From positions 349,185 through 413,184 of the forward strand of contig NZ_JACXZT010000019.1 of the NCBI RefSeq assembly GCF_014779595.1: a DNA stretch of 64,000 bases, in the 5' to 3' direction. Under the pieces are notes generated by a model. That model was not told where the DNA came from. It searched no databases and saw only the letters and a list, made by a program, of their open reading frames with translations. The position numbers and the translations under genes were made by a program. Position 1 is the first letter of the stretch, and each line of letters begins with the position of its first letter. Positions 1-64,000 of the stretch are shown piece after piece. This stretch comes from Halomonas sp. ML-15 (GTDB lineage: Bacteria > Pseudomonadota > Gammaproteobacteria > Pseudomonadales > Halomonadaceae).

Positions 1-249
1 TACCGGGAACTCAACGGGATAGCCGCCGGCCTCCAGCACGCCCTGCTTGACGTGCTCGGCGAGCTTGCGGAAATGGGCATTGCACGGCGTCAGTTCCGAC
101 CAGGTATTGCAGATGCCGATGATCGGCTTGCCCTGGAATTCGTGGTCGGGGATGCCCTGGTTCTTCATCCAGCTGCGGTACATGAAGCCGTTCTTGTCGG
201 CGCTGCCGAACCATTGAGCAGAACGCAGCGGACGCTGGCGGTCGGTCAT
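1..249 (-). CDS. IlvD/Edd-family aldonate dehydratase, probable L-arabonate dehydratase (partial)
   Basis: This is the first 83 codons of a minus-strand gene that runs off the left edge. The N-terminus starts MTDRQRPLRSAQWFG and contains the stretch GKPIIGICNTWSELTPCNAH. The cysteine in GICNTW is a conserved Fe-S ligand region of the dihydroxyacid/6-phosphogluconate dehydratase family, and the RSAQWFG opening is typical of L-arabonate/sugar-acid dehydratases. It lies 23 bp downstream of araH in the same direction, so it is probably the last visible gene of the araFGH operon. Its role would be dehydration of L-arabonate to 2-keto-3-deoxy-L-arabonate. Substrate is inferred from context; another pentonate or hexonate is possible. 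Confidence 0.85.
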   Translation of the reverse strand, partial: MTDRQRPLRSAQWFGSADKNGFMYRSWMKNQGIPDHEFQGKPIIGICNTWSELTPCNAHFRKLAEHVKQGVLEAGGYPVEFPV

Positions 250-272
250 GGGAAAGTCTCCGGTAATGGGGG

Positions 273-1289
273 TCAGGCACGCTGGCGGCGGGTCTGCTTC
301 CAGCGGTCGAACATCACCGCCAACAGCAGGATGGCGCCACGCACCAGGTACTGATAGAAGGTCGGCACATTGAGCAGCCCCATGGCATTTTGCACACAGC
401 CCATGATCAGCACCCCGACCACCACGCCGGTGATGGTGGCAACGCCGCCGGACAGCGCCACCCCACCCAGCACACAGGCCGAGATCACCGCCAGTTCCAG
501 GCCCATGGAGGTGTTGGGGTCGCCGAGCCCCATGCGCGAGGCCAGCAGCACGCCGACGATGCCGGCCACCACGCCCTGCAGGCCAAACACGATGATCTTG
601 AGTCTGCGCACGTTGACCCCGGCCAGGGCCGCCGCTTCGGAGTTGCCACCGGTCGCCAGCACGTTACGCCCGAAGGCGGTCATGTTGAGCACCACGCCAA
701 AGATCACGAAGCAGGCGAGCATGGTCCAGACCGGCAGCGTCAAGCCAAGAAAGGAGGCGCTGCCCAGATCGAAGAAGGCAGGCACGGTGATCATCACCGC
801 GTCGCCGCCGGAGGTGATATAGGCCAGGCCGCGCACGAATTCCATCGCCGCCAGGGTAGCGATCAGGGAGTTGATGCCGAACTTGGCGATCACCAGGCCA
901 TTGAATATCCCCACCGCGCCACCGGCAGCGATGCCACCCATCACGCCGATAAAGACACTGCCGGACATTGTGGTGACGACCGCCGCCACTACCCCGGCGA
1001 AAGCCACCGTGGACGCCACCGACAGATCGACCTCGCCCAGCGCCAGCACCAGCATCATGGTGGTGGCCAGACTGCCGATCAGGGTGATCGAGAGCAGTAG
1101 CCCGACCATGTTGCGGCCGGTAAGAAAGTCGGGAATGAATACCGCCAGGGCCACGAACAGCAGCAGAAAAATGGCGATCAAACCCGACGTATCGAGCAGC
1201 GTACGCAACGGCTTGATCAACCCCTGACGCCCCGCCGGGCGCTCCGGCAGAGACTCGCCAGCGGCTTGTCTCAGTTTGTTGGTTGTCAT
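273..1289 (-). CDS. araH: L-arabinose ABC transporter permease AraH
   Basis: Membrane subunit of a CUT2-class sugar importer, about 338 residues with 8-10 hydrophobic segments. The loop with LGEVDLSVAS and the GGNSEAAALAGVNV region are typical of RbsC/AraH-type permeases. The start is taken at the ATG giving MTTNKLRQ; an upstream in-frame extension lacks family similarity. It follows araG by 28 bp and precedes the aldonate dehydratase by 23 bp, so the genes are likely co-transcribed. The arabinose assignment rests on the very AraF-like binding protein two genes upstream. Confidence 0.9.
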   Translation of the reverse strand: MTTNKLRQAAGESLPERPAGRQGLIKPLRTLLDTSGLIAIFLLLFVALAVFIPDFLTGRNMVGLLLSITLIGSLATTMMLVLALGEVDLSVASTVAFAGVVAAVVTTMSGSVFIGVMGGIAAGGAVGIFNGLVIAKFGINSLIATLAAMEFVRGLAYITSGGDAVMITVPAFFDLGSASFLGLTLPVWTMLACFVIFGVVLNMTAFGRNVLATGGNSEAAALAGVNVRRLKIIVFGLQGVVAGIVGVLLASRMGLGDPNTSMGLELAVISACVLGGVALSGGVATITGVVVGVLIMGCVQNAMGLLNVPTFYQYLVRGAILLLAVMFDRWKQTRRQRA

Positions 1290-1317
1290 AACGACGATTC
1301 CTGAAAAGAGTGACGAA

Positions 1318-2811
1318 TCAGGCTGGCAGCGCCAGCCCCAGAAGGCGTTCGGGCGTGGCCTCATCCCGAGCTACCACGTCAACCAATACGCCATCGCGCA
1401 TCACCGCAATGCGGTCGCAGATCGAGCTGACCTCGGCCAGATCGCTGGAGATCACCACCACGCTCTTGCCCTGTTCGGCCAGGTCGTAGAGCAGGGTGTA
1501 GATATCCCGTCGGGCACCCACGTCGATGCCGCGGGTCGGTTCATCCATCACGAACAGGTCGATCTCTTCGGCCAGCCAGCGGGCGAGGATGACTTTCTGC
1601 TGGTTGCCCCCCGACAGGGTGCCGATGGCGGCGCGAGGGCCGGGCGTCTTGACGCTCAGCCGACGGATATACTCTTCGGCATTGGCACGCTCGCGTCGCG
1701 GATGGCGAAAGGCCCCCCAGCGCGTGAAAAAGCGGCGACAGCTGATATTCAGGTTGTCGGCCACGCTGGCGATGGGAAAGATGCCTTGGGACTTGCGATC
1801 CTCTGGGCACATGGCGATGCCTGCGCGAATCGCCTCGCCGGGGCTCTTGAAGCGTCGCGCTTCGCCGTTGAAACGCACCGCCCCGGCTTTTGGCGACTCG
1901 ACGCCGCACACCAGCCGCAGCAGCTCACTGCGCCCGGCCCCGACCAGACCGAACAGGCCGAACACTTCGCCGCGCTTGACCGCGAAACTCACCGGCGCCT
2001 TGAGCCCGCGGCCCTCGATGGCATCCACCTCCAGCACCACCTCCCCCTGCTGGCGGGTACGGTAGCCATAGACGTCCTCGATATCGCGGCCGACCATTTC
2101 ACTGACCAGGATGTCGTGATTTAGGCTGGTCATGTCCTCATGAGTGCGGATGTGGCGACCGTCGCGGAAGATGGTCACCGCATCGCACATCTCGAACACC
2201 TCCTCCATGCGATGGGTGACGTAGAGCACCACTCGGCCTTCGTCGCGCAACCGCTTGACGATGCGCTTGAGCTGTCGAATCTCCTGCACGGAGAGACTGC
2301 TGGTGGGCTCGTCGAAGGCGATAATCTTGGCGTTGCGGAGCAGCGCACGACCAATCTCGATCATCTGCTGCTGGCCAATGGACAGCTCGCGGACCTTGGT
2401 CGAGGGATGAATGTCGCCCTCGCCGAGATCGGCAAGGATCGCCAGCGCTCGTTCGCGCAGCTGGCGGCGCTTGATGAAACCATTACGGGTGGGGAGCTGG
2501 CCCAGCAGCAGGTTTTCGGCCACCGTCATGTTCGGCGACAGGGTCAGCTCCTGATAGATAATGGCAATCCCTTGAGCCAACGCCTCGCGGGCGTTGGCGA
2601 AGACATGGCGTCGGCCATCGATCCACAGGGCACCCTCGGTCACCCGGTTGATGCCGCTGAGTACCTTGAGCAGCGTCGACTTGCCGGCACCGTTCTCGCC
2701 CATCAGGGCGTGCACCTGGCCGGCATGGGCGGCGAAGCTAACACCATCCAGTGCGCGCACACCGGGGAACTCAACGCTGATGGTATCGAAGCGAAGAAAG
2801 GGGTCAGACAT
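1318..2811 (-). CDS. araG: L-arabinose ABC transporter ATP-binding protein AraG
   Basis: Cytoplasmic ATPase of the importer, 497 residues with two tandem ABC domains, the normal CUT2 layout. The first domain has Walker [10 protein letters not shown] (about residues 38-46), signature LSIGQQQ and Walker [12 protein letters not shown]. The second has the degenerate P-loop typical of these proteins (GLVGAGRSE), signature LSGGNQQK and [15 protein letters not shown]. It sits between araF and araH. A strong GC hairpin separates it from araF. Confidence 0.93.
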
Positions 2812-2837
2812 AGGGATTCACTCCACAGAGTCCGTGT

Positions 2838-2858
2838 CCCGGGCCGCCACGGCCCGGG
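2838..2858 (-). terminator. GC-rich hairpin between araF and araG
   Basis: An 8-bp perfect stem (CCCGGGCC / GGCCCGGG) with a 5-nt loop lies just after the araF stop. There is no U-run, so complete termination is unlikely. A hairpin here commonly stabilises or partly attenuates the mRNA so that the binding protein is made in excess over the ATPase and permease; that role is inference. Confidence 0.5.
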
Positions 2859-2865
2859 CGTGACA

Positions 2866-3861
2866 TCACAGACCGAGCTCTTGGCGCACGTCCTGCCAGT
2901 TGTCGCGGGTCATCAGAGTCCCGGACGTCTCGGTATTGGCCGGCGGCTCTTCACCCTCGGTAATCCAGTGGTAGAGATCTTCTGCGGTCTGGCGACCGTG
3001 CATGGTGGAACTGACCGCCACGGTGCCGTGGAAGCCGGTGGGATTGCTGCGGGAAAACTCGGCGAACGCCGCACCGGAGCCATTGATGCCGACACCGATC
3101 ACGCTCTCGGGTGCCAGGCCGTACTGCTCGGTGGCACGCACCCCGCCGAGGACGCTCTCTTCATTGAGGGCATAGATGATCCAGTGCTCGAAGTCACCGC
3201 GCTGGGAGAGTACCGGCGAAGCCGCCGAGAAGGCGCCACTGGTATCGGTGCTCTGCTGAGGCGCATCGAAGATATTATCCTCGGGGAAGCCCCACTCCAG
3301 TAGCGCCTGGGTGGCGCCATCGGTACGCTCCACCGCCGTGGGCAGCTCATTGTTGGTAATGCGCAGGGCACCGACTTCCTGGGGATCCCAGCCACGCGCC
3401 TCCATCTCCGCAGCGATCGCCTCGCCGACCTGGAGGCCGATCTTGGTGCCGGACATCCCCAGGTGGGGCACGCCCTCCATCGGCTCGCCGCTCGAGTCGA
3501 CGAACTGATCGTCCACCGTGATCACCTTCATGTCGTACTGGTTGGCACGATTCATGATCGCCGCTCCCAGCCGCACGTCCGGCGGACAGATGACGAAGCC
3601 CTGGGCACCCTGGGAGTAGAGGTTGTCGATGGCGCTGAGTACCTCCTGCCCATCTCTGCCGCCCTGACGTACCACGCTAAAGCCGAGCTCTTCGCCGCGT
3701 TCGGTGGCAGCCCGCTGCTCGTTGATGAACCAGGCCTGCTCGGGCTGCTTGACGATAAAGCCGATTTTGACCTCGTCATCCTGCGCATGGGCGCTGCCCA
3801 GCGCCGTCATCATGACGGCACTGCCGAGTACCAGGCGGGTAAGTGTTGTGCTGATTGGCAT
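2866..3861 (-). CDS. araF: L-arabinose-binding periplasmic protein AraF
   Basis: Periplasmic sugar receptor of 331 residues. A Sec signal peptide runs to about residue 26 (AHA before QDDE). The mature N-terminus KIGFIVKQPEQAWF, the GRDGQEVLSAIDNL stretch and the TNNELPTAVERT segment are characteristic of AraF rather than of ribose or galactose receptors. It is the first gene of araFGH and is divergent from a GbpR-like LysR gene across a 164-bp region holding palindromes. The substrate is likely L-arabinose, with D-galactose or D-fucose possible because AraF-type proteins bind them too. Confidence 0.92.
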   Translation of the reverse strand: MPISTTLTRLVLGSAVMMTALGSAHAQDDEVKIGFIVKQPEQAWFINEQRAATERGEELGFSVVRQGGRDGQEVLSAIDNLYSQGAQGFVICPPDVRLGAAIMNRANQYDMKVITVDDQFVDSSGEPMEGVPHLGMSGTKIGLQVGEAIAAEMEARGWDPQEVGALRITNNELPTAVERTDGATQALLEWGFPEDNIFDAPQQSTDTSGAFSAASPVLSQRGDFEHWIIYALNEESVLGGVRATEQYGLAPESVIGVGINGSGAAFAEFSRSNPTGFHGTVAVSSTMHGRQTAEDLYHWITEGEEPPANTETSGTLMTRDNWQDVRQELGL

Positions 3862-3943
3862 GTCCCTCTCCTATGCTCTCCAAAAGCGTCTTGTTGTAAT
3901 CGCCAAGCGAGCGAGTCTCGCCATGGGCCGCTTTAAACTAGAC

Positions 3944-4003
3944 AGCTGGTTGATAACCAGCTAATACGTAATTGATCAATATTTGATATGAGTATGGTTA
4001 TCA
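3944..4003. promoter_or_regulatory. Operator region between araF and gbpR-like gene
   Basis: The divergent intergenic region contains a perfect 19-bp palindrome AGCTGGTTGATAACCAGCT (3944-3962), a palindrome ATTGATCAAT (3971-3980) and a second GGTTATCA (3996-4003) that mirrors the TGATAACC inside the first palindrome. This is the layout expected for a LysR-type regulator acting on both directions. The binding protein (the neighbouring LysR) is inferred. Confidence 0.5.
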
Positions 4004-4025
4004 CAAACCGGTGGAGGCCGATCTC

Positions 4026-4976
4026 ATGGGCATGCTCGACGAGGAGTGGTTTCTAGGCGCACGACTAAAGTTGCGTCATCTGCAGCTATTTTTGGCCCTT
4101 GACGAAGAGCGCAACCTGCACCGTGCCGCCGCCCGCCTGGCCATGAGTCAACCGGCAGCATCGAAATTGCTCACTGACCTGGAGGCCCGGCTGGAGGTGC
4201 GTCTCTTCGAGCGCCATGCCCGCGGGCTGACGCCAAATTGGTACGGCGAGGTCATGGTGCGCCATGCCCGCAACATGCTGTCGGAGCTGCGCCACACCGG
4301 CGAGGAGTTGAACGCGTTGCACGTTGGCAATGCCGGTACGGTGACGATCGGTACGGTGATGGCGCCAGCGGTAACGCTACTGACCAGCGCCATCGAGCGC
4401 GTTCACCGTGATCTGCCAGCGCTCAAGATCGGGGTCGAGGTGGGTGTCAGCAAGATGCTGGTTCCGCGTCTGCTGGAGGGCGAGCTCGATTTCGCCATCA
4501 CCCGTATCCCGGCAGGTTTTCAAGCGGAGCATTTCGTGTTCGAAGAGATCGGCGAGGAGGACCTATGCTTCGTGTGTCGCCAGGGCCATCCGCTGACGGG
4601 GCAGACAGCGCTGACGCTGGAGACGATGGCCGTTTATCCCTGGTCGCTGCAGCCGGTAGGTGCCTTGATGCGCCAACGGGTCGACAGCCTGTTCCTGCAC
4701 CATGGCGTGACGCCTCCGCGCCAGATCGTCGACACCCCCGATGTACTGGTCTCGCTGGCACTGGTCGATAAGTCGGACACCATCACCGTCACCACACGCG
4801 AAGTCGCCGAGTTGCTGTGCGCCCCACCGCGCTTCCGCGTCCTGCCCTTCAGCGAGCAGCTCAGTGTCCAGCCCTATGGGCTGGTGAGCCTACGCCAGCG
4901 CCGCTTGTCTCCCGGCGCTGGCACCCTGATGAAGACCCTGCGTGAGCTGATCGCCCACTCCCGCATCACTCGCTGA
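4026..4976 (+). CDS. gbpR: LysR-family regulator, GbpR-like (sugar-binding protein / arabinose operon)
   Basis: A 316-residue LysR-type transcription factor. The N-terminal winged helix-turn-helix (LRHLQLFLALDEERNLHRAAARL... QPAASKLLTDLE, about residues 12-62) is followed by a substrate-binding-protein-like effector domain. The ATG at 4026 is chosen because a GGAGG lies 8 nt upstream (4013-4017); the GTG further upstream overlaps that site. It resembles GbpR, which controls a sugar-binding protein gene in Azospirillum, and is divergent from araF. Its 3' end overlaps the dehydrogenase gene tail-to-tail by 11 bp. The inducer is probably arabinose, galactose or an oxidised product (inference). 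Confidence 0.82.
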   Translation: MGMLDEEWFLGARLKLRHLQLFLALDEERNLHRAAARLAMSQPAASKLLTDLEARLEVRLFERHARGLTPNWYGEVMVRHARNMLSELRHTGEELNALHVGNAGTVTIGTVMAPAVTLLTSAIERVHRDLPALKIGVEVGVSKMLVPRLLEGELDFAITRIPAGFQAEHFVFEEIGEEDLCFVCRQGHPLTGQTALTLETMAVYPWSLQPVGALMRQRVDSLFLHHGVTPPRQIVDTPDVLVSLALVDKSDTITVTTREVAELLCAPPRFRVLPFSEQLSVQPYGLVSLRQRRLSPGAGTLMKTLRELIAHSRITR

Positions 4977-5892
4977 AAGCTGCCACACGCTGGCGATGCG
5001 CGTAGAGGAAGGCGTCGGCAACATGGCGTAGCGGTGCCACATCGACATCGCTTGCATTCGCGTCGACCAGCTCCGCGAAGTGAGCGTAGAGTCCCGGGTA
5101 TTCACGCTCCGGCGCCTCCACCAGCACCCGGTCAGCGACACTCAAGCGGCAACCTCCCTGGGTTAGGCTCAGGCGACCGTCATCGCACTCGATATGGATA
5201 TCCCACACTTCGTCGCCCTGGTGGCGAAAATCGAAGGTCACTTCAAGTGGCACCTCGTCGGCATCCTGGAAGCGCAGCGTAGCAGCGATCGGCGTCTGGC
5301 AGTTGTCGGGCATCGCCAACTGACCCTCGCGCAGGAAGAAGGCCCGCGGCAGGATCTCGGTGGCAATCGACAGCGCATTGATGCCGGGGTCGAAGACGCC
5401 CATGCCACCGGGCTGCCAGATCCACGCCTGGCCCGGGTGCCATACGCGCACGTCCTCGCGCCACTCGATTACCACGCGCTGAATGCGCCGCTCCGCCAAC
5501 CACTGCTTCGCCTGCGCCACCCCCGGGGCAAAGCGCGAATGCCAGGCCGCGAACAGCGTCAAACGACGCGCCTCGGCCAGCGCCTGCAGATCCTCCACCT
5601 CGCTCAGGGTGGCCCCGGGCGGTTTCTCCAGCAGTACCGCCTTGCCCGCCTCCAGAGCCAGCCGCGCCTGAGAGTGGCGCAGATGAGTCGGCGTGCAGAT
5701 GGCCACCGCATCCAGCTCGGGCTGGGCCTCCAGCATCTCCGCCAGGGAGTCATAGGCTGGCACGCCATCTAGGCGTGCAAATGGGTCGGCGGTAGCCGCC
5801 AGCCGCCAGCGGGGGTCGGCGTCGATGGCGGGGAGATGCTGATCACGGACAATCTTGCCAACCCCGACCAACCCGAGCTTAAGCGTGGACAT
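4966..5892 (-). CDS. L-arabinose/D-galactose 1-dehydrogenase (Gfo/Idh/MocA family)
   Basis: A 308-residue NAD(P)-dependent sugar dehydrogenase. It has a Rossmann motif GLVGVGKI (about residues 7-14), the family EKPPG motif with Lys90, and WQPGGMGVFDPGINALS containing Asp168 and Asn172. These line up with the residues implicated in catalysis in the Azospirillum L-arabinose 1-dehydrogenase, which it resembles along its whole length. That enzyme oxidises L-arabinose and D-galactose at C1 to the lactone, the first step of the non-phosphorylating routes. It probably supplies the aldonate dehydratase at the left edge. It overlaps the LysR gene by 11 bp at the 3' ends. Confidence 0.88.
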   Translation of the reverse strand: MSTLKLGLVGVGKIVRDQHLPAIDADPRWRLAATADPFARLDGVPAYDSLAEMLEAQPELDAVAICTPTHLRHSQARLALEAGKAVLLEKPPGATLSEVEDLQALAEARRLTLFAAWHSRFAPGVAQAKQWLAERRIQRVVIEWREDVRVWHPGQAWIWQPGGMGVFDPGINALSIATEILPRAFFLREGQLAMPDNCQTPIAATLRFQDADEVPLEVTFDFRHQGDEVWDIHIECDDGRLSLTQGGCRLSVADRVLVEAPEREYPGLYAHFAELVDANASDVDVAPLRHVADAFLYAHRQRVAAFSE

Positions 5893-6015
5893 GAGATATC
5901 CCTATGCAGTGAGACGATGACGCATCAGGCGTCGACCAGTCGACATGTTAAACATAAGGCCCTTATGTGCAACATGCTCAACAAGCAGGCGCGGCTATCG
6001 GACCGCCCTAAAACG

Positions 6016-6048
6016 ACACGGGCCGGGGACATTGTCCCCGGCCCGTGT
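6016..6048 (-). terminator. Intrinsic terminator of the RNA helicase gene
   Basis: A perfect stem ACACGGGCCGGGGACA with its complement, separated by a very short loop, lies 38 bp downstream of the helicase stop. Read on the minus strand it is followed by CGTTTTA, so it fits a rho-independent terminator for that gene. Confidence 0.75.
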
Positions 6049-6086
6049 TACTGCCTCACCTGACCGCCTAGATGGCGGTCGCGGTA

Positions 6087-7787
6087 TCAGGCGCTGGTGC
6101 GGCGAATCGGTGCGTCACCGTCGCTGCGGCGGCGCGGTGCGCGCTCCGGGGTGCCCTGGTCTTCGCTGATCTCCAGCGGGCGACCGGCGACACGGGCGCG
6201 TGCCATCTTGGCCAGGATGCTGGGCGGCAGCGAGCTAGGCAGCTCGACCACCGAGAAGGCGTTACGAATATCGATGCGGCCGATACGCGCGCCTTCGATA
6301 CCGCCTTCGTTGGCCAAGGCACCGACTAGCTGGCCGGGCTTGACGCCATCCTTGTGACCCACCGCGACACGGTAGCGGGTCATGCCTTCACGCGGGGCGC
6401 TTTCGCGACGCTTGGGCTTGCCGTCACGCGGGGCGCGGTCACTGGCGCGCTCGGCGCGGGGCGCCTGGACGCGGCCAATCGGTGCTTCGTCGGCGCGCGC
6501 CATGGCAGCGAACACGCAGGCCAGTTCGACCGGGTCGTGACCTTCAGCCACCAGCCGCTCGATCAGCGCTTTCTGCTCGTCGGCACCGGAGGTGATCATG
6601 CCCTGCACGCGCTGAGAGAATGCCTCGTCGCGGTGAGCACGGATCGCCGCCTCGTCGGGCACCGGCATCTCGGCCATGTGCTGACCGGTGGCCTGCTCCA
6701 TCCAACGTACCTTGCGGGTCTCGCGGAACGCGACGAAGGTGATCGCGATGCCGGTACGACCAGCGCGGCCGGTACGCCCGATACGGTGGGTATAGGCCTC
6801 GCTGTCCTGCGGCAGGTCGTAGTTGATGACGTGGGTAATGCGCGACACGTCAAGACCACGAGCGGCCACGTCGGTGGCGATCAGCACATCGACCTTGCCA
6901 CGCTTGAGGCGTGTAATGGTGCGCTCGCGCAGGCTCTGGTCGAGATCGCCCGACAGGCCAGCGGCATTGACGCCGCGCGCGGTGAGCTGCTCGACCAGAG
7001 TGGTACAGGCGGCACGGGTACGCACGAAGACGATGGCCCCGTCGACCGGCTCGACCTCGAGAATACGCGCCAGCGCTTCCAGCTTGGCGCCACCGTCGAC
7101 GCGCACCATGCGCTGGTCGATGCTGGCTGCGGTGCCGGCGCTGGCCTCGATGGCCACCTTGACCGGGTCGACCAGGTAGCGATTGACAATACGCTCGATC
7201 TCGGTCGGCAGGGTCGCCGAGAAGAATACCCGCTGGGCATCCTTGGGGGTGTCGGCGACGACGCGCTTGACGTCATCGATAAAGCCCATGCGCAGCATCT
7301 CGTCGGCTTCGTCGAGCACCAGCGCGGAGAGGCCGTCTAGCTTGAGGCTGCCGCGATCGAGGTGATCGATGATGCGACCGGGGGTGCCGACCACGACCTG
7401 GGCGCCACGCTTCAGCGCGCCTAGCTGCTCGCGATACTCCTGGCCGCCGCACAGCGTCGCCACTTCCAGACCCTTGAGGTTCTGGCCGTACTTGCTGAAC
7501 GACATGGCAACCTGCTGGGCCAGCTCACGGGTCGGGGCCATGACCAGCACCTGGGGTTCACGACGGGTCAGCTCCAGCCGAGACAGGATCGGCAGTGCGA
7601 AGGCAGCGGTCTTGCCGGTGCCGGTCTGGGCCTGGCCCAGCATGTCACGCCCTTCCAGCAGCGCAGGAATGGTCTGCAGCTGGATCGGCGAAGGGGTTTC
7701 GTAGCCCAGTGTTTCCACAGCGGAGAGAACGGCAGGCAACAGAGCAAGATCGCCGAAGCTCGGCGAAGCGACAGAAGTCGAGGTCAT
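6087..7787 (-). CDS. deaD: DEAD-box ATP-dependent RNA helicase (DeaD/CsdA type)
   Basis: Cytoplasmic RNA helicase of 566 residues. All core motifs are present in order: Q-motif region TPSPIQLQTIP, AQTGTGKT, APTRELAQQ, TPGRIID, DEAD, SAT, DVAARGLDV and HRIGRTGRAGR. After a basic linker, a C-terminal domain (about residues 468-540, TRYRVAVGHKDGVKPGQLVG...) matches the DbpA-type RNA-binding fold found in DeaD. The ATG at 7787 is preferred over a TTG one codon upstream because AAGGTG lies 6 nt before it. Likely roles are ribosome assembly and mRNA turnover, especially in the cold. An unusually long non-coding region precedes it. Confidence 0.92.
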   Translation of the reverse strand: MTSTSVASPSFGDLALLPAVLSAVETLGYETPSPIQLQTIPALLEGRDMLGQAQTGTGKTAAFALPILSRLELTRREPQVLVMAPTRELAQQVAMSFSKYGQNLKGLEVATLCGGQEYREQLGALKRGAQVVVGTPGRIIDHLDRGSLKLDGLSALVLDEADEMLRMGFIDDVKRVVADTPKDAQRVFFSATLPTEIERIVNRYLVDPVKVAIEASAGTAASIDQRMVRVDGGAKLEALARILEVEPVDGAIVFVRTRAACTTLVEQLTARGVNAAGLSGDLDQSLRERTITRLKRGKVDVLIATDVAARGLDVSRITHVINYDLPQDSEAYTHRIGRTGRAGRTGIAITFVAFRETRKVRWMEQATGQHMAEMPVPDEAAIRAHRDEAFSQRVQGMITSGADEQKALIERLVAEGHDPVELACVFAAMARADEAPIGRVQAPRAERASDRAPRDGKPKRRESAPREGMTRYRVAVGHKDGVKPGQLVGALANEGGIEGARIGRIDIRNAFSVVELPSSLPPSILAKMARARVAGRPLEISEDQGTPERAPRRRSDGDAPIRRTSA

Positions 7788-8272
7788 CAATCACACCTTG
7801 GTAGGCCGGTCGTTACCGGCAACAGAGTTTGGTGGTGTCCCTGATCCCATTGATCAACCGATCGCTGGAAGCGATCTGCTCTGCCCCTTGGGGCATCACG
7901 GGCGGAGTCTGGGACACCGGTCGCACCTGGCATCCGGTTCACGTGTGAAGATTCGGCGCGGCCGAATCGACTCGGGCCATGGCGAGCCGTAGCTCACATC
8001 AGACCCTCGGCGAACCGCTGTGGCGACCGTTTGCGCCTGCGGAATGACGATCCGCGTACTTGGGCGCTCCATCTACATAGTCGGACGCATCTGGCGTCCT
8101 GCAAAGCGTCGTGCAGCATCATCGAATCAAGCAGCGATGAGCGACGAACCGTTACGATGGTGGGGTCAACACATGCGAGGAGCGCGCATGCTATCATCGC
8201 CGCCCGAGCCTGGCCAGCCTTTTCGCCGCCGCTTTTTCAGTCCGCCCTATCAAGCCCTTGTCAGGAGCCCTC
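7788..8272. other. Non-coding region, probable long 5' leader of the helicase and yaiI promoter
   Basis: No convincing gene is seen in these 485 bases. Two perfect short hairpins occur: GCCGGT-CGTT-ACCGGC (7805-7820), close to the helicase start, and GATTCGGC-GCG-GCCGAATC (7950-7968). A GCCCCTTGGGGC palindrome lies near 7885. DeaD-type genes often carry a long regulated leader, which would explain the length; that is inference. Confidence 0.5.
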
Positions 8273-8722
8273 ATGCCGACCCTGTGGATCGACGCCGATG
8301 CCTGCCCCAAGGTGGCCCGCGAGATTATCGTGCGTGCCGCCGAGCGTACCGATACCCCCACCTGGTTCGTGGCCAATCATCAGATTCCACTGCCGCCGTC
8401 ACGCTGGGTCAAGTCGTTGGCGGTGGCCAGCGGCTTCGATGCCGCCGACGATGAGATCGTCGCTCGGCTGGAGGCCGGTGATCTGCTGATCAGCTCGGAT
8501 CTGCCGCTGGCCCTGGAAGCCATCGACAAGGGCGCCGCGGTGATGACCAGCCGCGGCGAGATGCTCGACAAGAGCAATATAAAGGCGCGGGTACAGATGC
8601 GGGACTTTATGGAAACCCTGCGCGCCAGCGGCGAACACACCGGCGGGCCCAAGGGCTACTCCGACATCGACCGCCGCGAGTTCGCCAATGCGCTGGATCG
8701 CTGGCTGGCGAAGCAGAGATAA
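8273..8722 (+). CDS. yaiI: YaiI/YqxD family protein (DUF188)
   Basis: A 149-residue cytoplasmic protein of the conserved UPF0178/DUF188 family. It starts MPTLWIDADACPKVAREI, the family hallmark with aspartates typical of a PIN/NYN-like nuclease fold, and contains DLLISSDLPLA and the conserved GEMLDKSNIK and GGPKGYSDIDRREFANALD segments. The ATG at 8273 is chosen because CAGGAG lies 5 nt upstream; the upstream extension is not conserved. A nuclease role is suspected from the fold but not established. It is convergent with the LacI regulator gene, with only 4 bp between them. Confidence 0.9.
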   Translation: MPTLWIDADACPKVAREIIVRAAERTDTPTWFVANHQIPLPPSRWVKSLAVASGFDAADDEIVARLEAGDLLISSDLPLALEAIDKGAAVMTSRGEMLDKSNIKARVQMRDFMETLRASGEHTGGPKGYSDIDRREFANALDRWLAKQR

Positions 8723-8726
8723 GGAC

Positions 8727-9731
8727 TCACCCTTCCGCGCGGCCGGTGCTCTTGCGCACGATCAGTTGGGTGCTCAACGTCTGATGCCTGACCACCGGCT
8801 TGTCCCGCATCAGGCCCAGTAGCAGCTGCATCGCCTGCTGCCCGATCTCGTTGCGCGGCTGGCTTATGGTGGTCAGTTCCGGTTCACAGTATTCGCTAAA
8901 GCCGATGTTATCGAAGCCAACCACCGACAGTTGACCGGGCACCGCCAGGCCGAGTTGGCGGGCGGCCTTGAGCACGCCGATGGCCATCTCGTCGCTGTGA
9001 CAGAAGATAGCCGTAGGGCGGGCTTGGGCAGGATCGAGCAGCGCCAGTCCCTGCTGATAGCCAGAGCGAAAGCCGAAATCGCCCTCCACGATATGTGCCT
9101 CGGCGCTCAGACCATGGGCAGCCAGAGTGCCTCTATACCCCCTGACCCGCTCTTTACAGATCGGGTTGGCGGCGGGGCCGCTAAGGGTGGCAATGCGTCG
9201 ATGGCCCAACGAGATCAGATAGTCGATGGCGTGACAGGCGGCCTGGTGGTTATCGATGGCAACGGTGGGCAGATCGATGTCGGTAAAGAACTCACAGGCC
9301 ATTACCAGGGGAAAGCTGGACTGCCCATCGGCCTGCCGGACAAGCACCGCGGGCACCTCTGCGGTCAGCAGCAAGATGCCGTCGGCCTGATTGGTAGGCA
9401 GCAGTTCGAAGTAAGCCTCCGCACGTGCCGGATCATGCTCACAGTCACCGATCAGCACCTGATAGCCGGCCTGATGAGCGACCTCCTCCATGCCGTTGAT
9501 GATCTCGGAAAAGAAGGGATTGGAGATATCCGGCAGCAGCGCAACGATGGTCTTCGACTCGGCGCGCCTCAGGTTACGCGCCGCGACGTTGGGCGCATAG
9601 CCAACTTCTGCGATGGCCAGGGCGACCCGCTCACGCGTCGTGTCACTGACCTTCTCGGGGTTGGCCAAGGCACGGGATACCGTCGCCGTAGAGCAGCCCG
9701 CAACCCGGGCGACATCTTTGATGGTGGGCAT
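8727..9731 (-). CDS. LacI-family transcriptional regulator
   Basis: A 334-residue repressor. The N-terminal helix-turn-helix (TIKDVARVAGCSTATVSRALANPEKVS) and hinge helix (NVAARNLR) are typical of LacI/GalR proteins, followed by a periplasmic-binding-protein-like effector domain (ALLPDISNPFFSEIINGMEE). The start MPTIKDV is chosen over an upstream in-frame ATG because the family begins with this helix. It is divergent from the sugar cluster starting at 10160, and the shared 428-bp region holds a LacI-type palindrome, so it probably represses that cluster. The effector is unknown. Confidence 0.88.
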   Translation of the reverse strand: MPTIKDVARVAGCSTATVSRALANPEKVSDTTRERVALAIAEVGYAPNVAARNLRRAESKTIVALLPDISNPFFSEIINGMEEVAHQAGYQVLIGDCEHDPARAEAYFELLPTNQADGILLLTAEVPAVLVRQADGQSSFPLVMACEFFTDIDLPTVAIDNHQAACHAIDYLISLGHRRIATLSGPAANPICKERVRGYRGTLAAHGLSAEAHIVEGDFGFRSGYQQGLALLDPAQARPTAIFCHSDEMAIGVLKAARQLGLAVPGQLSVVGFDNIGFSEYCEPELTTISQPRNEIGQQAMQLLLGLMRDKPVVRHQTLSTQLIVRKSTGRAEG

Positions 9732-10159
9732 TAAGTGGTTTCGCTTGCCAGATACCTTGGCGCGTAGCATATCGCGATTGTCCTGATGGAGGTAATGCCC
9801 CGGAAGTCAGCCAAGGCTGTGCTTCTCTTCCCACACAATGTAAAGCTTTGCACAGACATAGCCATCCGCACCAGCCTCCCTTCGGTCAATAGCCGCCAAT
9901 CCTTTGCGCTATGTTCATCAACATATGCCCTCGGCCCGCCGCTCATCCATTAGTCTAAAAAACAGCGGCTTGCACGCCATAGCCTAGCCTGAAAACGTTT
10001 TACTTTCGGGAAGTTACGCCCGCGAGCTCCCCTCCCCCCGCATCCCCTCATCTGGCTTGACCCTCTACGCCCTCTCTGCTGATATGTAATCCATTACATT
10101 TTAGCTCAACGACATTTCTCGCCCAGACCACACACATCCAAATCACGAGGTGCAGCACG
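9732..10159. promoter_or_regulatory. Divergent control region with two palindromes
   Basis: This 428-bp region has no gene. It holds TGAAAACGTTTTAC (9990-10003), centred on CG as in LacI/GalR-type operators, and a perfect 16-bp palindrome ATGTAATCCATTACAT (10084-10099). The second overlaps a plausible -10 of a promoter whose -35 would be TTGACC (10057-10062). The downstream gene has a GAGGTG ribosome site. Binding by the adjacent LacI protein to the first site is inferred; the second site suggests another regulator. Confidence 0.5.
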
Positions 10160-11215
10160 ATGAAGACTATCAAGGGGCCGGCACTCTTCCTTGCTCAGTA
10201 TGTGGGCGACGAGTTCCCCTTCGACAGCCTGGCGCATCTCGCCCCCTGGGCGGCGTCGCTCGGCTTCAAGGGGGTGCAGATACCCACCGCCGACAAGCGG
10301 CTATTCGATCTCGAGCAAGCGGCGGAGAGTCCTGAATACTGCCGTGAGATCCAGGCGCTGCTGGCCGAGCATGGTCTGGAGATCACCGAGCTCTCGACCC
10401 ATCTGCAAGGGCAGCTGGTGGCGGTACACCCGGTCTACGACAGGGTGTTCGACGGCTTTGCCCCGGCCGAGCTCCGCGGCGATTCTGTGGCGCGCCAGGC
10501 CTGGGCGGTGCAGCAACTCAAGCTGGCGGCTCGCGCCAGCGCCAACCTGGGGCTAAGTGCCCACGCCACGTTTTCCGGCTCGCTGCTGTGGCCCTTCCTG
10601 TATCCCTGGCCCCAGCGCCCCGCCGGGCTGGTCGAAGAAGGTTTCGCCGAGCTGGCCAGGCGCTGGCGTCCGATCCTCGATGCCTTCGATGACGCCGGCG
10701 TCGACCTGTGCTTCGAAATTCACCCCGGCGAGGACCTCCACGATGGCGCCACCTTCGAGCGTTTCCTGGAGGAGGTGGATCACCACCCGCGCTGCTGCAT
10801 GCTCTACGACCCTTCGCATATGGTCCTGCAGCAGCTCGACCATCTGGCTTTCCTCGACCGCTACCACCCGTGGATCCGCATGTTTCATGTCAAGGACGCA
10901 GAATTCCACCCCTCCGCCAGCCAGGGGGTCTACGGCGGTTATAGCCATTGGATCGATCGAGCCGGGCGCTTCCGCTCCCTGGGCGACGGCCAGGTCGACT
11001 TCAAAGGCATCTTCTCGAAACTCGCCCAGTACGACTTCGACGGCTGGGCGGTGATCGAGTGGGAGTGCGCCCTCAAGCACCCCGAGCAGGGCGCCGCCGA
11101 GGGAGCACGCTTCGTCACTGACCACATCATCCGAGTCACCGACCGCGCCTTCGACGACTTCGCCGATGCCGGCACCGACCGCCAGGCCAACCGCGCCCTG
11201 CTGGGGCTCGATTGA
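10160..11215 (+). CDS. Sugar phosphate isomerase/epimerase (xylose isomerase-like TIM barrel)
   Basis: A 351-residue protein of the AP-endonuclease-2/IolE-like TIM barrel superfamily. Expected metal-binding acidic and histidine positions are visible in CFEIHPGEDL, MLYDPSHMVLQ, MFHVKDAEF and AVIEWE. It is the first gene of a cluster with an oxidoreductase and a CUT2 importer. Proteins like this often act on keto-sugars or inositol derivatives after oxidation by a Gfo/Idh/MocA partner. The exact reaction cannot be read from the sequence. Confidence 0.8.
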   Translation: MKTIKGPALFLAQYVGDEFPFDSLAHLAPWAASLGFKGVQIPTADKRLFDLEQAAESPEYCREIQALLAEHGLEITELSTHLQGQLVAVHPVYDRVFDGFAPAELRGDSVARQAWAVQQLKLAARASANLGLSAHATFSGSLLWPFLYPWPQRPAGLVEEGFAELARRWRPILDAFDDAGVDLCFEIHPGEDLHDGATFERFLEEVDHHPRCCMLYDPSHMVLQQLDHLAFLDRYHPWIRMFHVKDAEFHPSASQGVYGGYSHWIDRAGRFRSLGDGQVDFKGIFSKLAQYDFDGWAVIEWECALKHPEQGAAEGARFVTDHIIRVTDRAFDDFADAGTDRQANRALLGLD

Positions 11216-11246
11216 ACCCCACGCAACACCTCGCAAGGAGCCCGCC

Positions 11247-12407
11247 ATGACGCACGACACAACACGACAACGCCTGCGCCTGGCCATGATCGGCGGCGGC
11301 CAAGGGGCCTTTATCGGCGGCGTCCACCGCATGGCCGCACGCCTGGACGATCGCTTCGAGCTGGTCGCCGGCGCCTTCTCGTCTCAGGCCGAGCGCAACC
11401 TGGCCACCGCAAGTGAGCTGGGCGTCGACAAGACACGCTGCTACACCAACCACGAGACACTGCTAGCCGGCGAGACGGCACGCAAGGATGGCGCCGACGT
11501 GGTCGCCATCGTCACCCCCAACCACCTGCACTTTCCAGTAGCGATGGCGGCTCTCGAGGCCGGCCTGCACGTGATCTGCGAGAAGCCCATGACGCTCACC
11601 CTGGAGGAAGCCGAGCGCCTGGCAAGAACCGCGGCAGCCAGCCAGCGCCGCTTCATGCTGACCCACAACTATGCGGGCTACCCGCTGGTCCAGCATGCCA
11701 GGGAGCTGGTGGCGGGCGGCGGCCTGGGGAGCATCCGTCACGTTCAGGTGGAGTATGTCCAGGAGTGGCTTAGCGAGACGCCCGCCGACGACAATCGCCA
11801 GGCTGCCTGGCGACTCGACCCCGCCCGGGCTGGAGCCGCCGGCTGCCTGGGCGATATCGGCGTTCACGCCTTCCAACTGGCCCAGTTCATCAGCGGCCAG
11901 CGAGTCAACCAGGTGAGCGCTGAATTGAGCAGCGCGGTGCCTGGCCGCTCGTTAGACGACAATGTCCAAGCGCTACTGCGTTTCGACGGCGGCGCCCGCG
12001 GCATGCTGTGGGCGAGCCAGACGGCACCGGGCTTCGAGAATGCCCTGAGCATCCGCGTGATTGGCGAGCGGGCCAGCCTGCAGTGGGCCCAAGAGACACC
12101 CAACGAGCTGTGGCTAAGGCCCCTCAATGGCCCCAGCCAACGCCTGACGCGCCGCGACGACGCGCTGAGCGCCGAGATCGGTCGCGGCGTGCGCCTGCCC
12201 GGGGGCCATCCGGAGGGCTACATCGAGGCGTTCGCCAATCTCTACCAGGCGCTGGCCGACGACCTGGCCGACGACAAACACTCTTCCTGGCTGCCCGGAA
12301 TTGCCGATGGCGTCGACGGCATGCGCTTTATCGCTGCTACGCTCGCCTCCAGCCAGGCGGCAGGGGTCTGGACCTCCCTCTCGCAGAAGGAGGTGCCCAA
12401 TGGATGA
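11247..12407 (+). CDS. Gfo/Idh/MocA family oxidoreductase
   Basis: A 386-residue NAD(P)-dependent sugar dehydrogenase. The Rossmann motif LAMIGGGQGAFIGGVHR is near the N-terminus, the family motif CEKPMTLTLEEA carries the catalytic lysine, and GCLGDIGVHAFQLAQF contains the conserved Asp/His pair. The ATG at 11247 has an AAGGAG site 6 nt upstream. It starts 31 bp after the isomerase and overlaps the ATPase gene by 8 bp, which indicates one operon. It probably oxidises the imported sugar or cyclitol; substrate unknown. Confidence 0.85.
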   Translation: MTHDTTRQRLRLAMIGGGQGAFIGGVHRMAARLDDRFELVAGAFSSQAERNLATASELGVDKTRCYTNHETLLAGETARKDGADVVAIVTPNHLHFPVAMAALEAGLHVICEKPMTLTLEEAERLARTAAASQRRFMLTHNYAGYPLVQHARELVAGGGLGSIRHVQVEYVQEWLSETPADDNRQAAWRLDPARAGAAGCLGDIGVHAFQLAQFISGQRVNQVSAELSSAVPGRSLDDNVQALLRFDGGARGMLWASQTAPGFENALSIRVIGERASLQWAQETPNELWLRPLNGPSQRLTRRDDALSAEIGRGVRLPGGHPEGYIEAFANLYQALADDLADDKHSSWLPGIADGVDGMRFIAATLASSQAAGVWTSLSQKEVPNG

Positions 12408-13923
12408 GCCTATCCTGCGCCTCGAGGGCATCGGCAAGGTGTTCGGCCCCGTCCAGGTGCTGGAGAATATCTCACTCTCCATCGCCCCGGGCGAGATACT
12501 CGGTATCCTCGGCGAGAACGGTGCCGGCAAGTCGACCCTGCTCAAGATCGTCAGCGGTATCTATACCCCTAGCGTCGGCACGGTGCATCTGGACGGCGAG
12601 GCATTCAGCGCCCTGGATCCGATCACGGCACGCCGCCACGGCGTGGCGATGATCCCCCAGGAGTTCAACCTGGTACCGACGCTGCGGGTCTACGAGAACG
12701 TCTTCCTCGGCCAGGAACTGCGCCGCGGCGGGCTGCTCGACCACGGCGCCATGCGCCGTCGCACCCGGGAGCTGCTCGACTCGCTGGAGGTGGCACTGAA
12801 CCCGGACCTGCCCATCGAGCGCCTCAGCGTCGCCGAGAAGCAGATGGTGGAAGTGGCCCGGGTGCTGGTCAACGATGCGCGCATCATCATCCTCGACGAA
12901 CCGACCACGGTGCTAACCGATCGCGAAGTAACGGTGCTGTTCAAGGTGGTGCGCGCACTGGTCGCCCGGGGCGTGGCGATCATGTTCATCTCCCACAAGC
13001 TCAAGGAGGTCAAGGAGCTCTGCGATCGCCTACTGATCCTGCGCGACGGCCAGCAGGTGGAATTGTGCGCTATGGGCGTGCTCAGCGAGGAGGATATGGC
13101 ACGCAAGATGGTCGGCCGCGAGCTGTCGCAGATCTACCCCGACAAGCCCCCTACCTCGGCTCATGAGACGTCGCCGGCACTGCGCGTGCGCGGCCTGAGC
13201 CTCAAGGGCGTGCTCCATGACGTCGACCTGGAGGTACACCGCGGCGAGGTGCTGGGCCTCTCCGGTCTGGTAGGCGCGGGGCGCACCGAGATCGCCGAGG
13301 CGATCATGGGTCTGCGCCGCAGGGACGGTGGCGAGCTGTGCATCGACGGCAAGGTCGTCGATATCCGCTCGCCCAACCAAGCCCACGCACTCGGCCTGGC
13401 CTACCTCTCAGAGGATCGCCAGGGCAAGGGCCTGCAGCTCTCCTTCAATGTGATGCAGAACATCACTGCGCTGAGCTTGAAGCGCTATGTACGCGGCCTG
13501 ATCCAGCATAGCGCCGAACGCCGCCAGGCCGAGCACTACCAGCAGCGGCTCTCGATCAAGGCCGCCAATCTGGCCGCCCCGGTGAGTCAACTGAGCGGCG
13601 GCAACCAGCAGAAAGTGTACTTCTCCAAGCTCCTCGATATCGAGCCGGACATCCTGATCCTGGATGAACCCACCCGCGGCATCGATATCAGTGCCAAGCA
13701 GCAGATCTACCGCCTGATCCGCGAGCTGACCGACCAGGGCAAAGCCGTCATCGTCATCTCTTCCGAGCTCGAGGAGCTCATCGGCATGGCCGACCGCGTG
13801 CTGGTCATCCGCGAGGGGCGGGTGATGGTCGAGCTGTGCGGTGACGACATCAACGAAGAGCAGATCATGCTGTATGCCGCTGGCGCGCGGCAGCACGCCA
13901 ACCGTGAACGAGTGGGGAGTTGA
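12400..13923 (+). CDS. Sugar ABC transporter ATP-binding protein (CUT2 type)
   Basis: A 507-residue double-ABC ATPase. The first domain has GENGAGKST and IIILDEPTTVLTDRE, with an unusual signature stretch LSVAEKQMVE. The second has [17 protein letters not shown] and [17 protein letters not shown]. This is the RbsA/XylG/MglA class. Its start overlaps the end of the oxidoreductase gene by 8 bp and the permease follows after 1 bp, so translation is probably coupled. The sugar is unknown. Confidence 0.9.
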   Translation: MDEPILRLEGIGKVFGPVQVLENISLSIAPGEILGILGENGAGKSTLLKIVSGIYTPSVGTVHLDGEAFSALDPITARRHGVAMIPQEFNLVPTLRVYENVFLGQELRRGGLLDHGAMRRRTRELLDSLEVALNPDLPIERLSVAEKQMVEVARVLVNDARIIILDEPTTVLTDREVTVLFKVVRALVARGVAIMFISHKLKEVKELCDRLLILRDGQQVELCAMGVLSEEDMARKMVGRELSQIYPDKPPTSAHETSPALRVRGLSLKGVLHDVDLEVHRGEVLGLSGLVGAGRTEIAEAIMGLRRRDGGELCIDGKVVDIRSPNQAHALGLAYLSEDRQGKGLQLSFNVMQNITALSLKRYVRGLIQHSAERRQAEHYQQRLSIKAANLAAPVSQLSGGNQQKVYFSKLLDIEPDILILDEPTRGIDISAKQQIYRLIRELTDQGKAVIVISSELEELIGMADRVLVIREGRVMVELCGDDINEEQIMLYAAGARQHANRERVGS

Positions 13924-13924
13924 A

Positions 13925-14920
13925 ATGAACCAGTCACACAATGCCAAATCGATGGGGAACCTCGTCGCCCAGACCCTACGCAGGATTCCACTGAACGCCA
14001 CTATCCTGGCCCCTCTGGTGGCACTCATTCTGCTCTTCGCCGTGTCATCCCTGGCCAGCGAATACTTTCTCAACAGCCGCAACATCTCCAACGTGCTGCG
14101 CCAGGTCTCCTATACCGGCATCATCGCCATCGGCATGACCTTCGTGATCATCGCCGGCGGCATCGATCTCTCGGTGGGCTCGATGGTGGCACTGGTGGGT
14201 GTGATCGTGCTCTACGTGGTCAACGCCATCAGCGATCCGATCCAGGCGGTGATCCTCGCCATGCTGGCAGCGGTCGTGGCTGGCTCCTTGTTGGGACTCT
14301 TCAATGGCCTGCTGGTCACGCGAGGACGCATCGCCGCCTTCGTGGTAACCCTGGCCAGCATGTCGATCTTCCGCTCACTGGCGCTCTACTTCACCGATGC
14401 CGCCGAAGTCACGACGCGCAACCCGATCTTCTCCAACGTAGGCGGAGGCTTCTTCCTGGGCCTGCCGATTCCGGTCTGGGTGTTCTTCGGCCTGGCCATC
14501 GTCGCCCATGTGCTGCTGTTCCATACCGCGTACGGGCGACATGTCTGCGCCGTCGGTGCCAATCCCCAGGTAGCCCGTTACTCGGGCATCCGCGTCGAGC
14601 GCATCGTGCTCTCCACCTTCGTGATCGCCGGGATTTGCGTTGGGCTGTCGGCGATCATGCTGACCTCGCGCCTCAACTCGGTGAGCCCCAGCGACGCCGG
14701 TTACTTCTACGAGCTGGATGCCATCGCCGCAGTGGTCATCGGCGGCACCGCGCTGTCCGGCGGACGTGGCTCGGTATGGGGCACCGTTATCGGCGCCCTG
14801 ATCCTCGGCATCATCAACAACATGCTCAATCTGACCGGGGTCTCTCCCTACCTGCAGGGACTGGTCAAGGGTGCGGTGATCCTGCTGGCGGTACTGCTGC
14901 AGTACAAGCGTGCCCCCTGA
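13925..14920 (+). CDS. Sugar ABC transporter permease (CUT2 type)
   Basis: A 331-residue inner-membrane protein of the RbsC class with about 8-10 transmembrane segments. It contains IIAGGIDLSVGSMVAL and the FGRHVCAVGANPQ-like segment (AYGRHVCAVGANPQVARYSGI), and a conserved GTALSGGRGSVWGTVIGA region. It begins 1 bp after the ATPase stop. It forms the translocation pore of the importer encoded here. Confidence 0.9.
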   Translation: MNQSHNAKSMGNLVAQTLRRIPLNATILAPLVALILLFAVSSLASEYFLNSRNISNVLRQVSYTGIIAIGMTFVIIAGGIDLSVGSMVALVGVIVLYVVNAISDPIQAVILAMLAAVVAGSLLGLFNGLLVTRGRIAAFVVTLASMSIFRSLALYFTDAAEVTTRNPIFSNVGGGFFLGLPIPVWVFFGLAIVAHVLLFHTAYGRHVCAVGANPQVARYSGIRVERIVLSTFVIAGICVGLSAIMLTSRLNSVSPSDAGYFYELDAIAAVVIGGTALSGGRGSVWGTVIGALILGIINNMLNLTGVSPYLQGLVKGAVILLAVLLQYKRAP

Positions 14921-15025
14921 TGCCATCTTCGGTCGCCGTGGCTCACTGTGGCGGGCGGCCATCCCGGGCGTGGTCAGCACCCCGCCCGCTTATGTACGAC
15001 CCACGACAAAATGGGAGCAACAACA

Positions 15026-15994
15026 ATGACCTTCTCACGCCTGATAAAGACCGCGGCGCTGACTGCTGCCCTGACCGGCACCGCCGGCCTGGCCAGCGCC
15101 AATGACTACCACATCGGTGTCACGGTACCCTCGGCCGATCACGGCTGGACAGCCGGCCTGCTGTGGTGGGCGCGACATGCCACCGAAGAGCTGAGCGAAA
15201 AGTATCCGGATGTCAGCTTCACGGTGCTCTCGGCCAACTCCGGCACCGCCCAGGTCTCCAACGTGGAAGACCTGATGATTCGCAACCTGGATGCGCTGGT
15301 GATCCTCCCCTACAACCCTGCGACCCTGCAGTCGGTGATCTCGGAAGCCTATGAAGAGGGCATCTATACCGTAGTGGTCGATCGTGAGCTGGAGATCCCC
15401 GCCCAGGACGTCTTCCTGGCCGGCGACAATCCCGGCCTTGGCGAGCAGGCGGCCCGCTATATCGCCGATGAGCTCGGCGGCGAAGGCGATATCCTGGTAC
15501 TGGAAGGGCCACCGATTCCCATCAACAGCCAGCGCGTCGATGCCTTCAATCGGGTAATGGAGGAGTATCCGGGGATCAACATCCTGGCCTCCCAGAACAC
15601 CGACTGGAACCCCCAGCAGGCGCTGAGCGTTACCGAGGATCTGCTCGGCAGCAACCCCCAAGTGGATGCCATCTGGGCAGGCGACGACGATGTGCTAGTC
15701 GCGGCGTTGCAGGCGATTGAGGAGAACGACCGGGACGATATCCAGCTCGTCGTGGGCGGTGGCGGCTCGCAGCGGGTCATCGAGATGATTCGCGATGACC
15801 ACCCCATGGTCAAAGGCACTGTCACCTACCCTCCCAATATGATCGCCTCGGCGATTGCTTTGGCCGTGCATGGCGTCAAGGGCGAACGCCTGGGCGACAT
15901 GTATCACGGCATTCCGTCACGGGTGATCCTGGCCGCCGACCTGATCACGGCTGATAACGTGGAGGAGTTCTACGAGCCCGATGCCGCGTACTAA
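15026..15994 (+). CDS. Sugar ABC transporter substrate-binding protein
   Basis: A 322-residue periplasmic receptor of the ribose/galactose-binding type. The Sec signal peptide ends near ASAND (about residue 24). The mature part begins YHIGVTVPSADHGWTAGLLWWA and contains LVILPYNPATLQSVI-like core and VDRELEIP. Unusually for CUT2 operons it is encoded last, 105 bp after the permease, with its own GGGAG ribosome site. The tryptophan-rich start of the mature protein resembles receptors for inositol-like or branched sugars, but substrate is not determinable. Confidence 0.87.
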   Translation: MTFSRLIKTAALTAALTGTAGLASANDYHIGVTVPSADHGWTAGLLWWARHATEELSEKYPDVSFTVLSANSGTAQVSNVEDLMIRNLDALVILPYNPATLQSVISEAYEEGIYTVVVDRELEIPAQDVFLAGDNPGLGEQAARYIADELGGEGDILVLEGPPIPINSQRVDAFNRVMEEYPGINILASQNTDWNPQQALSVTEDLLGSNPQVDAIWAGDDDVLVAALQAIEENDRDDIQLVVGGGGSQRVIEMIRDDHPMVKGTVTYPPNMIASAIALAVHGVKGERLGDMYHGIPSRVILAADLITADNVEEFYEPDAAY

Positions 15995-16009
15995 CTCCCA
16001 CCGGCAACT

Positions 16010-16038
16010 CGGCCGCGCCCTCTACCGGGGCGCGGCCG
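16010..16038. terminator. GC-rich bidirectional hairpin terminator
   Basis: An 11-bp perfect stem CGGCCGCGCCC / GGGCGCGGCCG with a 7-nt loop lies between two convergent genes. No strong U-run follows on either side, so efficiency is uncertain. Confidence 0.55.
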
Positions 16039-16059
16039 TCGTGTGACAGGGAGACGTCA

Positions 16060-17064
16060 TCACCCCTTCTCGCGAATCCCCTTCCCCGACAGCCGCTCGC
16101 GGTCGTGGGGGCGCTCAAGGTCGAGCAGCGGCCCCTTGGGTACGATGCGCGTCGGGTTGATGGTGTCGTGGCTATAGTAGTAGTGGCGTTTGATATGGTC
16201 GAAATCCACCGTTTCCTTGATGCCCGGCCACTGGTAGAGCTCACGCACGTAGTTCGAGAGATTCGGGTAATCCTCGATGCGCCGGAGGTTGCACTTGAAG
16301 TGGCCATAATAGACCGCATCGAAGCGCACCAGGGTGGTAAACAGGCGGATATCGGCTTCGGTCAGCCACTCACCGGCCAGATAGCGCTGCTCGGCGAGAC
16401 GCGACTCCATGCGGTCGAGTGCCTCGAATAGCGCTGTGACGTGCTTGTCATAGACCTTCTGCTCGGTGGCGAAGCCCGACTTGTAGACGCCATTGTTGAT
16501 ATGGTCGTAGACGTCGGCGTTGACGGCATCGATGGTCTCGCGCAGGTCCTCCGGGTAGAAGTCGAGGCGGTTGCCGGTCAGCGCGTCGAAGGCGCCGTTG
16601 AACATCCGCAGTAGTTCGGCAGACTCGTTGTTGATGATTCGCTCACCCTGCTTGTCCCACAGCGCCGGCACGGTGACACGGCCGGTATAGCGCGAGTCGG
16701 TCAGGGTATAGAGCTGATGATGGTAATCGACGCCCTTGATCGGATCACCGCTCGAGCCTTCATCTTCACGATAGGTCCAGCCTTGATCGAGCATCAGCGG
16801 GCTGACGTGGGAGAGCCCGACCAGGGACTCGAGCCCCTTGAGCTTGCGCAGGATCATGGTGCGATGCGCCCAGGGGCAGGCCAGCGACAAATAGAGATGG
16901 TAGCGCCCAGCCTCGGCGGGCAGGCCCGGCTGGCCATCGGGACCGGCGCCGCCAGCAGCCGTCACCCAGTCACGCAGCTTGGCAGACTCGCGCACGAATT
17001 CTCCACCGTGCTTGTCGGTGTCATACCACTGATCGTGCCATTTACCGTCGATCAACAGGCCCAT
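16060..17064 (-). CDS. yqjG: Glutathionyl-hydroquinone reductase (Xi-class glutathione transferase)
   Basis: A 334-residue cytoplasmic enzyme of the YqjG/ECM4 family. The catalytic motif is SLACPWAHR with Cys63. The N-terminal thioredoxin-like part also shows VPALWDK and NNESAELLRM for glutathione binding. The C-terminal helical domain contains YLAGEWLTEADIRLFTTLVRFD. It reduces glutathionyl-hydroquinones with glutathione. Length matches the family. It appears to be a single-gene unit, with the LysR gene ending 81 bp upstream in the same direction. Confidence 0.93.
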   Translation of the reverse strand: MGLLIDGKWHDQWYDTDKHGGEFVRESAKLRDWVTAAGGAGPDGQPGLPAEAGRYHLYLSLACPWAHRTMILRKLKGLESLVGLSHVSPLMLDQGWTYREDEGSSGDPIKGVDYHHQLYTLTDSRYTGRVTVPALWDKQGERIINNESAELLRMFNGAFDALTGNRLDFYPEDLRETIDAVNADVYDHINNGVYKSGFATEQKVYDKHVTALFEALDRMESRLAEQRYLAGEWLTEADIRLFTTLVRFDAVYYGHFKCNLRRIEDYPNLSNYVRELYQWPGIKETVDFDHIKRHYYYSHDTINPTRIVPKGPLLDLERPHDRERLSGKGIREKG

Positions 17065-17144
17065 TGGCCACCTCCGAGTCTTGACGAAATCGAGTGGCTA
17101 CAGCCTACCCGCAAAGCGCCAACGCTCAAGCGCAAGTTTTACGC

Positions 17145-18065
17145 TTACTCATTCGATGGCGTCGAATCGACGCTCGACTCACAGCAACTGGCAACGGCTT
17201 GGCTGAGAGCTTCCGCCATGGCGTGAGCGGCGGGGCCAGCGCGGTCGCGATCGCGATAAATCAACTGCATCGGCACCTCGCGAACTCCCCCCGCATTAAG
17301 CGGCAGTGGCGCCAGGGTGCCGCGCGCCAGCGCCTGCCAGATACGGGTTTCCGGCACCCAGGCGAAGCCCAGGCCGCGCTCGAGCATGTCTACCGAGGTA
17401 TTGAGATGACTCAGCGTCCAGCGCTGCTCGGCCTTGAGCCAGCCGGCATCCATCGACTGACGCAGGGCCGAGTCGCGCACGACCAGCTGGCGATGCTGCT
17501 TGAGGTCGCGCAAATCCAAGGGGCGACCGAGCCGGTGCAGAGGATGCTCGGGGTGCGCCACCGCGATGAAACGCACCGTCACCAGCGGCTCGCCAAGAAA
17601 CCCCTGGGCCGCCAGGCCAGACGCCACCAGATCGGCACGACCGTCGTAGAGCATCTCGATGCCACCATTGAGCACCGTTTCGTGGAGCTGAACGCGCACC
17701 CCGGGGTAGCGGGCCGAGAACACATCCAGCGCCCGGGCCAAGGCATCCGGCGGAAACAGCTGGTCGATGGCCAACACAATCTCCGCCTCGAGCCCCGCGG
17801 CCAAACTCTCGGCCACATCCTCCAGGGCTTCGGCACTTTCGATCAGCTGACGGGCGCGCCTCAGCAGCAGTTCCCCCGCCTCGGTCAGCCGTACTTGCCG
17901 CCCTACCGGCTCAAGGACCTTGACGCCCAACTGCTCTTCGAGCTTGTGCACGGCATGGTTGAGGGTCGAAGGACTCTTGTGGACGACCTCGGAGGCACGT
18001 GCAAAGCCGCCATGGTCAACCACGGCAGCCAGCATCTGCCACTGCGACAGGGTGACACGGGACAT
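17145..18065 (-). CDS. LysR-family transcriptional regulator
   Basis: A 306-residue regulator with an N-terminal helix-turn-helix (LSQWQMLAAVVDHGGFARASEVVHKSPSTLNHAV is the DNA-binding region, about residues 6-40) and a type-2 periplasmic-binding effector domain. It is divergent from the pirin gene across 105 bp that contain a perfect dyad TTGGTG-N7-CACCAA. That arrangement implies it regulates the pirin gene and itself. The inducer is unknown. Confidence 0.88.
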   Translation of the reverse strand: MSRVTLSQWQMLAAVVDHGGFARASEVVHKSPSTLNHAVHKLEEQLGVKVLEPVGRQVRLTEAGELLLRRARQLIESAEALEDVAESLAAGLEAEIVLAIDQLFPPDALARALDVFSARYPGVRVQLHETVLNGGIEMLYDGRADLVASGLAAQGFLGEPLVTVRFIAVAHPEHPLHRLGRPLDLRDLKQHRQLVVRDSALRQSMDAGWLKAEQRWTLSHLNTSVDMLERGLGFAWVPETRIWQALARGTLAPLPLNAGGVREVPMQLIYRDRDRAGPAAHAMAEALSQAVASCCESSVDSTPSNE

Positions 18066-18131
18066 TTCGAATTCCTCGAACAGTTACAGCAAAACTATGC
18101 GCTTCAGCTTACGCCTCTCCATCATCAATAA

Positions 18132-18150
18132 TTGGTGTAATTAGCACCAA
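18132..18150. promoter_or_regulatory. LysR-type operator upstream of pirin gene
   Basis: The sequence TTGGTGTAATTAGCACCAA is a perfect 6-bp inverted repeat with a 7-bp spacer. It contains the T-N11-A pattern expected of LysR boxes and lies about 20-40 bp before the pirin start codon. Confidence 0.65.
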
Positions 18151-18170
18151 CTATTTTAAAGAGGCTCCCT

Positions 18171-19019
18171 ATGACCCGCTCTACTATGCGCCAGCCGGTT
18201 TCCCTTGTACGCAGTCAGCCAAGCCAGGACGGTGACGGCGTCAAGATCAAACGCATCCATGATTTTGGTGGTGGCATCGACCCCTTCCTTATGCTCGACG
18301 AGCTTGGCTCGGATCGTCCTGACGACTATATCGGCGGTTTCCCCCCGCATCCGCACCGCGGTATTCAGACACTGACCTACGTGATTCACGGTGGCCTGAC
18401 ACATGAAGATCACATGGGCCACTCCAGCACTATCAATGCCGGCGACGCCCAGTGGATGCATACCGGACGTGGCATTATTCACTCCGAAATGCCGCTTACC
18501 GACCACCACGGCCTGCGCGCCTTTCAGCTATGGCTGAGCCTGGCCGCCAAGGACAAGCTCAGCGAGGCGACCTATCGCGATGTACGCGCCAATGAGATGC
18601 CACGCCTGGAGGGTGATCGCGCCACGCTGATCGCCCTCGGCGGTGAATGGCAGTGCGCAGAGCCGCAGCACACTATTAGCGGACCACTCGACGCGTTGGC
18701 CGGTAGTGGCGGTGTTGCCCATGTGCTTGTCGAAGAAAATGGCCGGCTATCACTCGCGCAAACGTCACCAATGCTTGCCGTCTATGTGTTCGCTGGCGAG
18801 CTCGAGATCGGCGAGCAGCGCATCCCCGACGGACACCTGGCACGGCTGGGGGATGGGCAGCAACTATCGCTCACCAGCCGTACCGGCGCCCAGGCACTGA
18901 TCCTCTACGGCACCCCTCATCAGGAGCCAATCGCGCACTACGGTCCCTTCGTCATGAACAGCCATGAGGAGCTCGAACAAGCCCTGAACGACTACCGGAG
19001 CGGTAGTCTGACAGGATAA
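18171..19019 (+). CDS. Pirin family protein (quercetinase-like bicupin)
   Basis: A 282-residue bicupin. The N-terminal cupin carries the metal ligands in FPPHPHRGIQTLTY (His60, His62) and GIIHSEMP (His104, Glu106), as in YhhW and human pirin. The C-terminal cupin is present (SPMLAVYVFAGELEIGEQRI). YhhW-type members show quercetin 2,3-dioxygenase activity in vitro, but the cell role is unclear. It is preceded by a GAGG ribosome site and controlled probably by the divergent LysR protein. Confidence 0.93.
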   Translation: MTRSTMRQPVSLVRSQPSQDGDGVKIKRIHDFGGGIDPFLMLDELGSDRPDDYIGGFPPHPHRGIQTLTYVIHGGLTHEDHMGHSSTINAGDAQWMHTGRGIIHSEMPLTDHHGLRAFQLWLSLAAKDKLSEATYRDVRANEMPRLEGDRATLIALGGEWQCAEPQHTISGPLDALAGSGGVAHVLVEENGRLSLAQTSPMLAVYVFAGELEIGEQRIPDGHLARLGDGQQLSLTSRTGAQALILYGTPHQEPIAHYGPFVMNSHEELEQALNDYRSGSLTG

Positions 19020-19035
19020 TCCACTTGAATTGCGT

Positions 19036-19079
19036 CCCGGCAAAAGCGAAATAAAAGGGATAAGCGCTATTTTGCCGGG
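19036..19079 (+). terminator. Hairpin terminator after the pirin gene
   Basis: A perfect 10-bp inverted repeat CCCGGCAAAA / TTTTGCCGGG with a 24-nt interior lies 17 bp after the pirin stop. The distal T-run is inside the 3' arm, so it would resemble a terminator with A/U pairing at the stem top. Confidence 0.45.
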
Positions 19080-19235
19080 AAATTACAGCATGATCCACCG
19101 CTAGACGTTAGTCGAACAGCGTTGCTAAACCTCGCCCAAAATATCTGTACATCCATACAGACTAGGCATCCCAAGCGGCTTGGGGTAAGGTTCTCGTGCC
19201 TTTTTACGTTCATCTTACAAGTCAAGGCCGTTATC

Positions 19236-20999
19236 ATGTTGCGAATTCTTCATTCGCTGCCTCGCACGCATAAGTTACTTTTACTCCCTGTTGCCACTAT
19301 GGTTACTGTGCTAGGTACGCAAAAAATCATCGGCGCTTTCGATAGTTCAAGCGAGAGCCCCACCGCCGCCTCCCCGGCATTCATCCCCCTCGATTCCGAT
19401 GCCAGCCACGACTCTGATGCCCTCGATTTCGAGCGCAATGCCGTATCAGACGCGGTACAAATGGCCAGCAATGCCCTGGATGCTACTCGCCAATATGTTC
19501 CGATAGCCGAACTGGCCGCCCAGGAAATCGTCGACATCGACATGCTCTCCACGGCCCAGGCAAGCAGTGAGCAGCCCCCCGTCGCGGCTATTACTCCGGA
19601 ATCCATCGACGACGAGCAAGAGCAGCATCAAGGCTCGCCGGCAACGATTGATACCGACGTCCTGCACCTCGCTTTGCACCTGCCCAACCTGGGCCAGGCC
19701 GACGACCTGGAACTGGTCGACGAATCAATGCAGGACGCCGGTTACGACGACGAATCCCTGGCCTCGTATACCGCCTACGATTATGAAGATTATCTCGACG
19801 GCCCCCTGGTGCTGTTCGATGATGGCGACGTATTTCTCGAAGAAGAGCTGATTGCCGAGCAGACCTATGTCCCCGAGTGGGAAACCTATACGGTCCAGCA
19901 GGGCGATACCTTTGCCGTGATGGCGCAGCAGACCCTTGGCCTCGGCTACAGTGAAGTACTGCAGCTACTCGACAAGATGCCGGACCGCAACGTACTGACC
20001 CGTTGGCGGGCAGGGCATAATTTCGACTACCAGCTCGATGAAGATGGTCAACTCCTGGCGCTGCGCGTGATGAAGAATCCGCGCAGCGGCTTTTTGATCG
20101 AGCGCGACCCCGAGACGGCGTTTGAGGTGTCGAGCATCGAAAAGGCTGGCGAGCCCACTCAGCGCTTGTTTGCCGGTACCGTCAGCGGCAGCTTCGGACG
20201 CTCCGCCGAGGCCACCGGCCTATCCGCCTCCGAAGTCGCCCAGCTCAGCAAGTTGCTGGAGAAGAAACTCGACTTCCGCCGTGACACCCGTCGCGGCGAT
20301 CGCTTCCAGGTCTTGGTGGAGTCCGACCTGATCGATGGTCAAAGCCTCGACTCCCGGGTACTGGCGGTAAAGTACGAAGGCGCGCGTATGGACCTGACGG
20401 TGGTGCGCAACAGCTCCGACAATCGCTTCTATACCCCTGATGGCTCAAGCCTCGACCCTGCCTTCGACCGCTACCCCTTCGACGGCAACTACCGCATGAG
20501 CTCATCGTTCAACTTGCGCCGCAAGCACCCGGTCACCGGCCGCGTCAGCCCGCACTATGGCACCGACTGGGCGATGCCGATCGGCACCCCTGTCAATGCC
20601 CCGGCCGACGGCCGCGTGGAGAAGGTAGGCAACCACCCGCTGGCGGGGCGCTTCCTGGTAGTGCGCCACGACAACGGCTACCGCACCCGCTACCTGCACC
20701 TCTCCGAGCCACTGGTCAGCCGCGGCGATCGCGTCAACATGGGCGAAACAATCGCCAAGTCGGGCAACACCGGCCGCAGCACCGGCCCGCACCTGCACTA
20801 TGAGGTGATCGTCAACGGCAACCAGGTCGACCCGATGCGCGTCGATCTGCCCGAGAACCAGAGCCTCGAAGGCGACGCCCTGGCCGCGTTCCAGCGCGAG
20901 TCCGAGCGCCTGCTGGCCACGCTCGAGAGCGGCGAAACCGGCACCGTCATCGCCAGCACCGGCGATTCAGAACCACGCCGCAGTGGCGACGACATCTAA
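19236..20999 (+). CDS. Peptidoglycan DD-metalloendopeptidase, LysM-like and M23 domains
   Basis: A 587-residue envelope protein. One N-terminal hydrophobic segment (residues about 14-34) anchors or exports it. A long acidic, low-complexity stretch (about 45-205) follows. A LysM/OapA-like region begins at YTVQQGDTFAVMAQQTLGL (about 215). The C-terminal M23 peptidase has HYGTD (His440, Asp444) and HLHYE (His519, His521), all zinc ligands intact. It resembles MepM/YebA, which cut cross-links during cell-wall growth, but is longer because of the acidic region. The start ATG at 19236 is preferred to an upstream in-frame codon because the hydrophobic segment then lies at the N-terminus. Confidence 0.9.
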   Translation: MLRILHSLPRTHKLLLLPVATMVTVLGTQKIIGAFDSSSESPTAASPAFIPLDSDASHDSDALDFERNAVSDAVQMASNALDATRQYVPIAELAAQEIVDIDMLSTAQASSEQPPVAAITPESIDDEQEQHQGSPATIDTDVLHLALHLPNLGQADDLELVDESMQDAGYDDESLASYTAYDYEDYLDGPLVLFDDGDVFLEEELIAEQTYVPEWETYTVQQGDTFAVMAQQTLGLGYSEVLQLLDKMPDRNVLTRWRAGHNFDYQLDEDGQLLALRVMKNPRSGFLIERDPETAFEVSSIEKAGEPTQRLFAGTVSGSFGRSAEATGLSASEVAQLSKLLEKKLDFRRDTRRGDRFQVLVESDLIDGQSLDSRVLAVKYEGARMDLTVVRNSSDNRFYTPDGSSLDPAFDRYPFDGNYRMSSSFNLRRKHPVTGRVSPHYGTDWAMPIGTPVNAPADGRVEKVGNHPLAGRFLVVRHDNGYRTRYLHLSEPLVSRGDRVNMGETIAKSGNTGRSTGPHLHYEVIVNGNQVDPMRVDLPENQSLEGDALAAFQRESERLLATLESGETGTVIASTGDSEPRRSGDDI

Positions 21000-21020
21000 G
21001 CGTACAGCCGCTGCATCGTC

Positions 21021-21048
21021 ACGACGCCCCGCTTCCGCGGGGCGTCGT
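21021..21048. terminator. Intrinsic terminator of the M23 peptidase gene
   Basis: A perfect 12-bp stem ACGACGCCCCGC / GCGGGGCGTCGT with loop TTCC is followed by CGTTTGAG on the plus strand. It lies between convergent genes. Confidence 0.75.
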
Positions 21049-21062
21049 CGTTTGAGGGCTAC

Positions 21063-22331
21063 TCAGGCTGGCGGGCGGGAGCAGCCGCAGCGCCGAAACG
21101 CAGTAGCAGCGCCGAAACGCAGTAGCAGCGCATAACTCAGCACGGCCACCAGCACACCCACCAGCGGCGGCAGCAGCGGCGAGAGATAAGCGGCCAGCGA
21201 ACCCGCGGCATAGGCCAGCAGCCCCACCCAATGAAAGGCCGGCGGACTCGCCGTCTCCAGCGACGGGTAGCGCCCCTTATGGCGCAGCCAGAAGTCGGCC
21301 ATGATCACGCCGCCGATCGGCGGTATGAAGGTACCCAGCAGTACCAGATAGGGAATCAACAGATCGTACATGCCGCCAACCGCCAAGAGCGTACCGATGG
21401 CAGCACCCACCGCGGTCACCAGCCGACGACGCGGCGTCCGCAGCAGATTGCAGCCGGCCACGGCGAAGTTGTAGATGGTGTTGTCCTGAGTGGTCCAGAT
21501 ATTCAGGAACAGCATCAAGACCGCCAGTACCACGAAGCCTTGCGCCAGCATCACGTCTACGATATCCGCCTGCTGATAGATCAGCGCCCCCAGCGCACCG
21601 GTCAGCACCATCAGGCCGTTGCCGACGCAGAAGGCCGCCAGCGTCGCGATCACCGCGATCTTCGGCGAGCGCGCGAAACGGCTCCAGTTGGTGGCCTGGG
21701 TCCCACCGCTCACGAAGGTGCCGATGATCACCGTCACGGCTGCGGCAAAGCTCATGCTGTCGCTGGGCGTCTGACCGACCAGCCCCGCCAGCCCGCCGAT
21801 ATCGCTTACGCCGGTATAGAGGCTGATCAGAATGAACAGCAGCATGGTCGGCACGGCAAAACGCGACAACCAGTCGAGACCGCGATAACCGATCATCGCA
21901 GTAATGCAGAAGGCCATGCCGAACAGCACCATCAGCGGCACCTCCAGCCAACCAGGTAGCGCAGTGGTCTGCACCAGCAGCACCGCGATGGTTGCCGTCC
22001 CCCAGGCATACCAGCCGATCTGCGTGAAGCCGAGCAGCAGATCGGAAAGTTTGCTGCCTAGCTCACCGAAACAGAACCGCCCCATCAGCACCGAGTTGAG
22101 ACCGCTGCGACAAGCGATATAGGCCAGTGCCGCGGCATAACCGCCGAGCAGCAGGTTGCCGATGGTGATCACCCACAGCAGCTCACCGAAGGTGAACGCC
22201 GTGCCCAGCGAGCCCCCTGCCCACATCGTCGCCGTAAATAGGGTAAAGCCCAGCAGCACCATGGTGGTCGAGAGCAGTCCCTTGCGGCGACTCGCCGGTA
22301 CTGCGCTAAGCGGATAATCGGATGTTTTCAT
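21063..22331 (-). CDS. codB: Cytosine/purine permease CodB (NCS1 family), altered C-terminus
   Basis: A 422-residue membrane transporter with about 12 hydrophobic segments. The regions RKGLLSTTMVLLGFTLF, YRGLDWLSRFAVP, GTQATNWSRFARS and TTQDNTIYNFAVA are typical of CodB cytosine permeases. Near the 3' end a 19-bp unit is tandemly duplicated (21087-21105 and 21106-21124). Removing one copy would restore a reading frame ending in GAAAAPARQPE instead of the present ATAFRRCGCSRPPA, so the tail has been frameshifted. All transmembrane segments remain, so function may be kept. It lies downstream of another NCS1 gene and next to pyrimidine catabolism genes. Confidence 0.88.
   Translation of the reverse strand: MKTSDYPLSAVPASRRKGLLSTTMVLLGFTLFTATMWAGGSLGTAFTFGELLWVITIGNLLLGGYAAALAYIACRSGLNSVLMGRFCFGELGSKLSDLLLGFTQIGWYAWGTATIAVLLVQTTALPGWLEVPLMVLFGMAFCITAMIGYRGLDWLSRFAVPTMLLFILISLYTGVSDIGGLAGLVGQTPSDSMSFAAAVTVIIGTFVSGGTQATNWSRFARSPKIAVIATLAAFCVGNGLMVLTGALGALIYQQADIVDVMLAQGFVVLAVLMLFLNIWTTQDNTIYNFAVAGCNLLRTPRRRLVTAVGAAIGTLLAVGGMYDLLIPYLVLLGTFIPPIGGVIMADFWLRHKGRYPSLETASPPAFHWVGLLAYAAGSLAAYLSPLLPPLVGVLVAVLSYALLLRFGAATAFRRCGCSRPPA
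21087..21124. repeat. 19-bp tandem duplication in the 3' end of codB
   Basis: The unit GCAGCGCCGAAACGCAGTA occurs twice head-to-tail, followed by a partial third copy GCAGCGC (21125-21131). The unit length is not divisible by three, so the duplication changes the codB reading frame for the last residues. Confidence 0.95.
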
Positions 22332-22385
22332 TATTAGCTCCGGAATGGGTACAACGGCTCCTCTGCCGAGGGAACCGACACAATA

Positions 22386-22412
22386 GCGCCCCGGCGTTAA
22401 TGGCCAGGGCGC
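22386..22412 (-). other. Hairpin between the two NCS1 permease genes
   Basis: An inverted repeat GCGCCC / GGGCGC with further pairing inside lies in the 108-bp gap between the two permease genes. No U-run follows on the minus strand. It could be an attenuator or mRNA-stabilising structure. Confidence 0.35.
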
Positions 22413-22439
22413 GGCACATGCACTGCCTGAGCGACGCTA

Positions 22440-23951
22440 TCAGGGCATACGATCAGTTTCGATAGCTGCGGCCGTTGCCGAGACGTTGACCGGCGACATC
22501 AGCTGGCTGGCGACGTAGTAGATCACCGCACCCAATGCCGAACCGGTAAACCAGCCATAATCATAGAACCAGTACATGGTGCCGGTCAGTAGCGATATCA
22601 CGGTCAAGCCCACGGGAATCCCGAAAGCCACGAAGCCCGGCCAGTTGACGGCCGGATACGCACACCCATCCTGATACAGGCTCGGCACGTCGAGCTGCTG
22701 ACGCTTGATGAGGAAGTAGTCCACCGCCATGATCCCGGCGATGGGCCCCAGCAGACTCGAATAGCCCAGCAGCCAGTTGGAGTACATCTGCTCCAACGAC
22801 ACGCCAGAGGAGATAACACCCGCCTTCTGAAGTAGATCGTAGCCCATCAGCAACACCCCTACGGCGCCAGTGATCAGCACACCGCGGGTCTGATCGACCA
22901 GCTTGGGTGCCACGTTCTGGAAGTCGTTGGTCGGCGACACGATATTGGCAGCGGTATTCGTCGAGATGGTCGCGATGATGATCATCAGCATGGCCAGGGC
23001 GACCCAGAACGGGTTGTCGATCATGCCGATCAGGCTCACCGGGTCAGCGACCGTCTGCCCGACCAGCGACTCCGATGCAGCGGTCATCACCACCCCGAGG
23101 GCGGCAAAGAAGAACATGGTCATGGGAAGTCCCAATACCTGGCCGACGATCTGATCCTTCTGACTCTTGGCAAAGCGGCTGAAGTCGGGAATGTTGAGCG
23201 ACAGCGTGGCCCAGAAACCGACCATCGCCGTCAGGCCAGCGAAGAAGTAACCATAGACCGGCGCCCCTTCCGGACGAGACGGCGGCTGCGCCAGCAGCTC
23301 GGTCATCGACATGTGCGGCCAGGCCCACAACATCAGGCCAATCGCTACCGCCAGCAATAGCGGGGCGGCCAGCGTCTCGAGCCACTTGATCGACTCCGCC
23401 CCGCGAATCACCACATACAGGTTCATGGCCCCGAATACGAAGAAGCCAACCACCTCGCCTAGCCCACCCAATGCCTGCCAGGGGGGAAAGATCGTCGCCA
23501 GCAGCAGGTGAATGGCCAGCCCACCGAACATGGTCTGCACCCCGAACCAGCCACAGCCCACCAGCGCCCTCACCAGACACGGCACATTGGAGCCCAGGAT
23601 GCCAAACGACGAACGCAGCACCACGGGAAAGGGAATGCCGAACTTGGTGCCAGGGAAGGCATTCAGGGTGAGGGGAATGAGTACCACCACGTTGGCCAGC
23701 AGGATGGCGAACAGTGCCTCACCGACGCTCAGACCAAAGTAAGCGGTGAGCACGCCACCCAGCGTATAGGTGGGAACGCAGATCGACATGCCCACCCAGA
23801 GCGCGGCCACGTTCCACTTCGACCAGGTACGCTCGTGGGCCTTGGTCGGCGCAATGTCGGCATTGTAGCGCGGGCTGTCACGCACATCGCTGCCCTCATC
23901 CAGCTCGATCAATCCCTCTCTATCCACCATCCTCGATGCTTCGACGGTCAT
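22440..23951 (-). CDS. NCS1-family nucleobase/hydantoin permease
   Basis: A 503-residue membrane transporter with 12 predicted segments. NDFQNVAPK, the MSICVPTYTLGG segment, GWFGVQTMFGG and FWATLSLNIPDFSRFAKSQKDQ are typical of the NCS1 subgroup that contains hydantoin (Mhp1), uracil and allantoin permeases. The ATG at 23951 is chosen because GAGGAG lies 7 nt upstream. It is divergent from the pyrimidine degradation operon, so uracil, thymine or a dihydropyrimidine is the likely cargo. A sigma-54-like promoter motif lies about 65 bp upstream. Confidence 0.88.
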   Translation of the reverse strand: MTVEASRMVDREGLIELDEGSDVRDSPRYNADIAPTKAHERTWSKWNVAALWVGMSICVPTYTLGGVLTAYFGLSVGEALFAILLANVVVLIPLTLNAFPGTKFGIPFPVVLRSSFGILGSNVPCLVRALVGCGWFGVQTMFGGLAIHLLLATIFPPWQALGGLGEVVGFFVFGAMNLYVVIRGAESIKWLETLAAPLLLAVAIGLMLWAWPHMSMTELLAQPPSRPEGAPVYGYFFAGLTAMVGFWATLSLNIPDFSRFAKSQKDQIVGQVLGLPMTMFFFAALGVVMTAASESLVGQTVADPVSLIGMIDNPFWVALAMLMIIIATISTNTAANIVSPTNDFQNVAPKLVDQTRGVLITGAVGVLLMGYDLLQKAGVISSGVSLEQMYSNWLLGYSSLLGPIAGIMAVDYFLIKRQQLDVPSLYQDGCAYPAVNWPGFVAFGIPVGLTVISLLTGTMYWFYDYGWFTGSALGAVIYYVASQLMSPVNVSATAAAIETDRMP

Positions 23952-24012
23952 TGTTGTTCTCCTCGTCACTCGATGTATTCACGACGCCTGAGGGCGCGCG
24001 TGCCAGTTGCAA

Positions 24013-24028
24013 CGCAATAAGCGTGCCC
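24013..24028 (-). promoter_or_regulatory. Candidate sigma-54 promoter of the NCS1 permease gene
   Basis: Read on the minus strand, GGGCACGCTTATTGCG matches the -24/-12 pattern GGCAC-N5-TTGC with exactly 10 bases between GG and GC. Initiation would fall roughly 50 nt before the start codon. Nitrogen-regulated expression would fit a pyrimidine transporter. It is a motif match only. Confidence 0.45.
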
Positions 24029-24568
24029 AGTTGCAACGACCAGGTCGCAAGGTGTCATCGGCGTTAACGCCAAGGCGCATGTCACGGCTCTACAACTTAA
24101 TGATTTTTTTGAAAAACTGTCTTTGAAGTCAGCTTAATGATTACACCGAAAGAAGACGATCCTGCTTATTTCACCAGCACACTCATAGCGCTTCATGACA
24201 GGCTAGTCAGTTTCTATAATGGTTCAAGCTTTGTTAACGAGCTAACGAAAAATCTCAGAAAAAATAAAATAAACTACTGTTTTTAAACATTTTTCCTTAT
24301 GACTTACGCTCTATCCAACATGGTGCGAGAGCTCACCAATATGGTGAACAGAGCTTTATCGAAACGCATAAAAACTTTTAATACAATCACTTACATGCAA
24401 GCCCGCAGGTCTGACAAAAAGTGCTTGCATGGATCTGTCGATGGCGACTAGCTTTAAAAAGCTGACACATGAGTCAGCTTTTTAGAAAGATAGAAACTTA
24501 CCGGATCACCCCATGCCAATATGGGCAGGGAAGTGATCCTGACAACAAACACAAGATGGGTAGACACC
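24029..24568. promoter_or_regulatory. AT-rich divergent control region and structured leader of the pyrimidine operon
   Basis: No gene is seen here. A possible sigma-70 promoter is TTCATG-N17-TATAAT (24192-24220). A 15-bp dyad TCACCAATATGGTGA (24333-24347) is a candidate TetR/RutR-type operator. Downstream come three inverted repeats: CATGCAAGC / GCTTGCATG (24394-24431, 20-nt spacer), an 11-bp terminator-like hairpin (24456-24483), and GGATCAC / GTGATCC enclosing CCCAT / ATGGG (24503-24539). The last lies 30 nt before the first start codon. Base composition is far more AT-rich than the flanking genes. Confidence 0.55.
24456..24483 (+). terminator. Terminator-like hairpin in the pyrimidine operon leader
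   Basis: AAAAAGCTGAC and GTCAGCTTTTT form a perfect 11-bp stem with loop ACATGA. A tract of A before and T after gives a bidirectional intrinsic terminator shape. It is 85 bp upstream of the first gene, so it may be an attenuator or end a short upstream transcript. Confidence 0.6.
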
Positions 24569-26901
<2,333 letters not shown>

Positions 26902-26984
26902 CCCTCGGCGTCGGGGCCCACCAGGCCCCGCCAGCGCCCCGGCCTACGAGGCGCCCAGCCGTCCAATAACAAAGAGGCACTACC

Positions 26985-28364
26985 GTGATGAATGATCTGA
27001 CCCACCTGCCCCGGGTCGGCGAGGCCGGCGCGCTGGACGCGCGCGACCTGGCCGACAACTTCGGCGACCTGCACCCGCCGCTCAATGCGCGCCAGGCAAT
27101 GCTCGAGAGCCAGCGCTGCCTATACTGCTACGACGCGCCCTGTATCGAGGCCTGCCCCTCGGATATCGATATCCCACGCTTTATTCGCCAGATCAGCGAA
27201 CGCAACATCAATGGCGCCGCGCATACCATCCTCGAGCAGAACATCCTGGGTGGCAGCTGCGCCCGGGTCTGCCCCACCGAGATCCTCTGCGAGCAGAGCT
27301 GCGTACGTAATCATGAAAGCGAATGTCAGCCGGTGCTGATCGGTCTGCTGCAGCGCCATGCCACCGACCATGCGCGCTTCGACGGACATCCGTTCCAGCG
27401 TGCCGCCGATAGCGGCCGCCACGTGGCGGTGGTCGGTGCCGGCCCGGCAGGGTTGGCCTGCGCCCATCGCCTGGCGATGCTGGGCCATCGCGTGACGGTC
27501 TTCGAGGCCGAGGCCAAGCCCGGCGGCCTCAACGAATACGGCATCGCCCGCTACAAGATGACCGATGACTTCGCCCGCAAGGAGGTGGAGTTCCTGCTCG
27601 AGATCGGCGGCATCGAGATCCGCTATGGCCAGCGGCTCGGCGATGCGCTCAGCCTCGGGCAGCTGCATGCCGACTATGACAGCGTGTTCCTGGGTCTCGG
27701 CCTGGGGGCTAGCCGCCAACTCGGGTTGACCGGTGAGGACGCACCGGGCCTGGCGCCGGCGGTGGACTATATCAAGACCCTGCGCCAGGCCGAGGACCTG
27801 ACCCGGCTTCCCCTGGCCCGGCGCTGCGTGGTAATCGGCGCCGGCAACACCGCCATCGACATGGCCACCCAGATGGCCCGGCTAGGCGCCGAGGAGGTGA
27901 CCCTGGTCTACCGGCGCGGCATCGGCGCCATGTCGGCCACCGAGCATGAGCAGGAGATCGCCAAGGCCAACGGGGTGCGACTGCTGACCTGGGCGCGCCC
28001 GGAAGAGGTACTGCTGGATGCCGCAGGGCGCGTGACCGGCATGCGCTTCGCGAGAACGCATGACGACGGGGGACGCCTGGCCGATACCGGCGAGCGCTTT
28101 GAGCTCGCCGCCGACGCCATCTTCAAGGCCATCGGCCAGGGCTTCGATGGCGACAGTCTCAGCGATGCCACGGCCAGCGAACTGGCTCGTGACGGCGAGC
28201 GTATCCGCGTCGACGAGGCCTTTCGCACCTCGCTGCCGCGGGTCTATGCCGGCGGCGACTGCGTGGCCCCCGGCCAGGACCTCACCGTCCAGGCCGTGCA
28301 GCACGGCAAGCTGGCTGCCCACGCCATCCACCAGGATCTCTTGGCCAAGCAGGAGGCCGCATGA
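26985..28364 (+). CDS. preT: NAD-dependent dihydropyrimidine dehydrogenase subunit PreT
   Basis: A 459-residue flavin and iron-sulfur subunit. The N-terminal part holds two cysteine clusters (CLYCYDAPCIEACPSD and GGSCARVCPTEILCEQSC) for 4Fe-4S centres. A FAD-binding motif VAVVGAGPAGLACAHRL begins near residue 147, and the NAD-binding motif CVVIGAGNTAIDMA is near 284. This is the glutamate-synthase-small-chain-like architecture that corresponds to the N-terminal half of eukaryotic dihydropyrimidine dehydrogenase. It overlaps preA by 4 bp. GTG (26985) or the adjacent ATG (26988) may be the start. Confidence 0.93.
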   Translation: MMNDLTHLPRVGEAGALDARDLADNFGDLHPPLNARQAMLESQRCLYCYDAPCIEACPSDIDIPRFIRQISERNINGAAHTILEQNILGGSCARVCPTEILCEQSCVRNHESECQPVLIGLLQRHATDHARFDGHPFQRAADSGRHVAVVGAGPAGLACAHRLAMLGHRVTVFEAEAKPGGLNEYGIARYKMTDDFARKEVEFLLEIGGIEIRYGQRLGDALSLGQLHADYDSVFLGLGLGASRQLGLTGEDAPGLAPAVDYIKTLRQAEDLTRLPLARRCVVIGAGNTAIDMATQMARLGAEEVTLVYRRGIGAMSATEHEQEIAKANGVRLLTWARPEEVLLDAAGRVTGMRFARTHDDGGRLADTGERFELAADAIFKAIGQGFDGDSLSDATASELARDGERIRVDEAFRTSLPRVYAGGDCVAPGQDLTVQAVQHGKLAAHAIHQDLLAKQEAA

Positions 28365-29665
28365 ACACCTTTACTGATAGCCTCGTCAACGGCGTCGACT
28401 TGTCGATCGACTTCGCCGGTATTACCTCGCCCAACCCCTTCTGGCTCGCCTCGGCCCCGCCCACCGACAAGGCCTATAACGTCGAGCGCGCCTATCGAGC
28501 AGGCTGGGGCGGCGTGGTCTGGAAGACCCTCGGTGAGGACCCACCCGCGGTCAATGTCTCGTCGCGCTACTCGGCGCACTTCGGCAAGAACCGCGAGGTG
28601 CTGGGGTTCAACAATATCGAACTTATCACCGACCGTTCGCTGGAAGTAAACCTGGCAGAAATTACCCGGGTAAAGCGCGACTGGCCGGATCGTGCCCTGA
28701 TCGTCTCGATCATGGTGCCCTGCGAGGAGGCGGCCTGGCAGCACATCCTGCCGCTGGTCGAGGCGACCGGCGCCGATGGCATAGAGCTCAATCTGGGCTG
28801 CCCCCACGGCATGCCGGAGCGCGGCATGGGCGCGGCGGTGGGCCAGAATCCGGAGCTGATCGAGCAGGTCGCGCGCTGGTGCAAGCAGTATTACTTCAAG
28901 CCGGTGATCGTCAAGCTGACACCCAATATCACCGATATCCGTGTCGCCGCCCAGGCCGCCCTGCGCGGCGGGGCCGATGCAGTGTCGCTGATCAACACCA
29001 TCAACTCGATCACCAGCATCGATCTCGACAGCATGGTGGCCAAGCCCACGGTGGGCCAGCAGAGCACCCACGGCGGCTACTGCGGTAGCGCAGTCAAGCC
29101 CATCGCCCTAAACATGGTCGCCGAGATCGCCCGCGACACCACCACCCGCGACCTGCCGATCTCGGGTATCGGCGGTATCTCGGACTGGCGCGATGCGGCA
29201 GAGTTCGTGGCCCTCGGCGCCGGCAGCGTGCAGGTGTGCACCGCCGCCATGCTGCACGGCTTTCGCATCGTCGAGGAGATGAAGGATGGCCTGTCGCGGT
29301 GGATGGCCGAGCAGGGCTACCGGTCACTGCGGGACTTCAGCGGCAAGGCGGTGGCCAATACCACCGACTGGAAGCATCTCGACATGAACTTCAAGACCAT
29401 TGCGCACATCGATCAGGACATGTGCATCGAGTGCGGGCGCTGCTACATCGCTTGCGAGGACACCTCTCACCAGTCGATCGCCAAGCTGATCGATGCCGGC
29501 GGCGGGCGGCGCTATGAAGTGATCGAAGAGGAGTGCGTGGGCTGCAACCTGTGCCAGATCACCTGCCCGGTCCAGGACTGCATCACCATGGTGCCGCAGG
29601 AGACGGGTAAGCCCTATATGAGCTGGGACCAGGACCCCCGCAACCCCTTCCGTCAGGCCAGTTGA
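28361..29665 (+). CDS. preA: NAD-dependent dihydropyrimidine dehydrogenase subunit PreA
   Basis: A 434-residue subunit with an FMN TIM-barrel of the dihydroorotate dehydrogenase type (ITSPNPFWLASAPPT, ELNLGCPHGMPERGMG, VIVKLTPNITDI, ISGIGGISDWRDA). A C-terminal ferredoxin domain has two 4Fe-4S motifs: Cys355/358/361/365 and Cys392/395/398/402. With PreT it reduces uracil and thymine to the 5,6-dihydro forms. Start overlaps the preT stop (ATGA). It is the last gene of the pyd operon, followed by a strong hairpin. Confidence 0.95.
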   Translation: MNTFTDSLVNGVDLSIDFAGITSPNPFWLASAPPTDKAYNVERAYRAGWGGVVWKTLGEDPPAVNVSSRYSAHFGKNREVLGFNNIELITDRSLEVNLAEITRVKRDWPDRALIVSIMVPCEEAAWQHILPLVEATGADGIELNLGCPHGMPERGMGAAVGQNPELIEQVARWCKQYYFKPVIVKLTPNITDIRVAAQAALRGGADAVSLINTINSITSIDLDSMVAKPTVGQQSTHGGYCGSAVKPIALNMVAEIARDTTTRDLPISGIGGISDWRDAAEFVALGAGSVQVCTAAMLHGFRIVEEMKDGLSRWMAEQGYRSLRDFSGKAVANTTDWKHLDMNFKTIAHIDQDMCIECGRCYIACEDTSHQSIAKLIDAGGGRRYEVIEEECVGCNLCQITCPVQDCITMVPQETGKPYMSWDQDPRNPFRQAS

Positions 29666-29682
29666 GCGCCCGCCCCACCAAG

Positions 29683-29712
29683 CGACCGCGCTGCCGCCGC
29701 GCAGCGCGGTCG
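29683..29712 (+). terminator. Hairpin terminator after preA
   Basis: A 12-bp stem CGACCGCGCTGC / GCAGCGCGGTCG with a 6-nt loop lies 18 bp after the preA stop. The following AACTTCTG is a poor U-run. Confidence 0.6.
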
Positions 29713-29766
29713 AACTTCTGCAACGCCATGTTCCCTCCCCGCATAGCGACATCCAGACGGCATCCT

Positions 29767-29806
29767 GAGAAAATGAGAAGATATCTTATACGATAATTTT
29801 TCTCAT
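29767..29806 (+). promoter_or_regulatory. AT-rich control region of the siderophore-binding protein gene, possible Fur site
   Basis: The AT-rich stretch contains AAGATATCTT (29778-29787), an exact GATAAT hexamer (29792-29797) and a 7-bp inverted repeat ATGAGAA / TTCTCAT (29773-29806). Fur sites are built from GATAAT-like hexamers, so iron repression is plausible but the match is partial. Confidence 0.3.
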
Positions 29807-29821
29807 GACCCAGGAGCCTAT

Positions 29822-30682
29822 ATGTCACTCTCCCGCCTCTTCGCCACCACCCTGGCGTTGTCGCTCAGCGGCGCTCTTGCCGCCGCCGAGCCTGTCGGCA
29901 TTGCCAGCTTCGATCTGGGCAGCCTGGACAGCCTCGACGCGCTCGGCCTCAGTGAACATGTCGTCGGCGTGCCCCAGCAGAACCTGCCCCGCTACCTCGC
30001 ACACTTCGACGACACCGCCTATGTCGATATCGGCGGCTTACGCTCCCCGGACCTCGCCACACTGAGTGAGCTCGCCCCCGGACTGATCCTGATCACCGGT
30101 CGTCAGGGCGAGTGGCGCGATGAGCTCGAAGGCATTGCGACGGTCATGGATACCCGCCTGGCGGGCGATGACTACCTGGCCTCGTTCGACCGCAACGTTC
30201 TGGCCCTTGCCGAACGCTTGAACGCCAGCGAGGCGGCCGAGCAGGCACTGACGGCGCTGCATGCGCATATCGATCAACGCCGCCAAGCACTGGCCGAGGC
30301 GCCCAGTAGCCTGGTGGTCACCCACAATCAGGGCAACTTCACGCTCAACCGGCACCCGGTGGTGCATCAGGTACTCGACGTGGCAGCACCGACCCTGCCC
30401 GCTAGCGTCACCAGCGAGACACGCGGCAACCGGGTCTTCACCCCGTTGCCGACCGACGCCATTGCCGAGATCGCCCCCGAGGTGCTGCTGATCATCGACC
30501 GCAGTGCCGCTATCGGCGATGACGCTATCAACATCGACGCTGCCCAGGAGACACTCGCCGCGGCCGGCGCCGAAGGGATTCGCATCGAAATACTGTCACC
30601 AGCGCTCTGGTATCTCTCGGGCGGTGGACTGCAGAGCCTGCGCCTGCAGGTCGAAGAGGTGGTCGCCGCCCTGCAGCCCTGA
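29822..30682 (+). CDS. Periplasmic siderophore/iron-complex-binding protein (FepB/FatB-like)
   Basis: A 286-residue class III periplasmic binding protein. The signal peptide ends about residue 21 (LAAAEP). It contains GLRSPDLATLSELAPGLILI and NVLALAERLNASEAAEQAL, the long-helix linker typical of FepB/FhuD/BtuF-type receptors, and SALAPALWYLSGGG-like terminal region. It would deliver ferric siderophore to an ABC importer, but no permease or ATPase lies beside it, so it is an orphan receptor. It interrupts the pyrimidine gene set between preA and its likely regulator. Confidence 0.82.
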   Translation: MSLSRLFATTLALSLSGALAAAEPVGIASFDLGSLDSLDALGLSEHVVGVPQQNLPRYLAHFDDTAYVDIGGLRSPDLATLSELAPGLILITGRQGEWRDELEGIATVMDTRLAGDDYLASFDRNVLALAERLNASEAAEQALTALHAHIDQRRQALAEAPSSLVVTHNQGNFTLNRHPVVHQVLDVAAPTLPASVTSETRGNRVFTPLPTDAIAEIAPEVLLIIDRSAAIGDDAINIDAAQETLAAAGAEGIRIEILSPALWYLSGGGLQSLRLQVEEVVAALQP

Positions 30683-30698
30683 GCTAAACGCGGGAGGC

Positions 30699-31319
30699 CT
30701 AGGCCGACAGACCGATTCCGCGCAGAATCACCGAGGTCACCGACTGTACCGCCCGCTCGAACTGGATATCGTCGAGCGGGCGGTCGTCGTTGAGCAGCGC
30801 TATCTGGTGATCGAAATCGGCATAGTGCTGGGTCGAGGCCCAGATCATGTAAAGCAGGTGCGATGGCTCCACCGGCAGGATCTTGCCGGCCTCGATCCAT
30901 TCTCGAATCTTGGCTTCCTTGAGCTTGGCCCATTCATAGAGGTTATCGCGCAGGCGTTCCTGAAGTATCGGTGCCCCCTGCATCACCTCGGCCGCCCACA
31001 CCTTGGAGCCGTAGGCCCGGTTGCGCGAGTGCTGCATCTTGGCGCGGATATAGCTCGACAGCACGATGCGTGGGTCATCGTAGAGCTCGAAGCACAGCGC
31101 ATCCTGTTTCCATACCTCGAGGAGCCCCAGCAGTACCTCGCGGTAGAGCTCCTCCTTGGTGGCGAAATAGTAGTGCACATTCGACTTGGGTAGATCGGCC
31201 AATTGAGCGATATCTCCCATGGCAGCACCCGCATAGCCCTTCTCGGCAAAGACCTGCTCGGCGGCGAGCAGGATCTTTTCGACATTGCGGCGACGAATAT
31301 CGCCCTTCTTCTTGGCCAT
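30699..31319 (-). CDS. rutR: TetR-family regulator, RutR-like
   Basis: A 206-residue regulator. The N-terminal helix-turn-helix is ILLAAEQVFAEKGYAG...LPKSNVHYYFATKEELY. The ligand domain contains EVMQGAPILQERL and MIWASTQHYADF, both strikingly like E. coli RutR, which senses uracil and controls pyrimidine catabolism. The start MAKKKGD has AAGGAG 7 nt upstream. It is convergent with the siderophore-binding protein gene (16 bp) and lies just past the pyd genes, so it most likely regulates them. It could alternatively respond to another nucleobase. Confidence 0.85.
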   Translation of the reverse strand: MAKKKGDIRRRNVEKILLAAEQVFAEKGYAGAAMGDIAQLADLPKSNVHYYFATKEELYREVLLGLLEVWKQDALCFELYDDPRIVLSSYIRAKMQHSRNRAYGSKVWAAEVMQGAPILQERLRDNLYEWAKLKEAKIREWIEAGKILPVEPSHLLYMIWASTQHYADFDHQIALLNDDRPLDDIQFERAVQSVTSVILRGIGLSA

Positions 31320-31563
31320 CCAGACTCCTTGCATCCGACGCGCGCTTGACGCATGCCACGGCCCGCTTGGCGGCCGGCATGGTGGTCGTTTCAGGGTACC
31401 ATTTTCTATGCCACTCGCGGCTCGACGCTACCCCCCAGAGCAGACTGCCGGCGCTCAGCGTCCTTGAACCATGATGCACTCCAGCATGGCAAAGCCGGGG
31501 GTGCACTGCACCACCATGTACCATGCGGCGCCTCTACCGCCATTGGCAAAGCAAACATAAGGC

Positions 31564-31590
31564 ATTGTTTAAAAACAATATCTTTTTTTT
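31564..31590 (+). terminator. AT-rich hairpin followed by T-run
   Basis: ATTGTTT and AAACAAT form a 7-bp inverted repeat with a 2-nt centre, followed after ATC by eight T. It is weak as a terminator because the stem is AT-rich. It sits directly before the sigma-54-like element and may instead be an AT-rich upstream site. Confidence 0.3.
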
Positions 31591-31605
31591 GGCAAGATGT
31601 TTGCT
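31590..31605 (+). promoter_or_regulatory. Sigma-54-type promoter of the nitrate porter gene
   Basis: TGGCAAGATGTTTGCT matches TGGCAC-N5-TTGCW in all but one position, with the required 10 bases between GG and GC. Initiation near 31616 would give a leader of about 108 nt. Nitrogen-limited, NtrC-dependent expression is expected for nitrate assimilation genes (inference). Confidence 0.65.
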
Positions 31606-31666
31606 TATCAAAAGACAGATATTGGCGTAGACCAGGCTCAAACCGAGTACGAGTGCGTCGACCTGA

Positions 31667-31682
31667 CCTTCAACGGCGAAGG
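31667..31682 (+). promoter_or_regulatory. Leader hairpin with ANTAR-like hexaloop
   Basis: CCTTC and GAAGG pair around the six-base loop AACGGC, which has A at position 1 and G at position 4 as in ANTAR RNA targets. The same loop occurs in the nrtA leader. No second hexaloop hairpin or overlapping terminator is evident here. Confidence 0.35.
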
Positions 31683-31724
31683 CCCTGATCGTGAGTTCGA
31701 CCGTCACTTGACGAGGTTAGTCCC

Positions 31725-33077
31725 ATGGAAATTCGCAACAAGGCCAACAAGATTCGCCTGTTGAACTTCAGCACTCCTCAGATGCGAGCCTTTCACTTCT
31801 CCTGGTTCGCCTTCCATATCTGTTTCTTTGGCTGGTTCGGCATAGCGCCGCTAATGGCCGTGGTCCGCGAGGACCTCAACCTTACCCAGACCCAGATCGG
31901 CAACACCATCATCGCCTCGGTGGCGATCACCGTGATCGTGCGCCTGCTGATCGGCGTGCTGTGCGACCGCATCGGCCCACGCAAGGCCTACTCAGGGCTG
32001 CTGATCCTCGGCTCGATTCCGGTGATGGGTATCGGTTTCGCCAACAGCTTCGAGACCTTCCTGCTGGCCCGTCTGGCGATCGGTGCCATCGGCGCCTCCT
32101 TCGTCATTACCCAGTACCACACCACCATGATGTTCGCCCCCAATGTGGTCGGCACCGCCAACGCCACCTCGGCGGGCTGGGGCAACCTGGGCGGTGGCAC
32201 GACTCAGATCCTGATGCCGCTAATCTTCTCAGGCATTCTGATGCTCGGCGTCAGCGAGACCCTCGGCTGGCGCCTGGCCATGGTCGTGCCCGGCGTGGTG
32301 CTGTTCATTACCGGCATCTGCTACTACCGCTTTACCCAGGATGCGCCCAACGGCAACTTCAAGGATCTGCGCGCCCGCGGTGAGCTGCCCCAGGCAGACG
32401 GTGACAGCGGCGCCGGGCAGACTTTCATGGCAGCCGCCAAGGATATCCGTGTCTGGGCACTGTTCGTGGTCTATGCCATCTGTTTCGGCGTCGAGTTGAC
32501 CATCAATAACATCGCTGCCATCTACTTCTTCGATCACTTCGATCTGACCCTGGCCACCGCCGGCCTTATCGCCGGGCTGTTCGGTCTGATGAACGTTTTC
32601 GCCCGCACCATGGGGGGTATCTTCTCCGATCTCTTCGCACGCAACGGCGGTCTCAAGGGCCGCGTGCGCTGGCTGTTCATCGCCCTGATCTGCGAAGGCA
32701 TCGCCCTGGTGGCCTTCTCGCAGATGCATGTCCTCTCCTATGCCATCGGCATCATGCTGGTGTTCAGCCTGTTCGTGCAGATGGCCGAAGGCGCCACCTA
32801 CGGTGTGGTGCCGTTCATCAACAAGAGGGCGCTGGGCGCCGTTGCTGGCATCGTCGGCGCCGGCGGCAACGTCGGGGCCGTGGCCGCGGCCTTCCTGTTC
32901 CGCTCGGAAGCCATCACTTATCAGCAGGGGCTGTTCTACCTCGGCCTCACCGTGCTGGTGCTGGCCTCCTGTGCCCTGCTGGTGCGCTTCTCTCCGGAGA
33001 CCGAAGCCGAAGAAGCGGCCGCCTATCAGGATGCCGTGGGAGAGAGCACCGGTGCCGGGGCACTCTCGCTGCGTTGA
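31725..33077 (+). CDS. Nitrate/nitrite MFS transporter (NarK/NasA type)
   Basis: A 450-residue inner-membrane protein with 12 predicted segments. The nitrate signature in TM5 (TSAGWGNLGGGTTQ) and its counterpart in TM11 (GIVGAGGNVGAVAAA) are both intact, as are arginines in TM2 (VIVRLLIG) and TM8 (FARTMGG) that bind the anion in NarK. It imports nitrate for assimilation, or exchanges nitrate and nitrite. It is followed by the NIT-ANTAR gene nasR and the nrtABC operon. Its own promoter looks sigma-54 dependent. Confidence 0.92.
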   Translation: MEIRNKANKIRLLNFSTPQMRAFHFSWFAFHICFFGWFGIAPLMAVVREDLNLTQTQIGNTIIASVAITVIVRLLIGVLCDRIGPRKAYSGLLILGSIPVMGIGFANSFETFLLARLAIGAIGASFVITQYHTTMMFAPNVVGTANATSAGWGNLGGGTTQILMPLIFSGILMLGVSETLGWRLAMVVPGVVLFITGICYYRFTQDAPNGNFKDLRARGELPQADGDSGAGQTFMAAAKDIRVWALFVVYAICFGVELTINNIAAIYFFDHFDLTLATAGLIAGLFGLMNVFARTMGGIFSDLFARNGGLKGRVRWLFIALICEGIALVAFSQMHVLSYAIGIMLVFSLFVQMAEGATYGVVPFINKRALGAVAGIVGAGGNVGAVAAAFLFRSEAITYQQGLFYLGLTVLVLASCALLVRFSPETEAEEAAAYQDAVGESTGAGALSLR

Positions 33078-33113
33078 GCACGGTTTGCCACTGGCACCGA
33101 GCTCGTTCTGACA

Positions 33114-33145
33114 GCAAGCCGCCGCCCATGAGGGCGGCGGCTTGC
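33114..33145 (+). terminator. Hairpin terminator after the nitrate porter gene
   Basis: A perfect 14-bp stem GCAAGCCGCCGCCC / GGGCGGCGGCTTGC with loop ATGA lies 36 bp after the stop. There is no clear T-run. Confidence 0.6.
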
Positions 33146-33194
33146 GTAACGCTAGGCATTGTATTCCAGCGTATTCTTTCAGGAGGCCTCGGCC

Positions 33195-34469
33195 ATGACC
33201 CCAGCTCACCACCTGTTGCAGGCCGCCAAACGCAGTGAAATCGACAACCTTCAGCGGCTCGCCGCCACCTGCGAACTGGTCGGCGATATCAGCCGCTTCG
33301 TCCATGCACTGCAGAAAGAGCGCGGCGCCTCGAACATCTATCTCACCTCCCATGCCCAGCGCTTTGGTGGGCGCCGCCTGGAACGCATCACCGACAGCCT
33401 CAAACGTGAGCATGCCATTCGCGACCGCCTCGATGACCTGCCGCATCACGCCGCGAACAATGCACGCCTGCTCAAGCGGATTGCCTGCGTGTGGGCCGCC
33501 CTCGACGCCCTTCCCACTCTGCGCCGGGACATCGAGTCGCTGGCGATCAGCGCCGATGCCGCCACCCAGACCTATAATCGGCTGATCGGCGGCCTGCTGG
33601 CAGTGGTCTTCGATGCCGCTGACACCGCAGACGATCCCGATGTGACACGCTCGCTGGTGGCGATCTTTCATTTCATGCAGGGCAAGGAGCTGGCCGGCCA
33701 GGAACGCGCCTGTGGCGCCATCGGCTTCACCGCCGGTGAGTTCGACAGCGCCCATCGCCAGCTTCTGCTGCAACTGATCGACGCCCAGCAGCGCTGTTTC
33801 GATACCTTCAGCGAGTTTGCCAGCGACGCTGCCCGCGAGCACTGGCAACAGCAGCGCGCTCCGCGCCGCCAGGATGGCATCCAGCAACTCCGCGAGCGGG
33901 CCTGCACCGATAACGCGAGCCAGCAGCTGGATCACGGCCTTGGCGAAACCTGGTACGAGCTCACTACCGCGCGTATCGACGCCATGCAGCAGGTCGAGGC
34001 GCAACTGGCGGCCGAACTCTCCCAGCTCTGCCACCGCAAGATCGAGCAGGCGCGCAGCGACATGCACGACCAGCAGCAGTTGGACGCCTCGCTGCACGAT
34101 GCCATCGAGCAGTGCTCGACCTGTGAGCAGCTGGTCGATCTGTTTCCACAGGAGGCCACTCATGAACTCGGTCAGCTGACTGCCACTGCCGTCGAGTCGC
34201 GGCTCAATCGCGCCCTGATCGACCTGATGCAGTCCCAGAATACGCGACTGCAACATATCAGTGATGAGCTGGAAAACACCCGTGAAATGCTGCGCGAACG
34301 CAAGCTGATCGAGCGCGCCAAGGGCATGATCATGGAACATCAACACATGAGCGAAGACCAGGCCTACCGTTTCCTGCGCAAGGCCTCCATGGACCAGAGC
34401 AAGAGCATGGCCGAGATGGCGAAAACCATCATCGACCTGGCCGATATCCTGAAAAAGCGCCAGGCATAA
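33195..34469 (+). CDS. nasR: Nitrate-sensing antitermination regulator NasR (NIT-ANTAR protein)
   Basis: A 424-residue cytoplasmic regulator. Residues about 25-250 form the all-helical NIT nitrate/nitrite-sensing domain, with the hallmark LQKERGASNIYL near residues 39-50. The C-terminal ANTAR RNA-binding domain spans about residues 366-424 (LIERAKGMIMEHQHMSEDQAYRFLRKASMD). NasR of Klebsiella binds nitrate and then allows readthrough of a leader terminator before the nitrate assimilation operon. An AGGAGG site lies 8 nt before the ATG. A matching two-hairpin leader and terminator follows immediately downstream. Confidence 0.94.
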   Translation: MTPAHHLLQAAKRSEIDNLQRLAATCELVGDISRFVHALQKERGASNIYLTSHAQRFGGRRLERITDSLKREHAIRDRLDDLPHHAANNARLLKRIACVWAALDALPTLRRDIESLAISADAATQTYNRLIGGLLAVVFDAADTADDPDVTRSLVAIFHFMQGKELAGQERACGAIGFTAGEFDSAHRQLLLQLIDAQQRCFDTFSEFASDAAREHWQQQRAPRRQDGIQQLRERACTDNASQQLDHGLGETWYELTTARIDAMQQVEAQLAAELSQLCHRKIEQARSDMHDQQQLDASLHDAIEQCSTCEQLVDLFPQEATHELGQLTATAVESRLNRALIDLMQSQNTRLQHISDELENTREMLRERKLIERAKGMIMEHQHMSEDQAYRFLRKASMDQSKSMAEMAKTIIDLADILKKRQA

Positions 34470-34594
34470 GGGCGGCTGTGGTGCGCCGCATCATGGCCAC
34501 GCACCAAGACAACGCCATACCAGGCATCGGCTCACACCGCCCACCTTTCGCAAGTCCTTGTTAACGAATGGATCAAGACGATTTCATGTAACGA

Positions 34595-34610
34595 TGGCAC
34601 CCAACCTGCA
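34595..34610 (+). promoter_or_regulatory. Sigma-54-type promoter of nrtABC
   Basis: TGGCACCCAACCTGCA matches TGGCAC-N5-TTGCA with one mismatch and the exact 10-base GG-to-GC distance. Initiation would be near 34620, only a few bases before hairpin P1. Confidence 0.7.
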
Positions 34611-34624
34611 ACGTTCTAGCGTAC

Positions 34625-34646
34625 GCTGAGTCAACGACGGTTCAGC
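34625..34646 (+). promoter_or_regulatory. ANTAR target hairpin P1 (hexaloop AACGAC)
   Basis: GCTGAGTC and GGTTCAGC pair as an 8-bp stem (two G-U pairs) closing the six-base loop AACGAC. Loop positions 1 (A) and 4 (G) fit the ANTAR RNA consensus. Confidence 0.65.
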
Positions 34647-34666
34647 TCCTAGGCAGTTCTCAATAC

Positions 34667-34682
34667 CGGACAACGGCGTCTG
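34667..34682 (+). promoter_or_regulatory. ANTAR target hairpin P2 / antiterminator (hexaloop AACGGC)
   Basis: CGGAC and GTCTG pair (one G-U) around loop AACGGC, again with A at 1 and G at 4. Its 3' arm and loop are part of the 5' arm of the downstream terminator, so both cannot form together. Confidence 0.65.
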
Positions 34683-34733
34683 ATAAGAGTCACCCAACGT
34701 GGGTGTAGCTCGAGTCAGGCGCCGTTTCTTTTT
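34672..34733 (+). terminator. Regulated intrinsic terminator in the nrtA leader
   Basis: AACGGCGTCTGA pairs with TCAGGCGCCGTT over 12 bp (one G-U). A small CACCC / GGGTG hairpin sits in the loop, and TTTCTTTTTG follows. It ends 16 nt before the nrtA start codon. Confidence 0.8.
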
Positions 34734-34748
34734 GTTTGGAGCCATCGC

Positions 34749-36053
34749 ATGAACAACAATAGATTCAAGGGCTACTCCCCTCAGCGTCGTCGCTTTCTGA
34801 AGAACTCCGCCACCTTGGTTGGTGGCTCGGCACTGCTCAGCAGCCTGCCCGTCAGTTGGGCCTTTGCCGACGGCAAACCGGAAACCACTGCAGCCAAGCT
34901 TGGCTTCATTGCCCTGACCGATGCCGCCCCGCTGTTTGTCGCCGACGAAAAGGGGTTCTTCGCCAAGCACGGCATGACCGATGTCGAGGTACTCAAGCAG
35001 TCTTCCTGGGGTACCACCCGCGACAACCTGGTGCTCGGCTCGCAGCGCAACGGCATCGATGGGGCACATATCCTCACGCCGATGCCCTATCTGATCAGCT
35101 CCGGTGCCGTCACCCCCAATAACCAGCCGGTGCCGATGAGCATCCTCGCGCGCCTCAACCTCAACGGCCAATGCATCTCGGTAGGCAGTGACTATGCCGA
35201 CCTGGAGGTGCAGCTAGACACCCGTGAATTTGGCCAGGCACTAGCCGAGAAGCGTGCCGGTGGCGACGAGGCGAGCGCTGCGATGACCTTCCCTGGCGGC
35301 ACCCACGACATGTGGATTCGCTACTGGATGGCCGCCGGCGGCATCGACCCCAATCGCGATGTCTCGACCATCACCATTCCCCCCGCACAGATGGTCGCCA
35401 ATATGCGCGTTGGCAGCATGGATACCTTCTGCGTCTGCGAGCCGTGGAACCATCAGCTGGTCAACCAGGGGATCGGTTATACCGCCAATACCACCGGCGA
35501 ACTGTGGAATGACCATCCGGAAAAAGCCTTCGCCATGCGCAGTGATTATGTGGAAGAGAATCCCAACGCTACCCAGGCGCTATTGATGGCAATCATGGAA
35601 GCCCAGATGTGGTGTGAAGACCCGGCCAACCATGAAGAGATGGCACAGATCTGCTCGCGTCGACGCTGGATTCACGCGCCTTTCGACGACCTTATCGACC
35701 GTATTCAAGGAAACTTCGACTACGGGACCGGGCGAGTCATCGAGAACCACCCGCAGATGATGCGCTACTGGGATCGCCACGCTTCTTACCCTTACAAGAG
35801 TCATGATCTGTGGTTCTTGACCGAGAACAAGCGCTGGGGCTACCTGCCGCAGGATCTCGACAGCGCAGCCTTGATCGAGCAGGTCAATCGCGAGGACCTA
35901 TGGCGCCAGGCTGCCGACCGTCTCGGCGTGGCCTCGGCCGATATTCCCGACTCGACATCCCGCGGCGTCGAAACCTTTTTCGACGGCAAGACGTTCGACC
36001 CCGAGGATCCCCAGGCCTATCTCGACAGCCTCGAGATCAAGCGCCTGGCCTGA
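34749..36053 (+). CDS. nrtA: Nitrate ABC transporter substrate-binding protein (NrtA/NasF family)
   Basis: A 434-residue receptor of the NrtA/CmpA family. A twin-arginine signal (PQRRRFLKNSATL, Arg13-15) suggests export by Tat. The mature protein contains LGFIALTDAAPLFVADEKGFFAKHG, the family opening, and VCEPWNHQLVNQGIGY. It captures nitrate (possibly nitrite or cyanate) in the periplasm for NrtBC. It is the first gene of nrtABC and its expression is likely controlled by antitermination in its leader. Confidence 0.93.
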   Translation: MNNNRFKGYSPQRRRFLKNSATLVGGSALLSSLPVSWAFADGKPETTAAKLGFIALTDAAPLFVADEKGFFAKHGMTDVEVLKQSSWGTTRDNLVLGSQRNGIDGAHILTPMPYLISSGAVTPNNQPVPMSILARLNLNGQCISVGSDYADLEVQLDTREFGQALAEKRAGGDEASAAMTFPGGTHDMWIRYWMAAGGIDPNRDVSTITIPPAQMVANMRVGSMDTFCVCEPWNHQLVNQGIGYTANTTGELWNDHPEKAFAMRSDYVEENPNATQALLMAIMEAQMWCEDPANHEEMAQICSRRRWIHAPFDDLIDRIQGNFDYGTGRVIENHPQMMRYWDRHASYPYKSHDLWFLTENKRWGYLPQDLDSAALIEQVNREDLWRQAADRLGVASADIPDSTSRGVETFFDGKTFDPEDPQAYLDSLEIKRLA

Positions 36054-36101
36054 ATCAGACGTCCTGGCAAACCACTGACACACTGACACGGGAGAATCGC
36101 C

Positions 36102-36956
36102 ATGAGCGTTTCATCCAGCGCTGATAGTCCTAGTCGTCCGCTACTGGGCGGCTGGTCCGCCAATCTGCAAAAGGTTCGCGACACCCTGATCCACAATGTC
36201 CTGCCGCCGGTGATCATCCTCGCCGTGCTCGGGGCGATCTGGGAGATCCTCTGCTCGGCGCCAGGCGCGGCACTGCCGCCCCCTTCCCAGGTAATCACCG
36301 ACACCTGGGAGCTGATCGTCAATCCCTTCTACGACTACGGTGGCAACGACAAGGGCATGGGCTGGCAGATCCTCGCCAGCCTCGAGCGGGTCGCCTACGG
36401 CTATCTGCTGGCGGTGGTGGCCGGCATCAGCCTGGGCGTACTGGTCGGCCAGTCCACCTGGGCCATGCGCGGGCTCGATCCGGTCTTCCAGGTGCTGCGC
36501 ACCGTGCCGCCGCTGGCCTGGCTGCCGATCTCGCTGGCCGGCTTTCAGGACAGCACCCCCTCGGCGATCTTCGTGATCTTCATCACGGCGATCTGGCCGA
36601 TCATCATCAACACCTCGGTCGGGGTACGTAATATCCCCGAGGATTACCGCAACGTGGCGCGGGTGCTGCGCCTCAACGGCGCGGAGTATTTCACCCGCAT
36701 CATGCTGCCGGCCGCCGCCCCCTATATCTTCTCCGGGCTACGTATCGGCGTGGGTCTCTCGTGGCTGGCCATCGTCGCCGCCGAGATGCTGATCGGCGGC
36801 GTGGGCATCGGCTTCTTTATCTGGGACGCCTGGAACGCCTCGATGATCAGCGACATCGTACTGGCGCTGGTGTATGTCGGCATCGTCGGCTTCTTCCTCG
36901 ATCGCATGGTCGCTTACATCGGCAATCGCGTGACCCGCGGCACCGCCAAAGGCTAA
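36102..36956 (+). CDS. nrtB: Nitrate ABC transporter permease NrtB
   Basis: A 284-residue inner-membrane protein of the NrtB/SsuC type with about six segments. The binding-protein-dependent loop is NVARVLRLNGAEYFTRIMLPAAAPYIFSG (EAA-like motif, split here by position about 185-215). The segment LRTVPPLAWLPISLAGF is typical of nitrate/taurine-type permeases. It starts 48 bp after nrtA with a GGGAG site and is followed by the ATPase after 12 bp. Confidence 0.92.
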   Translation: MSVSSSADSPSRPLLGGWSANLQKVRDTLIHNVLPPVIILAVLGAIWEILCSAPGAALPPPSQVITDTWELIVNPFYDYGGNDKGMGWQILASLERVAYGYLLAVVAGISLGVLVGQSTWAMRGLDPVFQVLRTVPPLAWLPISLAGFQDSTPSAIFVIFITAIWPIIINTSVGVRNIPEDYRNVARVLRLNGAEYFTRIMLPAAAPYIFSGLRIGVGLSWLAIVAAEMLIGGVGIGFFIWDAWNASMISDIVLALVYVGIVGFFLDRMVAYIGNRVTRGTAKG

Positions 36957-36968
36957 CGGAGACTCCCC

Positions 36969-37817
36969 ATGACCAATCGCTATCTCAGCATCGAACAGGT
37001 CGATATGACCTTTCACTCCAAGGGCGGGGCGAGCGATGTCCTCAAGGGCATCAACCTGAGCGTCGCCCGCGGCGAGTACATCTCGATCATCGGCCACTCC
37101 GGCTGCGGCAAGTCGACCCTGCTAAATATCATCGCCGGGTTGACCGACTCCACCTCCGGCGCGGTGATTCTCGACGGCAAGGAGGTCAATTCCCCAGGCC
37201 CCGATCGCAGCGTGGTGTTTCAGAACCACTCGCTGCTGCCGTGGTTGACCGTATATGAGAACGTCGCACTGGCGGTCAACAAGACCTGCGCGCGCACCAA
37301 GACCAAAGCCGAGCGTCACGACTGGATTCTCAAGAATCTGGAGATGGTGGGCATGAGCCACGCCCTGGACAAGCGCCCGGCAGAGATCTCCGGCGGCATG
37401 AAGCAGCGCGTCGGTATCGCCCGGGCGCTCTCCATGGAGCCCAAGGTACTGCTGCTCGATGAGCCCTTCGGCGCACTCGACGCTCTGACCCGCGCCCACC
37501 TCCAGGAGGAGGTGATGCGTATCCAGGACGAGCTCGGCAACACAGTGATCATGATCACCCACGACGTCGACGAGGCGGTGCTGCTCTCCGACCGTATCGT
37601 GATGCTGACCAACGGCCCCTCGGCACGCATCGGTGAAGTCCTCGACATCGATCTGCCGCGGCCGCGCAATCGCATCACCCTGGCCGACGATCCGGCCTAC
37701 AACCGCTACCGACAGGAAGTACTGCGTTTTCTCTACGAGAAACAGCGCAAGGTCGAGCAACTCGCCGAGCGGCGTGACAAGCCTGCCAAGCCCAAACCCA
37801 CCAAGGCCCGCGCCTGA
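36969..37817 (+). CDS. nrtC: Nitrate ABC transporter ATP-binding protein (NrtC/NrtD, NasD type)
   Basis: A 282-residue ATPase. Walker A is GHSGCGKST, the signature is ISGGMKQRV, Walker B is VLLLDEPFGALD and the switch His is in MITHDVDEAV. It lacks the extra NrtA-like domain found on cyanobacterial NrtC, as is usual in proteobacteria. Basic lysine-rich C-terminal tail (KPAKPKPTKARA). It completes the nitrate importer. Confidence 0.92.
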   Translation: MTNRYLSIEQVDMTFHSKGGASDVLKGINLSVARGEYISIIGHSGCGKSTLLNIIAGLTDSTSGAVILDGKEVNSPGPDRSVVFQNHSLLPWLTVYENVALAVNKTCARTKTKAERHDWILKNLEMVGMSHALDKRPAEISGGMKQRVGIARALSMEPKVLLLDEPFGALDALTRAHLQEEVMRIQDELGNTVIMITHDVDEAVLLSDRIVMLTNGPSARIGEVLDIDLPRPRNRITLADDPAYNRYRQEVLRFLYEKQRKVEQLAERRDKPAKPKPTKARA

Positions 37818-37844
37818 TCACATCGGTGTCCGACCAAGTGCTTC

Positions 37845-37874
37845 AACGACCGCCACCTTCGGGTGACGGTCGTT
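37845..37874 (+). terminator. Hairpin with UUCG tetraloop after nrtC
   Basis: AACGACCG pairs with CGGTCGTT and, after one mismatch, CACC pairs with GGTG around a TTCG loop closed by C-G. It lies 27 bp after the nrtC stop. The T-run is poor (CATATT). Confidence 0.65.
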
Positions 37875-37966
37875 CATATTGGCGACACGGAATAACGACA
37901 AAGATGGCAAGCTGGCAGTCATAGGACCATGCTCATAGCCATCGACCGCGATCCAGAGCCCGCCCA

Positions 37967-39064
37967 ATGACCGATGTCGCCCCCGTTACGGTGTTCTATG
38001 ACCAGCGCATGCTGGCCCACGAACCCAGCCCCGATGCCGCCTTTCTGCCCGGCCGTATGGATACCCGCATTCGCCAGCTGCTGTCGGGGCTCGGGGTGCC
38101 CTGGAAGTATCCGGAGCACCCGGGCAGGCTGACCGCTATCCAGCAGTTTCTGGCGCTGACCCCCATCGACGGCGTGGCCTATGCCGAGGGCACGGCCGCC
38201 ACCCACGAACAGCTGGGCCGGGTACATACCTCGTCCTACCTCGAGCAGGTCTTCAAACTGCGCGGCCAGTACGCCTGGCTGGACGTGGATACCACCGCCG
38301 TCTCACCGGGCAGCGTCGAGGCCGCCGAGGTGGCCGCCGGCACCGCCATTGCCGCCGTTGAGGCGGTGGTCTCCGGACGCAGTGCCAGCGCCTTCGCCCT
38401 GGTCCGCCCCCCCGGACACCACGCCGAGCCGGTGCGCGCACGTGGCTTCTGCCTGTTCAACAATGTGGCGGTGGCCGCCGCCCACGCCCAGGCCGAGCTC
38501 GGCTGCCAGCGCATCATGATCGTCGACTGGGATGCCCACCACGGTAACGGCACCCAGGACATCTTCTGGGCCGACCCCGACGTGCTGTTCATCGACCTGC
38601 ACCGTGCCGCGCCCTTCTATCCCGGCTCGGGCAGCCTGGAGGAGGTCGGGGTGGGGCTTGGCGAGGGCACCACGGTGAATATCCCGATGCCGGCCAATGC
38701 CGGCGACGCCGCCTATCTGCTGGCCTTCGACAGCATCCTCGAACCGGCCGCCGAGTGGTTCAAACCCGACCTGATTCTGGTGTCGGCAGGCTTCGACCCC
38801 CACGCCCACGATCTGGCGCTGAATGTCTCCTACGGCGGCTTTGCGGCCATGACTCACCGCCTCAAGCTGCTCGCCGAGCGGCACTGCGACGGCCGGTTGG
38901 TGTTCGTGCTCGAGGGCGGCTACAACCTGATCTCACTCTCCCACGGAGTCAAGGCCGTGCTCGAGGTGCTGGCCGGCGCCATACCGCCGCCGCCCGGCGA
39001 ATTTGGCGTCGCCGAGGTCGAGGCCGCCGCCGCATTCCACCGTACCGCTTTCACCAACCTCTAA
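37967..39064 (+). CDS. Histone deacetylase-like amidohydrolase (class II, HDAH/AcuC-like)
   Basis: A 365-residue zinc hydrolase of the arginase/deacetylase fold. Catalytic residues are visible: PPGHHAE (His151, His152), [12 protein letters not shown] (Asp189 and His191 as zinc ligands), [10 protein letters not shown] (third Asp ligand) and [10 protein letters not shown]. Bacterial members deacetylate acetylated lysine or acetylpolyamines. It follows the nitrate operon after a terminator and is convergent with chrA with only 2 bp between, so it appears to be its own unit. The substrate is not known. Confidence 0.9.
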
Positions 39065-39066
39065 TC

Positions 39067-40290
39067 TCATGGGGTCGCTGGCAGGCCGCCCAGCAGGCTG
39101 ATCAGCACGCCGCCCAGCGCCATTACCGCCACCGCTGCCCAGGCCGGCAGCTTCCAGATCGTCAGCAGCAGGAAGCCGGTCAGCGCCAGGGCGAACTCAT
39201 GAGAGCCGATGATCGCGCTGGTCCACACCGGCTGGTAGAGCGCGGCACCGAGAATGCCCACCACGGCGGCATTGGCGCCGCGCATCAGCGACTGAGCGCT
39301 GGCCCACTGGCGGAAGCGGTTCCAGAACGGCAGCACCGCCACCAGCAGCAGCATGCCCGGGACGAAGATCGCCACCAGCGCCAGGGCCGCGCCAATCAGG
39401 CCGTTAGGCAGCGGCTCGAGTACCGTACCGAGGTAGGCGGCGAAGGTGAACAGTGGCCCTGGAACCGCCTGGGCCGCCCCATAGCCGGCCAGGAACTCGT
39501 CCGGCGTGACCCAGCCGGACTGCACCACCTCGGCCTCGAGCAGCGGCAGCACCACATGACCGCCACCGAACACCAGCGCACCGGCGCGGTAGAAGGCGTC
39601 GATCAGTGCCAGGGTCTGTGACGGCGTGGCCCACGCCAGCAGCGGCAAGCCCACCAGCAGCAGTGCAAAGACCGCCAGCGCGATGCCGCCGGCGCGCCGG
39701 GTGACCGGGAAGTGCACCTCGCTGACCGCCTTCTCCACCGCGGCGCGACACATCACCAGCCCGGCCAGCCCCCCGGCAACGATCGCCGCCACCTGCCCCA
39801 GCGGGCCGCTGACCATCACCACGATCAGCACTGCAGCCAGGCCGATAGCCGCACGCTGGCGGTCCGGGCAAAGGTTGCGTGCCATGCCCCATACCGCGTG
39901 GGCGACGATGGCCACCGCCGCGACCTTGAGGCCGTGGATGATGCCGCTGCCCACCGGCCCCTCCATCACCGCCGCCCCAAACGCGAACAGCACCAGCACG
40001 ATGGCCGACGGCAGGGTGAAGGCCAGCCACGCCATCGCCGCCCCCCAGGGACCAGCGCGCATCAGGCCCAGCGCGAAGCCGACCTGACTACTCGCTGGCC
40101 CAGGCAGAAACTGGCAGAGCGCCACCAGGTCGGCGTAATCCTTCTCCGAGAGCCACTTGCGGCGTGCCACGAACTCGGTGCGAAAGTAGCCCAGGTGAGC
40201 AATCGGCCCACCGAAGGAGGTCAGGCCCAGCATCAGGAAGGCCTGAAAGACCTCCTTGATGCGTCCCGCCGGATAGGTCACTGCCGTCAT
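39067..40290 (-). CDS. chrA: Chromate transporter ChrA
   Basis: A 407-residue membrane protein of the CHR family in its long, two-domain form. Each half contains the family motif: FLMLGLTSFGGPIAHLGYFR with LCQFLPGPASSQVGF in the N-half, and FYRAGALVFGGGHVVLPLL with GYGAAQAVPGPLFTFAAYLG in the C-half. It exports chromate, often in exchange with sulfate. Its start overlaps the padR-type gene stop by 4 bp, so the two are one operon under likely chromate- or sulfate-linked control. Confidence 0.93.
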   Translation of the reverse strand: MTAVTYPAGRIKEVFQAFLMLGLTSFGGPIAHLGYFRTEFVARRKWLSEKDYADLVALCQFLPGPASSQVGFALGLMRAGPWGAAMAWLAFTLPSAIVLVLFAFGAAVMEGPVGSGIIHGLKVAAVAIVAHAVWGMARNLCPDRQRAAIGLAAVLIVVMVSGPLGQVAAIVAGGLAGLVMCRAAVEKAVSEVHFPVTRRAGGIALAVFALLLVGLPLLAWATPSQTLALIDAFYRAGALVFGGGHVVLPLLEAEVVQSGWVTPDEFLAGYGAAQAVPGPLFTFAAYLGTVLEPLPNGLIGAALALVAIFVPGMLLLVAVLPFWNRFRQWASAQSLMRGANAAVVGILGAALYQPVWTSAIIGSHEFALALTGFLLLTIWKLPAWAAVAVMALGGVLISLLGGLPATP

Positions 40291-40637
40291 TCTCCTGACT
40301 CCTTTTTGTGTGGTGGTGCCGCGTGTTCAGTACTCTCGCTATGCTCCGCCTCGGCGGTAAACTCCTTGAGCTGGCGCTTGGCCACCGCCAGGCCTTCGAG
40401 GCCCAGGGGCGTGGCGCGGTACAGCTTGCGCCGCGTGCTGCCCTGCTGCTCCTGGCGTGAGCGCAGATACCCCTTGCGCTCCATGGCGTGCAGCATGGGA
40501 TAGAGGGTGCCGGGACTGAGCCGGTAGCCGTGGCGCGCCAGCTCGTCGATCATCCACTGGCCGTAGATGTCGTGCTCGGCGGCGTGGTGCAGCACGTGCA
40601 GCCGCACCAACCCCGATAGCAGGTCATGATGTTCCAT
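40287..40637 (-). CDS. PadR-family transcriptional regulator
   Basis: A 116-residue winged-helix regulator. The core HDIYGQWMIDELARHGYRLSPGTLYPMLHAMERKGYL is the PadR DNA-binding domain. The ATG giving MEHHDLLSGLVRLH is used instead of an upstream in-frame start, because the extension would cross the promoter region. It overlaps chrA by 4 bp, as PadR regulators of chrA often do. A 26-bp imperfect palindrome upstream may be its operator. Confidence 0.87.
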   Translation of the reverse strand: MEHHDLLSGLVRLHVLHHAAEHDIYGQWMIDELARHGYRLSPGTLYPMLHAMERKGYLRSRQEQQGSTRRKLYRATPLGLEGLAVAKRQLKEFTAEAEHSESTEHAAPPHKKESGE

Positions 40638-40661
40638 GTTGTAGACTCGCCGATGACAACT

Positions 40662-40687
40662 AACGAAAATCGATATCGGTTTCCGTT
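40662..40687. promoter_or_regulatory. Imperfect palindrome upstream of the padR-chrA operon
   Basis: The stretch from AACGAAAAT through CGATATCG to GGTTTCCGTT is a 26-bp imperfect dyad centred on CGATATCG. It lies 25 bp upstream of the PadR start, in the divergent region shared with the rhodanese gene, and could be a PadR operator. Confidence 0.4.
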
Positions 40688-40741
40688 TTAGCAAGCCCGC
40701 TGGTGCGGGGCAAGCCCCATCTCGAACAGAGGAGTCACGCC

Positions 40742-41095
40742 ATGGCCAATCATTCCGAGGATTTTCTGCGCCTGGCCAATGAGGCCAAGGGGCGCATCAA
40801 GGAAGTCTCACCCGCCGAGGCCAAGCAGCTGATCCGCGACGGCGCCATGGTGCTGGACGTTCGCGACAAGGAGGAGTTCGAGCAGGGCCATATCGATGAG
40901 GCGGTCAATATCAGCCGCGGCACGCTGGAGATGCGCATTGCCGAGGCAGCCCCGGACAAGCAGGCGCCCATCGTCTGCCACTGCGCCGGCGGCAACCGCG
41001 GCGCCTTGGCCGCCGACACCCTGCAGCGCATGGGCTACACCCAGGTGGTCAATATCCAGGGCGGCCTCAAGGCCTTCGGCAGCGACGACAACTAA
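40742..41095 (+). CDS. Rhodanese-like domain protein
   Basis: A 117-residue single-domain sulfurtransferase. It has DVRDKEEFEQGHIDEAVNISRG and the active loop CAGGNR with Cys81. An AGAGGAG site precedes the ATG. It would transfer sulfane sulfur to a thiophilic acceptor. It is divergent from padR-chrA; a functional link to oxyanion stress is possible but unproven. Confidence 0.9.
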   Translation: MANHSEDFLRLANEAKGRIKEVSPAEAKQLIRDGAMVLDVRDKEEFEQGHIDEAVNISRGTLEMRIAEAAPDKQAPIVCHCAGGNRGALAADTLQRMGYTQVVNIQGGLKAFGSDDN

Positions 41096-41151
41096 GCCAG
41101 AAGGCAGACTCGCCGGCCAATCGGGCGCCTGGACTTAATAGACGATTGCCA

Positions 41152-41166
41152 AAATGTCAGACATTT
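41152..41166. promoter_or_regulatory. Probable DgoR operator
   Basis: AAATGTCAGACATTT is a perfect 15-bp palindrome 37 bp before dgoR. It is flanked by two related TTAATAG-CxAT stretches (41135-41146 and 41165-41176). A FadR-type GntR regulator commonly binds such a site and represses its own operon. Confidence 0.6.
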
Positions 41167-41203
41167 AATAGGCTATCGTTATTGATACGTTCAGGAGACG
41201 TCC

Positions 41204-41953
41204 ATGACGCTGGATGGACTTGCCCCCCACGGCGGTGGCGCCGACGCGCTGGCGCGGCGGCTGGCGCGGGCTCTGCTCGCCGGCCGCTGGCAGCCCGGTG
41301 ACCCCTTCCCCAAGGAGCTGGACCTCTGCGCCCACTTTGCGGTGAGCCGCAATCAGGTGCGCAACGCGCTGACCAGCCTCACGGCCACTGGCCTGATCGA
41401 ACGCACCGCCGGTCGCGGCACGGTGGTTCGGCCGGTCGCCGAGTGGCATCTGCTGGATCCGCTGATCAGCGACTGGATGACCGGCATCGACAGCCTGGAC
41501 CCGACGCTGGTGCGCGAAATCTTCGCCTTTCGCTACTCCGCCGAGCCGACGCTGGCGCGCCTGGCCGCTACGGCCGCTGAAGCCGACGATCTCCAGCGCC
41601 TGGAGGCCGCCTTCGAAGGCATGACCCGCACCGCAGGCGATCCCGACACCCAGGGCCTGCACGCCGAGTATGACGTGGCCTTCCACGACGCCATCTACCG
41701 CGCCAGCCACAATCTGGTGTGGCGCCAGATGGGGCATCTGCTGCGCCCCTCCATCATCGCCCTGATCCACAGCTCCCAGGCCCACGTCCGTGAGGAGCAC
41801 GATAGCCTCGACGACAGCCTGAGCCGCCATGGCAGAGTGCTTGAGGCGATCCGCCGCCGCGACGCCGAGGGCGCCGAACACGCCGCCTGCGAGGTACTGC
41901 GGCGCACCGCCATCGACCTGGGCATCGTCGCCGAGACAGCCGACGCTCACTGA
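41204..41953 (+). CDS. dgoR: GntR/FadR-family regulator of galactonate operon (DgoR-like)
   Basis: A 249-residue regulator. The N-terminal winged helix includes [30 protein letters not shown], and the FCD effector domain follows with metal-ligand-type residues ([21 protein letters not shown]). It resembles DgoR of E. coli and is the first gene of the dgo operon. D-galactonate is the expected inducer (known of the family). An AGGAGA site precedes the ATG. Confidence 0.87.
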
Positions 41954-41963
41954 GGAATCCATC

Positions 41964-43112
41964 ATGAAGATCACCCGACTCAAGACCTGGCAGGTGCCTC
42001 CGCGCTGGCTGTTCCTCAAGATCGAGACCGACGAGGGCTGCTATGGCTGGGGTGAGCCGGTCGTCGAGGGCCGCGCGGCCACCGTGGAGGCCGCCGTTCA
42101 CGAGCTGGCCGACTATCTGGTCGGCCAGGATCCGCACCGTATCGAGCACCTCTGGAACATGCTCTACCGCGCCGGCTTCTACCGCGGCGGCCCAATCCTG
42201 ATGAGCGCCATCGCCGGCATCGACCAGGCGCTGTGGGACCTCAAGGGGCGCGATCTCGGCGTGCCGGTCCACCAGCTGCTGGGCGGCGCGGTCCGCGACA
42301 AGATGCGCATGTATGCCTGGACCGGCGGCGACCGACCCAGCGACGTGGGCGCCGGCGCCAAGGCGCTGGTCGAGCAGGGCTTTACCGCCTTCAAGATGAA
42401 CGGCACCCCGGAGCTGGCAATCGTCGACAGCCACCACAAGATCGACGAGGCGGTGGCCCGGGTCGCCGAGGCGCGCCAGGCGGTGGGGCCGGCGGTGGGC
42501 ATCGCCATCGACTTCCACGGCCGCGTGCACCGTCCCATGGCCAAGGCGCTGCTGCGCGAGCTGGAACCCTTCCATCCGATGTTCGTGGAGGAGCCGGTGG
42601 CTCCGGAGCATCTGCCGTGCCTCAAGCAGATCGCCGGCGGGCTCGGCTATCCGCTGGCCACCGGCGAGCGGCTGCACACCCGCTTCCAGTTCCGCGACCT
42701 GCTGGCCGAAGGCATGATCGACATCATCCAGCCCGACCTCTCCCACTGCGGCGGCATCAGCGAGGGGCTGAAGATCGCCGCGCTGGCCTCGGCCTACGAT
42801 GTGGCCCTGGCGCCCCACTGCCCCCTCGGCCCGTTGACCCTGGCCGCCTCGCTGCAACTGGATGCGGTGTCGCATAACGCCTTTATCCAGGAGCAGAGCA
42901 TGGGCATCCACTACAACCGCGACAACGATGTCCTCGACTACCTGGTCGACAAATCGGTGCTGGCCATCGACGACGGCTTCTGCGCGATTCCCCAAGGGCC
43001 CGGCCTCGGCGTGGAGATCGACGAGGCCTTCGTCGAGGAGCGCGCCAAGGTGGGCCACCGCTGGCGCAACCCGGTGTGGACCCATGAAGACGGCTCTATC
43101 GCCGAGTGGTAA
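41964..43112 (+). CDS. dgoD: D-galactonate dehydratase DgoD
   Basis: A 382-residue enolase-superfamily enzyme, the same length as E. coli DgoD and colinear with it. Metal ligands fall in [16 protein letters not shown] and ATGERLH. The catalytic His lies in LAPHCPLGP, and [13 protein letters not shown] and IAEW close the protein. It dehydrates D-galactonate to 2-keto-3-deoxy-D-galactonate. It begins 10 bp after dgoR and is followed by dgoK and dgoA. Confidence 0.95.
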
Positions 43113-43135
43113 GGCCAGGTCACCGGGAGAAAGAG

Positions 43136-44128
43136 ATGAGCGCAGATCCGCACGACACTACTGCCACCCAGCTCGCCTGGGTGGCAGTCGACTGGGGCTC
43201 CAGCAATCTGCGCGCCTGGGCTCTGGACGCGCAAGGCGAGGTGCTGGCGCGGGGCCGCAGTGGACGCGGCATGCTGTCACTGACGGCGGATGACTACGAG
43301 GCCGAGCTGCTGCGGGTGATCGGCGGCTGGCTGCCCGCGAGCGGCACGCTAGAGGTGCTGATCTGCGGCATGGCCGGCGCCCGCCAGGGCTGGCGAGAGG
43401 CCGCCTACCTGCCGCTGCCAGCGCGCCTGGATGACCTGGCACGTGGCGCCGTGGCGCCAGCGGTCAGCGACCCGCGTCTCAAGATTCGGCTGCTACCGGG
43501 GCTCAGCCAGAGCGGTGAGGCCTTCGACGTGATGCGCGGAGAGGAGACCCAGTTGGCCGGGCTGTGCCAAGCGACGCCGAGGGTCTCCGGGCTCGCCTGT
43601 CTGCCCGGCACCCACGCCAAGTGGGCCCGGCTCGAGGCCGGCAGCGTAACCCGCTTTACCACCTGCCTGACCGGCGAGCTATACGGACTACTGGCCCAGC
43701 AGTCGGTGCTGCGCCATTCGCTTGGCCACTCACCCGGCGAAGATGACCTGAACGATCCCGGCTGTCGCCAGGCGTTCGTCACCGCGGTGGCTGAGATCAA
43801 CTCGGCTCCCCAGACCTTCAGCGCCCGGCTCTTCGGCCTGCGCGCCGCCGACCTGCTCGACGCCCCCCTGCCCCAGGGAAGCGCCCGCGGTGCCCAACTG
43901 GCCGCGCGCCTCTCGGGGCTTACCATCGGCCTGGAGCTGGCCGGCATGGCCGATGAGCTGGAACACGAGGCGTGCATCACGCTGATCGGCAACGACCTGC
44001 TCTGCACACGCTACGCCCTGGCCCTCGAGACCCTGGGCCACACCAGCCGACACCTGGACGGCGAGACTGCGGTGCTGGCCGGCCTGGCACTGGCCCGCGC
44101 CACCCTGAGTCGCGCCTCTGGCGCCTGA
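43136..44128 (+). CDS. dgoK: 2-dehydro-3-deoxygalactonokinase DgoK
   Basis: A 330-residue kinase of the DgoK family. The phosphate-binding opening WVAVDWGSSNLRAWAL, the CGMAGARQGWREAAYLPLPA block and the LPGTHAKWARLEAG block are characteristic. It phosphorylates 2-keto-3-deoxygalactonate at C6. The ATG at 43136 follows a GGGAGAAAGAG ribosome site. It lies 23 bp after dgoD in the operon. Confidence 0.94.
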   Translation: MSADPHDTTATQLAWVAVDWGSSNLRAWALDAQGEVLARGRSGRGMLSLTADDYEAELLRVIGGWLPASGTLEVLICGMAGARQGWREAAYLPLPARLDDLARGAVAPAVSDPRLKIRLLPGLSQSGEAFDVMRGEETQLAGLCQATPRVSGLACLPGTHAKWARLEAGSVTRFTTCLTGELYGLLAQQSVLRHSLGHSPGEDDLNDPGCRQAFVTAVAEINSAPQTFSARLFGLRAADLLDAPLPQGSARGAQLAARLSGLTIGLELAGMADELEHEACITLIGNDLLCTRYALALETLGHTSRHLDGETAVLAGLALARATLSRASGA

Positions 44129-44150
44129 TGCTATCACTTGGAGAACTGTC

Positions 44151-44762
44151 ATGACCCTGCCCCTGATCGGCATCCTGCGCGGCGTCACCCCTGACCAGGC
44201 CGTGGCGGTGGGCGAGGCGGTGCTGGCCGCCGGCATTACCCGGCTCGAGGTGCCGCTCAACTCGCCGCAGCCCCTGGAGAGCATTCGCCGACTCAGCGAC
44301 GCCCTGGGGGAGCGTGCCCTAGTGGGCGCCGGCACCGTGCTGACGGTCGACCAGGTGCGCGATGTCCACGCAGCCGGTGGGCGACTGATCGTCTCACCCA
44401 ACTGCCACCCGGCGGTGATCGAGGCAAGCCGCCGCCTCGGCCTGCAGAGCTGGCCGGGAATCGTCACCCCCAGCGAGGCCTTCGACGCCCTGGACGCCGG
44501 CGCTACTGGCCTCAAGCTGTTTCCCGCGGTCCAGGTAGGCATCCCGGGTATGCAGGCGTTACGCACGGTGCTACCCGCCGGCACCCTGCTCTACGCGGTG
44601 GGCGGCATCGGCGTGGATAATTTCGCCGTCTGGCGCGCTGCCGGAGTGGATGGTGCCGGCCTCGGCAGTGCGCTGTTCAAGCCAGGCCAGACGCCTGAGC
44701 AGGTGGGCGAGCAGGCCCACGCCCTTGTCTCGGCCTGGCGCGCTGCGGGAGGTGAAGCGTGA
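44151..44762 (+). CDS. dgoA: 2-dehydro-3-deoxy-6-phosphogalactonate aldolase DgoA
   Basis: A 203-residue class I aldolase of the KDPG/KDPGal family. It shows GILRGVTPDQA, Glu33 in RLEVPL, GAGTVLT, SPNCHPAVI and the Schiff-base Lys122 in GLKLFPA. It splits 2-keto-3-deoxy-6-phosphogalactonate to pyruvate and glyceraldehyde 3-phosphate. Its stop overlaps the lactonase start (GTGA), so these genes are coupled. Confidence 0.94.
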   Translation: MTLPLIGILRGVTPDQAVAVGEAVLAAGITRLEVPLNSPQPLESIRRLSDALGERALVGAGTVLTVDQVRDVHAAGGRLIVSPNCHPAVIEASRRLGLQSWPGIVTPSEAFDALDAGATGLKLFPAVQVGIPGMQALRTVLPAGTLLYAVGGIGVDNFAVWRAAGVDGAGLGSALFKPGQTPEQVGEQAHALVSAWRAAGGEA

Positions 44763-45643
44763 GCGTGCCGACCCACTCAGCCGAACTCGCCGTCGACAGC
44801 CGCTGCGCGCTGGGCGAAGGCCCCCAGTGGCATGCCGCCGAGGGCAAACTGTTCTGGTGCGATATCACTCAGGGGCGACTGCACTGGCTGGACCCGGCAA
44901 GCGGCCACAGCGCTTACCTCGAGGTGGGCCATATGCTGTCGCTGGCCGCGCCGCTTGAGGAGGGCGGCGTGCTGTTGGTGGGTGAGAAACGCCTGAGCCG
45001 TTTCGACCCGACACGCGCTGCCCTCGAGACGCTCTGCGACTTCGAGGCCGACAACCCCATCACCCGTAGCAACGATGCCCGAGTCGACCGCCACGGCAGC
45101 CTGTGGCTCTCCAGCATGGGCAAGAGCGCCGAGGCTGGCGCTGGCAGCCTCTACCGCCTGCACCGCGGTGAACTGGTCAGGCTGCGCAGCGGCCTGACCA
45201 TCCCCAATGCGCTGTGCTTCACGCCCGGCGGCGAGTTCGCCTTCTTCACCGACACCCCGACCGGCCGCGTCATGCGCTGGCCCCTCGATGCCGACGGCTG
45301 GCCGCTGGGCGAGCCCACTCCCTGGGCCGATTTTTCTGCCCATCCCGGCAACCCCGACGGTGCGGTCATCGATGCCGAGGGCCACCTGTGGCTGGCGCTG
45401 TGGGGCGCCGGCATGGTGGTGCGCCTGGACCCAGCCGGCCGCGTGGTCAGCGAGGTGACGCTGACGATTAGCCAGCCCTCCTGCCCGGCGTTCGCCGGCG
45501 CGGCGCTCGAGCGCCTCTACATCACCACCGCCCGGGAAGGCCTCGGCGCCGCTGACCTTTCACAACAGCCCCATGCCGGCGGCCTCTTCATGGCAGAAGT
45601 GGGCGTCAGCGGGCTGGCCGAGCCGCCGCTCAAGCTGAGCTGA
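44759..45643 (+). CDS. SMP-30/gluconolactonase family sugar lactonase
   Basis: A 294-residue beta-propeller lactonase with a GTG start overlapping dgoA by 4 bp. Metal-binding residues are seen in LGEGPQWHA (Glu), NPITRSNDARVD (Asn/Asp) and NPDGAVIDAEGHLW (Asp). It probably hydrolyses D-galactono-1,4-lactone to D-galactonate for DgoD, and may also act on L-arabinono-lactone as the related Azospirillum protein does. That dual role is inference. Confidence 0.87.
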   Translation: MSVPTHSAELAVDSRCALGEGPQWHAAEGKLFWCDITQGRLHWLDPASGHSAYLEVGHMLSLAAPLEEGGVLLVGEKRLSRFDPTRAALETLCDFEADNPITRSNDARVDRHGSLWLSSMGKSAEAGAGSLYRLHRGELVRLRSGLTIPNALCFTPGGEFAFFTDTPTGRVMRWPLDADGWPLGEPTPWADFSAHPGNPDGAVIDAEGHLWLALWGAGMVVRLDPAGRVVSEVTLTISQPSCPAFAGAALERLYITTAREGLGAADLSQQPHAGGLFMAEVGVSGLAEPPLKLS

Positions 45644-45650
45644 GCATCAT

Positions 45651-45670
45651 GCGCAACGCAACCGTTGCGC
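45651..45670 (+). terminator. Hairpin after the dgo operon
   Basis: GCGCAACG and CGTTGCGC form a perfect 8-bp stem with loop CAAC, 7 bp after the lactonase stop. No T-run follows. It may end the dgo transcript or act as an operator for the ABC gene downstream. Confidence 0.45.
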
Positions 45671-45704
45671 GTACACTGGCGGCTCCCTCGCCTGGAGCCC
45701 CTTC

Positions 45705-47558
45705 GTGTCGCCGCCCTCAACCCCCGACCACGCTTCCGCCACTCCGCTAGCCGGCTTCTTCGGCGTGTTTCGCTACAGCCGTCGGGCCCTCGGTCTGGTG
45801 TGGGAGACCTCGCGCTGGATGACCCTGGGGCTGATGCTCTGCACCCTGGTCGCCGGGGTGCTGCCGGCGGTGGCGGCCTGGGTGGGCCAGCTGATCGTCG
45901 ACGGCGTGGTCGCCGCCATGGACGCCCACCGCGCGGCCAGCGATCCCGAACTGCTCACGCTGATCACCCCGGTGCTGTGGCTGGTGGCGCTGGAGGGGCT
46001 GATCATCGCGCTTATCGCCCTCGCCCAACGCGGCCTCGCCGCCCAGCAGTCACTGCTGCGGGCGCTGCTCGGCCAGAAGGTCAATGTGCTGATTCTCGAG
46101 AAGGCGGGGCGCCTGTCGCTCAGCCAGTTCGAGGATTCCGAACTCTACGACAAGCTGACCCGCGCCCGCCGCGAGGCCTCGACCCGGCCCCTGGCGCTGG
46201 TCAACAAGACCTTCGGGCTGCTGCAGAACGCCATCTCCCTGGCCAGCTTCGGCGTGCTGCTGGTGCAGTTCTCGCCCTGGGCAATACTGCTGCTGGTGGC
46301 CGGCGCCTTGCCGGTATTTATCTCCGAAGCCAAGTTCTCCGGCGACGCCTTCCGGCTGTTCCGCTGGCGCTCGCCCCAGACCCGCATGCAGATCTACCTG
46401 GAGACCGTGCTGGCCCGCGAAGACAGCATCAAGGAGGTCAAGCTGTTCGGTCTCGAGGAGCTGTTCCTGCAGCGCTATCGCGATATCTTCACGCGGCTGT
46501 TCGCCGAAGAGCGCCTGCTAACGCTGCGCCGCGAGACCTGGGGCTTCCTGCTCGGCCTGCTCGGCACCCTGACCTTCTATGGCGCCTACGGCTGGGTGGT
46601 GGTGGAGACCATCGGCGGCGCCCTGACGCTGGGCGAGATGACCATGTACCTGATGGTCTTCAAGCAGGGCCAGGCGGCGCTCTCGGCAAGCCTCACCGCG
46701 ATCAGCGGCATGTACGAGGACAATCTCTACCTCTCCAATCTCTACGAGTATCTGGAGCAACCGGTGGAGGACAACGGCGGCACCCTCACCCAAGGCGCCA
46801 CGCCCGGAGATGGCCTGCGCTTCGAGGACGTCGGCTTCGCCTACCCCGGCGGCGAGGAGGTGCTGCACGACATCAACCTGCACCTCGCCCCGGGTCAGAG
46901 TCTCGCCCTGGTGGGCGAGAACGGCTCCGGCAAGACCACGCTGATCAAGCTGCTGACGCGGCTCTATCACCCCACCCAGGGACGCATCCTGCTGGATGGC
47001 AGTGACCTGCGCGACTGGCAGACCGAGGCCCTGCGCGAGCGCATCGGCGTGATCTTCCAGGACTTCGTGCGCTACCAGCTGCAGGTCGGCGAGAACCTCG
47101 GGGTGGGTGACACCCACGCCTTCGACGACCAGCAGCGCTGGCAGGAAGCCGCCCGCCACGGCATGGCCGACGACTTCATCGCGCGCATGGCCAGCGGCTA
47201 CCAGACCCAACTGGGGCGCTGGTTCAAGGGCGGCCAGGAGCTCTCCGGCGGGCAGTGGCAGAAGATCGCCCTGTCGCGGGCCTATATGCGTGAAAACGCC
47301 GACATCCTTGTGCTCGACGAGCCCACCGCGGCAATGGACGCCGCCGCCGAGGCGGAGATCTTCGCGCGCTTCCGCGAGCACGCACGCGACAAGATGACCA
47401 TCCTGATCTCTCACCGCTTCTCCACGGTGCGCAGCGCCGAGCAGATCCTGGTCATCGACCGCGGCCAGATCATCGAACGCGGCACCCACGACCAACTACT
47501 GGCTGCCGACGGCCGCTACGCCACGCTATTCCGGCTACAGGCCAAGGGCTATCGCTGA
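45705..47558 (+). CDS. ABC transporter, fused permease and ATP-binding protein
   Basis: A 617-residue half-transporter. The N-terminal membrane domain (about residues 30-340) has roughly six segments. The ATPase domain begins about residue 365, with Walker A GENGSGKTT, signature LSGGQWQK (where a basic residue is usual after GGQ), Walker B ILVLDEPTAAMDA and ILISHRFSTV. GTG at 45705 is the likely start, with GGAG 8 nt upstream. It should work as a homodimer in the inner membrane. Neighbours give no clue to the exported substrate; the LSGGQWQK form occurs in lipid/peptide exporters of this branch. Confidence 0.9.
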   Translation: MSPPSTPDHASATPLAGFFGVFRYSRRALGLVWETSRWMTLGLMLCTLVAGVLPAVAAWVGQLIVDGVVAAMDAHRAASDPELLTLITPVLWLVALEGLIIALIALAQRGLAAQQSLLRALLGQKVNVLILEKAGRLSLSQFEDSELYDKLTRARREASTRPLALVNKTFGLLQNAISLASFGVLLVQFSPWAILLLVAGALPVFISEAKFSGDAFRLFRWRSPQTRMQIYLETVLAREDSIKEVKLFGLEELFLQRYRDIFTRLFAEERLLTLRRETWGFLLGLLGTLTFYGAYGWVVVETIGGALTLGEMTMYLMVFKQGQAALSASLTAISGMYEDNLYLSNLYEYLEQPVEDNGGTLTQGATPGDGLRFEDVGFAYPGGEEVLHDINLHLAPGQSLALVGENGSGKTTLIKLLTRLYHPTQGRILLDGSDLRDWQTEALRERIGVIFQDFVRYQLQVGENLGVGDTHAFDDQQRWQEAARHGMADDFIARMASGYQTQLGRWFKGGQELSGGQWQKIALSRAYMRENADILVLDEPTAAMDAAAEAEIFARFREHARDKMTILISHRFSTVRSAEQILVIDRGQIIERGTHDQLLAADGRYATLFRLQAKGYR

Positions 47559-47865
47559 GGGTCTGGCCCCAACCGCTTGACGCTTGATCAGCGATTGTTT
47601 ATAAGAAAAAGGTCACTCACCCTAGGTGGGCGACATCAACCCTATCCAGAGACCGTTTTCTCATGCGCTGGCAAACCCGCGTCAACCGTGTAAGCAAGCA
47701 GCATCGCATTGCCAAAAATGCGATGCCAGCCTGCCGTTGCCGCGTGCCAATCCGACACTGAGAAACAATGGCCGCGGCATGCGTCGCGGCCATGTGATTA
47801 CCCCCGCTTTATTTGGTTATCTCCTGTTCGCGCTGCATCCCGGCCTCCCGCAAGGAGACCGAGAA
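47559..47865 (+). promoter_or_regulatory. Structured non-coding region before the DUF1127 gene
   Basis: No gene is accepted here. Two strong hairpins occur: GCATCGCATT-GCCAAA-AATGCGATGC (47701-47726) and ATGGCCGCG-GCATGCGT-CGCGGCCAT (47768-47793). An in-frame upstream extension of the DUF1127 protein would read through both, but it has no conserved features. The region may be a regulatory leader or encode a small RNA. Confidence 0.45.
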
Positions 47866-48108
47866 ATGGCAATTTTCACTAGCGTCAAAAGCCTGCTGCA
47901 TGCGCTGCGCGACCGCGCCACCAAGCGTCGTCAATTCGCTCAGTTGAAGGAGTGCGACCCACGTATGCTCAAGGATATGGGCCTGCGCTGGGAGCGCGGC
48001 ACCCTGGTCGCCATCAACCCCGAGCGCGAGTCGGCGCCCAAGCCCCGCAAGGCCGCCACCCGCAGCGCCCACGAAACCTGTCCCCACTGCGGGAGTAGCC
48101 TGACGTAG
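47866..48108 (+). CDS. DUF1127 family small protein with C-terminal CPHC motif
   Basis: An 80-residue basic protein. The middle carries the DUF1127 (YjiS-like) core ATKRRQFAQLKECDPRMLKDMGL. The tail ends ETCPHCGSSLT, a single CxxC that could be half of a zinc site and suggests dimeric metal binding; this is uncommon in the family. AAGGAG lies 8 nt before the ATG. DUF1127 proteins are small RNA-linked regulators of phosphate and carbon metabolism in some bacteria. The role here is unknown. Confidence 0.78.
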   Translation: MAIFTSVKSLLHALRDRATKRRQFAQLKECDPRMLKDMGLRWERGTLVAINPERESAPKPRKAATRSAHETCPHCGSSLT

Positions 48109-48111
48109 CCA

Positions 48112-48142
48112 ACGCCCCGGTCACAGGGAGTGACCGGGGCGT
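48112..48142 (+). terminator. Intrinsic terminator after the DUF1127 gene
   Basis: A perfect 13-bp stem ACGCCCCGGTCAC / GTGACCGGGGCGT with loop AGGGA begins 4 bp after the stop, followed by CTTCGTT. Confidence 0.75.
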
Positions 48143-48259
48143 CTTCGTTGGCCTCTAGCAGGCCGCCTGCCTAATCCGTTAGCCCCTTATTCATTAGCCG
48201 AGTGAATATCTCCCTAAGAATCACTAGAATCGAGATTTCGTCTCGCTGTCGGACACGCC

Positions 48260-49543
48260 ATGAGCTCCGCCCACGCCGCTGATTCCCCCGCCGACGATCT
48301 GGTCGCCCTGCATCGTCAACCCGGTTTTGTGAGTTTCCTGGTAGCGCGCCTGGCGGCGGTGTTCGCCATGCAGATTCAAGCGGTGGTGGTGGCCTGGCAG
48401 GTGTATGCCATGACCCGCGATCCGATGTCGTTGGCCTATGTGGGCCTGGCGCAGTTCCTGCCCATGGTGCTGCTGTTGCTGCCCGCCGGCGACCTGGTCG
48501 ACCGCTTTCCGCGCAAGCGCATCCTTCAGCTGAGCTGGGCGGTACAGGCACTGTGCAGTGCGCTGCTGCTCGGCCTGGCGCTGGCGGCCAGCGAGCGGGT
48601 CGGCGCCTACTACGCCGTGCTCGCACTGTTTGGCTCCGCCCGCGCCTTCACCGGCCCCGCGCTGCAGAGTCTGCTGCCCAATATCGTGCCGCGCGCCCAA
48701 CTCGCCCAGGCCATCGCCCTGAACAGTGCGATCATGAAGGTCGCCGTGATCGGCGGCCCGCTGCTCGGCGGGATCCTCTATGCGCTGGGCGGCGGCAGCC
48801 TCGCCTACGCGGCATGCCTGGGCTGCTTCGCCGTTGCCCTGGTTTCGCTGCTGCCGGTGCCGATCCGCTTTGTCGAGGCCGCTGCCTCCCTGGAGGCCAC
48901 CGCCTGGCGGCGCTTTACCGCCGGGATCGACTATATCCGCCGCCAGCCGATCATCCTCGGCGCCATCTCGCTGGATCTTTTTGCGGTGCTGCTGGGCGGG
49001 GTGGTGGCGCTGCTGCCCATCTATGCCCAGGAGGTGCTCCACGTCGGCCCCGAGGGGCTCGGCGCACTGCGCAGCGCCATCGCTGTGGGCGCGCTGCTGA
49101 TGGGGATCTATCTCGGCGTGCGCGGCATCAAGCGCCACGCCGGGCTGGTGATGTTTATCGCGGTGGCGATATTCGGCGTTGCCAACCTGGTGTTCGCCTT
49201 CTCGACGCTGTTCTGGCTGTCGCTGATCGCCATGCTGGTCGCCGGCGCGGCCGACATGATCAGCGTTTACGTGCGCATGACGGTGATCCAACTCGCCACC
49301 CCCGACGAAATGCGCGGCCGGGTCAACGCCGTCAACATGCTGTTTATCGGCTCATCCAACGAGCTCGGCGAGTTCCGTGCCGGGAGCATGGCGGCCTGGC
49401 TTGGCGTGGTGCCGGCGGCGGTGATCGGCGGCCTCGGCACCCTGGCGGTGGTCGGCGCCTGGATGCGGCTGTTCCCCACCCTGCGCCAGGTCGACCGCTT
49501 CGATGATGCCTCGCGCCAAGGCAGCTCGCAGCGACGCGATTAG
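48260..49543 (+). CDS. MFS transporter, EntS-like exporter family
   Basis: A 427-residue membrane protein with 11-12 segments. The segment LAQFLPMVLLLLPAGDLVDRFPRKRIL carries the MFS loop 2-3 motif in the EntS/MFS_3 form, and ATPDEMRGRVNAVNMLFIGSSNELGEFRAG is the conserved central-late motif. Members export siderophores or drugs. No siderophore synthesis genes are nearby, so the substrate is unknown. Confidence 0.87.
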   Translation: MSSAHAADSPADDLVALHRQPGFVSFLVARLAAVFAMQIQAVVVAWQVYAMTRDPMSLAYVGLAQFLPMVLLLLPAGDLVDRFPRKRILQLSWAVQALCSALLLGLALAASERVGAYYAVLALFGSARAFTGPALQSLLPNIVPRAQLAQAIALNSAIMKVAVIGGPLLGGILYALGGGSLAYAACLGCFAVALVSLLPVPIRFVEAAASLEATAWRRFTAGIDYIRRQPIILGAISLDLFAVLLGGVVALLPIYAQEVLHVGPEGLGALRSAIAVGALLMGIYLGVRGIKRHAGLVMFIAVAIFGVANLVFAFSTLFWLSLIAMLVAGAADMISVYVRMTVIQLATPDEMRGRVNAVNMLFIGSSNELGEFRAGSMAAWLGVVPAAVIGGLGTLAVVGAWMRLFPTLRQVDRFDDASRQGSSQRRD

Positions 49544-49585
49544 CGACTAGACTGGCTGAGGAATCGTCATCATCAGGAGAGTCTC

Positions 49586-50017
49586 ATGTCTGCCACCACT
49601 CAACATACCGGCAGCTGCCTGTGCGGCGCCGTTACCCTGAGCGTCGAAGTCGCGTCCGACGAGGTCGCTGCCTGCCACTGCAGCCTGTGTCGCCGCTGGG
49701 GAGGCGGTCCGCTGCTGGCACTGGAGAGCGTCAGCACGATAGATCTCGTCGGCGAACACAATGTCACGGTATACCCCTCCTCAGACTGGGCCGAGCGCGG
49801 TTTCTGCCGGCACTGCGGCACCCACCTGTTCTACCGCCTCAAGAGCGGCGAGCATCACGCCGTGCCGGTAGGGCTGGTCGACCAGGGCCACGGCTGGCAC
49901 TTCGCCACCCAGATCTTTATCGATGAAAAGCCCGGCTACTACGCCTTCGCCAACGAGACCCATGATATGACCGGCGATCAGGTGTTCGCCGCCTTCAACG
50001 CAGGCGACAACAATTAA
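49586..50017 (+). CDS. GFA family protein (glutathione-dependent formaldehyde-activating fold)
   Basis: A 143-residue zinc protein of the GFA/CENP-V fold. Zinc cysteines are visible in GSCLCGAVTL, CHCSLCRRWGG and FCRHCGTHLFY. The family is named for a glutathione-dependent formaldehyde-activating enzyme, though most members have no proven activity. It has CAGGAG before the ATG and looks monocistronic. Confidence 0.9.
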   Translation: MSATTQHTGSCLCGAVTLSVEVASDEVAACHCSLCRRWGGGPLLALESVSTIDLVGEHNVTVYPSSDWAERGFCRHCGTHLFYRLKSGEHHAVPVGLVDQGHGWHFATQIFIDEKPGYYAFANETHDMTGDQVFAAFNAGDNN

Positions 50018-50039
50018 GCATTAGGCCACGCACAAAAAA

Positions 50040-50073
50040 AGTCGCCGAGCGCAGCCAGTGTCTGGACATAACT
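50040..50073. repeat. Remnant of a second copy of the MITE right end
   Basis: The sequence from CCGAGCGCAGCCAGTGTCTG to GGACATAAC closely resembles the right end of the adjacent element (CCGAGCGCAGCCAGTTTTCA then GACAGAG). It is degenerate and lies directly left of the intact element. Confidence 0.55.
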
Positions 50074-50075
50074 TA

Positions 50076-50339
50076 GGCTCTATCTGAAAAGTCGGCGAGC
50101 GAAGGTCAGGGCTAGGCCCGTTCCCTTCGGGCCAACGCACTCCCCACATCCATGTGGGTCGCAAAGCAAAATCGGCGACAAATCGTCAGGATTGACGATT
50201 TGGGCAGCTCTGCTGCTCGAAGAGCGAGCGACATGGATGTTGCGAGTCCAAAAGACGGAGTTTACTGGGGTGTAAATGAGTACTTTGAGCCGATTTTTAA
50301 CGCAGTATGGCCGAGCGCAGCCAGTTTTCAGACAGAGCC
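50076..50339. mobile_element. MITE-like non-autonomous element with terminal inverted repeats
   Basis: A 264-bp element bounded by GGCTCTATCTGAAAA (50076-50090) and TTTTCAGACAGAGCC (50325-50339), a 15-bp inverted repeat with one mismatch. Both ends are flanked by TA (50074-50075 and 50340-50341), which looks like a target duplication. It has no transposase gene. Internal hairpins include GGCCCGTTCCCTTCGGGCC (50115-50133) and AAATCGTCA-GGAT-TGACGATTT (50180-50201). The right end touches the stop codon of the phospholipase-D-type gene, whose TAG includes the TA. It was probably mobilised by an IS that shares these ends. Confidence 0.7.
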
Positions 50340-51622
50340 TAGAAATGTGCGCCGGCTAGCATACTGACCCAGCCGGCCACGCGCTTGCGCCAGGGGCGGT
50401 TCTCCCAGCGATCGAGGTCATAGCGCTCGGCGTCGCGGATATCGTCCTCGATCAGCTCGCGGACCCGCTGGGCAAAATCCTCATCGTAGACGTTGAGATT
50501 GCCCTCCTTGTTGATGCGGAAGGAGCGGTTGTCGAGATTGGTCGAGCCGATACTGGCCCAGCGATCATCGATACTGACCAACTTGGCGTGATACATCGAA
50601 GGCTGGTACTCATGGATCACCACCCCGGCTTCGAGCATCGGCCCCCAGCGATTGACCGAGGCGTGACGCACGAAGCCCATGTCGATGCTGTCGCCGGGCA
50701 CCAGGATATTGACCTCGACGCCGCGCTCGCGGGCATCGACCAATGCTTCGAGGAACTCCGCATCGGGGTAGAAATAGGCAGAGCCCAGGGAGATTCGCTG
50801 CTCGGCCGTGGCGATCGCCACCATCAGCATCTTGCGCATGCGGTGACGGCCTTCGCGGGGCGTACTGGTGACCATCTGCGCATCCAGCTCGCCCTGCTCC
50901 TCCAGTTCGGGAAAATAGGCATCGCCGAGCAGTAGCCGGCCACTGGCGTCCAGCCAGGTATCGACGAAGGCAGCCTGCATGTTGCCCACCACCGGTCCCT
51001 CAACGCGGAAGTGGTGATCGCGATAGGCCAGGCCGTCGTCGTCGGGCAGCCAGCTGTCGGTGATATTGGCCCCACCGATGAAACCGGTGCGACCATCGGT
51101 CATCAGCAGCTTGCGGTGAGTGCGGTGATTGAAACGCGCCAACTCGTACCAGGACGGTTTGCGCCAACGGATCACCTCGACGCCTGCGTCCAGCATGCGC
51201 TCGAACTTGTCAGCCGCAGCGGGCACCGAACCGACGTAGTCGATCAGGGCATGCACCGCGACGCCACGCTCGGCCGCAGCCACCAGGGCGTCGACGAATG
51301 GCTCGGTGGCCTCTTCGCCCCAGAACTCGAAGGTTTCGAAGGTGATGGAGGCCTCGGCCGCGTCGATGGCGTCGAGCATGTCGGCATAGATCGCCTCGCC
51401 GTCCTCGAGCATGGCGATGCGATTGCCGGCCACAATCGGCTGCTCGAGGATCAGCCCCATGCTGCGCCGGAAATCCGCATCGCTGGTAGTAAAGTCAACT
51501 TCCACTGGTTCGAGCAGCCGCTTGGGCTTCGGCGTGGCGTTGTAGAGCAGCACGCTGCCCACGCTGAAAATCACGGCAATCACCACGGCCGTGTAGGCGG
51601 CAACTCGAGTACGACGTTTCAC
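50339..51622 (-). CDS. Cardiolipin synthase-like phospholipase D family protein
   Basis: A 427-residue protein with one N-terminal membrane segment (VAAYTAVVIAVIFSVGSVLLY). Both HKD motifs are intact: HRKLLMTD followed by GFIGGAN, and HAKLVSID followed by SIGSTNLDNRS. This is the bacterial cardiolipin synthase arrangement. GTG at 51622 is preferred because GGGGG lies about 8 nt upstream; a TTG 33 bp further up is the alternative. The TAG stop coincides with the MITE end, so the original C-terminus may have been slightly different. Confidence 0.87.
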   Translation of the reverse strand: MKRRTRVAAYTAVVIAVIFSVGSVLLYNATPKPKRLLEPVEVDFTTSDADFRRSMGLILEQPIVAGNRIAMLEDGEAIYADMLDAIDAAEASITFETFEFWGEEATEPFVDALVAAAERGVAVHALIDYVGSVPAAADKFERMLDAGVEVIRWRKPSWYELARFNHRTHRKLLMTDGRTGFIGGANITDSWLPDDDGLAYRDHHFRVEGPVVGNMQAAFVDTWLDASGRLLLGDAYFPELEEQGELDAQMVTSTPREGRHRMRKMLMVAIATAEQRISLGSAYFYPDAEFLEALVDARERGVEVNILVPGDSIDMGFVRHASVNRWGPMLEAGVVIHEYQPSMYHAKLVSIDDRWASIGSTNLDNRSFRINKEGNLNVYDEDFAQRVRELIEDDIRDAERYDLDRWENRPWRKRVAGWVSMLAGAHF

Positions 51623-51703
51623 AGACGGGCCCCCTGCCCCATGAGATTGCCGCAATGATTGCAGGCGCCCTGCGGGAATGCGAGGGTTTCGGCCCCCTTC
51701 GCT

Positions 51704-52450
51704 TCAGTCTCTACCGAACAGGTTCTTCTGCACCTCTCTCAGGTGCTCCTCAAGTAGCGCCCTGGCCGTGTCCTCATCGCGATCGCGCAGTGCCGCGACG
51801 ATGGCGCGATGCTGCATTTCGTAGCGTTGACGCCGTTCGGGCGTCAGCGAGACGCGCTTGAGCCGTCCCCACTCCCCCTCCTCACGCACCACGTTAGTCA
51901 GTTCGAGGATGCGCAGAAAGAAGCTGTTGTGGGTGGCTTCGGCAAATGCTTGGTGCAGCGCCCCGTCCCAGTGCTCGAACGCCTCGATGGCCGTGGCGGC
52001 TTCCGCGCGTAGGATGCACTCATCCATGAGTTCGAAGTCGGACGCGGTGGCGTAGCGCACAATCAGCGCTACCATCTGTGGCTCGATCAGCAGGCGTGCC
52101 TCCATCAACTGCGCCGGGCTGGTCTGCACCGCCACTGCTCGCGCTCCTGTAGGGGACTCTTCGCGCTGCGGCATCAGCTCAGCGACCTCCTCAGAGACGA
52201 AGGTGCCGCTCCCCACCACCTGAGTAATCAGCCCCTGCTGCTTGAAGTTGCCGAGCACGCGCCTGACCGCGCCACGCGATGCAGCGAACCTTTCGCTGAG
52301 TTCACGCTCGGTGGGCAAACGGTGGCCCGCAGGGAAGCTGCCGTTTTCGATCTGCTGCTGAAGATAGCGAGCCAGCGAGCGCGCACCGTCAGCACGCACC
52401 GCCTTGCCCAAAGTCTTGTCACTCACAGGCTGTCCTTCATGTCGTGCCAT
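51704..52450 (-). CDS. GntR/FadR-family transcriptional regulator
   Basis: A 248-residue regulator. The winged helix (FPAGHRLPTERELSERFAASRGAVRRVLGNFKQQGLI) is followed by an FCD domain with DGALHQAFAEATHN and QHRAIVAALRDRD. MARHEGQ is chosen as the start. It is divergent from the FAH hydrolase gene and its tripartite transporter, so it probably represses them. Effector unknown. Confidence 0.88.
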   Translation of the reverse strand: MARHEGQPVSDKTLGKAVRADGARSLARYLQQQIENGSFPAGHRLPTERELSERFAASRGAVRRVLGNFKQQGLITQVVGSGTFVSEEVAELMPQREESPTGARAVAVQTSPAQLMEARLLIEPQMVALIVRYATASDFELMDECILRAEAATAIEAFEHWDGALHQAFAEATHNSFFLRILELTNVVREEGEWGRLKRVSLTPERRQRYEMQHRAIVAALRDRDEDTARALLEEHLREVQKNLFGRD

Positions 52451-52476
52451 TACGCCACCAATGCTGAGAAAACTAT

Positions 52477-52486
52477 ACCATTTGGT
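52477..52486. promoter_or_regulatory. Possible GntR operator between divergent genes
   Basis: ACCATTTGGT is a 10-bp palindrome upstream of the GntR gene. A related AATTGGTACTT follows 26 bp downstream. FadR-type regulators bind similar GGT/ACC dyads; the match is short. Confidence 0.35.
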
Positions 52487-52580
52487 CCCACTATTCAAAA
52501 AATACCCTTGAATTGGTACTTCATAGGATCTAGTCTCGATGGATACGGAACCAAAACAAACCTATGGAGAACCAAGCCAG

Positions 52581-53465
52581 ATGAAATTCGCGACGCTTCG
52601 CTCACATCCCGACCAGCCGACCTGCGTCGCCCTGGTCGATGAGCACACCCAGCGCTACTGGCCACTGTCCGACCTGATACCCGACTTCACGGGGGATATG
52701 AACCAGCTGGTGCAGGAATGGGGCCGCCTCAAGCAGAAAATTGTACCGCAAGGCGACGGTCAGCCCCTCGATCAAGCGCGGGTTGAGGCCCCCATCCACC
52801 CACAGCGCAACATGTTCTGTGTGGGCAAGAACTACTTCGAGCATGCCGCCGAGTTCAGCAATTCCGGGTTCGACAGCAGTACCAGTGCCGATGATGTAGT
52901 ACCAAAGCACCCCATCATTTTTACCAAGGCCTACACCACCCTGATCGCAGACGGCGACGAGATCCCGCGTCACGCCGCGGTGACCGAGCAGCTCGACTAC
53001 GAGGCCGAGTTCGCCATCATCATCGGCAAGGGGGGGCGCGGCATCCGCAAGGATCAGGCCTTCGATCACGTCTGGGGCTACACCGTGGCCAACGACGTTA
53101 CCGCCCGCGATCTGCAGAAGAAGCACAAGCAGTGGCACCTGGCCAAATCGCTGGACGGACTCTGCCCGATGGGACCCTGGATCACCACCGCCGACGAGAT
53201 CGACCCAAGCAATGCCGGCATCAAGTGCTGGGTCAACGGTGAGCTGCGTCAGGACTCCAATATCGGCCAGCTGATCTTCGATATTCCGACCCTGATCGAA
53301 ACCATTTCGGCCGGCATCGAACTCAAGCCCGGCGACGTCATTATCACCGGCACCCCGGTCGGGGTCGGCATTGGCTTCAATCCGCCCAAGTTCCTGCAGA
53401 CCGGTGACGTGGTCCGCGTCGAGGTCGAGGGCATGGGCGCCATCGAGAACCGGGTCGGTCAGTAA
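52581..53465 (+). CDS. Fumarylacetoacetate hydrolase family protein
   Basis: A 294-residue hydrolase/hydratase with the FAH C-terminal fold. Metal-binding acidic residues lie in LDYEAEFAIIIGKGGRGI and in the TVANDVTARDLQKKH loop; PVGVGIGF and KFLQTGDVVRVEVEGMGAIENRV close the domain. Family members cleave acylpyruvates, hydrate 2-oxo-dienoic acids or decarboxylate oxaloacetate. MKFATLRS is taken as the start. It is the first gene of a unit with a TTT transporter, which suggests an imported carboxylic acid as substrate. Confidence 0.87.
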   Translation: MKFATLRSHPDQPTCVALVDEHTQRYWPLSDLIPDFTGDMNQLVQEWGRLKQKIVPQGDGQPLDQARVEAPIHPQRNMFCVGKNYFEHAAEFSNSGFDSSTSADDVVPKHPIIFTKAYTTLIADGDEIPRHAAVTEQLDYEAEFAIIIGKGGRGIRKDQAFDHVWGYTVANDVTARDLQKKHKQWHLAKSLDGLCPMGPWITTADEIDPSNAGIKCWVNGELRQDSNIGQLIFDIPTLIETISAGIELKPGDVIITGTPVGVGIGFNPPKFLQTGDVVRVEVEGMGAIENRVGQ

Positions 53466-53525
53466 CCGCCCACCAGGTAGACGCACCGGGTCAACAATAT
53501 TCCACAACAACACCAGGAGCACGCC

Positions 53526-54620
53526 ATGTTCACACAAACCCACCCCCTCAAGACACTGTCAGCCGCCGTACTGGTCGCCGCCGGCGGTATCGCCGCCGCT
53601 CCGGCCTTGGCCGACGACTTCTACGAGGGCAAGACCATCGAGATGGTCGTGCCCTTCGGCGAGGGCGGCGCCACCTACGTCGCCGCCAAGTTCCTCGAGC
53701 CCTACCTCGAGAAGCATCTGCCCGGCAATCCGCGCATTGATGTCCAGACCCGCCCCGGCGGCGGCTCGATCCTCGGCGCCAACTGGTTCGAACAGAACGC
53801 CGAGCCGGACGGCGAAACCATCCTGTTCACCACCTCGTCCACCTCCAACCCCTATGTGCTGGGCATGGACGCCGTGGAATACGATCTCGCCGCCATGCGC
53901 CCGGCCTACAGCCTGCCCTTCGGCGCGGTGGTCTACGTTTCGCCGAGCACCGGGATCGACTCACCCGCCGGCCTCAAGGAACCCGACATGCCGCTGATCT
54001 ACGGCGGCATCGCCGCGGCGGCCAGCGACCTTCCGACGCTGCTGGCCTTCGAGCTGCTCGACCTCGATATCCAGAAGGTGCTCGGCTTCGACGGCCGTGG
54101 CCCGGCTCGCCTCTCTTTCGAGCGCGGCGAAACCAATATCGACTTCCAGTTCACCCCTGCCTACATGTCCCAGGTCGTCGACATGGTGGAAGCCGGCAGC
54201 GCGGTGCCCATCATGACCGGCGGCTCGGTCGGAGACGATGGCGTACTCAGCGCACGGGACGCGGCCTTCCCGGATTACCCCTCGGTCTACGAAGTCTATG
54301 AGGAGCTCTACGGAGAAGCCCCCTCCGGCGTGGAGTGGGACGCCTTCCAGTCGATCGGGGCCGTGACCTTCAACTATGGCCTTACCGCCTACCTGCCGGA
54401 GGGCACACCGGACGAGATTCTAGAGATCTTCGAAGCGGCGATCGCCGCCATCAACGACGACCCCGAGTATCAGCAGCAGAGTCAGGATGCCGTAGGCGGC
54501 TACTCGCTGCTTCCCGCCTCGGAGGTCACCGAAGCGCTCAGCGAGGCGCTGCAGCCCTCGGACGAAGTACGTGAGCACCTGCGCACGCTGCTCTCGGAAG
54601 AGTACGACGTCGAGCTCTGA
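53526..54620 (+). CDS. Tripartite tricarboxylate transporter substrate-binding protein (TctC/Bug family)
   Basis: A 364-residue periplasmic receptor. The signal peptide ends near ALADDF (residue about 30). The mature start YEGKTIEMVVPFGEGGATY is the classical TctC/Bug opening, and the RPGGGSILGANWFEQNAEPDG loop fits the carboxylate-binding region. It delivers a carboxylic acid to the TctAB subunit encoded downstream. A strong terminator separates them. Confidence 0.9.
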   Translation: MFTQTHPLKTLSAAVLVAAGGIAAAPALADDFYEGKTIEMVVPFGEGGATYVAAKFLEPYLEKHLPGNPRIDVQTRPGGGSILGANWFEQNAEPDGETILFTTSSTSNPYVLGMDAVEYDLAAMRPAYSLPFGAVVYVSPSTGIDSPAGLKEPDMPLIYGGIAAAASDLPTLLAFELLDLDIQKVLGFDGRGPARLSFERGETNIDFQFTPAYMSQVVDMVEAGSAVPIMTGGSVGDDGVLSARDAAFPDYPSVYEVYEELYGEAPSGVEWDAFQSIGAVTFNYGLTAYLPEGTPDEILEIFEAAIAAINDDPEYQQQSQDAVGGYSLLPASEVTEALSEALQPSDEVREHLRTLLSEEYDVEL

Positions 54621-54635
54621 TCCCTCGCCTCGTGT

Positions 54636-54681
54636 CGCGGCCAGCCACCCGCCCCGCGGGTGGCAGTGGCCGCGTTTTTTT
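54636..54681 (+). terminator. Intrinsic terminator between TctC-type and TctAB genes
   Basis: CGCGGCCA pairs with TGGCCGCG, enclosing CCACCCGC / GCGGGTGG, and is followed by TTTTTTT (54675-54681). It starts 16 bp after the binding protein stop. It should reduce expression of the membrane subunit. Confidence 0.85.
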
Positions 54682-54704
54682 GACCGCTGCATAGGACATG
54701 TCTT

Positions 54705-56675
54705 GTGCTAGAGAACATTACAACGGCCCTGGGGCTGCTGTTCGAACCCATGCGACTGCTGGCGCTGTTCGCCGGGATGTTGGCCGGCATGGTATTCGGC
54801 ATGCTGCCCGGCCTGGGCGGCGTCGCCGCCGTCTCGATCCTGCTGCCGTTTATCTATCTGATGGACAGCTACTCGGGGCTCGCCATGCTGCTGGGTGCCA
54901 TCTCGGTGATCTACACCGCCGATACCATCACCTCGGTGCTGCTGGGCGCCCCGGGGTCACCGGCCTCGGCCCCCACCGCCATCGAGGGCCATGCGCTGGC
55001 CAAGCAGGGCAAGGCCTCGCTGGCACTGGGTGTCGGCTTTCTGGCGTCGATGGTCGGCGGTCTGTTCGGCGCCATGATCCTGTCCGTGGCGATCCCGATT
55101 GCCGGGCCGCTGGTGCTGGCGCTGGGCACGCCGGAGCTGTTCATGTTCGCCCTGGTCGGGCTGTGCTTTGCCGCCAGCATGGTCGGCAAGGATATCGTCG
55201 TAGGCCTGGCCGCGGCCTGCTTCGGCATCCTGCTGGGCGTGGTCGGTGCCGCCCCTGCCGCCGCCAACTACCGCTTCATCTTCGGCCAGTCCTACCTGAT
55301 GGATGGCCTGTCGCTGCCCATCGTCGCGCTGGGGCTGTTTGCGGTGGCCGAGCTGATCGGCATGGTCGCCTCCGGCGGCGGTATCGCCGGCAAGCCCATG
55401 ACCATGGGCAAGTGGGGCGAGAGTTTCAGGGAATTCTGGCGCAGCCGCTGGCTGATCGTGCGCTCGTCGATCATCGGCATCTTCGGCGGTTTCGTGCCTG
55501 CCGTGGGCGCCAGCGCCTCGACCTGGATCGCCTACGGCCACGCCATGAGCTCGACCAAGGACAAGCGGCGCTTCGGCAAGGGCGAGATTCGTGGGGTAGC
55601 CGGCGCCGAGGGCGCCAACAACGCCACCGTGATCTCCGATCTGGTGCCGACCATGCTGTTCAGCGTGCCCGGTGGTCCTGCGGCGGCCATCTTCCTCGGC
55701 GCGCTGTTCTCGTTCGGCTTCTATCCCGGCCCACGCATGGTCAGCGAGACGCCTGACTTGATGTACATGATCGTCTGGAGCGTGGCACTCGCCTCGGTGA
55801 TGGGCGCCGCACTGTGCTTCGCCGTGACGCCCTATCTGGCCCGGCTGACGCGCATCAATTTTGCGCTGATCGCCGCCCCGCTGCTGTTGATCATGGTCGC
55901 CGGCGCCTACCAGGGCACCCAGACCTTTGGCGACATTCTCGCCCTGCTGGTGCTGGGGGTGATTGGCTGGCTGATGAAAAACGCTGGCTGGCCGCGGGCA
56001 CCTGTCCTGGTGGGCTTCGTGCTGGCCACGCCCATGGAGCAGTACTTCTGGCTGACCACGCAGATTCACGGCTTTACCTGGCTGACCCGACCCGGCGTGC
56101 TGATCATCGCCTCGTTGATTGTCGTCCCCATGCTGCTCAGCATGGTACGCAAATGGCGCACCAGGAAGACACCGGCGTCAACCGACTCGACCAGCCCAGC
56201 CGACCACATCACCAGTGACGATGAAGCGCCCCGCGACACCGCCATTCTGCTGCTTGCCTCATCGCTGCTGCTGGTCACCTTCGCCTATGCCCTCTACGAG
56301 ATGCTGGGCTTTCGCAGTAACGCGCGGCTGATGCCGGCGCTGGGTATCGTGCCGGGGCTGCTGCTGAGTCTGTATATTCTCGGCCGCCAGCTCTACCGGC
56401 TACGCCTGCAAGGTCGGATCATTCACCTGGGCTCGCGTCAGGAGTTGCCAGTCTTGGCGGGCATTCTCGCCTATGGCGTGGCGATGTGGCTGATCGGCTT
56501 CAATCTGGCCACCCCGCTGCTGCTGGCCTGGCTGCTGTTGAAGTGTGCGGGAATGCGCCTGACCAGCGCGGCACTCTACGGCGCCATCGTGTATGCCACC
56601 GCCCAGGGGATGTTCGCGCTGATGCGGCTCACCCCACCAGCAGGCAGCTGGTTCACCTTGCCGATGCCATGGTGA
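54705..56675 (+). CDS. Fused TctA-TctB tripartite tricarboxylate transporter membrane protein
   Basis: A 656-residue inner-membrane protein. Residues 1 to about 490 form the large TctA subunit, including GMLPGLGGVAAVSILLPF, LLGAPGSPASAPTAIEGHALAKQG and GRDAEGANNATVISDLVPTM-like segments. A hydrophilic linker (about 490-515) is followed by a roughly 140-residue, four-segment TctB-like domain. TctA and TctB are usually separate genes, so this fusion is notable. GTG at 54705 is the likely start with AGGA upstream. Confidence 0.87.
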   Translation: MLENITTALGLLFEPMRLLALFAGMLAGMVFGMLPGLGGVAAVSILLPFIYLMDSYSGLAMLLGAISVIYTADTITSVLLGAPGSPASAPTAIEGHALAKQGKASLALGVGFLASMVGGLFGAMILSVAIPIAGPLVLALGTPELFMFALVGLCFAASMVGKDIVVGLAAACFGILLGVVGAAPAAANYRFIFGQSYLMDGLSLPIVALGLFAVAELIGMVASGGGIAGKPMTMGKWGESFREFWRSRWLIVRSSIIGIFGGFVPAVGASASTWIAYGHAMSSTKDKRRFGKGEIRGVAGAEGANNATVISDLVPTMLFSVPGGPAAAIFLGALFSFGFYPGPRMVSETPDLMYMIVWSVALASVMGAALCFAVTPYLARLTRINFALIAAPLLLIMVAGAYQGTQTFGDILALLVLGVIGWLMKNAGWPRAPVLVGFVLATPMEQYFWLTTQIHGFTWLTRPGVLIIASLIVVPMLLSMVRKWRTRKTPASTDSTSPADHITSDDEAPRDTAILLLASSLLLVTFAYALYEMLGFRSNARLMPALGIVPGLLLSLYILGRQLYRLRLQGRIIHLGSRQELPVLAGILAYGVAMWLIGFNLATPLLLAWLLLKCAGMRLTSAALYGAIVYATAQGMFALMRLTPPAGSWFTLPMPW

Positions 56676-56761
56676 GCCCGACTGGCCCGATGCATGTTGG
56701 ACAAGGGAGCACATCGGCGTAGCCTGGGAGTATCACTCACACCACATGGAAGGATCTGGTA

Positions 56762-57238
56762 ATGACACTGACAGTAGGCGACAAGATTCCCGACGTCACC
56801 ATCAAGACCAATGGCCCGGATGGCCCCCAGGACATCTCCACCGGCGAGCTGTTTGCCGGCAAGCGGGTGGTGCTGTTCGCCGTACCCGGCGCGTTCACCC
56901 CCGGCTGCTCCAACACCCATATGCCCGGCTTCGTGATCAAGGCCGACGAGATCCTCGCCAAGGGGGTCGATACCATCGCCTGCATGGCGGTCAACGACGC
57001 CTTCGTGCTGGACGCCTGGCAGAAGCATCAGAATGCCGAGGCCTTCACCATGCTGGCCGACGGCAACGCCGAGTTCACCAAGGCGATCGGCACCGAGATG
57101 GATGCCAGCGGCGGCGGCATGGGCATCCGCAGCAAGCGCTTCGCGCTGATCGCCAACGACGGTGTGGTCGAGTACATGGGGATCGACGCCAAGGGCGTCG
57201 AGCAGAGCAGTGCCGAAACGGTGCTGGCGCAGCTATAA
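56762..57238 (+). CDS. Peroxiredoxin (Prx5/type II, hybrid peroxiredoxin-like)
   Basis: A 158-residue thiol peroxidase. The active-site segment VPGAFTPGCSNTHMPGF has the peroxidatic Cys49 with the conserved Thr46. Another cysteine is in DTIACMAVNDAFV. Length and motif fit type II/Prx5 enzymes that use glutathione and glutaredoxin. A GGAAGGA ribosome site precedes the ATG. Confidence 0.93.
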   Translation: MTLTVGDKIPDVTIKTNGPDGPQDISTGELFAGKRVVLFAVPGAFTPGCSNTHMPGFVIKADEILAKGVDTIACMAVNDAFVLDAWQKHQNAEAFTMLADGNAEFTKAIGTEMDASGGGMGIRSKRFALIANDGVVEYMGIDAKGVEQSSAETVLAQL

Positions 57239-57275
57239 CCACAGCCGGCCATTCCGCCAATAGGCCATCTGTAGC

Positions 57276-57306
57276 CAAGGCGCCACCCAGGATGGGTGGC
57301 GCCTTG
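57276..57306. terminator. Bidirectional intrinsic terminator
   Basis: A perfect 14-bp stem CAAGGCGCCACCCA / TGGGTGGCGCCTTG with a 3-nt loop lies between convergent genes, followed by TTGGTTT on the plus strand. Confidence 0.75.
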
Positions 57307-57319
57307 TTGGTTTCCACGC

Positions 57320-57703
57320 CTAGTTAACCGCGACGGTCATGCCAAGCAGCAGGAACGAGAGCGTCTTGCCGTGGCCATCCAGGTTGAGCGCACCGTTGAC
57401 CCCGCCCTGCAGGACGTCGTCGATCACCAGGTTCATCCCGGCCAGGCCCGGCATCGGGTAGCGGCGTACCCGGCTGGCCCCCCGATGGGAAAACAGCGCC
57501 AGTACCCGTGCCTCGGTGACCTGCTCCATCAGCAGGGCGTAGTGATCCGGGTCGTAGGCGAACAGCGCCAGGTTGAGCCGGTCGCCCTTGTCGCCGGCGC
57601 GAGCGTGAGCCAGCCGATGAAGCGGAACCTTGGCGCCGTCGTCGAGCGGCTCGTGAGGCATCTCAGCGTTTGATTGCGCCTGGGTCGGCTCAACTGGCGA
57701 CAT
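57320..57703 (-). CDS. AtuA-like small domain protein
   Basis: A 127-residue protein that matches the small C-terminal domain linked to AtuA-family proteins. It contains LHRLAHARAGDKGDRLNLALFAYDPDHY and MNLVIDDVLQGGVNGALNLDGHGK (each longer motif quoted in parts), which are the conserved blocks. The start MSPVEPT has GGAG upstream. It overlaps the large AtuA gene by 14 bp, as expected for two polypeptides of one complex. The catalytic role of the pair is not established. Confidence 0.82.
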   Translation of the reverse strand: MSPVEPTQAQSNAEMPHEPLDDGAKVPLHRLAHARAGDKGDRLNLALFAYDPDHYALLMEQVTEARVLALFSHRGASRVRRYPMPGLAGMNLVIDDVLQGGVNGALNLDGHGKTLSFLLLGMTVAVN

Positions 57704-59078
57704 GGTACTTACTCCTCTCTTCGAACAGCGTCGCAAAGGCCTCTACATCGCTGCGCTTGACCAGATAGGAGGCCGTGCACACGCGACGCTGATAATGACG
57801 GCGCACGCCACCGCCCCCTGCCGGCCCGGCGCAGTAGAGCGCCAACAGCTCCTGGGTGGCACGTTCCACCCAGCGTCGCTCCGCGTGCTCAGCAGCCAGC
57901 CGCAGGCGATAATCGCCGTTGCCCGTGCCCACGCTGGTCCTCTGCAGGTCGCCGGCATCGCTGTCGAAGACACTGGCAAGGCCGACGATATCCAGTCGCG
58001 TACGTAGCTCCGGCGGTGCCCGAAAACCGAGCCGCTCGCGCAGCACCTGGGCGGCCAGCTGCGCCCTGGCCAGGGCGTTGGGGCCGGCGTAGGAGATCTC
58101 CGCCTCGCCCTGCCAGCCGCCCTCGTAGCAGACCGTGGTCTTCAGCCGCTGCGGCGCCGGCTTGCCGCGAATGCCACTCACGGCGACTCGGTCGGGGCCA
58201 ATCTGCCTGACCTCGACCGAGGTGAGATCCACCACCACGTCGGGGGTCAGGTAGTTGGCCGGATCGTGGACTTCGTAGAGCAGTTGCTCCTTGACGGTAC
58301 GTTCGGTCACGCAGCCGCCGGTACCCGGTGGCTTGGTCACCACCAGGCTGCCGTCCTCCTCCACCTCGATGATCGGATAGCCCACCGTCGCCAGGTTCGG
58401 CACGTCCTTGAATCCCGGATCGGCAAAATAGCCGCCGCTGACCTGGGCCCCGCACTCGGCGAGGTGGCCGGCCATCATGCCGGCGGCCAGAAGGTCCCAG
58501 TCGTCCCAGCTCCAGCCGAAGTGATGCACCAGGGGAGCAAGAAACAGCGCCGGGTCGGCCACTCGCCCGGTCACCACCACCTCGGCGCCCAGCGCCAGCG
58601 CCTCGGTCAGCGGCACCGCTCCCAGGTAGACGTTGGCAGAGATCAGCGCCTGCTCATCGGGCAGGTCGCGGTTTTCTGCCTCCCAGCGCTGCAGGTCGAG
58701 GCTGGCCAGGCCTGTCCGAATATCGTCGCCGTGGACGCGACCGATGCGCACCTGGGGAAAGCCCGCGCGCCCGGCGAGTTCGGCGACCACCTGGCAGGCG
58801 CCGTCCGGATTGGCCGCGCCAAAGTTGCCGAGAATGGTGATGCCATGGCTCAGGCAATCCCCCAGCACCGGCGCGAGCAGCTCGGCCAGCAGGGGCTCGT
58901 ATCCTGCTTCGGGGGCGTCACGCATGGCCCGGTGGGCGGCGGCCAGAGTACGCTCCCCCAGGGTCTCGAAGACCAGGGCCGAGGGCTGACCACGGCGAAT
59001 CAGTTCGGCCACCACGGGAATCGCCGCATCGGTGCGGTCACCGGAGAAGCCGGCCCCACTACCCAACAGAAAGGTCAT
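57690..59078 (-). CDS. Acyclic terpene utilization AtuA family protein (DUF1446)
   Basis: A 462-residue protein that starts MTFLLGSGAGFSGDRTDAAIP, typical of the AtuA/DUF1446 family. HGITILGNFGAANPDG, VVVTGRVADPALFLAPL and LEVGYPIIEVEEDG-like blocks (YPIIEVEEDGSLVVTKPPGT) are conserved. AtuA is needed for citronellol breakdown in Pseudomonas, but related proteins also occur with other acid degradation genes. The ATG at 59078 overlaps the TRAP permease stop (ATGA) and has GGAGA upstream. It probably processes the acid imported by the TAXI-TRAP system here. Confidence 0.85.
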   Translation of the reverse strand: MTFLLGSGAGFSGDRTDAAIPVVAELIRRGQPSALVFETLGERTLAAAHRAMRDAPEAGYEPLLAELLAPVLGDCLSHGITILGNFGAANPDGACQVVAELAGRAGFPQVRIGRVHGDDIRTGLASLDLQRWEAENRDLPDEQALISANVYLGAVPLTEALALGAEVVVTGRVADPALFLAPLVHHFGWSWDDWDLLAAGMMAGHLAECGAQVSGGYFADPGFKDVPNLATVGYPIIEVEEDGSLVVTKPPGTGGCVTERTVKEQLLYEVHDPANYLTPDVVVDLTSVEVRQIGPDRVAVSGIRGKPAPQRLKTTVCYEGGWQGEAEISYAGPNALARAQLAAQVLRERLGFRAPPELRTRLDIVGLASVFDSDAGDLQRTSVGTGNGDYRLRLAAEHAERRWVERATQELLALYCAGPAGGGGVRRHYQRRVCTASYLVKRSDVEAFATLFEERSKYHVAS

Positions 59079-60994
59079 GGGTGGGTCTCCTTGGTGTGTG
59101 CGACGTGAGTGCCGGAGACCGCGGGTGCCGTTGCCTGGGAGATCAATGACGCCAGCTGGCGGTGGCGGGCATAGAGTCCCGCCAGCACCAGCAGGGCACC
59201 TATGGTAGTCAACCAGCCGGGCGTCAGCGCCAGCCCCACTACCAGCAGCAGTCCCACCACGTCCAGGATGCGACTGCCGGTGATCGCCACCCGCGACATC
59301 AGCGAGGCGAAGGCGAGCACGAAGACCACACCCTGGGAGCTGGCCAGCAGGATATCGACCGCGCCACCGAAGCCGGCCAGGGCCGGATAGATCAGCAGCA
59401 GGAAGGGAATCACATAGATCGCCGCCGCCAGTCGCACCGCCTCCCCCGCCGCCGGTAGCCAGTTGGTGCCAGCGATACCCGCGGCGACGAACACCGCCAC
59501 ACACACCGGTGGTGTGATCACCGACAGGGTGGCGAAATAGAACACGAACAGGTGAGCGATCAGCGGCTCGACGCCGATGGTGGTCAGGGCCGGCGCCAGC
59601 ACCGAGGCCACCAGCACATAGGCGGCGGTGGTGGGGATGCCCATGCCCAGAATCAGGCACACGCCACCGACGATAAAGGCCACAAGGAACAGCGATTCGC
59701 CCCCCACATTGACGATCAGGCTGGCCAGGGTCACGCCGATGCCGGTCATCCCGATCATCGCCACCAGAATCTGGGCTCCAGCCAGCAGCACGCCGATGAT
59801 CACCATGCCCTTGCCGGCATCCATCAGCCCGGAGAGCAGCTTGCCGACGATCTCGCGCAGCGGCATTTTCGCCAGCAGGGCGAAGGGGATAAAGGTCAGC
59901 AGCGTCATCAGGATCCCGTAGAACGCCGACAACTGGATCGAGCGCCCCGACAGCACGCCGTAGAAGAGCCCACCCAGCGCCGCCAGGATCGGGATGATTC
60001 GCTCGGGGCGCAGCACCTCGGGCCAGGTGGGAAGCTCGTCGTCGGGCACCACCTGCAGGTTGCGGCGCTTCGCCACCAGATGGATGGTCAGGAACACACC
60101 GAGGTAGAAGAGGATCGCCGGCAGCAGTGCAGCAAGCGCAATGCGCAGGTAACTCTCGCCGAGGATCTCGGCCATGATAAAGGCCGCCGCCCCGAGTATC
60201 GGCGGGGCGATCTGGCCGCCGGTGGAGGCCACCGCCTCCACGCCGGAGGCGAAGGGGCGCGGATAATTCAGCCGCTTCATCATCGGGATGGTGAAGTTGC
60301 CGGTGGTGGCCACGTTGGCCACCGCACTGCCGCTGACCATGCCGAACAGCCCCGAGGCCACAGTGGCCACCTTGGCGGCACCGCCCGGCGAACGACCGCT
60401 GATACGCAGCGCCATATCCATGAAGGTCTGGCCACCACCGGTGTGTAGTAGCAGGCAGCCGAACAGTACGAAGGCGGCAATGGTCGTGGCCGCCACACCC
60501 ACCAGCATCCCCCACACACCCAGATCGCCCAGATAGATGGTCTCGGTGATGTAGTAGACATCGAAGCCACGGTGTCCCAGCGGCCCGGGGATGGCGGCCC
60601 CCAGCCAGGCATAGGCCAGCCCCGCCATCACCAGCAGCGGGAAGATCACGCCGATGGCGCGCCGCGATAGCTCGAGAATCGCCACCAGCAATACCCCGGT
60701 GAACAGCATGTCGCGGGCCGATGCCCAGGGCAGCTCCACCAGAATATGGTCGTGATTCATGGCCACATAGCCGCAGGCCAGCGTCACGCCAACCGCCAGA
60801 ACCAGGTCGACGGCCAACCCCAGCGGGCGCCAGCGCTTGCCCGCTCCCAGCGGATAGACGACCAGCCCCAGCAGGATCACCAGCGCGAGAAAGACGCTGC
60901 GCTGGACCAGGCTCTCGAAGGGCCCGGTGGCAGAGGTGTAGAGAATTAGCCCGCCCAGCATCAGGGCCAGCACTTTGGTCAGGTTCGCGCGCAT
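59075..60994 (-). CDS. TRAP transporter fused permease (4TM/12TM, TAXI type)
   Basis: A 639-residue membrane protein with many hydrophobic segments. It has the DctQ-like N-terminal part and the large DctM-like part fused, as usual in TAXI systems (FMDMALRISGRSPGGAAKVA, SGSAVANVATTGNFTIPMMKR, GQIAPPILGAAAFIMAE). ATG at 60994 is preferred, with AGGTG 7 nt upstream, over GTG at 61003. It works with the TAXI receptor encoded just upstream and overlaps the atuA-type gene by 4 bp. Confidence 0.92.
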   Translation of the reverse strand: MRANLTKVLALMLGGLILYTSATGPFESLVQRSVFLALVILLGLVVYPLGAGKRWRPLGLAVDLVLAVGVTLACGYVAMNHDHILVELPWASARDMLFTGVLLVAILELSRRAIGVIFPLLVMAGLAYAWLGAAIPGPLGHRGFDVYYITETIYLGDLGVWGMLVGVAATTIAAFVLFGCLLLHTGGGQTFMDMALRISGRSPGGAAKVATVASGLFGMVSGSAVANVATTGNFTIPMMKRLNYPRPFASGVEAVASTGGQIAPPILGAAAFIMAEILGESYLRIALAALLPAILFYLGVFLTIHLVAKRRNLQVVPDDELPTWPEVLRPERIIPILAALGGLFYGVLSGRSIQLSAFYGILMTLLTFIPFALLAKMPLREIVGKLLSGLMDAGKGMVIIGVLLAGAQILVAMIGMTGIGVTLASLIVNVGGESLFLVAFIVGGVCLILGMGIPTTAAYVLVASVLAPALTTIGVEPLIAHLFVFYFATLSVITPPVCVAVFVAAGIAGTNWLPAAGEAVRLAAAIYVIPFLLLIYPALAGFGGAVDILLASSQGVVFVLAFASLMSRVAITGSRILDVVGLLLVVGLALTPGWLTTIGALLVLAGLYARHRQLASLISQATAPAVSGTHVAHTKETHP

Positions 60995-61016
60995 GGCTGA
61001 CACCTATCGCTAGCCG

Positions 61017-61997
61017 TTACTGGGCAGGTTTCAGAGCATCGGGAATCTCGTGGCCCTGCTCCTCGAAGTAGCGTGCCGCACCGGCATGCAGCGGCACCGT
61101 GCCCACATCGAGGGTCATCGCGGCCAGGTCGGCGTCGCGTACCGCGGAGAAAGCGTTGGCCTGAGGCTCGGGGTTCTCCATCACCGCCTTGACGATCTGG
61201 TAGGCGGTCTCCTCGTCGAGGTCAGGATGGGCATGCACGGCAACGCCGAAGGCCCAGGTGGTGTAGGCGGGAATGCCGTCACCGGCGCCTTCCGGCACAT
61301 CGACGATGGCCACGTCCGGCATCTCGGTGCGCAGCGCCTCGGCCTGTTGGTCGGAGAGCGACAGCACGCTGATCGGCGTGAAGGTGGCGATATCCATACT
61401 CGAGCCGTCGAGGCGATTGCCAACGCCGGACTTGGCCGAGCCCATCACCCGGCCATCCTTCATGGCATCGACGATATCGGTGGTGGAGCCACGCACATAG
61501 TCCGGTGAGATGCCGAGCGTGCGCATGACGGCCTCGGTGGTCTTCTCGGTAGCCGAGCCGGTAATCCCCGGGTTGAAGCGCACCCCCTCGAGCTCCTCGA
61601 GGCTGGTGACGCCGGCATCCTCACGCATCACCACGTTCTGTGGCGCTACGGTATAGACCCACAGCAGGCGACTATCCACGGGACGGCCGTCGAAGTCATC
61701 GAGTCCCGCATAGGCGTGATAGCCGGTATTCGTGGTCACCAGCCCCATGTCGATCTGGTTGCGGCCGAGTCGGCGCAGGTTATCCACGGTGGCGCCCGTC
61801 TCGGCCACCGAGGCGCTGACGCCGTCGAGCTGGCTGTTGATGATCTGATTGACGGCGACAAAGTAGCCGTAGTGGCTGGAGGAACTCGAGGTCGAGCCGA
61901 TCAGCAGGCGTTCATCGGCCTGGACGGCGGAAGCAGCGCCGAGCAGGCTGACACTGGCAGCCATGGCGGTGAGCATCGTCTTGATTGGCGTTTTCAT
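61017..61997 (-). CDS. TAXI-family TRAP transporter solute-binding protein
   Basis: A 326-residue periplasmic receptor. The signal peptide ends near VQADER (residue about 28). The mature protein has LLIGSTSSSSSHYGYFVAVN, SVAETGATVDNLRRL and GMVTTN-like blocks typical of TAXI receptors, which bind acids such as glutamate or 2-oxoglutarate in known cases. AAGGAG lies before the ATG. It is the first gene of a four-gene operon with the TRAP permease and the AtuA pair. The ligand is unknown. Confidence 0.9.
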   Translation of the reverse strand: MKTPIKTMLTAMAASVSLLGAASAVQADERLLIGSTSSSSSHYGYFVAVNQIINSQLDGVSASVAETGATVDNLRRLGRNQIDMGLVTTNTGYHAYAGLDDFDGRPVDSRLLWVYTVAPQNVVMREDAGVTSLEELEGVRFNPGITGSATEKTTEAVMRTLGISPDYVRGSTTDIVDAMKDGRVMGSAKSGVGNRLDGSSMDIATFTPISVLSLSDQQAEALRTEMPDVAIVDVPEGAGDGIPAYTTWAFGVAVHAHPDLDEETAYQIVKAVMENPEPQANAFSAVRDADLAAMTLDVGTVPLHAGAARYFEEQGHEIPDALKPAQ

Positions 61998-62037
61998 GGT
62001 GGCTCCTTGGCGGACTTATTATTGTCGAGTTGCGTTA

Positions 62038-62048
62038 GGGGTAACCCC
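62038..62048. promoter_or_regulatory. Palindrome between the TAXI-TRAP operon and LysR gene
   Basis: GGGGTAACCCC is an 11-bp palindrome in the 121-bp divergent gap. It sits inside a T-N11-A context (TTAGGGGTAACCCCACTTA) and could be the LysR binding site. Confidence 0.4.
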
Positions 62049-62118
62049 ACTTAGCAGAATGGGTCGGGGTATGAGTTTTGTATATTGAATAGTTTTTAAC
62101 TTGTGTTTTACTTTATAA

Positions 62119-63018
62119 ATGAATCCGAGCATCCAGCAGCTGCGTGCCTTCGTTGCCGCGGCACAGTCATCCAGCCTCGCCGAGGCTAGCGAGCGCATTC
62201 ACCTCTCCCAGCCGGCGATCTCCATCGCCCTGCGCAAACTGGAAGAGACGGTGGGCGGTGCCCTGTTCTCACGCGCCACGCGCCAGCTCACCCTGACACC
62301 GGAAGGTGACGCCTTCCTGCCGGTGGCGATACGGCTGCTGCATGACTGGTCGGAAGCTTTCGAGGACCTGGAAGAGCGCTTTTCCAAGCAGCGCGGCAAG
62401 GTGACGGTCGCCGCCCTGCCCACCTTGGCAGCAGGACTGCTACCCGCCATCATCGCGACCTTTCACGACCGCTACCCGCGTATCAACCTGAGTCTTCACG
62501 ATGTGCTGGCCGAGCAGGTCAGTCAGATGGTGAGCGAGGGTCGCGCCGACCTGGGCTTGTCGGTGGTGCCGCACGACGCCGAGGAGCTGGCCTTTACACC
62601 GGTGTTGGAAGATCGCTATGTCGCCGTCTGCCCCAGCGGGCATCCTCTCCTGGAGCAGCAAAGCGTCGAGTGGAAGCAGCTGGCCGGTCACCCGTTCATC
62701 GGTATCAACCGTTTATCCAGTTCACGCCAGGATATCGACCGCATCATGGCTGACGTCGGCGCGCCGCTGGATATTCTCTGTGATGCCAGCCAGATTGCCA
62801 CCGTGGGCCGCATGGTGGCCGCGGGGCTCGGCATCAGCGTACTGCCGCAGCTGAGCTTTCGGCAGATCGCCACCGGGGGCATCGACTACCGGCCGCTGAT
62901 CTCACCAGACGTCAAACGACCGCTGGGCATCGTCATGCGGCGTCGTCACGCGCCATCGGCTGCCGCCGCTGCGCTACAGTCGCTGATCATGGAACACGTC
63001 GAAGCGGGATGGCGGTGA
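62119..63018 (+). CDS. LysR-family transcriptional regulator
   Basis: A 299-residue regulator with a helix-turn-helix (IQQLRAFVAAAQSSSLAEASERIHLSQPAISIALRKLE, about residues 5-42) and an effector domain. It is divergent from the TAXI-TRAP/AtuA operon, which it most likely controls. The region before the ATG (ACTTTATAA) has no Shine-Dalgarno sequence, unlike nearly all other genes here. The start could be leaderless or translated weakly. Confidence 0.88.
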   Translation: MNPSIQQLRAFVAAAQSSSLAEASERIHLSQPAISIALRKLEETVGGALFSRATRQLTLTPEGDAFLPVAIRLLHDWSEAFEDLEERFSKQRGKVTVAALPTLAAGLLPAIIATFHDRYPRINLSLHDVLAEQVSQMVSEGRADLGLSVVPHDAEELAFTPVLEDRYVAVCPSGHPLLEQQSVEWKQLAGHPFIGINRLSSSRQDIDRIMADVGAPLDILCDASQIATVGRMVAAGLGISVLPQLSFRQIATGGIDYRPLISPDVKRPLGIVMRRRHAPSAAAAALQSLIMEHVEAGWR

Positions 63019-63091
63019 AGGGGGCTGTCGGCCCTTGTGCGTCAGCGGGGTGACTGGTCAAAATAGTCGGCTGCCATCATCGAGAGTTCGC

Positions 63092-63577
63092 ATGGATATT
63101 ACCCCGATTACCCGCGACGACTTCCGGGCCTTTTGGCCGACCTTCCAGGCCATCGTCGAGGCGCAGGAGACCTACGCCTTCGACCCGAACATGGATTTCG
63201 ATAGCGCCTGGCGGCTGTGGTGCGAGCTTCCCCAGTTCACCTTCGTCGTCAAGCAGGACGGCGAGCTGCTCGGCTCCTACTACCTCAAGCCCAACGCCGC
63301 CGGGCCCGGCGACCATATCTGCAACTGCGGCTATATGGTCACCCCCCAGGCCCGCGGCAAGGGCGTGGCGCGCGCCATGTGCGAGCACTCCCAGCGGGTC
63401 GCCATCGATGCCGGCTACCTGGCCATGCAGTTCAACGCCGTGGTGGCCACCAACGAGGTGGCCATTCGCCTATGGCAGAAGCTCGGCTTCGAGATCATCG
63501 GCACGGTGCCGGGCGGCTACCGCCACCGCGAGCTGGGGCTGGTGGATACCCGCATCATGTACAAGGCGCTACGCTAG
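63092..63577 (+). CDS. GNAT-family N-acetyltransferase
   Basis: A 161-residue acetyltransferase. The acetyl-CoA loop is CGYMVTPQARGKGVARAM (R/Q-x-x-G-x-G type), preceded by a beta-strand core and followed by AVVATNEVAIRLWQKLGFEIIGTVPGGY, the usual GNAT C-terminal part. MDITPITRDD is chosen as the start. The acceptor substrate is unknown. It is convergent with the FmdB-type gene. Confidence 0.88.
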   Translation: MDITPITRDDFRAFWPTFQAIVEAQETYAFDPNMDFDSAWRLWCELPQFTFVVKQDGELLGSYYLKPNAAGPGDHICNCGYMVTPQARGKGVARAMCEHSQRVAIDAGYLAMQFNAVVATNEVAIRLWQKLGFEIIGTVPGGYRHRELGLVDTRIMYKALR

Positions 63578-63595
63578 CCGGGCCCAGGGCCCGGC
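63577..63595. terminator. Hairpin between convergent genes
   Basis: GCCGGGC and GCCCGGC pair around CCAGG. The stem begins at the last base of the acetyltransferase stop codon. There is no T-run. Confidence 0.5.
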
Positions 63596-63608
63596 CGTCT
63601 ACTGCCAC

Positions 63609-63941
63609 TTAGTGGCTGATCATCCAGGGACGTGCCGACGGAAACATCTTGTTGCCTTCGGCGGTATAGAAGACCATCGGCTTACGCTTGTCATGATGAC
63701 ACCCTCCCTGCTCCCGCTCGCTCAGTGCGTTGCCGTGTCGCGGTTCATGTGCGGCGCGCTCGTTGCGGGCCATGGCCTGGCGCCTCTCCGGCGCCATGTC
63801 CAGCAAGTGCGGGGGCACCAGCAGCACACGAGGTGACAGCGCCTGGCAACTTGGACAAGGCCAGGCCTCACCCGACGCGCTGATGGGGATCAGTTCATGA
63901 AACAGGCCATGCTCGGCGCACTTGTAGTCGTACAGTGGCAT
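63609..63941 (-). CDS. FmdB-family zinc-ribbon protein
   Basis: A 110-residue protein starting MPLYDYKCAEHGLFHELIP, with WPCPSCQALSPRVLLVPP: the CxxH/CxxC zinc-ribbon of the FmdB/AmdB family. The tail is low in similarity and rich in His and Arg. FmdB proteins are often encoded next to formamidase or acetamidase, so such a gene may lie just outside the window. AAGGAG lies before the ATG at 63941, and no gene is seen in the last 59 bases. Confidence 0.87.
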   Translation of the reverse strand: MPLYDYKCAEHGLFHELIPISASGEAWPCPSCQALSPRVLLVPPHLLDMAPERRQAMARNERAAHEPRHGNALSEREQGGCHHDKRKPMVFYTAEGNKMFPSARPWMISH

Positions 63942-64000
63942 GAGTGACTCCTTCACTTCGATCATTCATGGCAGTGGCGTTGACCGCGTCACTTGTCCTT

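Follow-up and report, generated by a model that had tools for sequence, protein, structure and literature searches.

The leader RNA between nasR and nrtA is very probably a transcription-antitermination switch through which nitrate and NasR control nrtABC, as described for Klebsiella nasF. Regulation of this kind is known; the new parts are the spacing that the leader's elements keep in this family and a conserved element in the leader of the neighbouring narK. The earlier note on the window (the whole stretch of 64,000 nucleotides that was analysed) had described a promoter motif, two hairpins (P1 and P2) and a terminator at 34595-34749, and direct reading found all of them as described (Table 1). 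Papers are cited by PMC identifier, for those parts of their text that were available.

Table 1. Coordinates of the features discussed; positions are those of the window unless stated otherwise
Feature	Position	Strand	Basis
Sigma-54-like site TGGCAAGATGTTTGCT before narK, one mismatch to pattern	31590..31605	+	conserved
Conserved narK-leader element, most likely RNA (model R1), terminal hairpin CCTTC-AACGGC-GAAGG resembling an ANTAR target	31622..31683	+	
narK-family nitrate/nitrite transporter, same direction, upstream of nasR	31725..33077	+	sequence matches
nasR, NIT-ANTAR protein, likely regulator	33195..34469	+	domain and structure matches
Sigma-54-type -24/-12 site TGGCAC-CCAAC-CTGCA (TGGCAC-N5-CTGCA)	34595..34610	+	direct reading; predicted start about 34621 inferred
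Hairpin P1 GCTGAGTC-AACGAC-GGTTCAGC, hexaloop AACGAC, C:G closing	34625..34646	+	reading, fold, covariation
P1-P2 linker, 20 nt (21 with P2 taken as 4 pairs)	34647..34666	+	no fold predicted
Hairpin P2 (antiterminator) CGGAC-AACGGC-GTCTG, hexaloop AACGGC, C:G closing	34667..34682	+	reading, fold, covariation
Intrinsic terminator stem-loop, built from P2 loop and P2 3' arm	34672..34726	+	folding, scan
Terminator T-run TCTTTTTG	34727..34734	+	direct reading
nrtA-type substrate-binding protein (NMT1_2)	34749..36053	+	domain match
Nitrate ABC transporter permease	36102..36956	+	ntrB model over cut-off
Nitrate ABC transporter ATP-binding protein	36969..37817	+	ntrCD model over cut-off
NasT-NasS-like system with its own leader, outside the window	L033:5738-7610 (G000:C17 about 418.7-420.6 kb)		

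Anatomy, probable regulator and conservation of the nrtA leader

Direct reading gives P1 a stem of eight pairs (two of them G-U) and P2 a stem of five (one G-U), and both hexaloops have the A at position 1 and the G at position 4 that had been pointed out, together with a C:G closing pair. A1 and G4 belong to the two-hairpin ANTAR model (PMC3369931, PMC3369936), and all three features are preferences of NasR in SELEX (PMC7496416); the -24/-12 element upstream has the fixed spacing of sigma-54 promoters. Because the loop and 3' arm of P2 are also the 5' arm of an intrinsic terminator with a T-run, P2 and terminator are mutually exclusive; readings and folds agree on this, as had been proposed. 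The terminator had been put at 12 bp and 34672-34733: it is present, but its predicted fold has 13 outer pairs plus an inner stem, the stem-loop ends at 34726, and the longer span includes the T-run. The terminator folds at -36.2 kcal/mol and P2 alone at -4.2; for the leader from 34621 to 34740 the predicted fold, which contains both P1 and the terminator, has an energy of -51.7 kcal/mol (z = -4.45, equalled by none of 200 shuffles). When the RNA is folded only up to P2, both P1 and P2 are predicted to form; when it is folded to 34705, short of the terminator's 3' arm, P1 is kept and P2 is replaced by other weak pairs.

The gene directly upstream does encode a NIT-ANTAR protein, as the note had it: both Pfam domains were found (NIT, PF08376, 5.6e-51; ANTAR, PF03861, 2.3e-20), and the best solved-structure match is K. 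oxytoca NasR itself (4akk, E 1.8e-51). The leader thus has a cognate NIT-ANTAR gene beside it, the likely regulator. After nrtABC, no reductase gene was recognised by eye. Under nitrogen limitation, sigma-54 RNA polymerase would initiate near 34621, and P1, about 5 nt from the RNA 5' end, would fold at once. Without nitrate, the strong terminator (34672-34726) would form and transcription would halt ahead of nrtABC; with nitrate, the NIT domain would release the ANTAR domains of the NasR dimer, the freed domains would bind the P1 and P2 loops, and the stabilised P2 would keep the bases that the terminator needs, permitting readthrough into nrtABC.

NasR was detected in 110 of 275 family genomes, and at 30 of the 110 loci the 900 nt that follow hold P2 and a terminator overlapping it; 26 of these 30 have P1 as well. 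Twelve of the 30 leaders precede nrtA (at least 77% identity) and 14 precede narK, with three more before nrtA-like genes of 31-75% identity and one before neither. Wherever nrtA of at least 77% identity comes right after nasR, promoter site, P1, P2 and terminator are all present (12/12 family loci, from 5/5 genomes of the window's genus and 7/14 NasR-positive genomes of a second genus). The 80 loci that fail the P2-terminator scan include many in which narK precedes nasR and nothing downstream of nasR was recognised as a nitrate gene, as well as cut or partial nasR genes and two near-misses (a weak T-run; a masked stretch). No P1 was found in four of the 30 leaders (L099, L101, L102 and L106), which show a sigma-54-like site, P2 and terminator after nasR and are possible natural single-hairpin variants.

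The leader also accompanies NasR within one genus (g9). Both hairpins stand before narK in its three NasR-positive genomes (two of which pass the T-run rule, and in one of which a stop codon interrupts the nasR match), and in its four ANTAR-less genomes with narK no C:G-closed A..G.. hexaloop hairpin of at least 4 pairs was found in the 420 nt upstream (Fisher p = 0.029, seven genomes, uncorrected for kinship). These four keep the -24/-12 site TGGCAYRTGTCTTGCT some 150-160 nt before the narK start, and in one of them narK is split between two frames. Two more g9 genomes, which have an ANTAR gene and no NasR, carry the core of the other narK leader, described below, instead.

Covariation of the stems, named in the earlier note as a check, is clear in P1 and moderate in P2. 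The searches behind the alignments required A1, G4 and a minimum stem (in the enterobacterial set also the C:G pair and the P2 sequence), and the longest stem was taken as P1. With the bias towards paired cells that this choice brings, 94.0% of P1 cells pair versus 79.5% after shuffling (38 distinct of 56 sequences), 42 cells hold double changes versus 11.6, and the covariation score is 0.551 versus 0.260, a value as high in none of 500 shuffles; double changes occur in 5/7 pairs of P1, a number no higher than in shuffles (mean 4.1; 169/500 as high). For P2 (15 distinct of 60 sequences), 89.3% of cells pair versus 84.2% (10/500), 3/5 pairs have double changes versus 1.2 (8/500), and the score is 0.322 versus 0.235 (1/500), a signal that is moderate to weak in bases that the terminator constrains as well. 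The nasF-like circuit of the earlier note is thus supported by the regulator, the covariation and the leader's company with NasR; its layout, however, is unlike that of Klebsiella nasF, and a second ANTAR protein is present.

Spacing of promoter, P1 and P2

In this family P1 is fixed to the promoter and the linker to P2 is variable, whereas in enterobacterial nasF leaders the reverse holds; this is a new finding. The distance from the -12 C to the P1 loop is 21-25 nt (sd 1.3) in the 26 family leaders with P1 and 30-65 nt (sd 9.3) in 30 of 31 enterobacterial nasF loci, and the linker is 21-120 nt (sd 27.5) in the former and 7-12 nt (sd 1.5) in the latter, with P1 differently defined in the two sets: near the promoter in the family, within 75 nt of P2 in the enterobacteria, each search permitting wider ranges than those found. 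The 31st enterobacterial locus had no P2 anchor and was left out. The position of P1 about 5 nt from the predicted start, as first described for the window, is therefore not only correct but conserved, given its fixed promoter distance in the 26 leaders. Klebsiella nasF has the same sigma-54-type site, A..G.. hexaloops in P1 and P2, P2 within the terminator, nasR just upstream and, after the leader, a gene that reads by eye as NrtA/NasF-like; in a K. grimontii locus (L177, 100% identical over the NasR query), however, the -12 C lies 43 nt from the P1 loop and the linker has 8 nt, versus 24 and 21 nt in the window.

The linkers fall into classes: 21-22 nt in the 12 nrtA leaders, 48-120 nt in eight narK leaders and 68-73 nt in six narK leaders. 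Those of at least 48 nt are mostly predicted to fold and the window's is not. The 120-nt linker of one leader (L100) includes a 16-nt unit, CCTTATCTGRCAYAGY, that is repeated in tandem about four times. A further A..G.. hexaloop hairpin stands 11-12 nt before P2 in six narK leaders (L082, L083, L084, L085, L088 and L089) and may be the working partner of P2 there, so that the reading of a free linker rests on 20 leaders. The stem of the promoter-near P1 has a mismatch in L085, L088 and L089.

Enterococcus eut leaders, which answer to EutV, share the two-hairpin antiterminator overlapping a terminator and differ in having a two-component regulator, another signal and linkers of 5-12 nt; in E. 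faecalis, lengthening to 14 nt drastically reduced EutV induction (PMC3369931). The window's linker of 20-21 nt lies outside that range, which we count as a trait of eut leaders and not as class-defining. The linker falls within 2-25 nt, the span allowed for ANTAR RNAs of actinobacteria (PMC8164766). For the long linkers of the family, set against the EutV limit, either folding bridges them or NasR is less strict.

A position fixed to the promoter, not to P2, would also suit a switch made of P2 and terminator in which P1 had another role, such as protection of the RNA 5' end. The four leaders without P1, and the six in which another hexaloop hairpin near P2 may be the true partner, fit such an arrangement, and K. 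oxytoca NasR with nitrate, which binds P1P2 at about 1 uM, does bind P2 alone, if weakly, at about 12 uM (PMC7496416). All 26 family P1 loops, however, read AANG.C with a C:G closing pair, although the search required only A1 and G4; this goes beyond what an end cap needs, and in the nasF leader P1 is reported to be essential (PMC3369936). We therefore think it unlikely that P1 stands outside the switch, and favour a two-hairpin target for NasR.

Other ANTAR leaders and the chance expectation

Two ANTAR matches were found in the genome, which comprises 4.8 Mb in 20 contigs. One is nasR; the other, about 36 kb further on, is a receiver-like ANTAR protein with an NrtA-like protein after it. Neither of these last two is over any family-model cut-off, and we take them to be NasT and NasS. 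Downstream of this pair lie a sigma-54-type site, P1, a 6-nt linker and P2 with a terminator, then genes for a NirB-like protein that stays below cut-off and for NirB. The opposite strand encodes a molybdopterin oxidoreductase, which scores under the cut-offs and is akin to assimilatory nitrate reductases. A further hairpin with a hexaloop (ATCGCG) stands ahead of P1 in this leader, 27 nt before P2. The K. oxytoca operon is nasFEDCBA (PMC3369931), whereas here the nirB-type genes sit in the NasT-like cluster instead; NasR probably controls nrtABC, and NasT the nirB-type genes.

The nrtA leader might nonetheless be controlled mainly by the NasT-like protein, or by both regulators, as loops with A1 and G4 would be visible to either ANTAR domain and the NasT-like pair has a sigma-54-type site and a two-hairpin leader of its own. 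Its nearest P1, though, lies 6 nt from P2 (3/3 examined genomes of the genus), versus 21 nt in nrtA leaders. The further hairpin 27 nt before P2 means that the spacing of the NasT-like leader is not uniquely short, and the short linker itself rests on three genomes of one genus, because a scan of 20 further loci found NasT-type leaders in only four (two of the window's genus, and two others with linkers of 21 and 8 nt and no promoter site found). The nasR gene adjoins the nrtA leader, and nrtA (E <= 1e-60) was absent from all 18 genomes tested, of 90 with an ANTAR gene and no detected NasR, a search that had no positive control. On balance, control by the NasT-like protein is improbable, and NasR remains the regulator that we propose for nrtABC. 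The genome, in which two ANTAR systems linked to nitrate have leaders of different spacing, is well suited to the study of ANTAR target discrimination.

Both leaders have the same best, sub-threshold match in Rfam, RF03032 ('narK RNA'): 34596-34682 in the window (E 0.0075; 24.7 bits, under the gathering threshold of 43.2, by which the leader is not a member) and E 0.0055 for the NasT-like leader. The consensus GGCaCA-N4-UUGCU, its hairpin C-AACGGC-G and CGACAAAGACGUCG correspond to the -24/-12 element, P1 and P2; it differs in that the model shows P2 unpaired and, by eye, in a 7-nt linker, and since its P1 lies (again by eye) 24 nt from the -12 C, it fits both spacing rules. At E <= 0.001 RF03032 matches 15 of 339 class genomes, two of them over its cut-off; the window's genome is not one of the 15. 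An ANTAR gene occurs in 13 of these 15 and in 104 of all 339, and in each of the 13 at least one RF03032 match shares a contig with it at a distance of 54 nt to 9.2 kb, thus within 10 kb. To judge by its consensus, RF03032 looks like an ANTAR leader with its promoter, of the same design as the window's, and the Rfam narK RNA would thereby gain a likely function; our literature search, which took in few subscription journals, found no paper describing it as such. The Pseudomonas family RF00625 ('P11'; sub-threshold match, E 0.083) has GGCACA-N4-CUGC, a hairpin CcuuC-AACGau-GaagG and GGACAAAGGCGUCC within a terminator-like stem. This consensus resembles a sigma-54 element with two ANTAR hairpins and a terminator, and its first hairpin is like that of the narK leader. 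P11 (NalA) is presumably the NasT-controlled leader of nirBD, and would differ in its gene and in answering to NasT instead of NasR.

It is scarcely credible that the nrtA leader is an unregulated terminator after nasR with hairpins there by chance: a terminator often follows a gene and the promoter motif by itself occurs at about its chance frequency, but resampling 34470-34748 (plus strand) 5000 times produced the pattern once, P1 covaries, and the order promoter-P1-P2-terminator recurs in 26 leaders and is absent from ANTAR-less relatives. A scanner for two A..G.. hexaloop hairpins with a terminator starting inside P2, run on both strands, found this one place in the whole window (mean 0.2 in ten Markov-resampled windows), and the P2-terminator pattern has one exact match in the whole genome. 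The promoter motif was rejected as stand-alone evidence: at up to one mismatch the window has nine sites with 6.63 expected, and the other exact match, at 14019, is inside an ORF that reads as a transport permease. A simple terminator scan of the window missed the leader terminator, presumably because of its internal loops, and listed two others, both on the minus strand (1.2 expected).

A conserved element in the narK leader

The element before narK is real and conserved, and is most likely RNA. Its core, which encloses a variable inner hairpin, is present in 55/55 narK-before-nasR upstream regions, picked regardless of the core, and 54 of the 55 have the hairpin CCTTC-AANGNN-GAAGG. Of 275 family genomes, 175 have a match to model R1. 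The same model found four among 369 class genomes: two in the family, one outside it before a narK-like start, and one (G381) that is probably false, there being no narK after it. Ninety distinct copies were chosen by a pattern that fixes the core letters (L176, which matches the model and not the pattern, was left out); a narK-like start follows 89 by pattern and the last by eye. The inner hairpin covaries: among 45 distinct hairpins the mean stem is 4.42 pairs, versus 3.73 (maximum 4.00 in 1000) when the 3' halves are dealt anew. The outer stem and 3' hairpin hardly vary and so are uninformative on pairing; a CAGG/CCUG pairing inside the element was dropped as unsupported, as one side varies and the other does not.

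In the 60 nt upstream, 85/89 copies have a -24/-12-like site (score of 9 of 11 or better) versus 56/4450 shuffles, and the A..G.. hexaloop is kept in 77/90, nine of the 13 exceptions belonging to one genus without detected NasR, with loops of at most 5 nt. Two copies searched against Rfam to E = 10 had no credible match: one gave nothing, and the other a pair of weak matches to human lncRNAs with E 2.6 and 7.7, scores far under threshold. With these two copies, no Rfam family was found for the conserved element. Specificity for NasR was abandoned, since NasR was detected in 86 of the genomes that have the element and not in the other 89. Some ANTAR gene is found in 173 of the 175 genomes with the element; this link is largely explained by the rarity of narK itself in ANTAR-less genomes, only 6 of 75 having narK of this kind (E <= 1e-60), two of the six with the element. 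By eye, an alternative helix of the element's 3' strand with the region before the narK start was seen, and no terminator was recognised in the narK leader.

One possible role of the narK leader is that of a switch that responds to a metabolite or to an ANTAR protein and controls narK translation or elongation. If so, nasR, where it is co-transcribed with narK, would also be under this switch, which would close a feedback loop. With somewhat more doubt than confidence in the whole, we suggest that the cluster has two different leader RNAs, each beginning immediately behind a sigma-54-type promoter, that NasR tolerates long, often folded linkers provided that P1 is 5'-terminal, and that the narK leader represents a novel class of RNA with the almost invariant core GRCGURGACCAGG-(variable hairpin)-YACGAGUGCGUC, in most cases with an ANTAR-like hexaloop hairpin after it. 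With the nrtA leader, the nasF paradigm reaches a family whose leaders combine these parts under another spacing rule and so offer natural variants for testing the 'optimal proximity' rule of ANTAR targets.
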